A stretch of DNA of 47,091 nucleotides from Gammaproteobacteria bacterium. Its GTDB lineage: Bacteria > Pseudomonadota > Gammaproteobacteria > Beggiatoales > Beggiatoaceae. The stretch is from NCBI GenBank assembly GCA_003645255.1, contig QNES01000012.1, forward strand, positions 1-47,091. The letters are read 5' to 3'. Positions 1 to 47,091 of this stretch are shown in pieces. Position numbers and translations under genes: made by a program. The notes beneath the pieces are model-generated. The model was not told the origin of the DNA and did not search any database. It saw only the letters and a list, made by a program, of their open reading frames with translations. Numbering within the stretch: position 1 is the stretch's first letter; each line of letters opens with the position of its first letter.

Positions 1-1
1 G

Positions 2-85
2 CAACAAGAGTTCTTTAAAAATAGCCTGCAGGCTCGGCGGATTGCTACAAATCTTGCCACAGAAACGGAACAAAAGTCGACTTAA
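2..85 (+). CDS. C-terminal tail of an unidentified protein, cut by the window edge
   Basis: One frame is open from the first bases to a stop at 83-85 and encodes 27 residues ending in TETEQKST. The hydrophilic mix of Q, K, R, E and T is what a protein C-terminus often looks like. The frame would converge with the aminotransferase gene that follows. There are too few residues to name a family, and an open frame of this length can occur by chance. Confidence 0.25.
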   Translation, partial: QQEFFKNSLQARRIATNLATETEQKST

Positions 86-195
86 TGATTTAGGGGAAAT
101 TTGAAGGATTTTCACCAACCCAGATTTAAACTCAATCACCCACTGAAAAATCTGAACTTTAAACCCTTTTAAAACACGACACCAATACTTATTAT

Positions 196-321
196 TCACC
201 ATAATCTTACCCTGGCAAGCCGGTATCCAAAATCTATCAGCGTCTCAGTCAACGCCTGAGTGATTTTTTCTAAATCCTGACAAACAAAACCATCCCGCAA
301 ATACGGAAAAATTTGTTTATA
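196..321 (-). pseudogene. Fragment resembling a POTRA domain of a TpsB/ShlB outer-membrane transporter
   Basis: The minus strand is open for 41 codons between two stops (TAA at 322-324 and TGA at 196-198) and has no usable start. The peptide includes DLEKITQALTETLIDFGYRL. This resembles the second POTRA domain of two-partner-secretion transporters of the ShlB/FhaC type, where an 'ITxALTxxLIxxGY' helix is followed by 'xxRVxLP'. Here the frame stops just after RVRLW, where the conserved P-x-Q-x-L would be. I read it as a decayed scrap of such a gene, not a working one. The assignment rests on motif memory only, so confidence is low. Confidence 0.3.
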
Positions 322-418
322 TTACAAATACTTACAAAGCTTTATTAAGGAACAAGTCTATTAAATAATTAAGATATAAGATTAAGATATAAGATTAGCA
401 TTTAATGCCTTAAAAAAA

Positions 419-544
419 TAGTAATCAGGGCAACCACAAGAGATTGCCCCTACGTATGATTTCAGAACGAAGAGCGCGGCAAGTGGGATTGCCATAAAAA
501 TATTGTTGTAGGGCATCCCTTGTGGTTGCCCTGAGTAGTTACTA
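419..544. repeat. Palindromic dispersed repeat (family A), best-preserved copy
   Basis: The ends are inverted copies of each other. The left end reads TCAGGGCAACCACAAG followed by a version of GATTGCCCCTAC. The right end reads GTAGGGC, then CTTGTGGTTGCCCTGA. The interior holds a second 'GTGGGATTGCC' segment. Decayed relatives lie at 8527-8625, 12783-13022 and 42838-42975, which makes this a small mobile palindrome and not a local hairpin. No coding capacity was found. The rest of the 86-592 gap holds nothing else I can identify apart from the fragment at 196-321. Confidence 0.7.
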
Positions 545-592
545 GAAATACTAAATGTTTTAAAGAAAAAGTATTTTGGGCATCGCCATTCT

Positions 593-1819
593 TTACAGAT
601 TTTGAGTATGTTCAATACAAAACGTCTTAATAAAGGAACTAATACGATGTACCGCTTCAACACACTCTTCTAAAGCTGCCACTAAAGCAATACGAATACG
701 ATTTTGCCCAGGATTGATACCATTGACAGTGCGTGATAAAAAGCTGCCAGGTAAAACCGTGACATTTTGCTGTATAAATAATTCACGGGCAAATTGAATA
801 TCAGATATTGGCGTTTGTGCCCATAAGTAAAAACCAGCAGGGGGGCGGGTGACGGGCATCACCGGTGCCAAAATTTCCATCACAGCATCAAATTTTTGCC
901 TGTATAAGGCGCGATTAGTAGCAACATGCGTTTCATCTTCCCAGGCGGCAATACTTGCTGCTTGCACTGCTACCGGCATGGCACAGCCATGATAAGTGCG
1001 ATAAAGTAAAAACTTAGCAATAATGTCAGCATCCCCGGCGACAAATCCGGCACGTAAGCCCGGCGCATTGGAACGTTTGGAAAGACTATGAAAGACTATG
1101 CACCGCCGATAATCTGATTGCCCCAAAGCCATGCAAGCTTGTAATAAGCCCACCGGTGGCTGCAAATCATCAGCATAAATTTCAGCGTAGCATTCATCAG
1201 CGGCTATGATAAAATCATATTTATTGGCATATTCAATTAAGTTTTGCAAAGTGGATAAGTCAAGTACGGTACCACTAGGATTATTGGGTGAGCAAATATA
1301 TAGTAATTGACAACTTTTCCATACTTTTTCGGGAATATTGGTAAAATTGGGTTGAAATTGAGTCGATTCCAAACAATTAATGAAATAGGGTTGTGCCCCG
1401 GTTAATAATGCAGCCCCTTCATAAATTTGATAAAAAGGATTAGGGATTAACACCTTTGGATCTGGGGCATGGTGATTAACCACGCATTGTGCAAATGCAA
1501 ACAAGGCTTCGCGGGTACCATTGACAGGTAAAATATGTTGATTAGGATCAACACTACCTGTTGTGAGTCCAAAACGGTGCGTCAACCAATATGCTATACT
1601 GGAACGCAAAGCTTCACTTCCTCGGGTGCTTGGATATTTACCTAGCCCGTGTGTAAGTGTGGCATTCATAGCATTGACTATAAAGTCCGGTGTAGCCTGT
1701 TGTGGTTCACCTAGGGAAAGGTTTATAGCCTTTAGGTGTGAAGGTGGCACACCGTTTTGTTTCAGTTGGGCTAATTTTTCAAATGGATAAGATTGTAATA
1801 ACTGAAGATTAGGATTCAT
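593..1819 (-). CDS. dapC: Succinyldiaminopimelate transaminase (DapC type)
   Basis: This is a PLP-dependent fold-type I aminotransferase of about 408 residues. It is predicted to make N-succinyl-LL-diaminopimelate from the keto acid in lysine and peptidoglycan precursor synthesis, in the cytoplasm. The start MNPNLQLLQSYPFEKL and the SLGEPQ motif are typical of the gammaproteobacterial DapC subgroup. SPNNPSG, ADECYAEIY and the SLSKRSNAPGLR segment follow, with the PLP lysine near residue 248 and an arginine for the substrate carboxylate. I chose the ATG at 1819 because it gives the family's usual N-terminus; an in-frame ATG at 1846 would add nine residues. No clear Shine-Dalgarno precedes it. 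It stands alone, facing away from rimP. A related aminotransferase specificity (aspartate or alanine type) cannot be excluded by eye. Confidence 0.82.
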   Translation of the reverse strand: MNPNLQLLQSYPFEKLAQLKQNGVPPSHLKAINLSLGEPQQATPDFIVNAMNATLTHGLGKYPSTRGSEALRSSIAYWLTHRFGLTTGSVDPNQHILPVNGTREALFAFAQCVVNHHAPDPKVLIPNPFYQIYEGAALLTGAQPYFINCLESTQFQPNFTNIPEKVWKSCQLLYICSPNNPSGTVLDLSTLQNLIEYANKYDFIIAADECYAEIYADDLQPPVGLLQACMALGQSDYRRCIVFHSLSKRSNAPGLRAGFVAGDADIIAKFLLYRTYHGCAMPVAVQAASIAAWEDETHVATNRALYRQKFDAVMEILAPVMPVTRPPAGFYLWAQTPISDIQFARELFIQQNVTVLPGSFLSRTVNGINPGQNRIRIALVAALEECVEAVHRISSFIKTFCIEHTQNL

Positions 1820-1849
1820 AATGGTGATAGATTTTATTAAGGGCATCAA

Positions 1850-1882
1850 ACAAATACTATTTGTTCAAAAAATAGTATTTGT
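1850..1882. repeat. Short hairpin (family C), AAATACTATTT core
   Basis: ACAAATACTATTT and AAATAGTATTTGT form a 13-bp inverted repeat around a 7-nt loop, just upstream of the aminotransferase gene. The same core recurs at 4555-4584. The general design, an AT-rich arm closed by T and A runs, recurs in at least six more intergenic places in the window. Confidence 0.6.
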
Positions 1883-1916
1883 CGTTCATGCGTGACTTTA
1901 AAATTAGACTCATTCA

Positions 1917-1999
1917 TTAGACTTGTCCGTCAATAAAATTTTAGCTAATAAAAACAAATAGTTAGATTCACAAAACCCTTATTTTCGGACAACTCTATT
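1917..1999. mobile_element. Small non-autonomous element with ends like the IS at 46001
   Basis: The left end reads TTAGACTTGTCCGTCAATAA. Read inward, the right end is AGAGTTGTCCGAAAATAA. The two ends match at nearly all positions and resemble the sequence AGACGTGTCCGAAAATAA at 46001, just upstream of the transposase. About 50 bp of AT-rich DNA with no reading frame separates them. This is the layout of a MITE mobilised by an IS5-type transposase. Exact ends and target-site duplications are unclear. Confidence 0.55.
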
Positions 2000-2112
2000 A
2001 TAAATAAGATTGTAACCTAAAAATAATAACTTGAAATTGAGTTAATAATCCTGATACAATAGATCAGTTATAACCTAATAATCTATTTCGAGTCGCTTTA
2101 GGAATAGCTTGA

Positions 2113-2146
2113 TTGGGAATTGGAAATTGGAAATTGGGAATTGGAA
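2113..2146 (+). repeat. Tandem GGAAATT / GGGAATT heptamers
   Basis: About four and a half imperfect copies of a 7-mer (GGGAATT, GGAAATT) stand in a row. The same unit recurs at 17550-17577 and 36293-36327. The stretch from 1820 to 2426 otherwise holds the hairpin at 1850, the small element at 1917 and the rimP leader hairpin. No gene is visible in it. Confidence 0.7.
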
Positions 2147-2336
2147 AAATTTTTAAAATGATTAAAAAAAGTGAGATTTAGTTTTCCTTCAGCTTTATAG
2201 TTTTTCAGATAAATATTTTCACTTATATTTAAAGAAACCAAGTTTTTTGAAAAAATTTGGTTTTTCAGAATTTAGAATATTTCAGTCTTAAAATTAAACT
2301 TAATGGCGTGTGCTGGAGCTGACATGATTTATAATA

Positions 2337-2360
2337 AAGTGGGCCTTGTGCCCATTTTTT
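2337..2360 (+). promoter_or_regulatory. rimP leader hairpin with U-tract, a probable attenuator
   Basis: TGGGC and GCCCA form a GC-rich stem around a short loop and are followed at once by six T's, about 65 nt before the rimP start. A premature-terminator structure in this position is known for proteobacterial rimP leaders. The structure would set how much transcription enters rimP-nusA-infB, an operon whose NusA product itself affects termination. The stem and T-run are seen directly; the regulatory role is inferred. Confidence 0.55.
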
Positions 2361-2426
2361 ATTGTTATTAAAGTCAGTTGAAAGTTTTGGTTAAATTCAT
2401 CGCCATGCCTGAATAATAAAATTACT

Positions 2427-2873
2427 TTGTTAGATAAAGAACTACAAAAATTATTTGCCCCTGTGGTGACAGCGTTGGGCTATGAGTTAGTGGGCGTTAT
2501 ATGTCTTAAGCAAAAGGGACGTAGTACTCTTTTGCGCGTGTATATTGACCATCCTCAAGGGATTAATTTGGATGATTGTACAAAGGTGAGTTATCAGGTA
2601 AGTGGGGTACTTTCTGTCACCGAGCCCATACCTGATCATTATACTTTAGAGGTTTCTTCGCCTGGTTTGGAGCGGCCCTTGTTTACACTGGATCATTTTA
2701 TACACTTTGTCGATCATAAAGTCAAGGTGTCTATGATGCAGCCCATTTCGGCACAACGTCATTTTACAGGTCTATTGCAGCGAGTAGATGGCCATAATGT
2801 GGTCGTTATGGTGGATGGAATAGAATATAGCTTACCTTATGCTCAGATAGATAAGGCACACATTGTGCCTTAA
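2427..2873 (+). CDS. rimP: Ribosome maturation factor RimP
   Basis: This cytoplasmic factor of 148 residues assists 30S subunit maturation. Landmarks of the family are all present: the N-terminal LFAPVVTALGYELVGV helix-strand, LRVYIDHPQGINLDDC, VSYQVSGVLSV, and LEVSSPGLERPLF, followed by an SH3-like C-terminal part. Length matches the family (about 150). No ATG lies in frame, so a TTG at 2427 is the likely start, and I see no strong Shine-Dalgarno in front of it. The gene opens the conserved rimP-nusA-infB cluster, with nusA 52 bp downstream. The leader hairpin at 2337-2360 probably controls entry. Confidence 0.93.
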   Translation: MLDKELQKLFAPVVTALGYELVGVICLKQKGRSTLLRVYIDHPQGINLDDCTKVSYQVSGVLSVTEPIPDHYTLEVSSPGLERPLFTLDHFIHFVDHKVKVSMMQPISAQRHFTGLLQRVDGHNVVVMVDGIEYSLPYAQIDKAHIVP

Positions 2874-2925
2874 GGACCACTTTATGATGAAATGTAATAG
2901 ATTGATTCGATAGCAGGTGGTGATG

Positions 2926-4437
2926 ATGAATAAAGAAATTCTTTTGGTTGTAGAAGTGGTATCTAACGAAAAGGGCGTAAGTAAGGAGGTTATTTTCGAT
3001 GCATTGGAATGTGCAATCGCAAGTGCCACCAAGAAACGTTATGATAGCGAAATTGATGTGCGTGTCCATATTAATCAGCAAACAGGTGATTACAGTGCCT
3101 TTTGTCGCTGGCAAGTGGTTAAAGATGGCGAGCTAGAATTACCTGATTCCCAGATTAGCCTGACAGATGCTATTTCATTCAAAGCTAATATTGCTGTAGA
3201 AGAGTGGATTGAAGAACCAATTGAATCGGTGAGCTTTGATCGAATTGGCGCACAGACTGCTAAACAAGTGATAGTGCAAAAAATCCGTGAAGCAGAACGG
3301 GTACAAATCTTTGATGCCTATAAGGATCGGCAAGGTGAGTTAGTCAGTGGGGTTGTTAAGCGCGTGGAACGTGGCAATGTTGTTCTTGATTTAGGGGGCA
3401 ATGCAGAAGCCATGATTGCGCGTGAAGAAATGATTCCCCGCGAGGCTGTTCGGCCGGGTGATCGCTTACGTGCTTATTTACAAAGTGTTCGTCAGGAACC
3501 GCGTGGGCCACAATTATTTTTGTCACGCACCACACCGGAATTATTAATTAAATTGTTTACGATGGAAGTACCTGAAATTGGTGAGCATTTTTTGGAAATC
3601 TTGGGAGCTGCTCGCGACCCAGGCTTACGTGCTAAAATAGCGGTAAAAACTAAAGATCCTCGTATAGATCCGGTCGGTGCTTGTGTTGGGATGCGTGGTT
3701 CACGAATCCAGGCTATCTCGAATGAACTAGCTGGTGAACGGGTTGATATTATTGTATGGGATGAAAATGCAGCACAGTTTGTCATGAATGCTATGTCACC
3801 GGCGGAAGTCGTGTCTATCATTATGGATGAAGAGACTCATAGCATGGATGTAGCAGTGCGTGAAGATCAGCTATCTCAAGCCATTGGACGTAGTGGGCAA
3901 AATGTGCGTTTGGCAACGTCATTGACGGGTTGGAATTTAAATGTCATGACCGAATCACAAGCGACGAAAAAGCATGAACAAGAAGCCATGACGGTGTTAA
4001 AAACGTTCATGACGGAATTAGAAGTTGATGAAGAAGTCGCTAGTATTTTGGTACAAGAAGGTTTTTCTAGTCTTGAAGAAGTAGCTTATGTGCCGATGAA
4101 TGAAATGCTTGACATTGAAGAATTTGATGAAAATTTAGTTAAGGAATTACGTTCGCGTGCTAAGGATGCCTTACTGACTCGTGCCATTGCCAATGAAGAA
4201 GAATTAGATAGTGAAAAAAAAATAGATAAAGTTCAACCGACTGAAGATTTGCGTGAGTTAGCCGGTATGAATGATAAATGGGCACAAGTACTAGCTAGTC
4301 GTGGGATTATTAGTCAGGAGGATTTGGCTGAACAATCCGTCGATGATTTGATGATACTTGAAGATATAGATGAAACGCAAGCAGGTCAATTAATTATGAC
4401 CGCTCGTGCTTCTTGGTTTGCTGATAAAAAAACGTGA
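2926..4437 (+). CDS. nusA: Transcription termination/antitermination factor NusA
   Basis: NusA binds RNA polymerase and nascent RNA to modulate pausing, termination and antitermination. From the N-terminus there is the polymerase-binding domain (MNKEILLVVEVVSNEKGVSK), an S1 domain (about residues 130-200, with VSGVVKRVERGNVVLDLGG), two KH domains (about 230-345, with CVGMRGSRIQAI and QAIGRSGQNVRLA), and two C-terminal acidic helix-hairpin repeats (about 360-500). Four start-like codons stand in a row (GTG GTG ATG ATG from 2917). I chose the last, which gives the standard MNKEIL start with an AGGTGG Shine-Dalgarno 5 nt ahead. The roughly 500-residue length is that of the proteobacterial form with both C-terminal repeats. 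A heptamer array begins a few bases after the stop. Confidence 0.96.
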   Translation: MNKEILLVVEVVSNEKGVSKEVIFDALECAIASATKKRYDSEIDVRVHINQQTGDYSAFCRWQVVKDGELELPDSQISLTDAISFKANIAVEEWIEEPIESVSFDRIGAQTAKQVIVQKIREAERVQIFDAYKDRQGELVSGVVKRVERGNVVLDLGGNAEAMIAREEMIPREAVRPGDRLRAYLQSVRQEPRGPQLFLSRTTPELLIKLFTMEVPEIGEHFLEILGAARDPGLRAKIAVKTKDPRIDPVGACVGMRGSRIQAISNELAGERVDIIVWDENAAQFVMNAMSPAEVVSIIMDEETHSMDVAVREDQLSQAIGRSGQNVRLATSLTGWNLNVMTESQATKKHEQEAMTVLKTFMTELEVDEEVASILVQEGFSSLEEVAYVPMNEMLDIEEFDENLVKELRSRAKDALLTRAIANEEELDSEKKIDKVQPTEDLRELAGMNDKWAQVLASRGIISQEDLAEQSVDDLMILEDIDETQAGQLIMTARASWFADKKT

Positions 4438-4440
4438 TGT

Positions 4441-4500
4441 CAGTTATCAGTTATCAGTTATTAGTTATTAATTATTAGTTATCAGTTAAATCAGTTATGA
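4441..4500 (-). repeat. TAACTGA heptamer array after nusA
   Basis: On the plus strand the unit reads TCAGTTA, with several intact and several degenerate copies (TTAGTTA, TTAATTA). The array begins almost directly after the nusA stop. It faces the opposite way to the array that ends at the infB start. Confidence 0.8.
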
Positions 4501-4554
4501 AGTAGCTTACTGTTTGAGTTAGGTGATTTCTTTAAAAGAATATACCGGTTTTAA

Positions 4555-4675
4555 AGAAATACTATTTTTTTAAATAGTATTTCTAATACCCTTTACGTGA
4601 TGGTATATTTTTGTATAAGAAATCACTATTCAGAGTCGGTTATTAGAAACACCTTTTTTAAAAAACGGTGTTTCT
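4555..4675. repeat. Two family-C hairpins in the nusA-infB gap
   Basis: AGAAATACTATTT with AAATAGTATTTCT (4555-4584) and AGAAACACC with GGTGTTTCT (4645-4675) are separate inverted repeats closed by T/A runs. Both share the AGAAA...TTTCT outer arms. A right-end fragment of family B (TTCTGAACATCTATA) follows at 4688-4702. Confidence 0.6.
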
Positions 4676-4703
4676 CAGAATTAATTTTTCTGAACATCTA
4701 TAA

Positions 4704-4764
4704 TAATAACTGATAACGGGTAATTTATAACTGATCACTGATAACTGATAACTTATAACTTATA
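4704..4764 (+). repeat. TAACTGA-type array running into the infB start codon
   Basis: Units TAACTGA, TAACGGG, TAACTGA, TCACTGA, TAACTGA, TAACTTA and TAACTTA run up to the infB ATG at 4765 with only a couple of bases between. No Shine-Dalgarno-like purine run is present. The array therefore forms the whole of the region where a ribosome would bind. Confidence 0.8.
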
Positions 4765-7700
4765 ATGAATGAAGTGACCGTAAAACAATTTGCTGTAGAT
4801 GTGGGAACGCCTATTGAACGTTTATTAACGCAATTGGGTGATGCCGGGCTGTCTGCAAAAAATGCAGACGATAATATTAATGATAATGAAAAATTGCAGT
4901 TATTGACTCATTTGCGCCTTATGCATGGTAAAGAATCTGAAAAAACGGCTCTGCACACGCCAAAAAAAATTACTCTGAAGCGTAAAACTAAAAGTGAAAT
5001 CAGAGTGCCGAGTGCGGCAGGGCGTGCTAAAACAGTGCCGGTTGAAGTGATAAAAAAACGCACCTACGTTAAGCGTGGTGGTGGTGATTCACCACAATTA
5101 AATAAAGAACGTGCTTCACAACAAAAATTAGAGGAAAAAATCCGTTCTTCACATGTACCGGTAACTTCTTCCGATGTGCAAGCAGAAGAAGAAAAAGCCA
5201 GTGCGGTTGTTGATAGCAGCCGTGTTCCTCAAAAAGGTGAAGAACGTGCCTTAGTTGATTCAAAAGATAAAGCAGCGACTACGCTTAAGTCAGACCAGGA
5301 TAAAATACCCCAACAATCAAAGGAAGCCAATCGTTCTGCTTCTTCTATTGAATCCCAAAAACAACCTGAGTGTATGGTCAAATCAGGTAAAAATACGCAA
5401 GCTGCTAAAACCAAAAGACCTCAATCAATGGAGGCAACGAGATTTAATAAGAATAAGAAGGTCACGCAAGTCACAATCAAAAAACGCCAACCTAAAGAGG
5501 TGGCTACGCCTAGATCGGATAAAGACGCAACCCAACCCATATTAGATAAAGGTGCAACCCGGTCGGTACAAACTAAAACACCTCAATCTACTCAAAAGGT
5601 AGCCGAAAAACCAGGCCTTCGTGGGACTAATCAAAAGGTAGCTGAAAGACAAAAACAACGTGGGACTCAAAAACGCCAAACTTCTCAACCGATTACAGAT
5701 AATAGAAGAATGGAAAATCAGCCCACTGCTGATAGTAATAAAAGAAGAGAGCATCAGCGAAAAATGGATACCTCTTCGGGTGCTAAACCGACGGCGACAC
5801 ATCAATCAAATCGACCAGATAATAAACGTCAATCTGTAGTACCTGCCGGGATTGTTGATAAGGATAAAAAAGTTACCTTTCGTGACAATCAAGGGCAGAA
5901 CTCCAAAGCGGATAATAAAGTCGTGCGTAAAAGACCACCGGCTCAACGCGCTGCTCCTAAAAGGGAGAGAGCGACTAAATCTGCTACTGGTAAAGACAAA
6001 AAAACGATATCCCATGGGCGAAATTCTGATTCTAGGTCTAACAAGCGTGAACGGCAAATATTACGGTTGCAAGACGATGGAGATTTAAAGAAAACGAGGC
6101 GAAGAAACAAGCGGATAACGAAACCACTCGAACCGCAACATGGTAGCTTTCAAAAACCGACCTCCCCAATAGTTTACACGGTCAAACTGGCGGAAACCAT
6201 TACGGTCGCTGAATTAGCACAGAAGATGTCGGTTAAGGCTGCTGTGGTCATCAAAACTATGATGAAGATGGGTACCATGGTCACCATTAATCAGGTGATT
6301 GATCAAGAAACGGCGGCTATTGTTGTCGATGAAATGGGACACCTCTCTAAGTTATTGAAAGAAGATGAAATTGAAGATGGCTTAATTCAAATAGGTCAGC
6401 AAGTTGGTAAACGTGTTTCTCGTGCCCCGGTGGTGACAATTATGGGCCATGTTGATCATGGTAAAACCTCTTTACTTGATCATATTCGCGTGACTAAAGT
6501 GGCGGCCGGTGAGGCTGGTGGAATTACTCAGCATATTGGTGCTTACCATGTGGATACACCTAAAGGTACGATCTGCTTTTTAGATACGCCTGGACACTCC
6601 GCTTTTACCGCGATGCGAGCGAGAGGGGCAAAAGTGACCGATATTGTCATTTTGGTGGTAGCGGCTGATGATGGTGTTATGCCACAAACTATTGAGGCTA
6701 TACAACATGCTAAGGCGGCAAACGTACCTATTGTGGTTGCTATTAATAAAATTGATAAGCCCGAAGCTGATCCTGAACAGGTGAAACAAGAATTGGTTGC
6801 TAAAGAAGTTGTTCCGGAAGAATGGGGTGGCGATACCATGTTTGTGCAGGTTTCTGCCAAATCAGGAACAGGGATTGATGAATTGCTGGATGCCATTCTA
6901 TTGCAGGCTGAGGTATTGGAATTGACCACCGTTGCTGAAGGTTTAGCAACAGGTGTCATTGTTGATTCGCGTTTGGATAAAGGACGGGGTACAGTCGCTA
7001 CAATGCTGGTGCAAAGTGGTACTTTGCATAAAGGCAATATTCTATTGGCCGGTAAAGAGTTTGGTCGTGTTCGAGCCATGCTAGATGAAAATGGTAAACA
7101 GATAGATAAATCGGGGCCTTCAATTCCTGTTGAGGTGCTGGGATTATCTAGTACGCCGAGTGCCGGAGATGAAGCCGTTGTCGTGCCTAATGAACGTAAG
7201 GCACGGGAAGTTGCTTTATTTAGACAGGGCAAATACCGTGAAGTGAAATTTGCTCGTCAACAAGCGGCTAAACTGGAAAATATGTTTTTGCAAATGCAAA
7301 CAGGGAAGAAAAATACCCTGAATATTGTACTTAAAGCAGATGTGAATGGTTCGGTAGAGGCGTTATATGATGCTTTTGTTAAATTGTCTAACGATGAAGT
7401 CAAAGTCAAGATTATCGCTAGCGGTGTGGGTGGTATTAATGAATCAGACGCGAATTTAGCGGTTGCTTCTAGTGCGATTTTAATGGGTTTTAATGTGCGA
7501 GCTGATGCCAGTGCTAAACGTTTGATTAAGGAAGAGGATGTCGATTTACATTATTATAGTGTCATTTATGAGGCTATAGATGAGGTTAAACAGGCATTAA
7601 CGGGTATGCTGGCTCCGGAAGTTGTTGAGTCAATTATTGGTTTGGCTGAAGTACGTGATGTGTTCCGTTCGCCAAAATTTGGTTCTATTGCGGGCTGTCT

Positions 7701-7923
7701 TGTAGTGGATGGCATAGTCAAGCGTCATAATCCTATCCGTGTATTACGTGACAATGTGGTTATTTTTGAAGGTGGATTGGATTCGTTGCGCCGCTTTAAG
7801 GATGATGTGAATGAAGTTGTAGCGGGAACCGAGTGTGGTATTGGGGTAAAAGATTACAACGATGTTAAAGTTAGTGATCAGATTGAGGTTTATGAAAGGA
7901 AAACCGTGGCGCGGACACTTTAA
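4765..7923 (+). CDS. infB: Translation initiation factor IF-2
   Basis: IF-2 is the GTPase that places initiator tRNA on the ribosome. The order is an IF2 N-terminal module (residues 1-52, [18 protein letters not shown]), a very long basic low-complexity stretch (about 60-470), a second N-terminal module (about 478-530, [19 protein letters not shown]), then the G domain with GHVDHGKT at 561-568, DTPGHSAF, and NKID, then the elongation-factor-like and C-terminal domains. At 1052 residues it is about 160 longer than the E. coli protein (890), and the excess lies in the basic linker, which contains an internal near-duplication ([11 protein letters not shown] / [11 protein letters not shown]). The ATG directly follows the heptamer array with no Shine-Dalgarno. 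rbfA follows after about 20 bp. Confidence 0.96.
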
Positions 7924-7946
7924 TGGTTAATGGTTAATGGTTAATG
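7921..7946 (+). repeat. TTAATGG array that supplies the rbfA start codon
   Basis: The infB stop codon TAA is the first part of the array. The units TAATGGT / TTAATGG repeat three times, and the final TTAATGA provides the ATG at 7944. The whole infB-rbfA junction is therefore repeat sequence. Confidence 0.8.
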
Positions 7947-8297
7947 AAACATTCATCTGAATTTAGCCGTACTCAACGTGTGGGTGAACAAATCCGGCGC
8001 GAATTAGCCGATATTATTCGCAGGGAAATAAGTGATCACCGTTTAGGAATGCTTACCATTTCTGGGGTAGATGTGTCGCCGGATTTGAAATATGCCCGTA
8101 TCTATGTGACTATTCTTAATGAACAGTCAGGTGTTAAAGAAACGGTGCTGCACTTGAATAATATTGCAGGACGGTTACGACACCATTTGTCCCAACGCTT
8201 AACGACACGCACAACACCACGTTTGCAGTTTGTGTATGATAGTTTAACTGAGGACGGGAATCATTTGTTAGCGTTAATTAATTCAGTGCAAACCTAA
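7944..8297 (+). CDS. rbfA: Ribosome-binding factor A
   Basis: RbfA is a small cold-shock-type factor of 117 residues that binds the immature 30S subunit near helix 1 of 16S rRNA. The opening FSRTQRVGEQIRRELADIIRREI, the LTISGVDVSPDLKYARIYVT strand-helix, and the RTTPRLQFVYDSLTEDG ending are the standard RbfA signature, a KH-like fold. Its start codon lies inside the repeat and there is no Shine-Dalgarno, so it may depend on translation coupled to infB, whose stop is 20 bp upstream. The order infB-rbfA-truB is conserved in gammaproteobacteria. Confidence 0.95.
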   Translation: MKHSSEFSRTQRVGEQIRRELADIIRREISDHRLGMLTISGVDVSPDLKYARIYVTILNEQSGVKETVLHLNNIAGRLRHHLSQRLTTRTTPRLQFVYDSLTEDGNHLLALINSVQT

Positions 8298-8300
8298 TTT

Positions 8301-8405
8301 TACTTTGTTAGATTATAATTAAGTCATTGATTTTATTATATTTTATAGATTTTCGTCTTTAAAAAATCCTAAAAATCAATAAGTTATTTTGAATCTAACA
8401 AAGTA
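8301..8405. repeat. Long inverted repeat, 14-bp perfect ends
   Basis: TACTTTGTTAGATT at 8301-8314 is exactly complementary to AATCTAACAAAGTA at 8392-8405. Inner segments TTGATTTT and AAAATCAA also pair, so the roughly 105 bp can fold into one long AT-rich hairpin. It directly follows rbfA. It could be a small palindromic element or a folded 3' end of the transcript. It has no T-tract suited to an intrinsic terminator. Confidence 0.6.
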
Positions 8406-8526
8406 GAACTAAGGATGATGAAAATTGTGAATTGTGAAACTTCGTTACCGAAGTAATTGTTCATTTCAACCCAATTCTTAATTATTTTTTTAAATGAATA
8501 TTTGTAACTATTCAGCCTGATTCTTT

Positions 8527-8625
8527 AGTTAAGAGGGCTATCCGAAAGTCTTGCCCCTACAACACAAACAGTATTCTTTTGTGGGGGCAATTCCTTGCTC
8601 AAGCTCTGAGTAGTTACAAATATTT
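8527..8625. repeat. Decayed family-A palindromic repeat
   Basis: TTGCCCCTAC, GTGGGGGCAATTCCTTG and CTGAGTAGTTAC are recognisable pieces of the family-A ends seen intact at 419-544. The remainder of the 8406-9006 gap is AT-rich and holds no gene that I can support. Confidence 0.5.
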
Positions 8626-9006
8626 TTTTGTCAGGGAATAAAAATGGAAGCCACTTTTTGTAAAAAAACAAGATTTTCATCATCCCAGTACAAACTTGAA
8701 AAATGTGAAACAATGAACTCAGCCTTGAGATATAGTTTTTCAAATAATGCGAATTAAGGGTTTAAAAATCCTTTTAAAATCTTATGGTTAAAATGATTCA
8801 TTTTGGGCGATGCTCTGGATTTGTTTTCTACCCCATTGTTTTTAGTAGATACACAAATTTAAACTCTTAATTCGCATAAATAAATAATTTACTTCGTTAC
8901 TGCATTTCACTAAAAAAACTAAGTTTTTTGATAAAAATGTAAATGTAGGTGAATAAGAATTTATTTTATCGAAGCTACGCAAGCTCATTGTGAATTGATA
9001 ACTGAT

Positions 9007-9050
9007 TTTCACGCAAACGTTTTTGCAGCAGCAAAAACGTTTGCGTGAAA
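9007..9050. repeat. Perfect 20-bp hairpin just upstream of truB
   Basis: A 20-base arm starting TTTCACGCAAACG (9007-9026) is exactly complementary to the arm at 9031-9050, with a 4-nt AGCA loop. It is far more GC-balanced than its surroundings and sits inside a run of TAACTGA units, 14 bp before the truB ATG. It has no T-tract on either side. It could act as an RNA structure in the truB leader, as a protein-binding palindrome or as an inserted element. Confidence 0.85.
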
Positions 9051-9064
9051 CTGATAACTGATAT

Positions 9065-9991
9065 ATGGCTAGGCGACGATCCGGACGCGAAGTACATGGT
9101 ATTTTGCTATTAAATAAACCGGTTGGCATTAGTTCAAATGCGGCTTTGCAACGTGTTAAACGCTTATTTCAGGCACGAAAAGCCGGGCATACGGGGAGTT
9201 TGGATACCCTGGCAAGTGGTCTATTGCCTTTATGTTTAGGTGAAGCAACTAAATTATCAAGTTTTCTACTTGAAGCGGATAAATATTATCAAGCAGAATG
9301 TACCCTTGGTGTGACTACAAGAACCGGAGATGCAGAAGGAGAAATTTTACAAACCCGCCCTATGGTGGGCATTGATAGAAAACGGATTGATCAAGTTATT
9401 AAGTCATTTATTGGTCCCATTCAACAAATGCCCCCCATGTATTCAGCCATTAAGTTAAATGGGCAGCCACTTTATAAACTAGCACGTCAAGGCAAAGTGG
9501 TGGAACGTCAACCTCGCTCGGTTAATATTTATCAACTTACCGTGCAATATTTAATTGAAAATCGCCTTTCCATAGAGGTGCATTGTTCAAAAGGTACTTA
9601 TATTCGTACCTTAGCGGAAGATATTGGTGAGGCGCTGGGGTGTGGTGCTTATATAAGTGCTTTGCATCGTGTGGGCGTTGGGAATTATCATGACATGTTT
9701 GATTTTGAAACGCTGGAACACTATGCTGAACAAGGTTTTGATGCTTTAGACCAATTGCTTATACCTACGCATACTATACTTAGCCACTGGCCAGCAGTTC
9801 GGTTGACAAGTACACTTGCCTATTATGTGCGACAAGGACAGGCTGTACAAGTGTCCAATGCACCTACTCATGGTTGGGTCACATTGTTCGCCATTCCCCC
9901 AACCGAGGAAAACATCGATCAGTTTATAGGAATTGGTCAGGTGTTAGATGATGGTCGTATAGCACCTAAGCGGCTTATTAATATGAATTAA
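9065..9991 (+). CDS. truB: tRNA pseudouridine-55 synthase TruB
   Basis: TruB converts uridine 55 in the T-loop of tRNA to pseudouridine. The 308 residues begin with GILLLNKPVGISSNAALQRVK. They carry the catalytic motif GHTGSLDTLASGLLP, with the nucleophilic aspartate at residue 47, then YQAECTLGVTTRTGDAEG, IQQMPPMYSAIKLNGQPLY and the conserved CSKGTYIRTLAEDIG. A C-terminal PUA-like segment ends the protein. The ATG at 9065 follows AACTGATAACTGATAT directly, with no Shine-Dalgarno. The gap of about 770 bp to rbfA is unusually long for this operon and filled with repeats, so truB may have its own promoter. Confidence 0.95.
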   Translation: MARRRSGREVHGILLLNKPVGISSNAALQRVKRLFQARKAGHTGSLDTLASGLLPLCLGEATKLSSFLLEADKYYQAECTLGVTTRTGDAEGEILQTRPMVGIDRKRIDQVIKSFIGPIQQMPPMYSAIKLNGQPLYKLARQGKVVERQPRSVNIYQLTVQYLIENRLSIEVHCSKGTYIRTLAEDIGEALGCGAYISALHRVGVGNYHDMFDFETLEHYAEQGFDALDQLLIPTHTILSHWPAVRLTSTLAYYVRQGQAVQVSNAPTHGWVTLFAIPPTEENIDQFIGIGQVLDDGRIAPKRLINMN

Positions 9992-9992
9992 A

Positions 9993-10011
9993 TAAGGGAA
10001 AAATTCCCTTA
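9993..10011. other. Small hairpin between truB and rpsO
   Basis: TAAGGGAA and TTCCCTTA pair around an AAA loop, starting four bases after the truB stop. There is no T-run after it on the plus strand, so it is not a convincing terminator for truB. It could be a processing site or part of the rpsO leader, where S15 represses its own translation in E. coli. Confidence 0.35.
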
Positions 10012-10049
10012 AAATCGACTTTTTATGTGATACCAGGAGTATTGATTGA

Positions 10050-10316
10050 ATGTTAAGTACTGAAACGACAACTAAACTGATTAAAGAATATCAACGTTCC
10101 TCTAGTGATACAGGTTCAACTGAAGTACAAGTGGCTCTATTAACAGCCAATATTACTAGTCTTTCCGAACATTTTAAAGTTCACAAAAAAGATCATCATT
10201 CTCGTCGTGGTTTGATTAGAATGGTAAACAGGCGACGGAGTTTGCTTTCTTATTTGAAAAAGAAAGAGCTGGGTAGGTATCAAAATGTGATTGCCAAATT
10301 AGGGCTACGCCATTAA
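10050..10316 (+). CDS. rpsO: 30S ribosomal protein S15
   Basis: S15 is an early-binding protein of the central domain of 16S rRNA and forms bridges to the 50S subunit. The 88-residue length is standard, and [33 protein letters not shown] and the ending [15 protein letters not shown] are unmistakable. A clear AGGAG at 10035-10039 lies 10 nt before the ATG, unlike the repeat-fronted neighbours truB and pnp. rpsO-pnp is a conserved pair; here about 170 bp of repeats separate them. Confidence 0.97.
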
Positions 10317-10324
10317 TTTTAATT

Positions 10325-10489
10325 ATTAATGGTTAATTGTTAATGCTTAATGTTTGTCGATAAACGCCATCAATTTTTTGAAAAATAGTATTTTTTGCAC
10401 ACCAACATAATGGTGAAAGTGTTCATAAGTAGAATTAATCATTAACCATTTACCATTAACCATTGATAACTGATAACTGATAACTGAAT
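10325..10489 (+). repeat. Mixed TTAATGG / TTAACCA / TAACTGA arrays in the rpsO-pnp gap
   Basis: TTAATGG-type units at 10325-10352 are mirrored by TTAACCA-type units at 10441-10463, which can base-pair with them. Three TAACTGA units then run to the pnp ATG. The middle contains an AAAATAGTATTTTTTG piece of a family-C hairpin. No Shine-Dalgarno precedes pnp. Confidence 0.75.
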
Positions 10490-12577
10490 ATGACTCCTCA
10501 TAAGAAAACATTTCAATACGGTCAACACAGCATTACCATTGAAACAGGTGAAATTGCCCGTCAAGCTGACGGTGCGGTCATCGTCAGTATGGGAGATACG
10601 GTGGTATTAGTCACTGTCGTTGGTAGCCAGTTTGCTCCCCAGGAAAAAGATTTTTTTCCTCTCACAGTGGATTATCAAGAACGTACTTATGCTGCGGGTA
10701 AGATTCCAGGTAGCTTTTTCAAACGGGAAGGTCGTCCCACCGAAAAAGAAACTTTGACATCACGATTGATTGATCGTCCGTTGCGCCCACTGTTTCCTGA
10801 CGGTTTTAACCATGAAGTGCAAGTCGTTGCTACTGTCATGTCTTTGGATCCAGACATTAATCCTGATATCCCCGCCTTGATTGGTTCAGCGGCAGCGGTG
10901 GCTATTTCTGGTCTACCTTTTAATGGCTTTTTAGGGGCGGCACGAGTTGGTTATATTAATGAAGAATATGTACTCAATCCGACTTTTGAACAATTGGATA
11001 GCTCTGAATTAGAGCTCGTTGTGGCAGGTACTCAAACTGCTGTGCTGATGGTTGAATCTGAAGCTAAGGAACTCAGTGAAGAAACCATGTTGGGTGCGGT
11101 GTTGTTTGGACACCAACAAATGCAAGTGGTTATTAATGCCATCCAAGAATTAGCCACGATAGTGGCAAAACCAATGTGGGACTGGCAACCTAAATTGGTA
11201 GATGAAAAACTCACTCAACGAGTTACTGAGTTAGCTTCACACCGTTTACGTGAAGCATATCAAATTCGTGATAAATTGGTCCGCCGTGATGCTTTAGAGG
11301 AGATTCGTCAAGAAATCACCGTTGAGCTATCTAATTTAGAAGATTCAGGCTGGACCGAAAAGCAAGTGATTAATATCATAGAAAAGCTTGAAAAAAACAT
11401 TGTGCGAGGTAATATTATTGCTGGAACCCCTCGCATTGATGGACGTGACAATCAATCCGTTCGTTCCATTACTATCCGCACTGGCGTATTACCCCGTACT
11501 CATGGTTCTGCCCTATTTACCCGCGGTGAAACCCAAGCTTTAGTTATTACGACTTTAGGCACAGAGCGTGATGCTCAAATCGTTGACGCATTGGAAGGAG
11601 AGTATAAAGAAGGTTTTATGCTACATTACAACTTTCCACCTTACTGTGTCGGTGAAATTGGGCGAATAGGTACCCCTAAACGCCGTGAAATCGGACATGG
11701 ACGTTTGGCACGGCGTGGTGTACAGGCTGTCATGCCAAACCAGGAGACTTTTCCTTACTCAGTACGTTTAGTGTCAGAGATTACTGAGTCCAATGGCTCT
11801 AGTTCCATGGCGAGTGTCTGCGGTGCGAGTCTCGCTTTGATGGATGCGGCGGTACCGATTAAAGCCCCGATTGCTGGGATTGCTATGGGACTTATCAAAG
11901 AAGAGGATAAATTTGTTGTCCTTTCTGACATTATGGGCGATGAAGATCATCTTGGTGATATGGATTTTAAAGTGGCTGGGACAACTCACGGTATTACTGC
12001 TTTGCAAATGGACATCAAAATTGATGGCATTACCCGTGAAATTATGGAAACTGCCCTGGAGCAAGCCAAAAATGGTCGTTTACATATTTTAACGGTTATG
12101 TGTAAAGTGCTTGCTAAACCCCGTCGTGAAATGTCAACACACGCACCGCGCATTGTGACTTTCAAAATTAAACCCGACAAAATCCGTGAAGTCATTGGTA
12201 AAGGTGGCTCCACTATTCGTACTATTACCGAAGAAACGGGGACCAGTATAGACATTAGCGATGATGGGGTGATAAAAATTGCCTCTGTTGATATGATGGC
12301 TGGCGAAGAAGCTCGCCGTCAGATTGAACTGATTACCGCTGAAGTTGAGGTGGGTAAAATTTATGAAGGTAAAGTGGTCAAATTAATGGAATTTGGTGCC
12401 TTCGTAACCATTCTTCCAGGAAGAGATGGCTTAGTTCATATCTCACAAATTTGTGCAGAACGAGTTGAAAAAGTCACTGATAAGTTAAAAGAAGGTGAAA
12501 CCGTCAAAGTCAAAGTTCTTGAAATAGATAAACAAGGGCGGATTCGCTTAAGCATGAAAGCAATTGTTAATGATTAA
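10490..12577 (+). CDS. pnp: Polyribonucleotide nucleotidyltransferase (PNPase)
   Basis: PNPase degrades RNA 3' to 5' with phosphate and is part of the RNA degradosome. The 695 residues show two RNase PH-like cores: the first with [21 protein letters not shown] and RPLRPLFP, the second with [10 protein letters not shown]-like and [13 protein letters not shown] segments plus [22 protein letters not shown] domain (about 550-610, [15 protein letters not shown]) and an S1 domain (about 620-690, [19 protein letters not shown]) follow. Length and order match the family. It ends the translation cluster. In enterobacteria pnp is autoregulated through its leader; here the leader is replaced by heptamer arrays, so that scheme may not carry over. 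Confidence 0.97.
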
Positions 12578-12663
12578 TGGTTAGGGACTTCCAAATAAAT
12601 AACATACCCAACTTCAAATGTCGTTCTAAAAAACCCGTTTTTTTATAAGAAAACGAGAATTTT

Positions 12664-12757
12664 CTATAGATGTTTAGAAAAATAATTTCTCGATCAAACC
12701 TGCTATGTTTTGGAAACCTAGCAGGTTTTGTGAAGTTATTTATGTGAAAAACTATAG
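12664..12757. repeat. Family-B palindromic element, with a second half-copy following
   Basis: The element runs from CTATAGATGTTTAG to TTATTTATGTGAAAAACTATAG and carries an inner inverted repeat, AAACCTGC...GCAGGTTT. A second left end (CTATAGATGTTCAG) overlaps its right end and runs to about 12780. Near-identical architecture occurs at 23321-23413. Confidence 0.75.
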
Positions 12758-12782
12758 ATGTTCAGAAAAATAATTTCATACA

Positions 12783-13022
12783 CATAAGGGCAACCCGTAA
12801 GTTGCGCCCCTATATGAATTATAAGTATTTGATTTAGCTCATTTTATTTTTTAATCGAAAAAATGTACGGTAGTGAAACCATAAAGGTGTGCAGCCTACA
12901 TAATATAAAGTTTCGTAGTGGTAATCCATTGTGATTACCCTAAAATTGTCGACGTTATTTCAGGCACGTTCCTTAGTGACAATTCTGGAACTGGCTTACC
13001 AAAATGATTTTGGGTAGTTACA
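12783..13022. repeat. Degenerate family-A material
   Basis: GGGCAACCCGTAAGTTGCGCCCC, split by mismatches, and later GTGGTAATCCATTGTGATTACCC and GGGTAGTTACA recall the ends of the family-A repeat at 419-544. Nothing else is identifiable in the pnp-nucleotidyltransferase gap (12578-13098). Confidence 0.4.
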
Positions 13023-13098
13023 GAATTTATGGCTGGATGTAATTGAGGGAGGATTAAGCAATTATTTAGATATTTTCTTAAAAAATATAAGGAACTAT

Positions 13099-13896
13099 AT
13101 GTATCAAACGAAACACAATGAACAGATTACAACTGCTTTGCTACTGGCTGCCGGCATTGGACACCGTTTATTGCCTTTAACCAATAATATGCCTAAATGC
13201 CTAACGAAAGTTAATGATAAGGAAATCTTAGCTCACTTAGTCCATAGTCTTCACCTATATAATTTTCGACGTTTAATTGTGGTTGTAGGCTATTTGGAAC
13301 AAAGTATCCGAAAATTCCTGGATAGGATAGCAGGAAACCTTACTATTGAGTACATTGTCAGTCCAAAGTACAGAACGACCAATAATATCTATTCGCTTTG
13401 GATGGCACGGAATGAAATTCACTCCCCCTTTTTGTTGTTTGAAAGCGACTTGGTTTTTGCTCCCGCCCTGCTGAAAAATATGCTTTATCCAGATAGAATG
13501 GCTATTTCGCATATTTTGCCATGGATGAATGGTACAACCATTACTACTAACCCTGATCTACCACACAATGTAATTGCGTTTAATCTTAATTCTCTCTCAA
13601 CCAATACGCACGATATTACCTACAAAACTGTCAATATTTACAGTTTTTCACGCCAAACTTGGAAACGGGTTGCTAAACGCTTAGATAACTTTATTTCTGC
13701 TGGAAAGGTAAATGACTATTATGAAACCGTTTTTGCGGAAATGATCGCTGATGGCAGTCTAAATTTTCAAAGTATTTTGTTTGCGAAGGAACGTTGGTAT
13801 GAAATTGACACCGTGGAAGACTTGCATGCGTGTGAGCGGATGTTTTTAAACCAAATGTTGCCCAAGATAAAGCCAAAAAGTCACGCAGTCCAATGA
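13099..13896 (+). CDS. LicC-like nucleotidyltransferase, probable phospho-amino-alcohol or phosphonate cytidylyltransferase
   Basis: This 265-residue sugar-nucleotidyltransferase-fold enzyme has the nucleotide-binding signature LAAGIGHRLLPLT (16-28) with the PK pair at 32-33, and a metal-binding aspartate at 117 (FESDLVF). The stretch SPKYRTTNNIYSLWMARN is closest in pattern to LicC-type phosphocholine cytidylyltransferases, where a 'KYRxxNxIY' segment precedes the active-site acid. It would activate a phosphorylated or phosphonated amino alcohol with CTP. A TAAGGA Shine-Dalgarno lies 5 nt before the ATG. The stop overlaps the start of the methyltransferase (ATGA), so the two are co-translated. 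The substrate is inferred from the family and the neighbours; a sugar phosphate cannot be excluded. Confidence 0.72.
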   Translation: MYQTKHNEQITTALLLAAGIGHRLLPLTNNMPKCLTKVNDKEILAHLVHSLHLYNFRRLIVVVGYLEQSIRKFLDRIAGNLTIEYIVSPKYRTTNNIYSLWMARNEIHSPFLLFESDLVFAPALLKNMLYPDRMAISHILPWMNGTTITTNPDLPHNVIAFNLNSLSTNTHDITYKTVNIYSFSRQTWKRVAKRLDNFISAGKVNDYYETVFAEMIADGSLNFQSILFAKERWYEIDTVEDLHACERMFLNQMLPKIKPKSHAVQ

Positions 13897-14723
13897 AACA
13901 ACAAGCATCGAACAAGGTAAGTTATACCAAAATCAATCACTATTGGCAAAACGCTACTCCATCTATTTTGGGTCCCTACATGATGGATGGATTGGGTTTT
14001 CCTGCCAGTGCTGGACAATTTCGTTTCCAAGCAGAATGCAAAATTGTCAAGAAACTTTTGCAAGATCAGGGGATAAATTATAACACTTTGTTAGATTTAG
14101 GTTGCGGCATTGGTTATTGGACAGAATATTTTGCTCGACAATTTACCAAAGTTACGGCGGTAGAAGCAAGTCCTCCTTTGTTTGAAGCTATGGTGCAACG
14201 CTGTTCCACATATCCAAACGTGAATTCGGTGCAAGGCGATGTTCTTTTGTTTGAGCCTTTAGAGAAGTATTCTATGGTTTTTTTAGGTGGGATGCTTATG
14301 TACCTTAATGAACACGATGTTATTGCTCTATTATGCAGACTTATTCCATTTCTGGAAAAAGGCGGGATTATCTTATGCCGTGAAACGACTGTGCGTGATG
14401 GAACCGTTATCAGAGAGGGTACATACCAAGCTGTCTATCGTTCAATACCAACCTACATGAATATTTTTGAGAAATGTCATCTAAAACTGATTAAAACGGA
14501 AAGCAATTTGCCATACAATCTTTTGCAGATGGGTTGTGAATCCATGGAAAAATGGCAAAAAATCACTCCTAAACCGTTGCAAGCCATTCCAATTATTGGG
14601 CGACTGATCTATTGGGGTTTAAGACTTTGTAATCCTTGGATTATCCGTGTTCCTGCGGTTTTCAATTCCACTTTTCCTGAGTTGACCAATCACTTTTTCT
14701 TACTTCGTGCAAGCAACAATTGA
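13893..14723 (+). CDS. SAM-dependent methyltransferase
   Basis: This class I methyltransferase has 276 residues. The SAM-binding motif LLDLGCGIGYWTEYF lies at 66-80, followed by TAVEASPPLFEAM (motif II acid) and VQGDVLLFEP. GGMLMYLNEHDV and LEKGGIILCRETTVRDG form the post-I strands. The segment YQAVYRSIPTYMNIF is reminiscent of small-molecule N-methyltransferases, but I cannot name the acceptor. The start overlaps the nucleotidyltransferase stop by the ATGA arrangement, which argues that both act on the same intermediate. N-methylation of an ethanolamine-like head group is the simplest idea and remains inference. The next gene is separated by 258 bp of hairpins. Confidence 0.75.
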   Translation: MKQQASNKVSYTKINHYWQNATPSILGPYMMDGLGFPASAGQFRFQAECKIVKKLLQDQGINYNTLLDLGCGIGYWTEYFARQFTKVTAVEASPPLFEAMVQRCSTYPNVNSVQGDVLLFEPLEKYSMVFLGGMLMYLNEHDVIALLCRLIPFLEKGGIILCRETTVRDGTVIREGTYQAVYRSIPTYMNIFEKCHLKLIKTESNLPYNLLQMGCESMEKWQKITPKPLQAIPIIGRLIYWGLRLCNPWIIRVPAVFNSTFPELTNHFFLLRASNN

Positions 14724-14748
14724 TAGGAAGCCCAGCATATAGCAAAAC

Positions 14749-14849
14749 CTACCCACAAAATATAGTTTTGTGGGTAGTGATGCAATATGAGTGATGGAAT
14801 CCAAACTTTAGTTTGGCTATTCCAAGATAAATCTTGGAGTCAGTCACTC
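14749..14849. repeat. Two adjacent hairpins, one branched, before the PLP-enzyme gene
   Basis: CTACCCACAAAA (14749-14760) pairs perfectly with TTTTGTGGGTAG (14766-14777). A branched palindrome follows. Its outer arms are GAGTGA (14789-14794) and TCACTC (14844-14849). One inner arm is TGGAAT/ATTCCA enclosing CCAAAC/GTTTGG, and a second is CCAAGAT/ATCTTGG (14822-14837). The TGGA-TCC-AAA design recurs at 28329-28365, which suggests a dispersed repeat and not a riboswitch. No gene was found in 14724-14981. Confidence 0.6.
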
Positions 14850-14981
14850 TCTTTGCAAGACGACCAAAGAAAGCAAGTTTCGAGGTTCAAGTTTTTTTAT
14901 CGAAAAAACTTGAATTGAAAAAACGTTGCTGGATCACCACTACTTATTTGGACACTACCACATCATAAACCGAAATCTTAA

Positions 14982-16097
14982 ATGTCACAAAATAATTATA
15001 AGACTCAATCTGAAAAATACGATTTCCTCTCTGGTCAACACGGTGGTTATTATCGGCATAATTTTATAGATCATGCCTATCTTTATAATCTTTATTTTCC
15101 GCCAGAGGCTGTTTTTACAAATTTTAAAGATCAAATTCACGATCTTGTCCTAAATTATCCGGTGGCACAAGCTGCCCTTGCAAAGCTTATTGGCAAAATA
15201 ATTGACCAACCCGCTACAAGAATTGTTGTGGGAAACGGCGCTTCAGAGTTAATAAAAATAGTATCCTGTCACATATCCGGCAAGTTAATCGTCCCAGTAC
15301 CTTCTTTCAATGAATATGCCAATGCGGCACCTTCAGGCCAAGTCATTGAGTTTCCTCTTGAATTTCCATCCTTCCAGTTGGATGTCGATAAATTTGCGGC
15401 GGTTGCTACAAGAGTAAAAGCGAATGTTGCTGTTGTGGTAACGCCTAACAACCCAACATCTATGTTAATTCCCAAGCCCGATCTCATTCGGCTTGCAAAA
15501 AAACTTGAAACTCATGATTGCATGCTGATTATTGATGAATCATTTTTAGATTTTGCCGAGAATCCTGAGCAAATAAGCCTCGAACCAGAAATCGAAAATT
15601 ATCCGAATGTGGCTATTTTTAAAAGCATGAGCAAAGCCTACGGTATCTGTGGGCTTAGGATTGGTTATATGCTGACTGCAAATTCAAAATTTGCTGAAGC
15701 TGTGCGAAACGGCGTGCATATTTGGAATGTTAACGGATTTGCAGAAGAGTTTCTACGACTTTTACCCGCTTACAAACAGGAATTTATTGAAAGTTGTAAA
15801 CAAGTTCGAGTCGATAGGGACAGTCTGTATAAAAAACTTGCTGGTATAGAAGGTATGACTGTTTTCAAACCGGATGCCAATTTTATTTTCTGTCGCCTGC
15901 CCGATTATGTGCAAAGTGCTCCTGAAATTACGAAAAAATTATTTACTGAATATAATATGTATATAAAGGATTGTGTGGGTAAAACTCAACCGGATTCTGA
16001 TCGTTATCTTCGGATTGCCAGCCGTACCGAAGCAGAGAATTGTCAATTAGTTGCAGCATTAATTGATATAATGGACTTAAAAACCGTAGAGGCATAA
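14982..16097 (+). CDS. HisC/CobD-like PLP-dependent enzyme (aminotransferase or phospho-amino-acid decarboxylase)
   Basis: This fold-type I PLP enzyme of 371 residues resembles histidinol-phosphate aminotransferase. Landmarks are VGNGASELI (83-91), TPNNPTS (154-160), the cofactor aspartate in IIDESF (185), the Schiff-base lysine at 218 in SMSKAYG and the carboxylate-binding arginine at 226 in GLRIGY. The window shows no his genes. It is flanked by a cytidylyltransferase, a methyltransferase and a CDP-alcohol transferase. Relatives of HisC also include CobD (threonine-phosphate decarboxylase) and serine-phosphate decarboxylases that make ethanolamine phosphate. A role in producing an amino-alcohol phosphate, or an aminophosphonate by transamination, would fit better than histidine synthesis. 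The next gene starts one base after the stop, so they are an operon. Confidence 0.75.
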   Translation: MSQNNYKTQSEKYDFLSGQHGGYYRHNFIDHAYLYNLYFPPEAVFTNFKDQIHDLVLNYPVAQAALAKLIGKIIDQPATRIVVGNGASELIKIVSCHISGKLIVPVPSFNEYANAAPSGQVIEFPLEFPSFQLDVDKFAAVATRVKANVAVVVTPNNPTSMLIPKPDLIRLAKKLETHDCMLIIDESFLDFAENPEQISLEPEIENYPNVAIFKSMSKAYGICGLRIGYMLTANSKFAEAVRNGVHIWNVNGFAEEFLRLLPAYKQEFIESCKQVRVDRDSLYKKLAGIEGMTVFKPDANFIFCRLPDYVQSAPEITKKLFTEYNMYIKDCVGKTQPDSDRYLRIASRTEAENCQLVAALIDIMDLKTVEA

Positions 16098-16098
16098 A

Positions 16099-16746
16099 AT
16101 GAAAAATCCCAAACCTCAACAACCCACAATGCTTTCTTTTGCTAGGGATCTTCCCAATATCTGTTCGCTTGCCGGCTTGTTATGTGCAATGCTTGGTATT
16201 TACTATGCTATTTTGGGTCATTTTCCAGCGGCGATAATTGGAGTTCTGTGGGCGGTTGTATTTGACTGGGCTGACGGAATCATTGCTCGCCAAATGACGG
16301 GGCGAACCGATCTGCATCGAGCTTTTGGGGGCCAACTTGATTCGCTGATAGATATTGTCAGTTTTGGAGTATTCCCTGCTATTTTTCTTTTAAGCTATGG
16401 TAAGTTCAGTCTGTGGTTCCTACCGGGAGCATTTCTTATTGTTGCCGCATGCGCTATACGATTGAGTTATTTCAATATTTTTGGGTTGGTTGACAGCAAA
16501 TCCTACATGGGGATGGCAGTAGACAACAACGGAATTATTCTTGCTTTTGTGTTTTTATTTGAAGGTTTTTTTAATCACGCCGTTTTTTCAATAATCCTTT
16601 ATACACTGTTGATAGTAATTGCGGCATTAAATTTAGCCCCTATACGTCTACCTAAATTTGCCGGAAAATGGTTTTATGTTCTTATAATCTACACCTTGGT
16701 ATTGACAGTTATCTACGGTTGGATACATTATACTGCTAACGGTTGA
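16099..16746 (+). CDS. CDP-alcohol phosphatidyltransferase family membrane enzyme
   Basis: This integral membrane protein of 215 residues has about six hydrophobic segments. The family signature is clear: D56-x2-D59-G-x2-A-R64, then after a spacer longer than usual (12 instead of 8 residues) G-x3-D81-x3-D85. The DSLIDIVSFGVFPAI and RLSYFN segments resemble phosphatidylserine synthases (PssA group). Members join a CDP-activated lipid to an alcohol, or a CDP-activated alcohol to diacylglycerol. With a LicC-like cytidylyltransferase upstream, the second, Kennedy-type reaction is plausible here, but the sequence alone does not decide. The start lies one base after the PLP-enzyme stop, which implies translational coupling. 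Confidence 0.82.
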   Translation: MKNPKPQQPTMLSFARDLPNICSLAGLLCAMLGIYYAILGHFPAAIIGVLWAVVFDWADGIIARQMTGRTDLHRAFGGQLDSLIDIVSFGVFPAIFLLSYGKFSLWFLPGAFLIVAACAIRLSYFNIFGLVDSKSYMGMAVDNNGIILAFVFLFEGFFNHAVFSIILYTLLIVIAALNLAPIRLPKFAGKWFYVLIIYTLVLTVIYGWIHYTANG

Positions 16747-16757
16747 GTTTTATACCA

Positions 16758-17546
16758 TTAATTCACGCCCATTCTCTTCTTAATATCTTCGCTACGTTGT
16801 TTGATAACGTCGCGCGCCTCTCCTGCCAACCATCGTTTTTCAATTTCCCAATATTCAGGTGTTCTTTTTTCGTTTAATACTGAGTTTGCAGCCAATGTGA
16901 TGAGAATGGCTTGCGCTTTTTGAGTTTGGATAGACTCCTTGGAAAGCGCAGCCCAATCAATAATTGTATCTAAGGTATTACCTTTGGTATCCTTCAGATA
17001 AGGCTCATAAAATAGCCGTTCATCTATAGAAAATGAGTGTATCGTTTTACCATCATATTTATCAATCACTTCAATGGTTTCAACCGAACGGTAAATGACT
17101 GCTAGTAAGCTATATTCACCACTGCTTTCATCAATATTAGTTAAAATATAATGTTCACTATCTGAAATACCATATTGCTTTAAAACTTGTTGAAAAAATT
17201 GGGTTGCTTGTTTCATATTGAAAAAAACAACGCCTGTATTACCACTTTGAGGTACCTCAGAAAGATGTTTACCATAAGCCGATTCATAAGTGTTATCTAA
17301 TGTAATATCGGCTTGTGCGTTAACCAATCCTTGGTTAATTGTTTGTAGTTGTGTGGAAAGATAATAGGGAAGTGAGGCAATACCCTCCAGTAATCCAGCG
17401 GCAATTTGAATAGGAGAAAGCAATAAATACCCTAAGCCTCCTAAAGCCGTGGAAAAACCATGTTGTACACTTGGGCCTTCTTTTTGGGGGGTAGCACAAC
17501 CCAAAATAAGACACAAACACAATAAGACACAAAATAATTTTTTCAT
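16758..17546 (-). CDS. Predicted lipoprotein of unknown function
   Basis: The start MKKLFCVLLCLCLILGC is a lipoprotein signal peptide with the lipid-attachment cysteine at residue 17, so the protein should be membrane-anchored in the periplasm or outer membrane. The mature part (about 245 residues) has a Gly/Ile-rich segment after the anchor (SPIQIAAGLLEGIASLPYY), then mixed alpha/beta sequence ending in a charged helix. I do not recognise the family. I chose the ATG at 17546 because it starts the signal peptide; upstream in-frame sequence is repeat (GGGAATT units at 17550-17577). It lies 31 bp after the chemoreceptor gene on the same strand and may be cotranscribed. Confidence 0.7.
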   Translation of the reverse strand: MKKLFCVLLCLCLILGCATPQKEGPSVQHGFSTALGGLGYLLLSPIQIAAGLLEGIASLPYYLSTQLQTINQGLVNAQADITLDNTYESAYGKHLSEVPQSGNTGVVFFNMKQATQFFQQVLKQYGISDSEHYILTNIDESSGEYSLLAVIYRSVETIEVIDKYDGKTIHSFSIDERLFYEPYLKDTKGNTLDTIIDWAALSKESIQTQKAQAILITLAANSVLNEKRTPEYWEIEKRWLAGEARDVIKQRSEDIKKRMGVN

Positions 17547-17549
17547 GAT

Positions 17550-17577
17550 TAACAATTCCCAATTTCCAATTCCCAAT
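17550..17577 (-). repeat. GGGAATT / GGAAATT heptamers at the lipoprotein start
   Basis: Read on the minus strand, four heptamers fill the gap between the chemoreceptor stop and the lipoprotein ATG. Only a few bases (TGTTAATC) separate the last unit from the start codon. There is no Shine-Dalgarno. Confidence 0.75.
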
Positions 17578-20295
17578 TTAGAAATCCTCCCATTCACTGT
17601 CTTGTTGGAAATGGGGTTTTGAAGGTTTAACGGGTTTCAGGCTAGATTGAATAACCGGGCGATTGATAGGAGGTTTTTTCTGATTGTCTTGAGGTAATGG
17701 CATCTCACCTACATTGAAAAACGCTACTTGCCCTTTAAAACTTTGTGCTTGTTCCTTCATAGCACTGCTTGCCGTCGCTGCCGCTTCAACCAAATAAGCA
17801 TTTTTTTGCGTCATTTCATCCATTTGGGCAACCGCTCTATTAATTTGCTGGAGACCCAAAGATTGTTCCTGACTGGCGGCGGCGATTTCGGTAATAATTT
17901 CGCTGACTTTTTTCGCCGCAAAAACAATTTCCTTTAAGGTTTCCTCCGATTTACTCGCAAGCTTCGTGCCTTCTTCCACTTTAGCAACGCTCTCTTTTAT
18001 TAATCCCTTAATTTCCTTTGCAGCCGCAGCACTGCGTTGAGCAAGATTACGTACTTCGGTCGCCACAACAGCAAAACCTCGTCCTTGTTCACCTGCACGG
18101 GCTGCTTCAACGGCTGCATTCAGGGCTAACAGATTGGTTTGGAACGCAATTTCATCAATGACTCCAATAATGTCTGTCATTTTTTGACTACTGCGGCTAA
18201 TTTCTGTTATAGCTTGTATGCCAGCACCAATTACTTCCCCCCCTTGTTCAGCCCGATTTTGAGCCTCGAAAGCCACTTGTTTAGCTTGTTGTGCATTCTC
18301 CGTATTTTGCTGTACCGTGCTAGTCATTTGTTCCATACTCGCGGCGGTTTCTTCTAAAGAAGCTGCTTGCGCTTTGGTGCGTTGACTGAGAGTCATATTA
18401 CCTTGGGATATTTCCTCAGCAGCATCATTAAGTACCCTTGCCGTTAGCAGTATCGCTGTCATAATATCGGTTAATTTATCTACCGTTGAATTAATATCAT
18501 TTTTTAATTGCTCAAAAGTACCGACATACTGATTTTCAATCTGTTGAGTCAAATCACCCTCAGCTAGAGCGGCGATGATATGGATAATGTCTTCAATCGC
18601 CTGTTGATTGAAATCCATAATTTGATTAATACCATCACTAAAGGTTTTGAAAAATCCAATTTTTTCCGCCAGATCAATACGCTGTTGAAAATCGCCTTGA
18701 GAGGCGGCTTTAAGCACTCGATTAATTTCTTGCTCAGTGGCGATTTCAACTGTGCGATTATGAAATTCAATCACCATACCCAAACGTTCACCGTTAGCAT
18801 TAATAACCGGGGTAATGATATGATCAAGTTTTAAGTTGCCTATCGTTACCTTTGTATGGTGACTAGTCACTAGTTTTTGGAGAAGTGGGTTTTGATGACC
18901 CCTTATTTTATGGAACAAGTCAAAATTGGCACCCAATAAGTGATTAGCATCAAAATGAGGAATGAGCTTGCGAATTTCCTCTTCTTGCGTTTTAAATAAA
19001 TGTTGCGCTGCCTCATTCAGGTAAATAATATCGTAATCCTTATTGGTAATCAAAATATTGGTCGTTGCCTTATCCAACGCACGGTTGATACGTAAAGCTT
19101 CTTCAACCACCCGTTTTTCATCCTCAATACGTTCACGTAACTGGGTTTGCATACGGTCAAAGGCATAGCTAAGTTGTCCTGTTTCATCTTTGTGCTCAAT
19201 ATCAATTTGATTATTCAAATTGCCTGTGGCAATCTGATTGGCAACCCATACGGCTTGACTCAGATGTTTGGTGGTATCTGTCAAAATAATGACGAAAAAC
19301 AAGATGGCGAAGCCGATAACAATTACTATTGTCGTTATCAAGGTGAAAACATCAGCATAAGCTGTTTTATAATTTCTTTCCGCCTGGACATATAAATCGT
19401 GTGCGAGTTTATCTCCCGCTTTTTTGAACAAGTCAATTTTACCTGTTTGCATTTTAAACCAATATTCAGGTTCAACTTTATCTTGCAATTGACCATTATG
19501 AGTTTCGGCGGTGTAAACCATTTCACGCATTTTTGTCGTTTGTTCGATAAATTGATTGGATGATAACTGGGTTGTTATAAATCCTCTTTGTTCATCACTC
19601 AGATAAAGCATGACATCGTGATTCAAATAGGCTTCTTGTACTGTGACGAGTTCAATAAATTGTTGAAATTGTTCAGGTTCAAGCGTATTTTGACTAAATA
19701 TGGCTGATAATAAAGCACGCTCTAATCCGGCTTTTTCCTTAGCTTCTAAGAAATTAATATAAGCCAGTTTGAGTGGAAAAACATCTTTATGCTCATTATA
19801 ATGAGTCGATTGTATGAGGAATTGAAATAAAGCTTGATTAATTTCAGTATAACGTTTCACCGCTTCAGGTTGTTGGATAGCCAATGCTGTGACTTTGGCA
19901 CGGATAGAAGTTATATGAGCCAACATTTTTAATACGTTTTCTATTTTCGTGTTAAATTCAAGCTCCGATTTGCGGATATTGCATTTTTGCCAAAAATGCT
20001 TTAATGCGGTGACAGATTCATCTGTTTGCATAAGATACTGGGATAACTCATCAGAAAATTTTTGGCCTTGGTTCTTCAAAAATAAGCTACTTGCCCCCCG
20101 TTCCAATTGGATGGCATGAACGACATGACTGAGATTAATTGACAATTGCGTAAATTCTGCCAATCCGGCCATATCTCTAGCTGTTTGCGCTTTTTCAATC
20201 ATCAGACTGAGGGAAAAATATAATAAACCGACGAGGGGAAAAACGAGTATGAGGGCTAATTTATATTTGATTTTCAAATTAGTAATAAATAACAT
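17578..20295 (-). CDS. Methyl-accepting chemotaxis protein with NIT (nitrate/nitrite-type) sensor domain
   Basis: This 905-residue chemoreceptor starts with a membrane segment (about 12-32). A periplasmic helical NIT domain (about 50-300) carries the typical [16 protein letters not shown] helix, and a second membrane segment lies at about 317-338. A HAMP domain, a PAS domain (about 405-520), a second HAMP-like region and the signalling hairpin follow. [20 protein letters not shown] marks the CheA/CheW-binding tip. The last residues, EWEDF, match the C-terminal pentapeptide tether that recruits CheR and CheB. NIT domains are associated with nitrate and nitrite sensing; the ligand here is inferred. 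The ATG at 20295 directly follows a TAACTGA array. cheW, cheA and a cheY-like gene lie upstream on the same strand. Confidence 0.9.
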
Positions 20296-20333
20296 ATCAG
20301 TTATCAGTGATCAGTTATCAGTTATCAATTATT
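20296..20333 (-). repeat. TAACTGA array at the chemoreceptor start
   Basis: On the minus strand, units TAACTGA, TAACTGA, TCACTGA and TAACTGA end in TATG, where ATG is the chemoreceptor start. This is the same arrangement as at truB and maf. Confidence 0.8.
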
Positions 20334-20398
20334 CAGTGGTTATACTGAATGTACTCAAAATCGGGGAAAATGGTGTGCCAGAATGCCCAAACTAGTAT

Positions 20399-20431
20399 AG
20401 AAATCCGATTTTTTTCAAAAATCGGATTTCT
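20399..20431. repeat. Family-C hairpin, AAATCCGATTTTT type
   Basis: AGAAATCCGATTTTT and its complement AAAAATCGGATTTCT are separated by a few bases, in the gap between cheW and the chemoreceptor gene. Almost the same hairpin occurs at 40981-41012, with a variant at 27430-27462. Confidence 0.65.
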
Positions 20432-20527
20432 TATTCTTGATTTAAAAAAATGGTATGCACTTTAATTAGAAAGCAAATTTTTTAAAAAACTTGCTTTATT
20501 TATCAGTATACATTCCTTATGACTTAA

Positions 20528-21016
20528 TTATTGAGAAAGACTTTCAACAATCGCTAATTCAGCTGAATTAAGTAAACGATCCAAATCTAACACGATTACC
20601 ATTTTTTCATCTACCGTCGCTAAACCTCTCACAAATTCGGTGTTGATCACACTACCAAAATTCGGAGGGGGTTTAATTTCATTTTCCGCGACATCATAAA
20701 CATCTGACACCGCATCAACTACAATACCCATGATGCGTTCTTTAGCATCCTGAGATAGCACTTTGACAACGATGACAACCGTCATAGCTCCATATTCTTG
20801 ACATGGAAGATTAAAGCGCAAGCGTAAGTCGATAATAGGTACGATTGTACCTCGTAAATTAATCACTCCACAAATATACTTAGGTGTATTGGGTATCGTA
20901 GTGACTTGGCTCCAACCTTTTATTTCTTGTACACGCAAAATATCTACCGCATATTCTTCTTTGGTTAAAAAAAAAGTCAAATATTTATCCGCAGTTTGGG
21001 TAGTATCACTATTCAT
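20528..21016 (-). CDS. cheW: Chemotaxis coupling protein CheW
   Basis: CheW bridges chemoreceptors and the CheA kinase in the polar array. The 162-residue protein is one CheW domain: YLTFFLTKEEYAVDILRVQEI, then ITTIPNTP-like VTTIPNTPKYICGVINLRG, TIVPIIDLRLRF and a closing GLATVDEKMVIVLDLDRLL. These are the standard two SH3-like subdomains and nothing else is fused. Its ATG overlaps the cheA stop (ATGA), so the two proteins are made in a coupled way. The gap to the chemoreceptor gene is about 230 bp and contains the hairpin and repeats described separately. Confidence 0.94.
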   Translation of the reverse strand: MNSDTTQTADKYLTFFLTKEEYAVDILRVQEIKGWSQVTTIPNTPKYICGVINLRGTIVPIIDLRLRFNLPCQEYGAMTVVIVVKVLSQDAKERIMGIVVDAVSDVYDVAENEIKPPPNFGSVINTEFVRGLATVDEKMVIVLDLDRLLNSAELAIVESLSQ

Positions 21017-23211
21017 AACAAGCTGTCCATAAAAGTAGTAGAGTGGGAAGCCTGGGTTTTTGTTTTAGCATGAAAAAGTTGAATTAATTCAGCAACGTCT
21101 AAAATTAAAGCGACGCTACCGTCGCCTAAAATGGTTGCAGCAGAAATGCCTGGTATTTTTTTATAATTGTTTTCTAAACTTTTAATCACTATTTGCTGTT
21201 GGGAAAGTAGTTCATCAACAAATAATCCCATTTTTTGATTTTCACCTTCAACAATCACTAATATGCCTTGAGCTAATTGAGTCGTGTTGGGAGTAATACC
21301 AAATAAATCATACAAACGTAAAATAGGAATATATTCATCGCGTAACCTATAAACCTCAGCCAAGCCGGTATAAGAATTAACTAATTTCGGTTTAACACGC
21401 AGTGATTCAATAATAGATAATAAGGATAAAATATAAATTTCTTTCCCAACACGTACCAATTGCCCATCTAAAATGGCTAAAGTTAGGGGTAGTCGGATGC
21501 GAAAAGTTGAACCTTGCCCAGGTTTAGATTGAATTTCAATCGTACCGCCTAAGGCACGAATATTACGGCGCACTACATCCATACCGACACCGCGCCCTGA
21601 TAAATCACTGACTTGTGCTACGGTAGTAAAGCCTGGATGAAAAATAAAATCGTATAATTGCTCTTTGCTTGGATGATCATCCTGATTTAATAAACCTTGC
21701 CCTATTGCTTTAGCGCGGATTTTTTTCAAGTCAAAACCGGCACCATCATCACTGATTTGAATAATAATATTACCCCCTTGGTGAAAAGCATGCAGGTGCA
21801 AAGTTCCCGTTTCAGATTTTCCGACAGCTTGACGCATGGCTGGGGTTTCAATGCCATGATCCAAGGCATTACGCACTAAATGTACGAGTGGATCACTCAT
21901 TTTTTCTAATACCGTTTTATCCAGCTCGGTATGTTCACCTGATAATTTTAATTCAACTTTTTTGTTTAATTGTAAACTCAAATTGTGAACGAGGCGTGGA
22001 AAACGATTAAATGAAAAACTGATTGGTAACATGCGAATACGCATGACACTTTCTTGCAATTCGCGGCTATTACGTTCTAACTGCGATAAGCCATCACGTA
22101 ATTGTTCCGTCTGCGAACTATTAAAATTATTTCCAATTTGTTCCAACATGGATTGGGTAATCACTAATTCCCCTACCATGTTAATTAAATCATCAATTTT
22201 ATCAATGCTAACACGGATAGAATTAGCTTCAGTCGCGTGATGAGTGACATTATGAGTTAAAACGGTGTGTTTAGGTGGCGGCTCGGTTTTGACAGAAGAA
22301 ATTTCCCCTTTTTCTAGGGCGGATTCATCATTTTTTTCTAAAGGGGGAACGGATTTGTCATTTTTATCAACAGCTGGTACGGCTTCCTTCCCATTTTGCA
22401 AAGAAGAGACGGTTTCCCCCAAAGGCTGGGTAGGGGGAATTAAAGGTGTAATATCTAATTGACACTCATCTTCAACCCATTCAAAAACATCATCAATAAG
22501 CGCACGCTCAACATCAGCATATAGAGTCAGTTCCCAACTTAAATAACAAGCTTGCACATCCAGATCAGGAAAAGCAGGCACTTGGCTAGTATCAACTTTA
22601 ACGGTTAACTTCCCTAAGCAAGCTAATTCATCAAACAGGTTAATTGGATCATTACCTGTTTTCAGCATAGACAAATCGGGTTTAAACACGATATGCCATC
22701 CTTTATCCACCACAGAGGGTAAAAAATCTTCTTCTGTATGGGATGGTTCTTCCTCGTTAGGGTGGGGTGTCGTTATTTCAGTGGGAGAACTGGCTGCTTG
22801 AATAACAGGAGCTTTTTCCAACGGTGCCTTTAAAATTTCTTGTAAATCATCTTGGCAGACTTGTACTTCTTGAACATCATAATCGCTATTCCCTTTTAGT
22901 GCGGATACCATCATTCGCAAAGCATCCACAGAGCGTAGCAATAAATCAATCAGCGATTGCGTGATGATACGTTCCCCATGACGCAAATCATCAAGCAAGG
23001 TTTCCATGATATGTGAAAAGCTAATGATGTGTTCAAAGTCAAAAATGCCAGCCCCTCCTTTAATTGAATGAGCACCACGAAAAATACTGTTGATGAGTTC
23101 ATCATCAACATTTCCGTTTTCCAAATCAAGTAAATTCGATTCCATCCGATCAAGATTGTCAAAGCTTTCTTCAAAAAAGAGTTCACGAATTTCGTTTAAA
23201 TTGACTGGCAT
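21013..23211 (-). CDS. cheA: Chemotaxis histidine kinase CheA
   Basis: CheA autophosphorylates and passes phosphate to CheY and CheB. The order is an HPt domain with the phospho-accepting histidine at 48 (FRGAHSIKGGAG), and a variable linker that includes a Pro/Glu/Thr-rich part. The dimerisation helices follow, then the H-kinase ATPase (VHLVRNALDHGIE, SDDGAGFD, GRGVGMDVVRRN, GSTFRIRLPLT), then a C-terminal CheW-like regulatory domain. At 732 residues it is somewhat longer than E. coli CheA (654). An AAAGGA Shine-Dalgarno precedes the ATG at 23211. cheB and cheR are absent from the neighbourhood. Confidence 0.95.
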   Translation of the reverse strand: MPVNLNEIRELFFEESFDNLDRMESNLLDLENGNVDDELINSIFRGAHSIKGGAGIFDFEHIISFSHIMETLLDDLRHGERIITQSLIDLLLRSVDALRMMVSALKGNSDYDVQEVQVCQDDLQEILKAPLEKAPVIQAASSPTEITTPHPNEEEPSHTEEDFLPSVVDKGWHIVFKPDLSMLKTGNDPINLFDELACLGKLTVKVDTSQVPAFPDLDVQACYLSWELTLYADVERALIDDVFEWVEDECQLDITPLIPPTQPLGETVSSLQNGKEAVPAVDKNDKSVPPLEKNDESALEKGEISSVKTEPPPKHTVLTHNVTHHATEANSIRVSIDKIDDLINMVGELVITQSMLEQIGNNFNSSQTEQLRDGLSQLERNSRELQESVMRIRMLPISFSFNRFPRLVHNLSLQLNKKVELKLSGEHTELDKTVLEKMSDPLVHLVRNALDHGIETPAMRQAVGKSETGTLHLHAFHQGGNIIIQISDDGAGFDLKKIRAKAIGQGLLNQDDHPSKEQLYDFIFHPGFTTVAQVSDLSGRGVGMDVVRRNIRALGGTIEIQSKPGQGSTFRIRLPLTLAILDGQLVRVGKEIYILSLLSIIESLRVKPKLVNSYTGLAEVYRLRDEYIPILRLYDLFGITPNTTQLAQGILVIVEGENQKMGLFVDELLSQQQIVIKSLENNYKKIPGISAATILGDGSVALILDVAELIQLFHAKTKTQASHSTTFMDSLL

Positions 23212-23320
23212 AGATCGATCCTTTCGCTTATTTTTTACCTTAATGAATTTTATAAATTTTTGATTTTACGCTAAATTTCAATTATTGGCTAATCGGCAAC
23301 AAATACTATTTTTTATCAAG

Positions 23321-23413
23321 CTATAGATGTTCAGAAAAATAATTTTTTGATCAAACCTGCCATGTTTTGGAAACATGGCAGGTTTTGTGAAGTTATTTAT
23401 GTGAAAAACTATT
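23321..23413. repeat. Family-B palindromic element with a perfect 15-bp inner hairpin
   Basis: The left end CTATAGATGTTCAGAAAAAT mirrors the right end ATTTATGTGAAAAACTAT. Inside, AAACCTGCCATGTTT (23353-23367) is exactly complementary to AAACATGGCAGGTTT (23371-23385), with a 3-nt loop. It sits between the cheY-like gene and cheA. Copies with the same ends but other interiors are found elsewhere in the window. Confidence 0.8.
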
Positions 23414-23515
23414 GATTTTTAAGTAAAAATAGTGCTTTGCCCAGAATGTGATATTTTATCTCTTTTAATTCATGACACGTTAAAAAATAAGCGAAAGTCA
23501 AGTACGGATAGCTAA

Positions 23516-23881
23516 CTACCTCAATACTTTTCTAATCGCCACTATTAATTGATCGGGGTTAAATGGTTTGACAATCCATCCCGTTGCACCTGCCACCTTA
23601 GCGGCTTTCTTGGTTTCACCATCTGGTTCAGTTGTGATTAATAAAATAGGTATAAACTGATATTTAGGTAAGGTACGTAATTCACGCACTAAAGATAAAC
23701 CATCCATTTTTGGCATATTCACATCAGTGATAATTAAGTCGAATTGATGACTTTTTACCAACTCCAATGCTTGTAAACCATGATGTGCTTCAATAACCTC
23801 ATAGTCATAAGTCGTCAAAATTAATTTCAGCATTTGCCGTATAGCAACTGAATCGTCGCAAATTAAAATATTATAAGCCAT
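23516..23881 (-). CDS. cheY: CheY-like single-domain response regulator
   Basis: This 121-residue receiver domain has no output domain. The acidic pair D9-D10 (LICDDS), the phospho-acceptor D53 (ITDVNMPKMDG), the T83/T84 switch position and K105 (IVKPF) are all present. As a stand-alone receiver next to cheA it is probably the response regulator that carries the chemotaxis signal to the motility machinery. The order on the minus strand is this gene, then cheA, cheW and the receptor, with about 300 bp and a family-B element between it and cheA. No Shine-Dalgarno is visible before the ATG at 23881. Whether it controls a flagellar motor or gliding or pilus machinery cannot be told from the window. 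Confidence 0.88.
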   Translation of the reverse strand: MAYNILICDDSVAIRQMLKLILTTYDYEVIEAHHGLQALELVKSHQFDLIITDVNMPKMDGLSLVRELRTLPKYQFIPILLITTEPDGETKKAAKVAGATGWIVKPFNPDQLIVAIRKVLR

Positions 23882-23920
23882 GGTTTTTTATACGACTTAA
23901 TGTGTAGGGGTTAAGGTATA

Positions 23921-23946
23921 AATGGTTAATTGTTAATTGTTAATTA
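23921..23946 (+). repeat. TTAATGG / TTAATTG heptamers
   Basis: Units GGTTAAT and TGTTAAT repeat three to four times between the dapF-family gene and the cheY-like gene, upstream of the latter on its strand. Confidence 0.55.
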
Positions 23947-24008
23947 AAAATAATAAAATAATAAGTAAATGATAATTTCAAGTTTTTAATTCACAATGAA
24001 CCTAACGG

Positions 24009-24968
24009 TTACTGCGTTTCACAATTCACAATTTTTCCATAGTCTTGTATTTCCCCTACAAAAACCTTGCCAAAATATTGAGTGAAATGACTAAAGCTTG
24101 GAAATTCAAACGTTATTGTACTGCTAAATATAAAAGTCGCATTGCCTGATAAAAAAACCGAGTATTTATGTTGATGATTAACTGTCGGTTGGCAGCGCAC
24201 TAAACCACCCTGATTGTATACATTAATCACTGTTCCAAAAGGAAAATGCCCTAATAAGCAAGATACCAATGAAGAAGCAGACATGCCGCTACCACAGGAG
24301 TTAGTTAAACCAACGCCCCTTTCATAAGTTCTCACGTAAATAGATGAATTGTCAACGATTTTGCAAAAATTGACATTCACTCCCTCCGGAAAAAGGGCTT
24401 TTAGCTGATTTGATTTTTTGCCTATTGGTTCAAGTTCAGCATCAGAAATATTATCTACTATTGATACAATATGCGGATTGGGCATACTCACCGCCGTGAA
24501 AGTATTATGAGTAGATAATAACGGGAGTGGCTTATCAATCAAAGATTGTTCGTTATACACTATTGGAATATCGGATGTATTCAATGAAATGGTATTTAAC
24601 TCCGCCTGATAGGTTTCTATTCCTTTATAAATATCATTATCTTTAACAACCTGGGATAAACCTTTTAGGGTTTCAATTAAAACGGAGTCAGTCGCAAGCT
24701 GTTCACAAGCAAATCTGCCTAAACATCTTAAACCGTTACCACACATTGAAGCTTCAGAACCATCAGGGTTAAACATTCTCATTTTGCCATTAGCCTTTTC
24801 GCTATTTTGAAAAAAAAGAATGCCATCGGCACCCAGTACCCCCTTTCTATCGCATAAAAACTTTGATAAACTAACCCGTTGTTCTTCTGAAAACAAAATG
24901 CCCTCATATTCATTAATTAGTATAAAATCGTTTCCGGAACCATGACACTTAAGTATTGGTAATTTCAT
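24009..24968 (-). CDS. dapF: Diaminopimelate epimerase family protein (DapF-like)
   Basis: DapF interconverts LL- and meso-diaminopimelate with two cysteines as acid and base. Both are present: C76 in MCGNGLRC and C225 in NSCGSGMSAS. E216 (YERG), the SMPNPH segment and MFNPDGSEAS are also there. At 319 residues it is longer than the usual 275, with extra sequence in the middle and an unusual C-terminal tail. The second cysteine motif normally reads ACG(S/T)GACA; here it is SCGSGMSAS. The variants (HGSGNDF, GVLGADG) look more like Firmicute enzymes than like E. coli DapF. The family also includes other amino-acid racemases, so the substrate may not be diaminopimelate. An AAGGAAA Shine-Dalgarno precedes the ATG. 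Confidence 0.78.
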   Translation of the reverse strand: MKLPILKCHGSGNDFILINEYEGILFSEEQRVSLSKFLCDRKGVLGADGILFFQNSEKANGKMRMFNPDGSEASMCGNGLRCLGRFACEQLATDSVLIETLKGLSQVVKDNDIYKGIETYQAELNTISLNTSDIPIVYNEQSLIDKPLPLLSTHNTFTAVSMPNPHIVSIVDNISDAELEPIGKKSNQLKALFPEGVNVNFCKIVDNSSIYVRTYERGVGLTNSCGSGMSASSLVSCLLGHFPFGTVINVYNQGGLVRCQPTVNHQHKYSVFLSGNATFIFSSTITFEFPSFSHFTQYFGKVFVGEIQDYGKIVNCETQ

Positions 24969-25145
24969 TAAATAGTTTCCTTAATCTTTAGTATAGTTAA
25001 TAAGTTGAATACCACAATAGGTTTCATTTGCACAGCATATAGCTATTGATTATAATATAAAATTTCAGTGTTATACTTAATGTTTAGTGAATAATTTATT
25101 GTAACAACTACAGTTCTCTAATTTCTACTCAAAAATAAGGATACT

Positions 25146-26756
25146 ATGTATAAAAAAATATTGATTTTATTAAGCCTGCTAAGTGGTTTGCTGTTAAGTG
25201 GTTGTAGCAAAAACGAGGATATTGGCTCCTACCCTGCCATGTCCACTCCAGAAGGAATTGCTGTTAAAGAAGAAGGGGTTAAAATAGCACCTTCTCCTAG
25301 TTTTATTAATGACTTGGCACCGCTTCCGCCTAGTGAACCGGCAGATCGTGAAAACTATGCTCATTTTAAAGATAATCCGATCAAACAGGTTCGCTCCCAT
25401 CCCGTTTCAACTTTTAGCATTGATGTTGATACAGGTGCTTATGCTAATGTACGGCGTATGATTAATAGTGGACACTTGCCTCCACATGATGCGGTGCGTG
25501 TTGAAGAAATGATCAACTATTTTACCTACGACTATCCCCTACCAGATAGTCTTGAGCCGCCTTTCAAAGTGACGACTGAAATAGCACCAACCCCTTGGAA
25601 TCAAAAAACTCACTTGCTACACATTGGCATTAAAGGGTATGACATTCCTAAAGATAAATTACCCCCAGTGAATTTAGTGTTTTTAGTGGATGTATCCGGC
25701 TCAATGCAAAGTCCGGATAAATTGGATTTGCTCAAATCAGCTCTGAAATTGCTCTGCCAACATCTTACTAATAAAGATAAAGTTTCCTTAGTCGTCTATG
25801 CTGGAGCGGCGGGTATCGTATTGGAACCCACACCAGGCAATCAAGTTGCTCAAATAAAAGCTGCTTTAGATCGTTTAACAGCAGGTGGTTCAACTCATGG
25901 CAGTGCTGGGATACAATTAGCTTATGCTACCGCCGAACAGGCTTTTATCAAAGATGGCATTAACCGGATATTGTTGGCAACGGATGGAGATTTTAATGTT
26001 GGTACAGTTAATTTTGAGGCACTGAAAAATCTTATTGAAAAAAAACGCAAGACGGGAATTTCTTTAACGACACTCGGTTTTGGCACCGGCAATTATAATG
26101 ATCAATTGATGGAACAAATCGCTGACGCGGGTAATGGTAACTATGCTTATATTGACACGCTGAATGAAGCGCAAAAAGTGCTTGTCGATGAAATGTCTTC
26201 CACGCTCCAAATCATTGCTAAAGATGTTAAAATTCAAATTGAATTTAATTCAACAATTGTGGCAGAATATCGTTTGATTGGTTACGAAAACCGTTTATTA
26301 AGGCGTGAAGATTTCAGCAATGATAAAGTCGATGCTGGCGAAATCGGCGCGGGGCATACCGTTACCGCCCTCTATGAAATCGCCTTAGTCGGCAGTGATG
26401 GTGAACGGTTAGAAAAGCTGCGCTATGGCAATAATAAAACGGTGTCTTCAGGACAACTTAGTTCTGAGTTAGCCTTTTTGCGCATACGTTACAAAGCACC
26501 TGATGGTGATACGAGTAAACTGCTAGAATGGCCTATTATGCGTCAAGATATGCTTGAAAATGTAGAGCAGACCAGTGAACGTTTTCGTTTCTCCGCGGCG
26601 GTCGCCGCCTTTGGTCAACAATTGCGAGGTGGCACGTATCTTGACAAATTTTCTTATGATGATATTTTAAGCTTAGCGCGGGGTGCGCGGGGGCAAGATG
26701 CGTTTGGTTATCGTGGCGAATTTATTAAATTGGTTAACTTGACTCAGTCTTTGTGA
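25146..26756 (+). CDS. von Willebrand factor A-domain lipoprotein (YfbK type)
   Basis: The 536-residue protein starts with a lipoprotein signal peptide (LLSGLLLSGC, lipid-attachment cysteine at 20). An N-terminal conserved block (HPVSTFSIDVDTGAYANVRR, VRVEEMINYF) is followed by a VWA domain with the metal-ion-dependent adhesion motif DVSGSM (182-187) and LLATDGDFNVG. A C-terminal YfbK-type domain ends with FAAAVAAFGQQLR-like FSAAVAAFGQQLRG. It should sit at the cell envelope and bind another protein through the metal site; the partner is unknown. A TAAGGA Shine-Dalgarno lies just before the ATG. It is divergent from the dapF-like gene and not obviously in an operon. Confidence 0.88.
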   Translation: MYKKILILLSLLSGLLLSGCSKNEDIGSYPAMSTPEGIAVKEEGVKIAPSPSFINDLAPLPPSEPADRENYAHFKDNPIKQVRSHPVSTFSIDVDTGAYANVRRMINSGHLPPHDAVRVEEMINYFTYDYPLPDSLEPPFKVTTEIAPTPWNQKTHLLHIGIKGYDIPKDKLPPVNLVFLVDVSGSMQSPDKLDLLKSALKLLCQHLTNKDKVSLVVYAGAAGIVLEPTPGNQVAQIKAALDRLTAGGSTHGSAGIQLAYATAEQAFIKDGINRILLATDGDFNVGTVNFEALKNLIEKKRKTGISLTTLGFGTGNYNDQLMEQIADAGNGNYAYIDTLNEAQKVLVDEMSSTLQIIAKDVKIQIEFNSTIVAEYRLIGYENRLLRREDFSNDKVDAGEIGAGHTVTALYEIALVGSDGERLEKLRYGNNKTVSSGQLSSELAFLRIRYKAPDGDTSKLLEWPIMRQDMLENVEQTSERFRFSAAVAAFGQQLRGGTYLDKFSYDDILSLARGARGQDAFGYRGEFIKLVNLTQSL

Positions 26757-27573
26757 TAAAAATCCAACTTTAAATTAACAATACCTTCGCCAACTCAAAA
26801 AATTTACCGTAAGTTATTAATTTTACGTGTTCCTGTCATTCCGAACGAATGTGATGAATATTAATAAATTCAGCATGTTATAGACTTATAGTGAAACTCG
26901 AAATTTCGTTACCGAAGTTAAATGACAACGATTTGGCGAAGGTATTGATTTAAAGGAAAGTATTAAATATGTATAGATTTTCATATAAATCACTTCACAA
27001 ATTTTAAATATTATCGTTTATTTTTAAATAAGTTATAAATATGCAAACGTGAATTTATTTATATGAAATTCTATATGCAAAAGTCTTTTCGAGGGTGGGT
27101 TGTTTTTTTGTAACCCACCAGTTCTAGCAAGCAATGGTGGGCAAGAAAACCCCCTTGCCCACCCTACAAAATGTTAAGGCAACTCGAAAAAAATAATATA
27201 CCAGGGTAACCTTTAGTCTTGTCTACAATCATCAAGGGTTTGTGGTTGCCCATGATGGGTATTTTATTTTTGGCGAGTTACCTAATAAACTTTTGCGTAC
27301 CTACTTAGGTGATTTCTTTAAAATAATATACAAGTGTTAAAGAAATACTATTTTTTCAAAAATTTTTTCTTATCAACAAGATATTGAACATTATAAAAAA
27401 TCTGAGTTTTGTCGTCAAAACTGGGCTTGAGAAATCCGATTTTTTCCAAAAATTGGATTTCTAATAAGTTAAGAATCATCTTAACTACTACAATTTTGGG
27501 AAATAATAGTATTTCTAAGGCGAAAAATTATTGTATATTATCAGGCTTTCAACTTTGAATTTTGGTGAATCAA
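26757..27573. other. Gene-free gap with several palindromes
   Basis: No reading frame here looks real. The region holds two strong inverted repeats: GGTGGGTT/AACCCACC at 27094-27119 and GGTGGGCAAG/CTTGCCCACC at 27136-27163. The second belongs to a GTAGGGTGGGCAA family also seen at 42153 and 43751. It also holds a variant family-C hairpin at 27430-27462 and a piece of family A near 27198-27260. A CGTTACCGAAGTT fragment at about 26908 recurs near 8446. Confidence 0.6.
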
Positions 27574-28326
27574 ATGAAAAAAATTGTTTTTTTTCTGATT
27601 ATGACTTTATTCTACTCAGTATCTTGTTTTGCGGGAAAAAGGTTCACTCTTGTAACCGTCGATTTTCCGCCTTATTATGGCGAAAATTTGCCAGAACAAG
27701 GTTGGGTTTCTGAGGTTGTGAGAACGGCTTTAGAAAGTCAAGGTTATGAAGTTGAAATCAAATTTATGTCCTGGGTTAAAGCCGTTGCAGACACAAAACA
27801 GGGCTACTATGACGCATTACTGGGTGCTTATCGCACGCCAGAAAGGGCAGATTTATATTATTTTTCAGTACCTATCGCACAAGCTCGCACAGGTTTTTTT
27901 AAAAGAAAAGAAGTCGATATTTCATTCAAAGAGCTAGACGAACTCAAAGGTTATAAAATTGGCGTTGTTAAAGGCTATGCTACCAGTAAGGAGTTTGATT
28001 TATCCGATTCTCTTAATAAAATTGAGGTTCAAAATTTGGATGATGGCTTGATAAAGCTCAAAAACCGGGAAATTGATTTGATGGCTGACAGTCGAGCAGT
28101 GGGCAAGTATCATTTGAAACTTTTAGAAAAAAAGAAACCAGGCATTGGTCAAGAGATTGAGTTTATCATGCCAGTTTTAGCCATGAATAAGCTCTATGTT
28201 GCCGTCTCTAAAAAAACCACTAACGCTTATCGGAAACTGATCGATTTTAATCAGGGCTTGAGGAAAATTTATATGAATGGCTCTTTTAGAAAAATAAAGG
28301 CTAAACATAAAAAGCACATTCAATAA
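27574..28326 (+). CDS. Periplasmic solute-binding protein, amino-acid ABC type (SBP_bac_3)
   Basis: The start MKKIVFFLIMTLFYSVSCFAG is a secretory signal peptide, placing the 250-residue product in the periplasm. The mature part follows the family-3 solute-binding pattern: FTLVTVDFPPYYGE at the start, GWVSEVVRTALESQGYEVE, then YDALLGAYRTPERADLYYFSVP and LDELKGYKIGVVKGYATS. These normally bind polar amino acids or similar small molecules, but no permease or ATPase genes are adjacent. Some such proteins work as sensors or are orphans. I chose the ATG at 27574, which starts the signal peptide, over an in-frame TTG at 27562. It converges with the fab cluster, with a hairpin between. Confidence 0.83.
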   Translation: MKKIVFFLIMTLFYSVSCFAGKRFTLVTVDFPPYYGENLPEQGWVSEVVRTALESQGYEVEIKFMSWVKAVADTKQGYYDALLGAYRTPERADLYYFSVPIAQARTGFFKRKEVDISFKELDELKGYKIGVVKGYATSKEFDLSDSLNKIEVQNLDDGLIKLKNREIDLMADSRAVGKYHLKLLEKKKPGIGQEIEFIMPVLAMNKLYVAVSKKTTNAYRKLIDFNQGLRKIYMNGSFRKIKAKHKKHIQ

Positions 28327-28328
28327 TG

Positions 28329-28365
28329 GAGTCCAAAGCTTTCCGTAGCAAAGCTTTGGGTTCCA
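28329..28365. repeat. Hairpin between converging genes, a repeated TCCAAAGCTTT palindrome
   Basis: CCAAAGCTTT (28333-28342) pairs perfectly with AAAGCTTTGG (28350-28359), flanked by TGGAGT and GGTTCCA, which extend the symmetry. It lies between two convergent genes and could end transcription from both sides, although a T-tract is lacking. The design resembles the branched palindrome at 14789-14849. Confidence 0.55.
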
Positions 28366-28378
28366 ACACATTCTTTAC

Positions 28379-28939
28379 TTATTTGAATAGCGCTTTTACC
28401 CGCTCTTCCAAATCAATAATATTGCGTCTGATAACGATTGAAGAACAGCTATTGCGTTCATCATGACACAAACCTTGAACGAGCAGATTGAGGTGTTCTA
28501 TATACGCCTTATTTAAAGCTGCTTTACCTTCCTCATAAACGAGGGGAATAGCGGGTTGAAGCACGGCAAGCTGAGTAAAAAATTGATTGGTTATATTAAA
28601 ACACTGTGTTAAATAGGCTTCTAAATCAATAAAATCCACTTCCGTTGCCCCTTGAATATCAGCCAACGTATAAGCCATAAAATCTATAGGGGTTCTATCT
28701 GTTACAAAGGAGCCTTTTTCGGCTTGCCATAAGGTGATAGTGGCTTCTATAACACGGTGTTGAATCCAAAGGCGCGTTTTAAAATCCATTGGGAGACCAG
28801 GGTGTAAGCCATGTTTTTCAAAAACTTGACGAGTGCTGGTTTGAACGAAAGGAATTCTTTTATAGGTAGCAATGGCTTTGGCTAAGGTTGTTTTCCCTGT
28901 GCGGTGGCTGCCACAGATGCCTATTCTATAGATTTTCAT
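28379..28939 (-). CDS. P-loop NTPase/kinase-like protein (NadR-like AAA) in the usual tmk position
   Basis: This cytoplasmic protein of 186 residues has a Walker A motif at the very start (GICGSHRTGKTT, residues 7-18) and an acidic DRTPIDFMAYTLAD segment. The pattern fits NadR-like nucleotide kinases. It does not resemble thymidylate kinase, which would show a DR(Y/H) lid motif. I chose the ATG at 28939, which gives the family's MKIYRIGICG start 29 nt after the mltG stop; an upstream in-frame start would overlap mltG. In most gammaproteobacteria tmk and holB follow mltG. Here this gene is followed by the convergent binding protein, so the operon has been rearranged. Its substrate is unknown. 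Confidence 0.7.
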   Translation of the reverse strand: MKIYRIGICGSHRTGKTTLAKAIATYKRIPFVQTSTRQVFEKHGLHPGLPMDFKTRLWIQHRVIEATITLWQAEKGSFVTDRTPIDFMAYTLADIQGATEVDFIDLEAYLTQCFNITNQFFTQLAVLQPAIPLVYEEGKAALNKAYIEHLNLLVQGLCHDERNSCSSIVIRRNIIDLEERVKALFK

Positions 28940-28968
28940 GTATATTGCTAATGATTGAATTTGTCGCT

Positions 28969-30033
28969 TTAACCACGACATGCGGCACAGCTTGGATATT
29001 TTTTACATTGACTTTGATAACGTGAAGACTTGCCCTTAAGTTGATATTCAATGACAGCACACGCATGTTCTTTATAAGTCGCGGAAAAATAGTGATGACC
29101 TTGATTACCTTTAGCAACAAAAAACAGGGCATCCCCTTCAGCCGGATTAACCGCCGCATATAAAGCCGCCCGCCCTGGCATCGCAATGGGGGTGGGTGGT
29201 AAACCTTTATTAAGGTAAGTGTTATAGGGGTTATTTCGTTTCAAATCCGATTTGCGAATATTACCATTATAAGCATCACCCAATCCGTAAATGACCGTTG
29301 GATCGGTTTGTAAACGCATTTTTTTTTCCAAACGTCGTACAAAAACGCCTGCAATGAGCGGGCGTTCTTCGACAACAGCCGTTTCTTTTTCAACGATAGA
29401 TGCCAGTATCAATGCTTCATAAGGTGTTTTCAAAGGTAAATCATCGCGTCGTTTTTCCCACACTGCTTTTAACTCTTTTTGCATCATTTTGTAAGCGCGT
29501 TGCAAAAATTCAACATCAGTTGTTCCTGTTGGGAAAAAATAAGTATCGGGATAAAAACGCCCTTCAGGATGTTGATCAGCCCAACCGAGTTTTGCCATGA
29601 TAGCCTGATACTTAATATTGTCAAGTGTTTCTACTATATTAGGGTGTTTATGTATGGCAGCTATCAATTGCCGAAAATTCCACCCTTCAGGAATTGTTAA
29701 AGAATATTGTATATTTTTACCCGCAATGAGAATATCTAATAATTGTTGTGGTGTTGTATCCTTTGGAATAATATATTCACCCACTTTAATCAAATGCGCT
29801 CTTTTTTGCCAACGTGCCAAGGAAAACCAAGCAAGTGCCGTGGAATAATTCATGAGTCCTTGGTCCATTAGATCAATTGCAACTTGACGTAATGTGGCAT
29901 TAGGCGGTACGGTATAATGCAAATCATCATATAAAGGTAATGGTGCGATCAGCTGATATTTATAAATCCAATATCCGCCACAACTGATTGCGGTAATAAA
30001 TAATAATAGGAGTAAAAATAGGATTCTAAACAT
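28969..30033 (-). CDS. mltG: Endolytic murein transglycosylase MltG
   Basis: MltG cleaves nascent peptidoglycan strands inside the chain and probably ends glycan synthesis. It is anchored in the inner membrane by the N-terminal segment (about 4-24) with its catalytic part in the periplasm. A LysM-like region (VPPNATLRQVAIDL) precedes the YceG domain, where ASIVEKET contains the catalytic glutamate (about residue 217) and RLQTDPTVIYGLG and NPYNTYLNKGLPPTPIAMPG follow. The length of 354 is typical. The C-terminal tail is unusual, with three cysteines in CKKYPSCAAC. It ends the fatty-acid cluster, but the usual pabC gene before it is replaced by a ParA fragment. Confidence 0.94.
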   Translation of the reverse strand: MFRILFLLLLLFITAISCGGYWIYKYQLIAPLPLYDDLHYTVPPNATLRQVAIDLMDQGLMNYSTALAWFSLARWQKRAHLIKVGEYIIPKDTTPQQLLDILIAGKNIQYSLTIPEGWNFRQLIAAIHKHPNIVETLDNIKYQAIMAKLGWADQHPEGRFYPDTYFFPTGTTDVEFLQRAYKMMQKELKAVWEKRRDDLPLKTPYEALILASIVEKETAVVEERPLIAGVFVRRLEKKMRLQTDPTVIYGLGDAYNGNIRKSDLKRNNPYNTYLNKGLPPTPIAMPGRAALYAAVNPAEGDALFFVAKGNQGHHYFSATYKEHACAVIEYQLKGKSSRYQSQCKKYPSCAACRG

Positions 30034-30036
30034 AAT

Positions 30037-30200
30037 TTATGCAACCACTCGAATTTTCTTCCCAAGCACCAGTGCTGTTAGATGATATTGGGAGTCAGCA
30101 TCAACCATAAATTAAAGAGCATTGTGGTTTTGCTGACACCGCTTTTATGATTAAACAGGGTAATTACTTCGTTTTTTCCTTTATTTTCGCCATAACTCAT
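30037..30200 (-). pseudogene. Remnant of a ParA-type ATPase gene, frameshifted
   Basis: From an ATG at 30200, directly against the fabF stop, the frame encodes 40 residues with EVITLFNHKSGVSKTTMLFN. This is the deviant Walker A start of ParA/Soj-like ATPases, normally HKGGVSKTT, and it then stops at 30078. In another frame the following DNA reads ADSQYHLTALVLGKKIRVVA, the family's next conserved block (DADPQxNLTxxVLG). About 15-20 residues between the two blocks are missing and the frame is shifted. I call it a decayed fragment of a partitioning-type ATPase, probably from a plasmid or mobile element. Seen: both motifs in register with the family. Inferred: the history. Confidence 0.7.
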
Positions 30201-31448
30201 TTAGCTTTCCAAACGTTTAAAGACTAACGTTCCATTCGTTCCACCAAATCCAAACGAATTTGATAATGCAATATTAATCTTCATTTTTTTCGCCTGATGA
30301 GCTACATAATCTAGGCCATCACATTCAGAATCAAGGTTAAATAGATTAATAGTAGGCGGTGCGACTTGATCACGAAGACTTAACACACTAAACACCGCTT
30401 CTAAGCCACCGGCGGCACCTAACAAGTGTCCTGTCATGGATTTAGTCGAACTTACCGCTAAATTTTTGGCATGATCAGCAAATACTTTTTTAATCGCATA
30501 AGTTTCGACTTTATCACCTGCTGGAGTTGAAGTGCCATGTGCATTGATATAGTCCACTTGAGTGGGGTTAATCTGGGCATTACGTAGTGCATTTAACATA
30601 CAACGTCGTGCCCCATCGCCATCTGCCTGTGGCAAGGTCATGTGATAAGCATCGCCACTCATACCTGAACCAAGTAATTCTGCATAAATACGTGCACCAC
30701 GTCGTTTAGCCAATTCATACTCTTCCAATACTAATACACCCGCTCCGTCGCTGAGAACAAAACCGTCACGATCTTTATCCCATGGACGACTTGCCGTTTC
30801 AGGCGAATCGTTGCGAGTAGATAAAGCACGAGCTGCCGCAAATCCCCCAATTCCCATTTCTGAGCTTGCCATTTCTGCGCCGCCGGCAATCATTACATCA
30901 GCATCACCATACTCAATCAAACGGGCAGCATTCCCAATATTATGTGTTCCAGTTGAACAGGCGGTGACAATCGCATAATTCGGTCCTTTCAAACTGTACT
31001 TTACTGATAGGTTACCGGCTATCATATTGATAATATTGCTCGGCACAAAAAAAGGGGAAATTTTACGCGCTCCTCCTTGCAAAAAAACATTATGGCCCTT
31101 TTCGATACCATGAAGTCCGCCTATTCCAGAACCTATTGCTACACCGATCCGTTCGGCATTGGTTTCAGTAATTTCTAAACCTGCATCTTCGATAGCTTGC
31201 ACACCGGCAGCAATGCCATAATGGATGAAAATATCCATTTTTTTAGCTTCTTTGATAGATAGGTATTGCTTAACATCAAAGCCTTTAACCTGTCCTGCAA
31301 ATCGAGTGGCAAAACCTTCAGTGTCAAAATCGGTAATCATTGCAATTCCGCTTTTTCCGGCCAATACGGTTTCCCAACTTTCTTTAACGGTTAAACCCAC
31401 TGGAGAAATGGTGCCCAGACCGGTAATAACAACTCGTCTTTTAGTCAC
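30201..31448 (-). CDS. fabF: Beta-ketoacyl-ACP synthase II (FabF)
   Basis: FabF condenses malonyl-ACP with growing acyl-ACP in fatty-acid elongation. The start is a GTG at 31448, giving [12 protein letters not shown] like the E. coli MSKRRVVVTG start, with a GAGGTG Shine-Dalgarno 10 nt ahead; longer starts lack support. The catalytic triad is visible: C164 in TACSTGTHN, a histidine in [11 protein letters not shown] (about 305) and another in [11 protein letters not shown] (about 342). The 415-residue length is standard. It lies downstream of acpP, with about 180 bp and a family-B element between them. Confidence 0.95.
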
Positions 31449-31488
31449 TTTAGTTATACACCTCGAACAAAAGGCCAACGTAACCTGT

Positions 31489-31581
31489 TATAGATGTTCA
31501 GAAAAATAAATTCTTAGAAACCAAGTTTCGGTCAGAAACTTGGTTTATTTTTAGTGAAATTATTTATCTGAAAAACGATAG
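31489..31581. repeat. Family-B element in the fabF leader
   Basis: The ends TATAGATGTTCAGAAAAATA and TTATTTATCTGAAAAACGATA are inverted copies. The interior holds AAACCAAGTTTC...GAAACTTGGTTT, a family-C-like hairpin. It lies about 40 bp upstream of the fabF start, so it is part of any acpP-fabF transcript. Confidence 0.75.
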
Positions 31582-31630
31582 GTCATAAAACCTATCAAGC
31601 AACGTGGCCTTTAAAGTCTTTCTTTTCCAA

Positions 31631-31873
31631 TTATTCTTCTTTATTGGCCTTAATATAATCAATCGCTTGTTGTACGGTTTGGATTTTTTCGGCTTCTTCA
31701 TCAGGGATTTCGCACCCAAATTCTTCTTCAAGTGCCATCACCAATTCTACAGTATCAAGGGAATCTGCACCGAGGTCATCGACAAAGGAGGATTCATGAC
31801 TGACCTCATCTTCTTTGACACCCAATTGTTCGACTACGATTTTCTTGACACGTTCCTCAATGGTACTGCTCAT
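31631..31873 (-). CDS. acpP: Acyl carrier protein
   Basis: AcpP carries fatty-acyl intermediates on a phosphopantetheine arm. The 80-residue acidic, helical protein has the attachment serine at 38 in the invariant DSL motif ([18 protein letters not shown]), and ends with a final helix AIDYIKANK. An AGAGGAC Shine-Dalgarno stands in front of the ATG at 31873, as expected for one of the cell's most abundant proteins. Repeats fill the gap to fabG upstream. Confidence 0.97.
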
Positions 31874-31903
31874 AACAAATTAGTCCTCTTTTCAATTATC
31901 ATT

Positions 31904-32081
31904 TATCAGTTGTCAGTTATCAGTTATTCATTCATAATAAACCTATAGATGTTCAGATAAATAAATTCTTATTCACCTGCGGGCTTGAAAAAAAACTTGA
32001 TTTATTGTCAGTGAAATTATTTATATGAAAAACTATAGCACCATGTATATCTCGGTTTGTTTACTGATGACTGATAACTGA
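31904..32081. repeat. TAACTGA units and a family-B element between fabG and acpP
   Basis: Minus-strand TAACTGA units occupy 31904-31930. A family-B element runs from CTATAGATGTTCAG at 31943 to AAAAACTATAG at 32038. Further TCAGTTA units at 32066-32081 begin directly at the fabG stop codon on the minus strand. A transcript crossing this gap would contain the whole palindrome. Confidence 0.75.
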
Positions 32082-32825
32082 TTACGACATATACATGCCA
32101 CCATTGACATGTAAAGTTTCACCTGTAATATAGGCGGCTGCTTTCGATGCTAAAAATACGACAGCGTTTGCAACATCATTCACCTCACCAACCCGGTTCA
32201 ATGGAATTTGTTGCAACAAAGCACCACGTTGTTCTTCTGAGAGATTGTAGGTCATATCCGTATTAATAAAGCCGGGAGCAATGCTATTAACTGTGATTCC
32301 ACGACTGCCAACTTCTCTCGCTAATGATTTGCTAAAGGCGATGACACCGGCTTTTGCAGCCGTATAATTTACCTGTCCAGCATTACCGGTCAAACCAACA
32401 ACGCTAGTTAGATTAATAATACGCCCATGTCGTGCTTTCATCATGGCACGGAGACAGACTTTAGATAGGCGATAAACCCCTGTTAAATTTGTATTGATGA
32501 CATGATTCCAGTCTTCATCCTTCATTCGCATCAATAGCGCGTCACGAGTTATAGCCGCATTGTTAACTAAAATACTCGGCATGGCTTTACCTAAAGTAGC
32601 AGCTAGAGCATTAATGGAATCGGAATTAGCAATATCAAGCACTTTTCCTTCTCCTTTAATATCTAATTCGCGCAAAGCTTGTGTAATATGTTCTGCACCT
32701 GCTTTAGTGGTTGCAGTACCAAACACAGACGCACCCGCTTGTCCCAAAACATTCGCAATGCTTTGACCAATGCCGCGACTGGCACCCGTGACTAAGGCTA
32801 TTTCACCGCTTAAATCCAAATTCAT
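32082..32825 (-). CDS. fabG: 3-oxoacyl-ACP reductase FabG
   Basis: FabG reduces 3-oxoacyl-ACP with NADPH in fatty-acid elongation. The 247 residues form a short-chain dehydrogenase: TGASRGIGQSIA (nucleotide binding, 13-24), NNAAITRD, the catalytic serine in NLTSVVG, the YTAAK tyrosine-lysine pair, and IAPGFINTDMT. The start codon overlaps the fabD stop (ATGA), so they are translationally coupled. Length and position in the fabH-fabD-fabG-acpP order are standard. Confidence 0.96.
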   Translation of the reverse strand: MNLDLSGEIALVTGASRGIGQSIANVLGQAGASVFGTATTKAGAEHITQALRELDIKGEGKVLDIANSDSINALAATLGKAMPSILVNNAAITRDALLMRMKDEDWNHVINTNLTGVYRLSKVCLRAMMKARHGRIINLTSVVGLTGNAGQVNYTAAKAGVIAFSKSLAREVGSRGITVNSIAPGFINTDMTYNLSEEQRGALLQQIPLNRVGEVNDVANAVVFLASKAAAYITGETLHVNGGMYMS

Positions 32826-33751
32826 GCCTGGGCCTCCAACGCTTGTTCTAATGTCTTAATATCCATAATCGGTTTAACGATTTTTCCACGGGCAATACGT
32901 TTATTCATACCTGTTAATACTTTACCGGGACCACATTCAAATAACATTGTAACACCGATGTCTAACATTTTTTCAATCGTTTCCACCCAACGTACCGGCT
33001 GATAGAGTTGAGCGGTTAAGGCAGTACGAATATCAGCCACTTTAGTTTTAATGGAAACATCAACATTATGAATCACCGGAATGGTTGGTATATTTATATT
33101 GACAACCGCAAGACGTTTTGCCATTTTTTCAGCCGCATGCAGCATTAAGCGACTATGAGCAGGTACACTGACTGGCAATAAGATCACTTTAGCTTTTGCC
33201 GCTTTCGCCTGTTCTATTGCCCGTTTAACAGCAGCAGTATGTCCAGCTATGGTCACTTGACCTGGGGCGTTAAAATTCACGGCTGAAACAACTTGATCCT
33301 GGGCAACGGTGGCACACAGTTCAATGATTTGCTCATTTTTTAAACCTAAAATAGCTGCCATAGCCCCTTCACCTGAAGGTACAGCGGCTTGCATAAAACG
33401 CCCCCGATCTTGTACCAAATTAAGCGCAGTTTTAAATTCTAATGCGTCTGCACAAACTAAAGCGCTGTATTCACCAAAACTGTGTCCAGCCATTAAAATG
33501 GGTTTATGCCCCCCTTGTTCCAGCCAGACCCGCCATACCGCAACGCCCCCTGCTAGTAATGCTGGTTGAGTTTTGTCCGTTTGATTTAAGTCTTCCTTTG
33601 GCCCTTGTTGGCTCAATTTCCATAAGTCATAGCCCAACACTTCAGATGCTTCTTCAAAAGTGTGTTTGACCACAAGATAAGTCGCTCCCAAATCAGCTAA
33701 CATACCTACTGATTGGGAACCTTGTCCTGGAAAAACAAATGCGTGTTTCAT
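32822..33751 (-). CDS. fabD: Malonyl-CoA:ACP acyltransferase FabD
   Basis: FabD loads malonyl groups onto acyl carrier protein. The 309-residue protein starts with AFVFPGQGSQSVGML and has the serine nucleophile at 91 in GHSFGEYSAL. The oxyanion/arginine region is present, and so is the catalytic histidine in VSVPAHSRLM (about 201). The ATG at 33751 is preceded only by TTAACCA heptamers, with no Shine-Dalgarno. In this gene order fabD normally follows fabH closely; here about 350 bp of repeats intervene, so a separate promoter is possible. Confidence 0.96.
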   Translation of the reverse strand: MKHAFVFPGQGSQSVGMLADLGATYLVVKHTFEEASEVLGYDLWKLSQQGPKEDLNQTDKTQPALLAGGVAVWRVWLEQGGHKPILMAGHSFGEYSALVCADALEFKTALNLVQDRGRFMQAAVPSGEGAMAAILGLKNEQIIELCATVAQDQVVSAVNFNAPGQVTIAGHTAAVKRAIEQAKAAKAKVILLPVSVPAHSRLMLHAAEKMAKRLAVVNINIPTIPVIHNVDVSIKTKVADIRTALTAQLYQPVRWVETIEKMLDIGVTMLFECGPGKVLTGMNKRIARGKIVKPIMDIKTLEQALEAQA

Positions 33752-33797
33752 TATAATGGTTAATGGTTAATGGTTAATGGTTAATGGTTAATGGTGG
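33752..33797 (-). repeat. TTAACCA heptamer array at the fabD start
   Basis: On the minus strand five to six CCATTAA units run into TATA and the fabD ATG. Read on the plus strand the unit is TTAATGG, the same as at rbfA but in the opposite orientation relative to the gene it precedes. Confidence 0.8.
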
Positions 33798-33840
33798 ATG
33801 GTTCACCATTAATAAGGAACGTGCATAAACTCTGCACGTT

Positions 33841-33962
33841 AAATTTTCGGATTTTTATAGGGGTGAAGCGTTCGTTATCGCCCTGATAATCCTGAAAGTC
33901 AGGGCCGACACTAAAGAATGCCCCTACGAGACGAGATCAGCGAAGCGAAAATCCGAAAATTT
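33841..33962. mobile_element. MITE-like palindromic element in the fabH-fabD gap
   Basis: AAATTTTCGGATTTT (33841-33855) and AAAATCCGAAAATTT (33948-33962) are exact inverted repeats bounding about 120 bp. Inside, ATAGGGG and CCCCTAC lie just within the ends, and CCCTGA...TCAGGG forms a central hairpin. A short CGTGCA...TGCACG hairpin abuts the left end. It has no coding capacity. Composition and layout suggest a small transposon-like palindrome inserted into the operon. Confidence 0.6.
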
Positions 33963-33977
33963 GACTGCTCAGAGTAT

Positions 33978-34099
33978 ATAGTTTGTCAAATTAATAATTA
34001 CGCACGTTAAACCTGTCCCGAGTTTTTGGAAATTATTTACTTGAACATCTATACGTTAATTAACCATTAACCATTAACCATTAATCATTAAGCATTAAG
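33978..34099. repeat. Family-B fragment and TTAATGG array after fabH
   Basis: A right-end fragment of family B (AAATTATTTACTTGAACATC) lies at about 34029-34050. It is followed by TTAACCA/TTAATCA/TTAAGCA heptamers at 34055-34099 that run straight up to the fabH stop codon. Confidence 0.65.
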
Positions 34100-35059
34100 T
34101 CAATATTTTAGCAAAACAGCCCCCCAAGTAAATCCACCACCTACCGCTTCCAATAACAATAGATCACCACGTTGAATGCGCCCATCACGCACAGCAACGT
34201 CTAAAGCTAATGGGACAGAAGCCGCTGAGGTATTGCCGTGTTCTGATACGGTGACAACGACTTTTTCCATCGGCAATTTTAATTTTTTCGCGGTTGCTGT
34301 AATAATGCGAATATTCGCTTGATGGGGGACTAACCAATCAATGGCACTCATGTCAAGTTGATTGGCAATTAATGCTTCGTCAACTACTTTACTTAATGCC
34401 TTAACGGCAAATTTAAAAACTTCATTGCCCTGCATTTTGGTAAAAGCATCGCCGTTAAGACCGCCCTGTACAACCTTTGCAGGTGCCGTTAATAGCTCTT
34501 TATAAGCACCATCTGCATGTAAATGGCTTGATAAAATTCCTGGTGTCCTACTCGCTTCAAGCACAACCGCCCCACTACCATCACCAAACAATACACAGGT
34601 ATTACGATCCGACCAATTTATCAAGCGTGAAAAAATATCAGCACCAACAACTAATGCACGTTGTACAGTGCCTGTTTTGATAAATTGATCGGCAATACTT
34701 AAAGCATAAATAAAACCACTACATACTGCCTGCACGTCAAAAGCCATAGCTCCATGATTCCCTAAACGTGCTTGAAGCAAACAAGCCGTGCTGGGAAAAA
34801 TACGATCAGGCGTGGTCGTCGCTAAAATTATTAAATCTATTTCACTCACATCACACTGAGCCATGTCCAATGCACGGCGAGCAGCTTGTTCTGCTAAATC
34901 ACAGGTATCTTGATCCTCAGCCGCCAAATGACGGGTGCGTATACCCGTCCGTTCAATAATCCATTGTTCATTAGTATCGACTAAGCTTTCAAGAGCTGCA
35001 TTAGTCAAAACCCTTTTTGGCAAATAACTGCCTGTTCCAATTAGACGAGAATAGCTCAC
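34100..35059 (-). CDS. fabH: Beta-ketoacyl-ACP synthase III FabH
   Basis: FabH starts fatty-acid synthesis by condensing acetyl-CoA with malonyl-ACP. The 319 residues carry the catalytic cysteine at 113 ([10 protein letters not shown]), the histidine in VPHQANIRI (about 246) and the asparagine in GNTSAASVP (about 276). The N-terminal [14 protein letters not shown] and [12 protein letters not shown] are typical. The start is GTG at 35059, overlapping the plsX stop (GTGA), so fabH is coupled to plsX. Confidence 0.96.
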
Positions 35060-36087
35060 TTAACGCGCCCTTTCTCATTTAACAATGTTGCCAATATATG
35101 GCTAATTTGCTCTGGTACATTTTTTTGTACCTCAATGATAGCTTCTTTGATAGCATAAGTAAACGATAACACATCAGCACTACCATGACTTTTAATGACA
35201 ATCCCCCGCAAACCAAGCAAACTGGCGCCATTATATCGACGTGGATCAATTTTTTGACTAAAGTTTTTAATAATCGGCAAAGAAATGAGGGCAGCAAAGC
35301 GTGTCCATAAATTTCGATTAAAACTTTGCTTAACATAATGATTGATCATTTTAGCAACACCTTCCGTGGTTTTGAGGGAAACATTACCCACAAAACCATC
35401 ACAAACCACAACATCAACTGTGCCCTTAAAAATATCATCGCCTTCTACAAAACCTATGTAATGAATACTTGGGTTATGGCTGAGTAATTTTGCTGCCTCT
35501 TTAACATTTTCATTGCCTTTAATTTCTTCTTGACCAATATTAAGCAAACCAATGCGTGGTTGGGGCAAATTATCGACAGCTTGAGCTAATACCGTCCCCA
35601 TCAGGGCAAATTGGAACAAATGTTCAGGTGTCGTATCAACATTAGCTCCTAAATCAAGCACATGGGTGCAAGTTTCTTGCATATTAGGCAAAGCGGTAAT
35701 AATGGCCGGCCGGGCAATGCCCGGCAGAGTTTTCAATACATAACGAGCTGTTGCCATTAAAGCACCGGTATTACCGGCACTCACACAGGCATCAGCTAAA
35801 CCTTGTTTAACCAGATTAATAGCAACCCGCATGGAAGAATCCTTCTTATTGCGTAAAGCATGTGAAGGTGATTCATTCATTTCGACTTGCTGCCCTGTAT
35901 GGTGAATAGATAAACGTTGTATTGCCTTAGTTGAGCGGTGGCCCAGCAATGATTTAAGCACGGCTTCATCACCAACCAGAATGAGCTGCAAGTCATCAAA
36001 TTCCGATAATATTTTTAAAGCAGCATGGACAACGACTGATGGACCATGATCGCCGCTCATCGCATCCAGCGCAATTCGTGCTGTCAA
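35056..36087 (-). CDS. plsX: Phosphate acyltransferase PlsX
   Basis: PlsX converts acyl-ACP to acyl-phosphate for phospholipid synthesis. It is a peripheral membrane-associated protein. The 343 residues begin [18 protein letters not shown] and contain the family's [24 protein letters not shown] and [15 protein letters not shown] segments. A TTG at 36087 is the likely start. It has an AGGAAG Shine-Dalgarno that lies within the end of rpmF, and there is only a 3-nt gap after the rpmF stop. The rpmF-plsX-fabH order is conserved in proteobacteria. Confidence 0.95.
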
Positions 36088-36090
36088 GTT

Positions 36091-36270
36091 TTATTCTTCC
36101 TTTTGAGTTATGACTTTGCGACCTCTATAATAGCCGGATGGACTAATATGATGACGAAGATGTTCCTCACCCAGGTTGGGTTCAATGGATAAAGTGGGTG
36201 CCGTTAATGCATCATGGGAACGACGCATACCGCGTTTAGAACGAGTTTTACGATTTTGTGGTACCGCCAT
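36091..36270 (-). CDS. rpmF: 50S ribosomal protein L32
   Basis: This 59-residue basic protein reads [20 protein letters not shown] at its start, which is diagnostic of bacterial L32. LTAPTLS and [12 protein letters not shown] follow. There are no cysteines, so it is of the zinc-free type. An AAGGA Shine-Dalgarno lies 8 nt before the ATG at 36270. The stop is 3 nt from the plsX start. L32 binds 23S rRNA in the large subunit. Its place next to plsX couples ribosome and membrane-lipid gene expression in many proteobacteria. Confidence 0.97.
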
Positions 36271-36292
36271 ATTAAAAATCCTTATTTATTTT

Positions 36293-36327
36293 TGGGAATT
36301 GGGAATTGGGAGTTGGGAATTGGGAAT
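36293..36327 (+). repeat. GGGAATT heptamer array between yceD and rpmF
   Basis: Five tandem GGGAATT/GGGAGTT units occur in the rpmF-yceD gap. Unlike at the lipoprotein start, a normal Shine-Dalgarno separates the array from the rpmF start codon. Confidence 0.8.
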
Positions 36328-36374
36328 ATAATAATTTTAGTCATGATTTAATTTAGCTTCCCCATTCCCTATTT

Positions 36375-36890
36375 TCATTTTTTTATTTTTAATTCTGATA
36401 ACACATTAAAGGGGTTATTTTTGTAAGTATTGTTTTCTAAAAGACTTTCAGCTAATTGAAATTCGTTAGATGGACACTTTTTATGCATAGTAACAATAGG
36501 CAAAGCTAAAATCAGTTCATCCTCAACCAGTCTGATTAATGAAACCTGCGTACTTGTTAAAGTGATAGCTTCATAGCCTACAGGTAATTTTTCATTTTCT
36601 ATTTGTTCGTCTGTTAATATAATTAAAGCAACCTTTGTATTACAAACCCATCGCATCGGTTGCAAACAACGTTGACACAGGACTGAAAGTGGTGCCTGCA
36701 TATCACCTTGAATGGTTGGGCGACCTTTTTCATCCTGAGCAAATAACCAATCAATCTGTGCATCCCCTTGAACGTCGCACAGATTTCCAGGCAAACGTGT
36801 CATTTGCGCAAGCGCAATCTTCCCCTTTAAATGGCGAGTTTCCAAGGCAAGCTGCTTTGGCTCAATCAATGTTGGTAAGTCTTTTAACAT
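36375..36890 (-). CDS. yceD: YceD/DUF177 family protein (23S rRNA accumulation protein)
   Basis: This 171-residue soluble protein of the YceD (DUF177) family is found next to rpmF in most bacteria and linked to 23S rRNA accumulation. The pattern is a basic N-terminus, a beta-rich middle, and the conserved LCQRCLQPM cysteine pair (about 72-75). LVEDELILALPIV with a further cysteine (HKKCPS) comes towards the end. The C-terminus is NPFNVLSELK, the usual ending. It is divergent from maf. No Shine-Dalgarno is seen before the ATG at 36890. Confidence 0.88.
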   Translation of the reverse strand: MLKDLPTLIEPKQLALETRHLKGKIALAQMTRLPGNLCDVQGDAQIDWLFAQDEKGRPTIQGDMQAPLSVLCQRCLQPMRWVCNTKVALIILTDEQIENEKLPVGYEAITLTSTQVSLIRLVEDELILALPIVTMHKKCPSNEFQLAESLLENNTYKNNPFNVLSELKIKK

Positions 36891-36954
36891 AAACTGATCA
36901 TTCTATAATAATAATTAAATGATGTCAAATCCAATTAGGAAAAGTCATCAGAAT

Positions 36955-36994
36955 AATAACGGATAATTTATAACGGATAACTGATAACTGATAT
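36955..36994 (+). repeat. TAACTGA-type array at the maf start
   Basis: TAACGGA, TAATTTA, TAACGGA, TAACTGA and TAACTGA units end in TATATG, where ATG starts maf. There is no Shine-Dalgarno. The yceD-maf divergent promoter region is only about 100 bp, so the array occupies much of it. Confidence 0.8.
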
Positions 36995-37597
36995 ATGACG
37001 CTACGCCACATTCCAGCACCTTTACCTTTAATACTTGCCTCAACTTCACCCTTTAGAAAAAGTGTATTAAGTCGATTACCTATCCCATTTGAAACTTTTG
37101 CGCCGGCAGTTGATGAAACAGCCCGCCCTGAAGAACGCCCGGCAGCACTCGTCAGTCGTTTAGCTGAACTTAAAGCTAAATCAGCCAAAACCACTTATCC
37201 GCAAGCCTTGATTATCGGTTCCGATCAAGTCGCTGTAATAGATGATACTTTATTGGGTAAACCAGGCAACCATGAACAAGCTGTCAAACAACTCAACGAA
37301 GCCAGTGGCAAACAAGTTGATTTTTTGACTGGCTTATGTTTATTGAATACGAATACTAACCAACTTCAATTAGATGTTGTACGCTTCAGTGTGAAATTTC
37401 GTCAACTCACGGCTTCGCAAATAGAAAATTACTTGTACTTAGATAAACCCTATAACTGTTCAGGCAGTTTTAAATCAGAAGGTTTAGGAATTGCCCTGCT
37501 TGAACGAATGATTGGAAGTGATCCCACTGCTATCATTGGTTTGCCCCTTATTCGCCTAGTGCGTATGTTAGAAGCAGAGGGAATACAAGTCTTTTAA
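36995..37597 (+). CDS. yceF: Maf/YceF-type nucleoside triphosphate pyrophosphatase
   Basis: Maf proteins hydrolyse non-canonical nucleoside triphosphates to monophosphates. The 200 residues show LILASTSPFRKSVLSRL at the start. The catalytic-base region follows (VDETARPEE and IIGSDQVAVIDDTLLGKPG), then the SFKSEGLGIALLERMIGSDPTAIIGLPL ending typical of the YceF branch, which acts on modified guanine nucleotides. Divergence from yceD-rpmF-plsX is the standard gammaproteobacterial arrangement and supports YceF over the septum-linked Maf paralogue. Confidence 0.9.
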   Translation: MTLRHIPAPLPLILASTSPFRKSVLSRLPIPFETFAPAVDETARPEERPAALVSRLAELKAKSAKTTYPQALIIGSDQVAVIDDTLLGKPGNHEQAVKQLNEASGKQVDFLTGLCLLNTNTNQLQLDVVRFSVKFRQLTASQIENYLYLDKPYNCSGSFKSEGLGIALLERMIGSDPTAIIGLPLIRLVRMLEAEGIQVF

Positions 37598-37642
37598 TTG
37601 TGAATTGTGAATTTTTTCCAAAATACTATTCGAATTTAAAAA

Positions 37643-37706
37643 ATATAGATGTTCAGATAAATAACTTCATCGCCCTTTTAAAACGATTTATCTGAACGTC
37701 TATAGT
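37643..37706. repeat. Family-B element, short form
   Basis: ATATAGATGTTCAGATAAAT and its near complement ATTTATCTGAACGTCTATAG are separated by about 20 bp. This is the simplest copy of the family, made mostly of its two ends, and defines the terminal inverted repeat well. Confidence 0.8.
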
Positions 37707-37730
37707 CTTTTTTTATTGGCTTGTTTTTTG

Positions 37731-37774
37731 AGGCACAAATACCCTTTTTTGAAAAAAGGGTATTTGTGCCTTTT
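37731..37774. terminator. Bidirectional terminator, perfect 20-bp palindrome
   Basis: AGGCACAAATACCC with a T6 run, then a single G, then the exact complement, gives a perfect hairpin with A/T runs next to the loop, followed by TTTT. It lies between the converging maf and SPOR-domain genes, which is where a shared terminator would be expected. The AAATAC...GTATTT arms also make it a member of the family-C hairpins. Confidence 0.65.
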
Positions 37775-37805
37775 CCCAATCTCCAATTCCCATATTTAAT
37801 TTTGT

Positions 37806-38318
37806 TCAATATTTTTTAATATCCATTTCAATCTTATTTTTTGCTAACAGTTCATGTGTTTGATTAAGTTGATTTAAATCCGTGAATGGCCCCACCAACA
37901 CTTGGTACCAACGTCCCGTTTCACCAAGACCTGTTGCCTCAACATAGGCGGAAACACCTATTGAAGCTAAATATTTTTTTAACCCTTCAGCACCTTGCTT
38001 ATCCTTAAATGAGCCAACTTGTAATAAATACCTGCCAGGGACAGTAATTGGGAAACCTGAATGGGATGATTTTCCAGTATTGCCGGACAAATCATCATAA
38101 AATTGAAAATTATCTGCCGGTTCAGACACATTAGTGATAGGCGGATTAAGGGCTTGTGCGCTTTCAGGCGGTAAGAGCTGTGGGGCAAATTCTCGTAAAT
38201 AAATCAAAAAAGAGATAAACATCCCAATAATAATGCCTGCTAATAACCATGCCCACCCTGGTGGACAAGTAGAAGATACATACTCCGAACGCTGATTACG
38301 TCGTTTTTGAATAGCCAT
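37806..38318 (-). CDS. SPOR-domain membrane protein, FtsN-like
   Basis: The 170-residue protein has a short basic cytoplasmic start (MAIQKRRNQR), one membrane segment (about 21-42) and a Pro/Asn-rich periplasmic linker. A C-terminal SPOR domain (about 93-168) begins RYLLQVGSFKDKQGAEGLKKYL. SPOR domains bind denuded glycan strands at the division septum. A gene of this type directly after argS is the usual place of FtsN in gammaproteobacteria, so an FtsN role is likely. At 170 residues it is shorter than E. coli FtsN (319). The start is 3 nt after the argS stop. Confidence 0.82.
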   Translation of the reverse strand: MAIQKRRNQRSEYVSSTCPPGWAWLLAGIIIGMFISFLIYLREFAPQLLPPESAQALNPPITNVSEPADNFQFYDDLSGNTGKSSHSGFPITVPGRYLLQVGSFKDKQGAEGLKKYLASIGVSAYVEATGLGETGRWYQVLVGPFTDLNQLNQTHELLAKNKIEMDIKKY

Positions 38319-38321
38319 AAA

Positions 38322-40079
38322 TTACATAACCTCTGGTGCCGACACACCAATGATAGTTAAACCATTACGTAGCACCTGTTGACAAGCTGCAATTAAACTT
38401 AAACGTGCATGACGTAATGCTTCATCATCCACTAAAATTTTATGAGAATCATAAAAAGTATGAAAATCTTGTGCCAAATCACGTAGATAATAAGTTAACT
38501 GATGAGGCTCATAAGCATCAGCAGCCATTTCTATCACTTCCGGAAAACGTGACAGTGTAACCAGCAAGGCTTGCTCATGTTGGTTATCAAGTTGTTCCAA
38601 AGTAGCCTGGTTATGATGCCAAACTTGATTTTTATCATGTAATTGCCGAAAGACACTACATATCCTGGCGTATGCGTATTGTATGTAATACACAGGATTA
38701 TCATTAGATTGAGATTTGGCTAACTCTAAATCAAAATTCAGATGTTGTTCACTTTTACGTTGAATATAAAAAAACCGAGCAGCATCGCACCCAACTTCTT
38801 CACGTAATTCGCGTAAGGTGACAAATTCACCACTGCGTGTTGACATGGATAACCGTTCCTTACCACGATAGAGACTAGCAAATTGTACGAGCAATACCGT
38901 CAAACGATCAGCCTCCGCACCTAATGCTGTCATTGCCGCTTTCACCCGTGGCACATAACCATGATGATCGGCACCCCAAATATTAATCATCCGATCAAAA
39001 CCACGCTCTAATTTATTCAGATGATAAGCAATATCCGAAGCAAAATAGGTAAATTGTCCATTTTCACGTACCAATACTCGATCTTTTTCATCGAAAAACG
39101 CGCTGGAACGAAACCACAAGGCGCCTTCTTGTTCATAAGTCTGCCCTGCTGCTTTCAATTGTTCAATTGCTTTCAGTACTGTACCAGTTTGAGTTAGGTT
39201 AGATTCAGAAAACCACTCATCATACACCACGCCAAATTGTTCTAAATCATGACGTATATTTTCAAGAATGAGCTGAAGACTTTTTTGAAATATCAGCCGA
39301 TAAGATTTTTCACCTAGCAATTGTTGACTGCGCTTAATCAGGGCATCGATATGTAACTCTTTATCGCCACCTTGATTAGCATCCTGCGGAATATTTTCAA
39401 AAATAGTAGCCGCACTATGCTGCCAAGCATCTTTATAGGTACGGTGCAAGCTTGCCGCAATATCCCAAACATAGTCGCCCTGATAAGCATTTGAGGGGAA
39501 GGTTAAACTCACCTCGCACAATTCCAAATAGCGTAACCATACACTGGTTGCTAAAATATCCATTTGCCGCCCGGCATCATTAACATAGTATTCTTTATGG
39601 ACGTTAAAGCCTGCCACCGTCAACAAATTTGCCAAAGCCGCACCATAAGCCGCTCCCCGCCCATGTCCAACATGCAAAGGACCTGTTGGATTAGCAGAAA
39701 CAAATTCTATCATGACTGATTGCCCTGCCCCCATTTGGCTCTGTCCATAAGCTTCTTTATAGTAAAGAATGTCATCAATAACGGTACAATAAGCTTGGGT
39801 AGTCAAAAAGACATTGATAAAACCTGGTCCTGCTATTTCAACTTTAGCAATAGATGCATCATCCGTCGGCAACTGCTCCTTAATGAGCAAAGCTAAGTCA
39901 CGCGGACGCATCCCCGCTTTTTTGGCTAATATCATGGCAGCATTACAAGCAAAATCGCCATGCCGCGTATCACGAGTCCGCTCAAGACGAATGTCACCCA
40001 CAATATCTTTGGGGATATCGCCTTTTGCTTGGAGTTGGGCAAGTGCCTGGGAAAATAATGTCTGTAAATGTTCTTTCAA
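38322..40079 (-). CDS. argS: Arginyl-tRNA synthetase
   Basis: ArgS charges tRNA-Arg. The 585-residue class I enzyme has the N-terminal additional domain, then [15 protein letters not shown], with the HIGH motif as HVGH (about 136-139). The [18 protein letters not shown] region and the KMSKS-equivalent [11 protein letters not shown] follow, then the anticodon-binding helical domain ending in [13 protein letters not shown]. Length and ending are standard. It is probably cotranscribed with the SPOR gene. The region upstream of its start (from 40080) is about 1 kb of repeats. Confidence 0.97.
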
Positions 40080-40455
40080 GGATAAACTCTACTTGTTTAA
40101 TTGAAACCGACATTCAGCATACCCTAATTGTAACTTATTGATTTTAAACGAGTATAAATATAATTTATCTTTTCTATAAATTTAATTTTCTTTTAATATC
40201 AAATATTTATAGAGGTGTGATGAATGTTGGTTGAAATATTAATTTAAAATATTATATCCTAACTTGTCGGAAAAAAGTTAAGACCATTTTTAAATAAAAA
40301 ATAATTAATAATCTAATTAATAATGGTTAATTAATAATGGTTAATATTAGAATCTATCCCACTATATACTGAACAGACTTCAAAATCGTGAAAATAATTT
40401 TATGAATTCAGGTATTGTTTGTTATTCCTCGAACACAATTCACAATTCACAATTG

Positions 40456-40524
40456 TATAGATGTTCATAAAAATAATTTCCGCACCTGCCAGGTTTTCTG
40501 AAGTGATTTATCTAAAAAACAATA
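40456..40524. repeat. Family-B element upstream of argS
   Basis: TATAGATGTTCATAAAAATA at the left and TGATTTATCTAAAAAACAATA at the right (split by mismatches) flank CACCTGCCAGGTTTTC, a shortened version of the inner hairpin at 23353-23385. Confidence 0.65.
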
Positions 40525-40980
40525 TTATTTTTAATTTTTTATTTTGAATTAGAAATTAGAAATTAGAAATTAGGAATAAAAAATATCACTATTTAGATAG
40601 GATACACTTGAACAATACAAAAACTATGGAATAGGTTCATATTTTCTATAACATTTAGGAAATCCAAAAAAAATAACTATCCCAAACACTGTATCGATCT
40701 CGACGGAATTGAAAAAAAACGGGTTTTTTACTTGGGATAACTTATTTTTTGGAAGTTCCTTACTTCAAAAAAAATGTGAATCTCTTGCAGACTTATTTAT
40801 ATTATTTGAAAATTTTGAATTTGGAAACGCAGTAATGAAGTCATGAAATAATTGGAAAAAAATATCACTTGAATACAAAAACTAATAGTGGAATAGGTTC
40901 AAGGAAAAAATATTTTAACACAATTCAAATAGATTTCATACGCTATTTAGGAAAGATGTCTAATCTATTCCATAAGTTTA

Positions 40981-41012
40981 AGAAATCCGATTTTTGAAAA
41001 AATCGGATTTCT
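40981..41012. repeat. Family-C hairpin, perfect 15-bp arms
   Basis: AGAAATCCGATTTTT (40981-40995) and AAAAATCGGATTTCT are exact complements separated by two bases. It is nearly identical to the hairpin at 20399-20431. Confidence 0.75.
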
Positions 41013-41134
41013 AAGTTCAAAAAAGCGAGTTTTGCAAGAGCCTCAATGGTTAAAGAAAGTCGCATTCCAAAAATTGGATTGATGAAAAGAAACTTTATTT
41101 TGGTTTTAATAGGAGTACATTTTTTAATAAAATT

Positions 41135-42106
41135 ATGAAAATTAAGCACCTTAGTTTGGCGCGTTTCACAACAAATCTAACCTTGCTATTTTTTGTTCTA
41201 TTTGCTTTGGGATTCGTACTTTGGATGAGTGATGAGTTTTTAAAGTGGAATATCTTACCTGATTGGATAGATAAGTATGCAGAACTGCTCATTTCTATAT
41301 TTGGTTTTTTTGCTTTCTTGTTGGTGGTGTCTAGTTTTCTATGTCATTTTATGGTGATTGCTGAATTTGCCGCTCATAAAATGGGATTAACCAGTCAAGA
41401 AGACGCTTTTTTGACTCGTCAAAAAGTCATTATTTTAGCGATTTTGCTCATGATTAGTTTGTCATTATTTTTCACTTTTCATAAAATAGACAAATATCGT
41501 GAAGCAAATCGTTTAGATGAAATTCGAGTTGAATTTAAGGGCAAATTAGATGAACGTCGTGAAATATTGACGCAAGCTTTATCTGAAATTGTCGCTTTAT
41601 TTCCTGAAACCTTGCTTCAAGCAATGGCTGATCAAACCATTTTGCAACAACAAGGTAGTCATTATATTGAGTTAACCAAATTACTGGGGGCAATTCAAGC
41701 TTCTTTTCCAAGAACACCAGATGTTTATCTGCTTATGTTAGCTAATCTTCCCTATCAATATGAAAAAATTTCGGTAGGAGGAAAACGGAATTATGAACAT
41801 TACAATGGCTATGAAAAACAGAAGATACAAGGTTATGAATTGTATCAACAAGCTTTTATTCGGTTACAGGATAAAACAGAACAAGAAATTGTGACGGCTT
41901 TATTCCAAGAAAGAATTAAGCCACTTGATGCGGTTTTAGAGGGGCAATTCCTAAATAACAACAATCCGAGCGTATGGGGACTTTTAAAATATAAGCAACA
42001 AATTATTGCCATTATTTTTTTTGAAGATATTCTTGAAGGCTATCATTTTGAGAGTATTAGGAAAGATATATTTCATCCAGGACCTCTGAAGTTGATTAGT
42101 AATTGA
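41135..42106 (+). CDS. Membrane protein of unknown function
   Basis: I do not recognise this 323-residue protein. Three membrane segments occupy the first third (about 12-31, 46-75 and 94-113). A long hydrophilic, probably helical region of about 200 residues (KGKLDERREILTQALSEIVA and so on) follows, with no enzymatic motif that I can see. It would be an inner-membrane protein with a large soluble domain. The C-terminal segment includes YQYEKISVGGKRNYEHYNG. No strong Shine-Dalgarno is close to the ATG; an AGGAG lies about 20 nt upstream. Both flanks are repeat-rich, so it stands alone. Confidence 0.65.
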   Translation: MKIKHLSLARFTTNLTLLFFVLFALGFVLWMSDEFLKWNILPDWIDKYAELLISIFGFFAFLLVVSSFLCHFMVIAEFAAHKMGLTSQEDAFLTRQKVIILAILLMISLSLFFTFHKIDKYREANRLDEIRVEFKGKLDERREILTQALSEIVALFPETLLQAMADQTILQQQGSHYIELTKLLGAIQASFPRTPDVYLLMLANLPYQYEKISVGGKRNYEHYNGYEKQKIQGYELYQQAFIRLQDKTEQEIVTALFQERIKPLDAVLEGQFLNNNNPSVWGLLKYKQQIIAIIFFEDILEGYHFESIRKDIFHPGPLKLISN

Positions 42107-42111
42107 TGCTT

Positions 42112-42250
42112 CTTGTTCCCACGCACGCTCATCGTTATACACAAGTCGAAATGTAGGGTGGGCAAATTTTTTTTGCCCTACGAAAAACCATTTTAAATCA
42201 AATACTTAAATACTTATGTCTAACGATGAGCGTAGGCGCGTGGGAACGAG
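42112..42250. mobile_element. MITE-like element with GTTCCCACGC ends and a nested repeat
   Basis: GTTCCCACGC plus ACGCTCATCGTTA (42115-42137) is mirrored by TAACGATGAGCGT plus GCGCGTGGGAAC (42221-42247), with a 4-nt insertion in the right arm. The 83-bp interior contains a second palindrome, GTAGGGTGGGCAAA...TTTGCCCTAC (42153-42181), that belongs to another family found at 27136 and 43751. So one repeat has landed in another, or they move as a unit. No coding sequence is present. Confidence 0.7.
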
Positions 42251-42388
42251 GTAACCCCTTGATTGATATGAGATGAATAATCGGAGGAATTTACAGCGCG
42301 TGCTACTATGTTATTTTGGAAAGCCTATTGAAAATTTGATAAAAAAGCGTATTTTCTCAAAAAATAAGGAGAACACGCAGATTGTCTC

Positions 42389-42772
42389 CTATCTACGCAA
42401 GGTTGTCGTTTCAATAACTAATAACAAAACTGACACGACATTTGCCAACATCGCACCACCTGCCAAAGACACAATACTCGCCATCACTGTTGAAGTCATA
42501 CCAATAGGCTCAATGTTCATTGCAACACCCCAAACAATAGCAGCTGCAAGTAATTGTAAATCTGCCACTAAACTGGCTGATAATAGTAAAGCCCCAACGT
42601 GTGAACGATCACCAAATTTCAAAATGGTCGCGACAAAATTCACAAAAATAGCTGCTGCTAATTCATAGACATGATGGTATTCAGGTTTACCTATATCACC
42701 AATAAAAAAACCGAAATTTAAGGTTAATGCCATGACAATAAAAAAACCAAAAACGACTTTTTCAGGATTCAT
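42389..42772 (-). CDS. Small membrane protein of unknown function (DUF6394-like)
   Basis: The 127-residue protein is almost entirely hydrophobic, with about four membrane segments. It starts MNPEKVVFGFFIVMALTLNF and includes a short polar loop GDIGKPEYHHVYELAA and KFGDRSHVGALLLSASLVADLQLL. The pattern resembles a family I know only as DUF6394, and no function is known to me. The minus frame is preferred over the overlapping plus frame (42273-42668) because only this one gives a sensible membrane protein. No Shine-Dalgarno is visible. Confidence 0.65.
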   Translation of the reverse strand: MNPEKVVFGFFIVMALTLNFGFFIGDIGKPEYHHVYELAAAIFVNFVATILKFGDRSHVGALLLSASLVADLQLLAAAIVWGVAMNIEPIGMTSTVMASIVSLAGGAMLANVVSVLLLVIETTTLRR

Positions 42773-42837
42773 TGTTTTATTTATGGAAAGTTTTCATTTA
42801 TACTATATTTGTACTCAGCCTTGAAATAAATTGATCT

Positions 42838-42975
42838 CGCTTCGAGCCAAAGTTTCATGACGGTAAGTGGGATTGCCCCTACAATATATTTTTGATTCAG
42901 GCAACCATAAAGGTGTGCTGCCTAGAAACAATATTCATACGTAGGGCTAATTCCTTGTGGTTACCCTGAGGAGTT
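42838..42975. repeat. Family-A palindromic repeat, partly decayed
   Basis: GTGGGATTGCCCCTAC, GCAACCATAAAGGTG, GTAGGGCTAATTCCTTG and GTGGTTACCCTGA match the ends and interior of the repeat at 419-544. The rest of the 42773-43334 gap is AT-rich, with a TTAATGG unit near 43135 and a tandem GGGCAACTT pair at about 43280-43297. No gene is visible. Confidence 0.55.
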
Positions 42976-43334
42976 AAAGTTTTTCAAGGTTTGCATCACT
43001 AAAATAATAACGTTCAGTATATCTTAAATTAAAATAAATTAGGAAATACTAATTTATGAAATCTCAATTTTAATTCTTAAAAAAACGACTACCCAATTTT
43101 AATAAGATACCAAAATTTATTATAATAATAATTAATGGTTAATGATTAGTATAGTTTTTATCATCAGAACTATACAAGATTGCTATAAACAACATCACTT
43201 TTTTAATCGATAGTTTTTTTATGTGGAATTATATTAATTAATTAATGAGTTATCAGGTGAACTATGCATTTCCAAACTGGGCAACTTGGGCAACTTAAAC
43301 TGGTCACCATAAGGAACGACTCGTCGCCGCCCTT

Positions 43335-43413
43335 TTCAGATAAATAATTTCACGTCAATCCAATTTTTTGAAAGAGCTTGGTTTCTAAGAATTTATTTTT
43401 TTGAACATCCATG
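43335..43413. repeat. Family-B element, truncated at the left end
   Basis: TTCAGATAAATAATTTCA at the left mirrors GAATTTATTTTTTTGAACATCCAT at the right (the run is split by mismatches). Inside, CCAATTTTTTGAAAGAGCTTGG forms an imperfect hairpin. A family-C-like hairpin follows at 43444-43473. Confidence 0.55.
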
Positions 43414-43550
43414 AACCTATCCGGCCTATTCGTTTTTAATTTTAGAAATACGATTTTTTGAAAAAATCTGATTTTTTGACGCTTTTCTCAAAAATCAGGA
43501 GATTTTTATTCATTTTTTACGATTAATTGAATAGTGGGATAGGTTCATAA

Positions 43551-43742
43551 TTATTTTATTTTATTGTTTCTGATATCCATCGTGCTACAGATGTTGGAAA
43601 ACGACTTATAGAACTTGTGAAAAAACATGAGAAATTGAGGCGAGTTAAACATTTTAAATTATACTGTCTACCAAATATGTTTTCTTATGACGAAAAGTAT
43701 GGGTTTTCCAAGGATATAAGTAGGTGTACAAAAATTTATTAA
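43551..43742 (+). pseudogene. C-terminal remnant of a GNAT-type N-acetyltransferase gene
   Basis: The frame is open from 43551 to a stop at 43740 and has no start codon in a sensible place. DVGKRLIELVKKHEKL followed by VKHFKLYCLPNMFSYDEKYGF is the end of the GNAT acetyltransferase fold: the pyrophosphate-binding G-K/R-x-L loop and helix, then the strand, then the YEKYGF motif, here DEKYGF. Everything before the acetyl-CoA-binding helix is missing. The last residues (GRCT-like SRCTKIY) are already inside the palindromic element that begins at 43717. I conclude that the gene was cut at both ends by repeats. The family call is by motif only. Confidence 0.55.
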
Positions 43743-43824
43743 CATTTTAGGTAGGGTGGGCAAAGTGTTTTTGTTGCCCACCTTCATGAGTCAAAATGTT
43801 AAAAGACTTATGTCCACCTACTTA
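43717..43824. mobile_element. MITE-like element with TAAGTAGGTG ends
   Basis: TAAGTAGGTG (43717-43726) and CACCTACTTA (43815-43824) are exact inverted ends. Inside them TTAACATTTT pairs with AAAATGTTAA, and the centre is GGTGGGCAA...TTGCCCACC, the same core as at 27136-27163 and 42153-42181. The element of about 108 bp sits at the 3' end of the GNAT remnant. A related end (GTACCTACTTAGGTGA) is visible near 27297-27312. Confidence 0.7.
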
Positions 43825-43894
43825 AGTCAGATACAACTTATGAGATTCAATAATGCATAGAGAATATTTTTAGAATTTTTTAATGAGCTGACAA

Positions 43895-45958
43895 ATGACA
43901 GTACCAATAACAACTTTACAAGGCATCGGCGAAAGGGTAGCTGAACAATTAGCTCGCCTCAAAATAGAGACGGTGGAAGACATGCTATTTCACTTACCTT
44001 TGCGCTATGAAGATCGTACTCAGATTAAGCCATTAACTCAATTAAAAGTAGGAGATAATGTGCTGATTGAAGGAACTATCCAAGCTACTGAGGTGAAAAT
44101 CACTCGAAAACGTTCCCTGGTTTGTATGCTCACGGAGGGTGCAGGCAACGTTATGCTGCGTTTTTTTCACTTTTACCCCTCGCTACGAGAAAAATTAAAA
44201 CCAGGTATTCGTTTACGTTGCTTTGGTGAAGTGCGTCAAGGTTATCACTGTTTAGAATTGGTGCATCCGCAATATGAATGTATTGATTATTCTAATTCAA
44301 CCGCACTGTTGGAAGAGCATCTAACACCCATTTATCCTAGCACTAGCCATTTGAATCAATCGCTTTTCCATTCTCTTATTGCCCAAATATTTGAAAAACA
44401 AGAAATTATTGATTATTTCCCCGATACGATCAGAAATCAGTTTAACTTATTACCTCTGATAGAGGCTTTACATACTTTGCACCATCCATCGCCTAGTGTG
44501 TCTCTTAAAGCATTGCAAGCAGGCAAACATCCGGCTCATCGACGTTTGGCTTTTGAAGAGTTGTTAGCTCATCATCTCAGTTTATATGCCCTACGCGCCC
44601 GCAATCGCAATCGCAATGCCCCCTGTTTAATTAATGACGGGCAATTAACTCAAGCTTTGGTGACACAATTACCCTTTAAACTCACCACGGCTCAACAAAA
44701 GGTAACGGCTGAAATTGCGGCTGATTTACGCACCGAACATCCTATGCAACGGCTCTTGCAAGGAGATGTTGGCTCTGGTAAAACCATTGTTGCGGCTATC
44801 AGTGCCTTGCAAGCGATTGAATCTGGCTATCAAGTTGCTGTCATGGCACCCACTGAATTACTATCAGAGCAACATAAACGGACCTTTAGCCAGTGGCTAG
44901 AACCTTTGCAAATTGAACTCACCTGGCTAACAAGTAGTTTAACCAAGAAAAAACGTGAACAAGCCATTGAAAAACTCGCTTCTGGACAAGCCTCTTTAGC
45001 AATCGGTACTCATGCCCTTTTTCAAAAAGGAGTTGAATTTGCAAAGTTGGGCTTAGTGATTGTTGATGAACAGCACCGTTTTGGTGTACATCAACGGTTA
45101 GCCCTGCGCAACAAGGGCAATCAAGATGGTTCTTATCCTCACCAACTCATTATGACGGCGACTCCGATTCCTCGTACTTTGGCGATGACGACTTATGCTG
45201 ATTTGGAGACTTCTATTATTGATGAATTGCCGCCGGGGCGCACCCCGGTCACGACTGTCATTATTCCTAATACGCGCCGTGATGAAATCGTCGCACGTAT
45301 TAACCATGTTTGTCAAAACGAAGGGCGCCAGGCTTATTGGGTATGTACTTTAATAAAAGAATCCGAAATATTGCAATTTCAGGCGGCTGAAGAAACTGCT
45401 GAACAATTGCGAAAAGCTTTACCTGATTTACAAATTGGATTAGTACATGGACGTATTAAATCTAAAGAAAAAGAAGAAGTCATGGAAAAATTTAAAACAA
45501 AACAATTGGATTTATTAGTCGCTACCACGGTGATTGAAGTCGGTGTTGATGTTCCCAATGCTAGTTTGATGATTATTGAAAATGCCGAACGGCTCGGTTT
45601 AGCCCAACTGCATCAATTACGGGGGCGCGTAGGTAGAGGTGCATTACAGAGCTATTGCGTTTTATTATATCAACCGCCCTTATCCCAAATCGCTCAATCT
45701 CGCCTGGCTACCATACGCGATACTCATGATGGTTTTGCTATTGCCAAACGTGATTTAGACATACGAGGACCAGGAGAAGTTTTAGGCACACGCCAAAAAG
45801 GGGTATTAAATTTGAAAGTAGCAGACTTACAACGAGATAAAGACTTATTAGATGATATTGTGGCAGCCGGTAAAATATTATTTGAGGACTATCCAGAACA
45901 ATGTAAATTATTGGTACGGCGATGGGCGAAAGAAGGATTGCATTATGGTGAAGTTTGA
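43895..45958 (+). CDS. recG: ATP-dependent DNA helicase RecG
   Basis: RecG remodels stalled replication forks and branched DNA. The 687-residue protein has the wedge domain (about 1-160, PITTLQGIGERVAEQL and FHLPLRYEDRT). The superfamily 2 helicase core follows, with GDVGSGKT at 290-297, DEQH at 391-394, TATPIPRTLAM, and ATTVIEVGVDVPNAS. The RecG-specific ending QLHQLRGRVGRG, FAIAKRDLDIRGPGEVLGTRQ completes it. Length is standard (E. coli 693). The ATG at 43895 has only a weak GAG upstream. It stands alone between the repeat region and the insertion sequence. Confidence 0.96.
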   Translation: MTVPITTLQGIGERVAEQLARLKIETVEDMLFHLPLRYEDRTQIKPLTQLKVGDNVLIEGTIQATEVKITRKRSLVCMLTEGAGNVMLRFFHFYPSLREKLKPGIRLRCFGEVRQGYHCLELVHPQYECIDYSNSTALLEEHLTPIYPSTSHLNQSLFHSLIAQIFEKQEIIDYFPDTIRNQFNLLPLIEALHTLHHPSPSVSLKALQAGKHPAHRRLAFEELLAHHLSLYALRARNRNRNAPCLINDGQLTQALVTQLPFKLTTAQQKVTAEIAADLRTEHPMQRLLQGDVGSGKTIVAAISALQAIESGYQVAVMAPTELLSEQHKRTFSQWLEPLQIELTWLTSSLTKKKREQAIEKLASGQASLAIGTHALFQKGVEFAKLGLVIVDEQHRFGVHQRLALRNKGNQDGSYPHQLIMTATPIPRTLAMTTYADLETSIIDELPPGRTPVTTVIIPNTRRDEIVARINHVCQNEGRQAYWVCTLIKESEILQFQAAEETAEQLRKALPDLQIGLVHGRIKSKEKEEVMEKFKTKQLDLLVATTVIEVGVDVPNASLMIIENAERLGLAQLHQLRGRVGRGALQSYCVLLYQPPLSQIAQSRLATIRDTHDGFAIAKRDLDIRGPGEVLGTRQKGVLNLKVADLQRDKDLLDDIVAAGKILFEDYPEQCKLLVRRWAKEGLHYGEV

Positions 45959-46000
45959 AAACAGGTTTTCATAATATACTATTATTTTTTGTACTTGATT

Positions 46001-47091
46001 AGACGTGTCCGAAAATAAAAATAACGATTTTCTGCTATAATAATTAATAGAGTGGTCAAAAAAACAAAAAGGAGAAAATTATGTTATCACGATTTGAGCC
46101 AAAGATTAAAAACGAGCGACAATTAAAAGCGATTGCCGGGGTCACAGAGTCACAGTTAGAACTTATAGCGAAAGAATTCCGCTATCTTGAAGACGAAAAA
46201 CGCAAAATCAAATACGAACAAGCAGTGTTAGCTGGGGAACGTATCAGAAAGCCAGGTGGTGGTAATAAGGGCATTTTACAAACCCCAATCCAAAAAGTTT
46301 TGTTTGTGTTGCTTTACGGCAAAACTTATCCGACTTTTGATGATTTGGGTAATCGTTTTGGGATGTCAAAATCAGCCGCTTATGACAATATTTGTGCCGA
46401 TTTTCCGTTAGTGCAAAAGGCCTTGGCGTGTATGGGTGTTTTACCACATCGAACTTTCAGGAACATCAATGAATTTCGGGATATTTTTTCGGATATAGAG
46501 GAAATAATCATTGATGTAACAGAACGTCGTGTCGCTCGTCCAAAAGACCAGGATAAACAGAAAGAAAATTATAGTTGCCAGAAAAAAATGCATACGGCTA
46601 AAAATACGATAATTGTTACAATGGCCAAGCTAATTTTGTTTGTAGGACAGACATTTACCGGGCATAACCATGATTATAAAATGCTTAAAGAAGAATTTTC
46701 CACAAAACAAGCCTGGTTTGAACATTTAAGTGTGCTAGTTGATCTGGCTTACCAAGGCATTCTCAAAGATTATAAGGGTGAAAATATACAAATTCCGTTC
46801 AAAAAACCTCTAAAATCCAAAAAGAACCCAAATCCGACATTAACTACGGAACAAAAGGAGTATAATCAAAGACTTAGTCATTTCAGAGTTTTTGTTGAAC
46901 ATGCTATTGGTGGGATAAAACGTTTCAACATTTTAGTACACACTTTTCGTAATAGAAAGCCTGAATTTATTGATGATGTTATTGTTTTATGTGCTGGATT
47001 ATGGAATCTAAATCTTATCCCAAACGTTTAAGATATTATTGTGTTTCAAAGTGTTGAACAATTTTTTTTATTAAAGTTCGTATTTTTTAAA
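46001..47091 (+). mobile_element. IS5-type insertion sequence, right end beyond the window
   Basis: The probable left end is AGACGTGTCCGAAAATAA at 46001-46018, 80 bp before the transposase gene. Its close match to both ends of the small element at 1917-1999 supports it as a true terminal repeat. The complementary right end is not found before 47091, so the element probably extends further. It lies about 40 bp downstream of recG. The exact end and the target duplication cannot be fixed. Confidence 0.65.
46081..47031 (+). CDS. IS5-family transposase (DDE_Tnp_4 type)
   Basis: The intact 316-residue transposase has an N-terminal helix-turn-helix part (TYPTFDDLGNRFGMSKSAAYD, about 82-102) and a catalytic DDE triad at D145 (IIIDVTE), D221 (VLVDLAYQG) and E273 (FVEHAIGGIKRF). 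Between them YSCQKKMHTAKNTIIV matches the 'YSGKKKxHTxK' signature of IS5-like elements. An AAGGAG Shine-Dalgarno lies 7 nt before the ATG. No frameshift or stop is seen, so the gene may be active and could mobilise the related small element at 1917-1999. The IS subgroup is not determined. Confidence 0.9.
   Translation: MLSRFEPKIKNERQLKAIAGVTESQLELIAKEFRYLEDEKRKIKYEQAVLAGERIRKPGGGNKGILQTPIQKVLFVLLYGKTYPTFDDLGNRFGMSKSAAYDNICADFPLVQKALACMGVLPHRTFRNINEFRDIFSDIEEIIIDVTERRVARPKDQDKQKENYSCQKKMHTAKNTIIVTMAKLILFVGQTFTGHNHDYKMLKEEFSTKQAWFEHLSVLVDLAYQGILKDYKGENIQIPFKKPLKSKKNPNPTLTTEQKEYNQRLSHFRVFVEHAIGGIKRFNILVHTFRNRKPEFIDDVIVLCAGLWNLNLIPNV

Follow-up and report, generated by a model that had tools for sequence, protein, structure and literature searches.

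Four adjacent genes on the forward strand of the window (the whole 47,091-nt stretch of Beggiatoaceae DNA analysed here) combine a conserved three-gene cassette with half of a second type of operon. The reading that we favor, at a probability of roughly 0.55, is that the cassette converts O-phosphoserine through CDP-ethanolamine into a phosphoethanolamine lipid, which would optionally be methylated.

Gene content, linkage and mosaic structure of the locus

The first gene (13099..13896) encodes a LicC/PntC-like cytidylyltransferase of 265 aa (NTP; PF00483, 37.6 bits), predicted to be of the CTP:phosphoethanolamine type. It shares an ATGA overlap with the gene of its type-2 operon partner, an accessory SAM methyltransferase of 276 aa (MT; 13893..14723, best Pfam match PF05891). 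A stretch of 258 bp (14724..14981), recognized as a mosaic junction by alignment to the sister-species locus L021, separates this pair from a CobD/SMUL_1544-like enzyme (PLP; 14982..16097, 371 aa, Aminotran_1_2), predicted to decarboxylate a phospho-amino acid, most likely O-phosphoserine. After a gap of 1 nt follows a CDP-alcohol phosphotransferase (CDP-OH; 16099..16746, 215 aa, PF01066, CDP-OH_P_transf), a predicted phosphoethanolamine transferase to lipid. All four reading frames are open, and the Pfam families, the overlap and the 1-nt gap are those given in the original prediction.

Linkage was assessed in a total of 79 loci, and only those with room for the neighbor in question were counted (at least 1 kb on the NTP side and at least 0.8 kb on the CDP-OH side). 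NTP was located directly upstream of PLP in 73/73 loci, CDP-OH was downstream of PLP in 67/68, and all three genes occurred together in 61 of the 62 loci with room for both neighbors, a linkage that exceeds chance. The conserved core hence consists of NTP, PLP and CDP-OH; of the four families that the original prediction suggested looking for together in other genomes, these three recur as a set, and MT lies outside the core. Cassettes were found under 15 phylum labels, methanogenic and ANME archaea among them, with PLP identities of 71–91%, and the three genes look like a self-contained unit that has spread horizontally. Literature searches found no description of this cassette.

NTP and PLP are separate genes in the window, not one FrbH-type chain; single NTP-PLP proteins of 569–620 aa are encoded in L003, L004, L128, L129, L133 and L135. 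A viral contig carries an NTP-PLP fusion near two LicD-family genes, and distant homologues are either such fusions or located in PEP-mutase clusters. Fused genes were also observed in apparent natural-product clusters of Priestia (with DXR and ATP-grasp genes) and Rahnella (with HAD and ATP-grasp genes), and ATP-grasp genes follow the cassette in 13/83 loci. No kinase family was found among the gene clusters, annotated in part, that are common to at least three loci.

The window is a mosaic in which the three-gene cassette is combined with the NTP-MT half of the NTP-MT-CDPOH2 operon type. Its MT is 51–53% identical to the MT of such operons in four other gammaproteobacterial genomes and 34–39% identical to the MT adjoining type-1 cassettes, and in the tree its NTP clusters with those of type 2 (support 89/89, not a starred branch). 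Positions 14720–16730 align with 3135–5135 of L021, and in this sister species a remnant of the second CDP-OH gene survives before the shared part, where L021 2784–3068 matches CDPOH2 residues 106–202 (E 1.6e-15). Short pieces of the 14724..14981 stretch recur elsewhere in the genome. The four genes had been proposed to form one set; they are real and adjacent, but not one unit, MT and NTP being members of a different operon type.

Predicted activities of the encoded proteins

Among NCBIfam models, PLP matched CobD best (TIGR01140, 173 bits) and HisC with a lower score (TIGR01141, 136 bits), both below their cut-offs of 290.55 and 276.55, respectively. Profile comparison ranked SMUL_1544 first (201 bits), ahead of 3FTB (167), CobD (125) and the HisC structures 8BJ1 (96) and 1FG3 (78). 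Foldseek likewise placed SMUL_1544 (6OUX) first and Salmonella CobD as the second enzyme, with 6OUX and 1LKC above all HisC-named structures, which are close behind, the margins being modest (2.4e-28 vs 1.1e-25 for 3FTB, named HisC, and 1.7e-23). The protein possesses Lys218 and, as in 6OUX and 1LC5, the RxxxR pair Arg344 and Arg348. The latter residue is present in 79/80 cassette rows (one gap) and is replaced by Gly in both HisC proteins of the same genome; it is not a universal mark of the family, since 3FKD, named a threonine-phosphate decarboxylase, lacks it. On these sequence and model comparisons PLP looks like a decarboxylase of the CobD type rather than a HisC, and its substrate would be O-phosphoserine rather than threonine phosphate, SMUL_1544 being an enzyme that we take to be a Ser-P decarboxylase. 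Assignment as HisC was rejected on the score below the TIGR01141 cut-off and on the presence of hisC beside hisD on contig 172, with a second HisC elsewhere in the genome; the histidine operon thus has its own hisC, and it was the lack of one that the original prediction had named as counting against it.

The best PDB matches of NTP in the profile search were LicC (1JYK) and then PntC (6PD1). Residues G19, G21, R23 and K33 of the GxGxR..PK signature are kept in 73/74 cassette rows (one gap) and the metal-binding D117 in 74/74. Glu115 (93/94 aligned rows) and Glu209 (94/94) occupy the positions of Glu104 and Glu196 of Tde-PntC, which face the substrate amine, whereas LicC has Asp there; the choline-type pocket (Asp105/Asp192) is therefore absent, with Glu at both positions. 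Asn95-Asn96 are as in LicC, in contrast to the Gly-Ser of Tde-PntC and of 5/5 rhizobial NTPs. This pocket suggests that the substrate is a phosphate ester bearing a small primary amine, which points to phosphoethanolamine as the acceptor of a putative cytidylyl transfer. The residue argument is not strict, because Ari-PntC, a 2-aminoethylphosphonate (AEP) enzyme, has been described as more LicC-like.

CDP-OH, a polytopic membrane protein, is most similar to PssA. The four motif Asp residues are present, but a 12-residue spacer means that DxxDGxxAR(x8)GxxxDxxxD is not matched. The unusual spacer noted in the original prediction is real: it measures 12 in 71/71 homologues and 8 in the genome's own PssA, which reads RLARF, and PgsA. 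Cassettes share the spacer and an RL[SA]YF motif with CDP-OH genes adjoining NTP in rhizobial and Rahnella clusters, a combination that PssA, PgsA and CDPOH2 do not have, and the 12-residue spacer marks a distinct CDP-OH subfamily. MjPSS was the sole fold match of the CDP-OH model at E <0.001, and the best NCBIfam match was archaetidylserine synthase (NF038087, 96 bits, cut-off 240), with pssA (TIGR00473) at 75 bits (cut-off 107). All of the serine-binding residues of MjPSS (Asp62, Ser63, Asp66 and Phe105) are kept in 71/71 homologues as D81, S82, D85 and F125, so that CDP-OH may run a CDP-DAG:serine-type reaction; at the place of Arg104 of MjPSS, all 71 have a Tyr (Tyr124).

The best PDB match of the window MT was phosphomethylethanolamine N-methyltransferase 2 (E 6.7e-10), and both MT families, 34–39% alike, found phosphoethanolamine-type N-methyltransferases as best PDB match (E 6.7e-10 and 7.6e-13). 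The family match is generic, PF05891 being an N-terminal protein methyltransferase family.

Proposed pathway and competing explanations

In the pathway that we favor, PLP would decarboxylate a phospho-amino acid, with O-phospho-L-serine the likeliest substrate, and so yield an amino-alcohol phosphate (phosphoethanolamine), which NTP would convert with CTP to CDP-ethanolamine; either order of the two steps is admitted, since FrbH is reported to cytidylylate before decarboxylation. With CDP-ethanolamine as donor, the membrane-bound CDP-OH would then transfer the phosphoethanolamine moiety to a lipid with release of CMP, the acceptor presumably being diacylglycerol in bacteria and archaeol in archaea. 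In the window, MT would N-methylate the head group. The Kennedy-like logic of the original prediction is thus best supported for NTP, PLP and CDP-OH, by their co-occurrence, the NTP-PLP fusions, the CobD-type fold and residues and the NTP pocket, and not for MT. Its description of the route as new or rare was too strong, because a protein combining the first two activities already exists in FrbH and the genome has PssA and Psd anyway. Psd matches were obtained in 43/51 cassette genomes, the window genome among them, so production of ethanolamine lipid does not usually depend on the cassette. In 7 of the 8 Psd-less cassette genomes the cassette CDP-OH is the only PssA-like match >35 bits; this argument is weakened by G059 and G084, which have Psd and likewise lack another PssA-like match >35 bits.

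The same chemistry could instead yield a soluble or non-lipid product, with the CDP-amino alcohol donated to a small hydroxy acceptor (e.g., serine) or a glycan and the resulting phosphodiester metabolite perhaps aminoacylated by ATP-grasp enzymes or methylated by MT. The conserved serine site, the ATP-grasp genes, the fusions in natural-product clusters and near LicD genes, and the sharing of one cassette by bacteria and archaea despite their different lipid backbones all speak for this possibility. We regard it as rather unlikely given that CDP-OH is a PssA-like polytopic membrane protein, and the backbone difference is no obstacle because MjPSS-type enzymes are reported in PMC8633023 to be tolerant of different lipid chains. 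It is also doubtful that PLP is a true threonine-phosphate decarboxylase giving a 1-amino-2-propanol head group: TIGR01140 is its best NCBIfam match and CobD comes second among enzymes in the Foldseek ranking, but SMUL_1544 surpasses CobD in both sequence and fold. The NCBIfam matches and the serine site of CDP-OH would equally suit a CDP-diacylglycerol:alcohol transferase (a phosphatidylserine-type synthase) acting alone, with the NTP-PLP pair serving another pathway; this we judge improbable in view of the tight linkage to NTP and PLP, the Tyr in place of Arg104, and a spacer that is shared with rhizobial phosphonate clusters rather than with the genome's own PssA.

Decarboxylation of phosphonoalanine by PLP to 2-aminoethylphosphonate, for an aminophosphonate lipid, had been offered as an option in the original prediction. 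In three plasmids, PLP homologues (37–43% identity) are indeed neighbors of PEP mutase, Ppd (phosphonopyruvate decarboxylase) was absent from the five plasmid records searched, and in the sister species a different contig encodes both PEP mutase and Ppd. However, the option is disfavored here, because the window genome (96.67% complete) gave no match to PEP mutase (PF13714) and none over the cut-off for Ppd. PEP mutase was likewise without a match in G032, which has a PLP-NTP fusion, and in all nine archaeal cassette genomes, exceeding 100 bits in 10/51 cassette genomes, and the LicC-type Asn-Asn of NTP sets it apart from the rhizobial set; we consider such a lipid very unlikely. Lower still is the likelihood that PLP is an enzyme of the cobamide side chain or of histidine synthesis that came to lie beside lipid genes by chance: the family resemblance of PLP would fit, but CbiB had no match in this genome and none in 25/51 cassette genomes, the histidine genes lie elsewhere, and the NTP-PLP-CDP-OH linkage is conserved. 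Phosphonate and cobamide roles are accordingly both disfavored in this genome.

Relationship to known systems

The FrbH substrate, 2-amino-4-phosphonobutyrate, is a C-P analogue of phosphoserine. FrbH of FR-900098 biosynthesis in Streptomyces is described in PMC8976061 and PMC6697681 as a cytidylyltransferase at the N terminus joined to a decarboxylase of a phospho-type amino acid at the C terminus; by that description it has the domain plan of the NTP-PLP fusions. It differs in serving a secreted phosphonate antibiotic, whereas the window genes are separate, are followed by a membrane CDP-OH and reside in a genome with no PEP mutase match. The CDP-choline (Kennedy) pathway of Treponema denticola, as outlined in PMC6805115, similarly uses LicC-type activation and then a CDP-alcohol-family phosphotransferase, but it draws on scavenged choline, which LicA phosphorylates, while in the window there is no linked kinase and an amino-acid decarboxylase would act as feeder. 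PntC-AEPT of the same organism, which forms CMP-AEP, also joins an NTP to a PLP enzyme and has the Glu pair facing the amine; its AEPT is an aminotransferase, Ppd decarboxylates separately, and the substrate is a phosphonate. SMUL_1544 and CobD, of the cobamide loop, offer the nearest solved fold, the catalytic Lys and the second Arg, whereas the PLP of the window has NTP and CDP-OH as partners and no CbiB match in its genome. MjPSS resembles CDP-OH in fold, metal-binding Asp and serine-site residues and departs from it in the spacer (8, not 12), in Arg104 and in the linkage of CDP-OH to NTP.

A broader proposal, which we put forward tentatively and at less than even odds, is that of a mobile route from O-phosphoserine via CDP-ethanolamine to ethanolamine phospholipid that bypasses phosphatidylserine decarboxylation and free ethanolamine, operates on bacterial and archaeal backbones and has passed from one domain to the other. 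It may replace PssA-Psd in some spirochaetes and elsewhere build a methylated or aminoacylated head group, and it would be the phosphate-ester counterpart of the phosphonate route through FrbH. If true, this would constitute a third de novo way to an ethanolamine-type phospholipid, needing neither phosphatidylserine nor scavenged ethanolamine, and would tie membrane chemistry to the enzyme plan of a phosphonate antibiotic. Since cassette PLP proteins are >70% identical in ANME-type archaea and sediment bacteria such as Desulfobacteraceae, the cassette supplies a concrete gene set for reading intact polar lipid head groups at methane seeps. The 12-residue spacer together with RL[SA]YF offers annotators an easy way to recognize a CDP-OH subfamily that at present is labeled phosphatidylserine or archaetidylserine synthase.

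The conserved NTP-PLP-CDPOH cassette

The four open frames of the original prediction are present at 13099–16746 on the forward strand, and encode a LicC/PntC-like cytidylyltransferase (NTP), a SAM methyltransferase (MT), a CobD/SMUL_1544-like PLP enzyme (PLP) and a CDP-alcohol phosphotransferase (CDPOH). The host genome (4.41 Mb, 96.67% complete) has a Thiotrichaceae MAG as its nearest named relative in a species-level genome scan. LicC is the closest solved structure to NTP, with PntC next by profile; PLP scored 173 bits with the CobD model vs 136 with the HisC model and CDPOH scored best with the archaetidylserine synthase and pssA models, all of these scores lying below cut-off. MT matched general methyltransferase families, PF05891 best. 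A promoter scan gave a chance-level result (15 seen against 13.7 expected). The intergenic stretch at 14730–14975 is composed of short pieces, of about 60 bp at most, that have further copies (80–100%) at other places in the genome, and it includes a strong hairpin at 14749–14777.

Six exact peptide patterns were scanned against a single genome from each species, and the best 80 of 157 matches were taken, so that divergent cassettes are under-sampled; this revealed 79 loci with a PLP 71–91% identical to that of the window. Among these best 80 of 157 matches, NTP lies upstream of PLP at all 73 loci with room for it and CDPOH downstream at 67 of 68, and both genes flank PLP at 61 of 62, the exception being L054. 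The hosts bear at least 15 phylum labels, taken from submitters' titles. Eleven rows are Methanobacteriota (Methanosarcina, Methanococcoides, ANME-type lineages and one labelled Methanothrix); in trees from which rows below 30% identity or the length cut had been removed, they form one clade (SH-aLRT 96) within a 20-row set that includes nine bacterial rows (98), the root being uncertain. The archaeal hosts include at least one, Methanococcoides seepicolus LLY, whose record title names a strain instead of a MAG.

The only recurrent direct neighbours of the cassette are an ATP-grasp gene (13/83 loci) and MT (10/83, the window counted), which never occur together (0/83). Farther neighbours are not common between loci and many cassettes have unrelated flanks, which fits spread by repeated horizontal transfer. 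The ATP-grasp protein, 423 aa long at 9811–11082 of L044, lies directly 3' of the cassette in those 13 loci; among solved structures it comes closest, though weakly, to amino-acid ligases such as BesA. A Methanosarcina contig (L043, 7022–13344) carries the whole cassette twice, in tandem. Searches of the AEP (2-aminoethylphosphonate) and CobD literature, restricted to openly licensed papers, found no description of this cassette.

Active-site residues and the predicted route

In a profile search, PLP ranked SMUL_1544, whose substrate we take to be phosphoserine, first at 201 bits, ahead of 3FTB (167), which bears the HisC name in the PDB, CobD (125) and other HisC entries (106, 96 and 78). The PLP model (mean pLDDT 87.1) likewise had SMUL_1544 as its best fold match (E 2.4e-28), with CobD next. 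Arg348, common to SMUL_1544 and CobD, is present in 79/80 cassette rows, the remaining row having a gap, and is replaced by Gly in both HisC proteins of the window's genome and by Asn in one viral homologue; Phe188 and Trp248 also set the cassette rows apart from HisC of the same genome. A histidine role for PLP was rejected: contig 172 carries a HisC adjoining HisD, and contig 55 has a further HisC. A cobamide role was also rejected, as a genome-wide family search of the host gave no match to CbiB. The gene context of SMUL_1544 is given in an excerpt of PMC7755780.

The sole significant fold matches of the CDPOH model were chains of MjPSS, a solved archaeal phosphatidylserine-synthase-type enzyme. 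An excerpt of its description (PMC8633023) places Asp62, Ser63, Asp66 and Phe105 in the serine site and stresses Arg101 and Arg104. Cassette CDPOH retains all four site residues and Arg101, and Arg104 has become Tyr124 in 71/71 homologues. The unusual gap in the CDP-OH signature had been remarked on originally, and the remark holds: the spacer is 12 residues in 71/71 homologues, vs 8 in PssA and PgsA of the host. Tyr124 and the 12-residue spacer also occur together in CDP-OH proteins of Bradyrhizobium, Rhizobium, Sinorhizobium, a Mesorhizobium fragment and Rahnella, and this distribution points to a real CDP-OH subfamily travelling with an NTP. Priestia keeps the Tyr with a spacer of 13.

In Tde-PntC, Glu104 and Glu196 lie close to the amine, where LicC has Asp (PMC6697681, in part). 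The window NTP has Glu115 and Glu209 at these positions (93/94 and 94/94 aligned rows), and phosphocholine was therefore rejected as substrate. Its Asn95-Asn96 pair is that of LicC, with Gly-Ser instead in Tde-PntC and 5/5 rhizobial NTPs. Taken together, the small-amine Glu pair and the phosphate-ester Asn-Asn suggest phosphoethanolamine as a candidate substrate; the portion of PMC6697681 consulted also describes sterics as the chief determinant of PntC/LicC specificity and Ari-PntC as LicC-like, which calls for caution with this residue argument.

Genome-wide family searches covered 51 genomes (those behind 48 of the 79 loci plus four others, minus that of L089); absences in genomes behind loci are soft, their completeness figures not being given. 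PEP mutase had no match in the host genome, and a phosphonate route was rejected there; it had none in 9/9 archaeal cassette genomes either (soft absences), and matches above 100 bits in 10/51 cassette genomes. The sister species L021 has PEP mutase and phosphonopyruvate decarboxylase (Ppd) side by side, on a contig other than that of its cassette; hence the cassette persists with or without these two. Since phosphoserine is universal, it would be the natural substrate where PEP mutase is missing. Judged from sequence and predicted structure, the cassette would most likely encode a Kennedy-type route fed by phosphoserine. The observation behind the original prediction is confirmed and its interpretation partly supported: the route is favoured for three of the genes, and the prediction falls for the phosphonate option in the host genome and for the four genes as one unit.

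The host has PssA, PgsA and Psd, so the cassette is dispensable there for ordinary PE. Psd was matched in 43/51 cassette genomes; in seven of the eight Psd-less ones (absences soft), including all four spirochaetes tested, CDPOH is the sole PssA-like match above 35 bits, G067 being the exception with another such match. Two genomes (G059 and G084) are Psd-positive, yet have no other PssA-like match above 35 bits. It is possible that the cassette replaces the standard route in some hosts and makes a special lipid in others. The MT and ATP-grasp partners suggest that the amine of the head group may be N-methylated or converted to an amide.

Mosaic origin of the window operon

A single four-gene unit was rejected, as MT lies beside just 9 of the 79 other cassettes (best 80 of 157 matches), always outside the NTP-PLP interval, and is missing from the sister species. 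A class-wide search with a fused NTP-PLP query (E 1e-40) matched 9/274 genomes, namely the window's own and eight through NTP. In seven of these eight, NTP is followed by a different CDP-OH, CDPOH2 (spacer of 8 in the three examined); four of the seven have an MT, 51–53% identical to that of the window, between the two genes. Identity of the window MT to those beside NTP-PLP-CDPOH cassettes is 34–39%, vs 65–93% among the latter.

The DNA alignment of the window with L021 covers NTP and the first codons of MT and then jumps; the L021 insert after the jump matches CDPOH2 residues 106–202 (E 1.6e-15), and a second CDPOH2 piece is located after CDPOH (E 1e-10). These remnants and the break in the alignment indicate that the window is a mosaic of two operon types; in an ancestor NTP-MT-CDPOH2 was likely joined to PLP-CDPOH, with later loss of CDPOH2 from the window and of MT and part of CDPOH2 from the sister species. 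A tree branch unites the NTPs of the window, L021, L117 and the CDPOH2-type operons (89/89, below the star threshold). A constrained clade of the latter NTPs with that of the window was rejected (p-AU 0.017) because L117, placed among those rows, was left out.

Phosphonate-type relatives and NTP-PLP fusions

PLP homologues up to 43% identical occur in 17 plasmid records, and in three of the six viewed a PEP mutase gene lies close to those for NTP and PLP. Of the four rhizobial loci, all but that of Bradyrhizobium list a class I/II aminotransferase, and a search of five plasmid records for Ppd found none. This combination fits a route from phosphonopyruvate through phosphonoalanine to AEP, with the PLP homologue as putative decarboxylase. 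Three rhizobial symbiosis-type plasmids (L130, L131 and L134) carry PEP mutase, NTP, CDP-OH and a CobD-like PLP gene, with Ppd not found in the record; a phosphonoalanine-decarboxylase route to AEP is possible in them.

NTP and PLP are fused in G018, G032, Priestia, Rahnella and two viral contigs; a 590-aa S. meliloti protein was rejected and left uncounted, its N-terminal part having no NTP match. The FR-900098 biosynthesis protein FrbH combines an N-terminal cytidylyltransferase with a C-terminal decarboxylase acting on 2-amino-4-phosphonobutyrate (PMC8976061 and PMC6697681, both in part), and by this description it resembles the NTP-PLP pair in both predicted activities. The cassette could accordingly be pictured as a portable FrbH-like decarboxylase and cytidylyltransferase coupled to a special CDP-OH.

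In Priestia megaterium pBM700 (L133, 1802–9906), an NTP-PLP fusion is accompanied by a pair of ATP-grasp genes, one AAC(3)-family gene, a gene for a small CDP-OH and a second gene for the reductoisomerase DXR. Fosmidomycin-type inhibitors act on DXR, and the locus may therefore represent an unstudied cluster with self-protection based on the target. Of the viral contigs, L128 (5320–10688) encodes a 569-aa fusion together with two LicD-family proteins and an ATP-grasp protein, a set read as phage-borne head-group or glycan decoration. The other, L129 (321,650 bases), encodes a 601-aa fusion at 5245–7050 with Asn at the Arg348 position of its PLP half.
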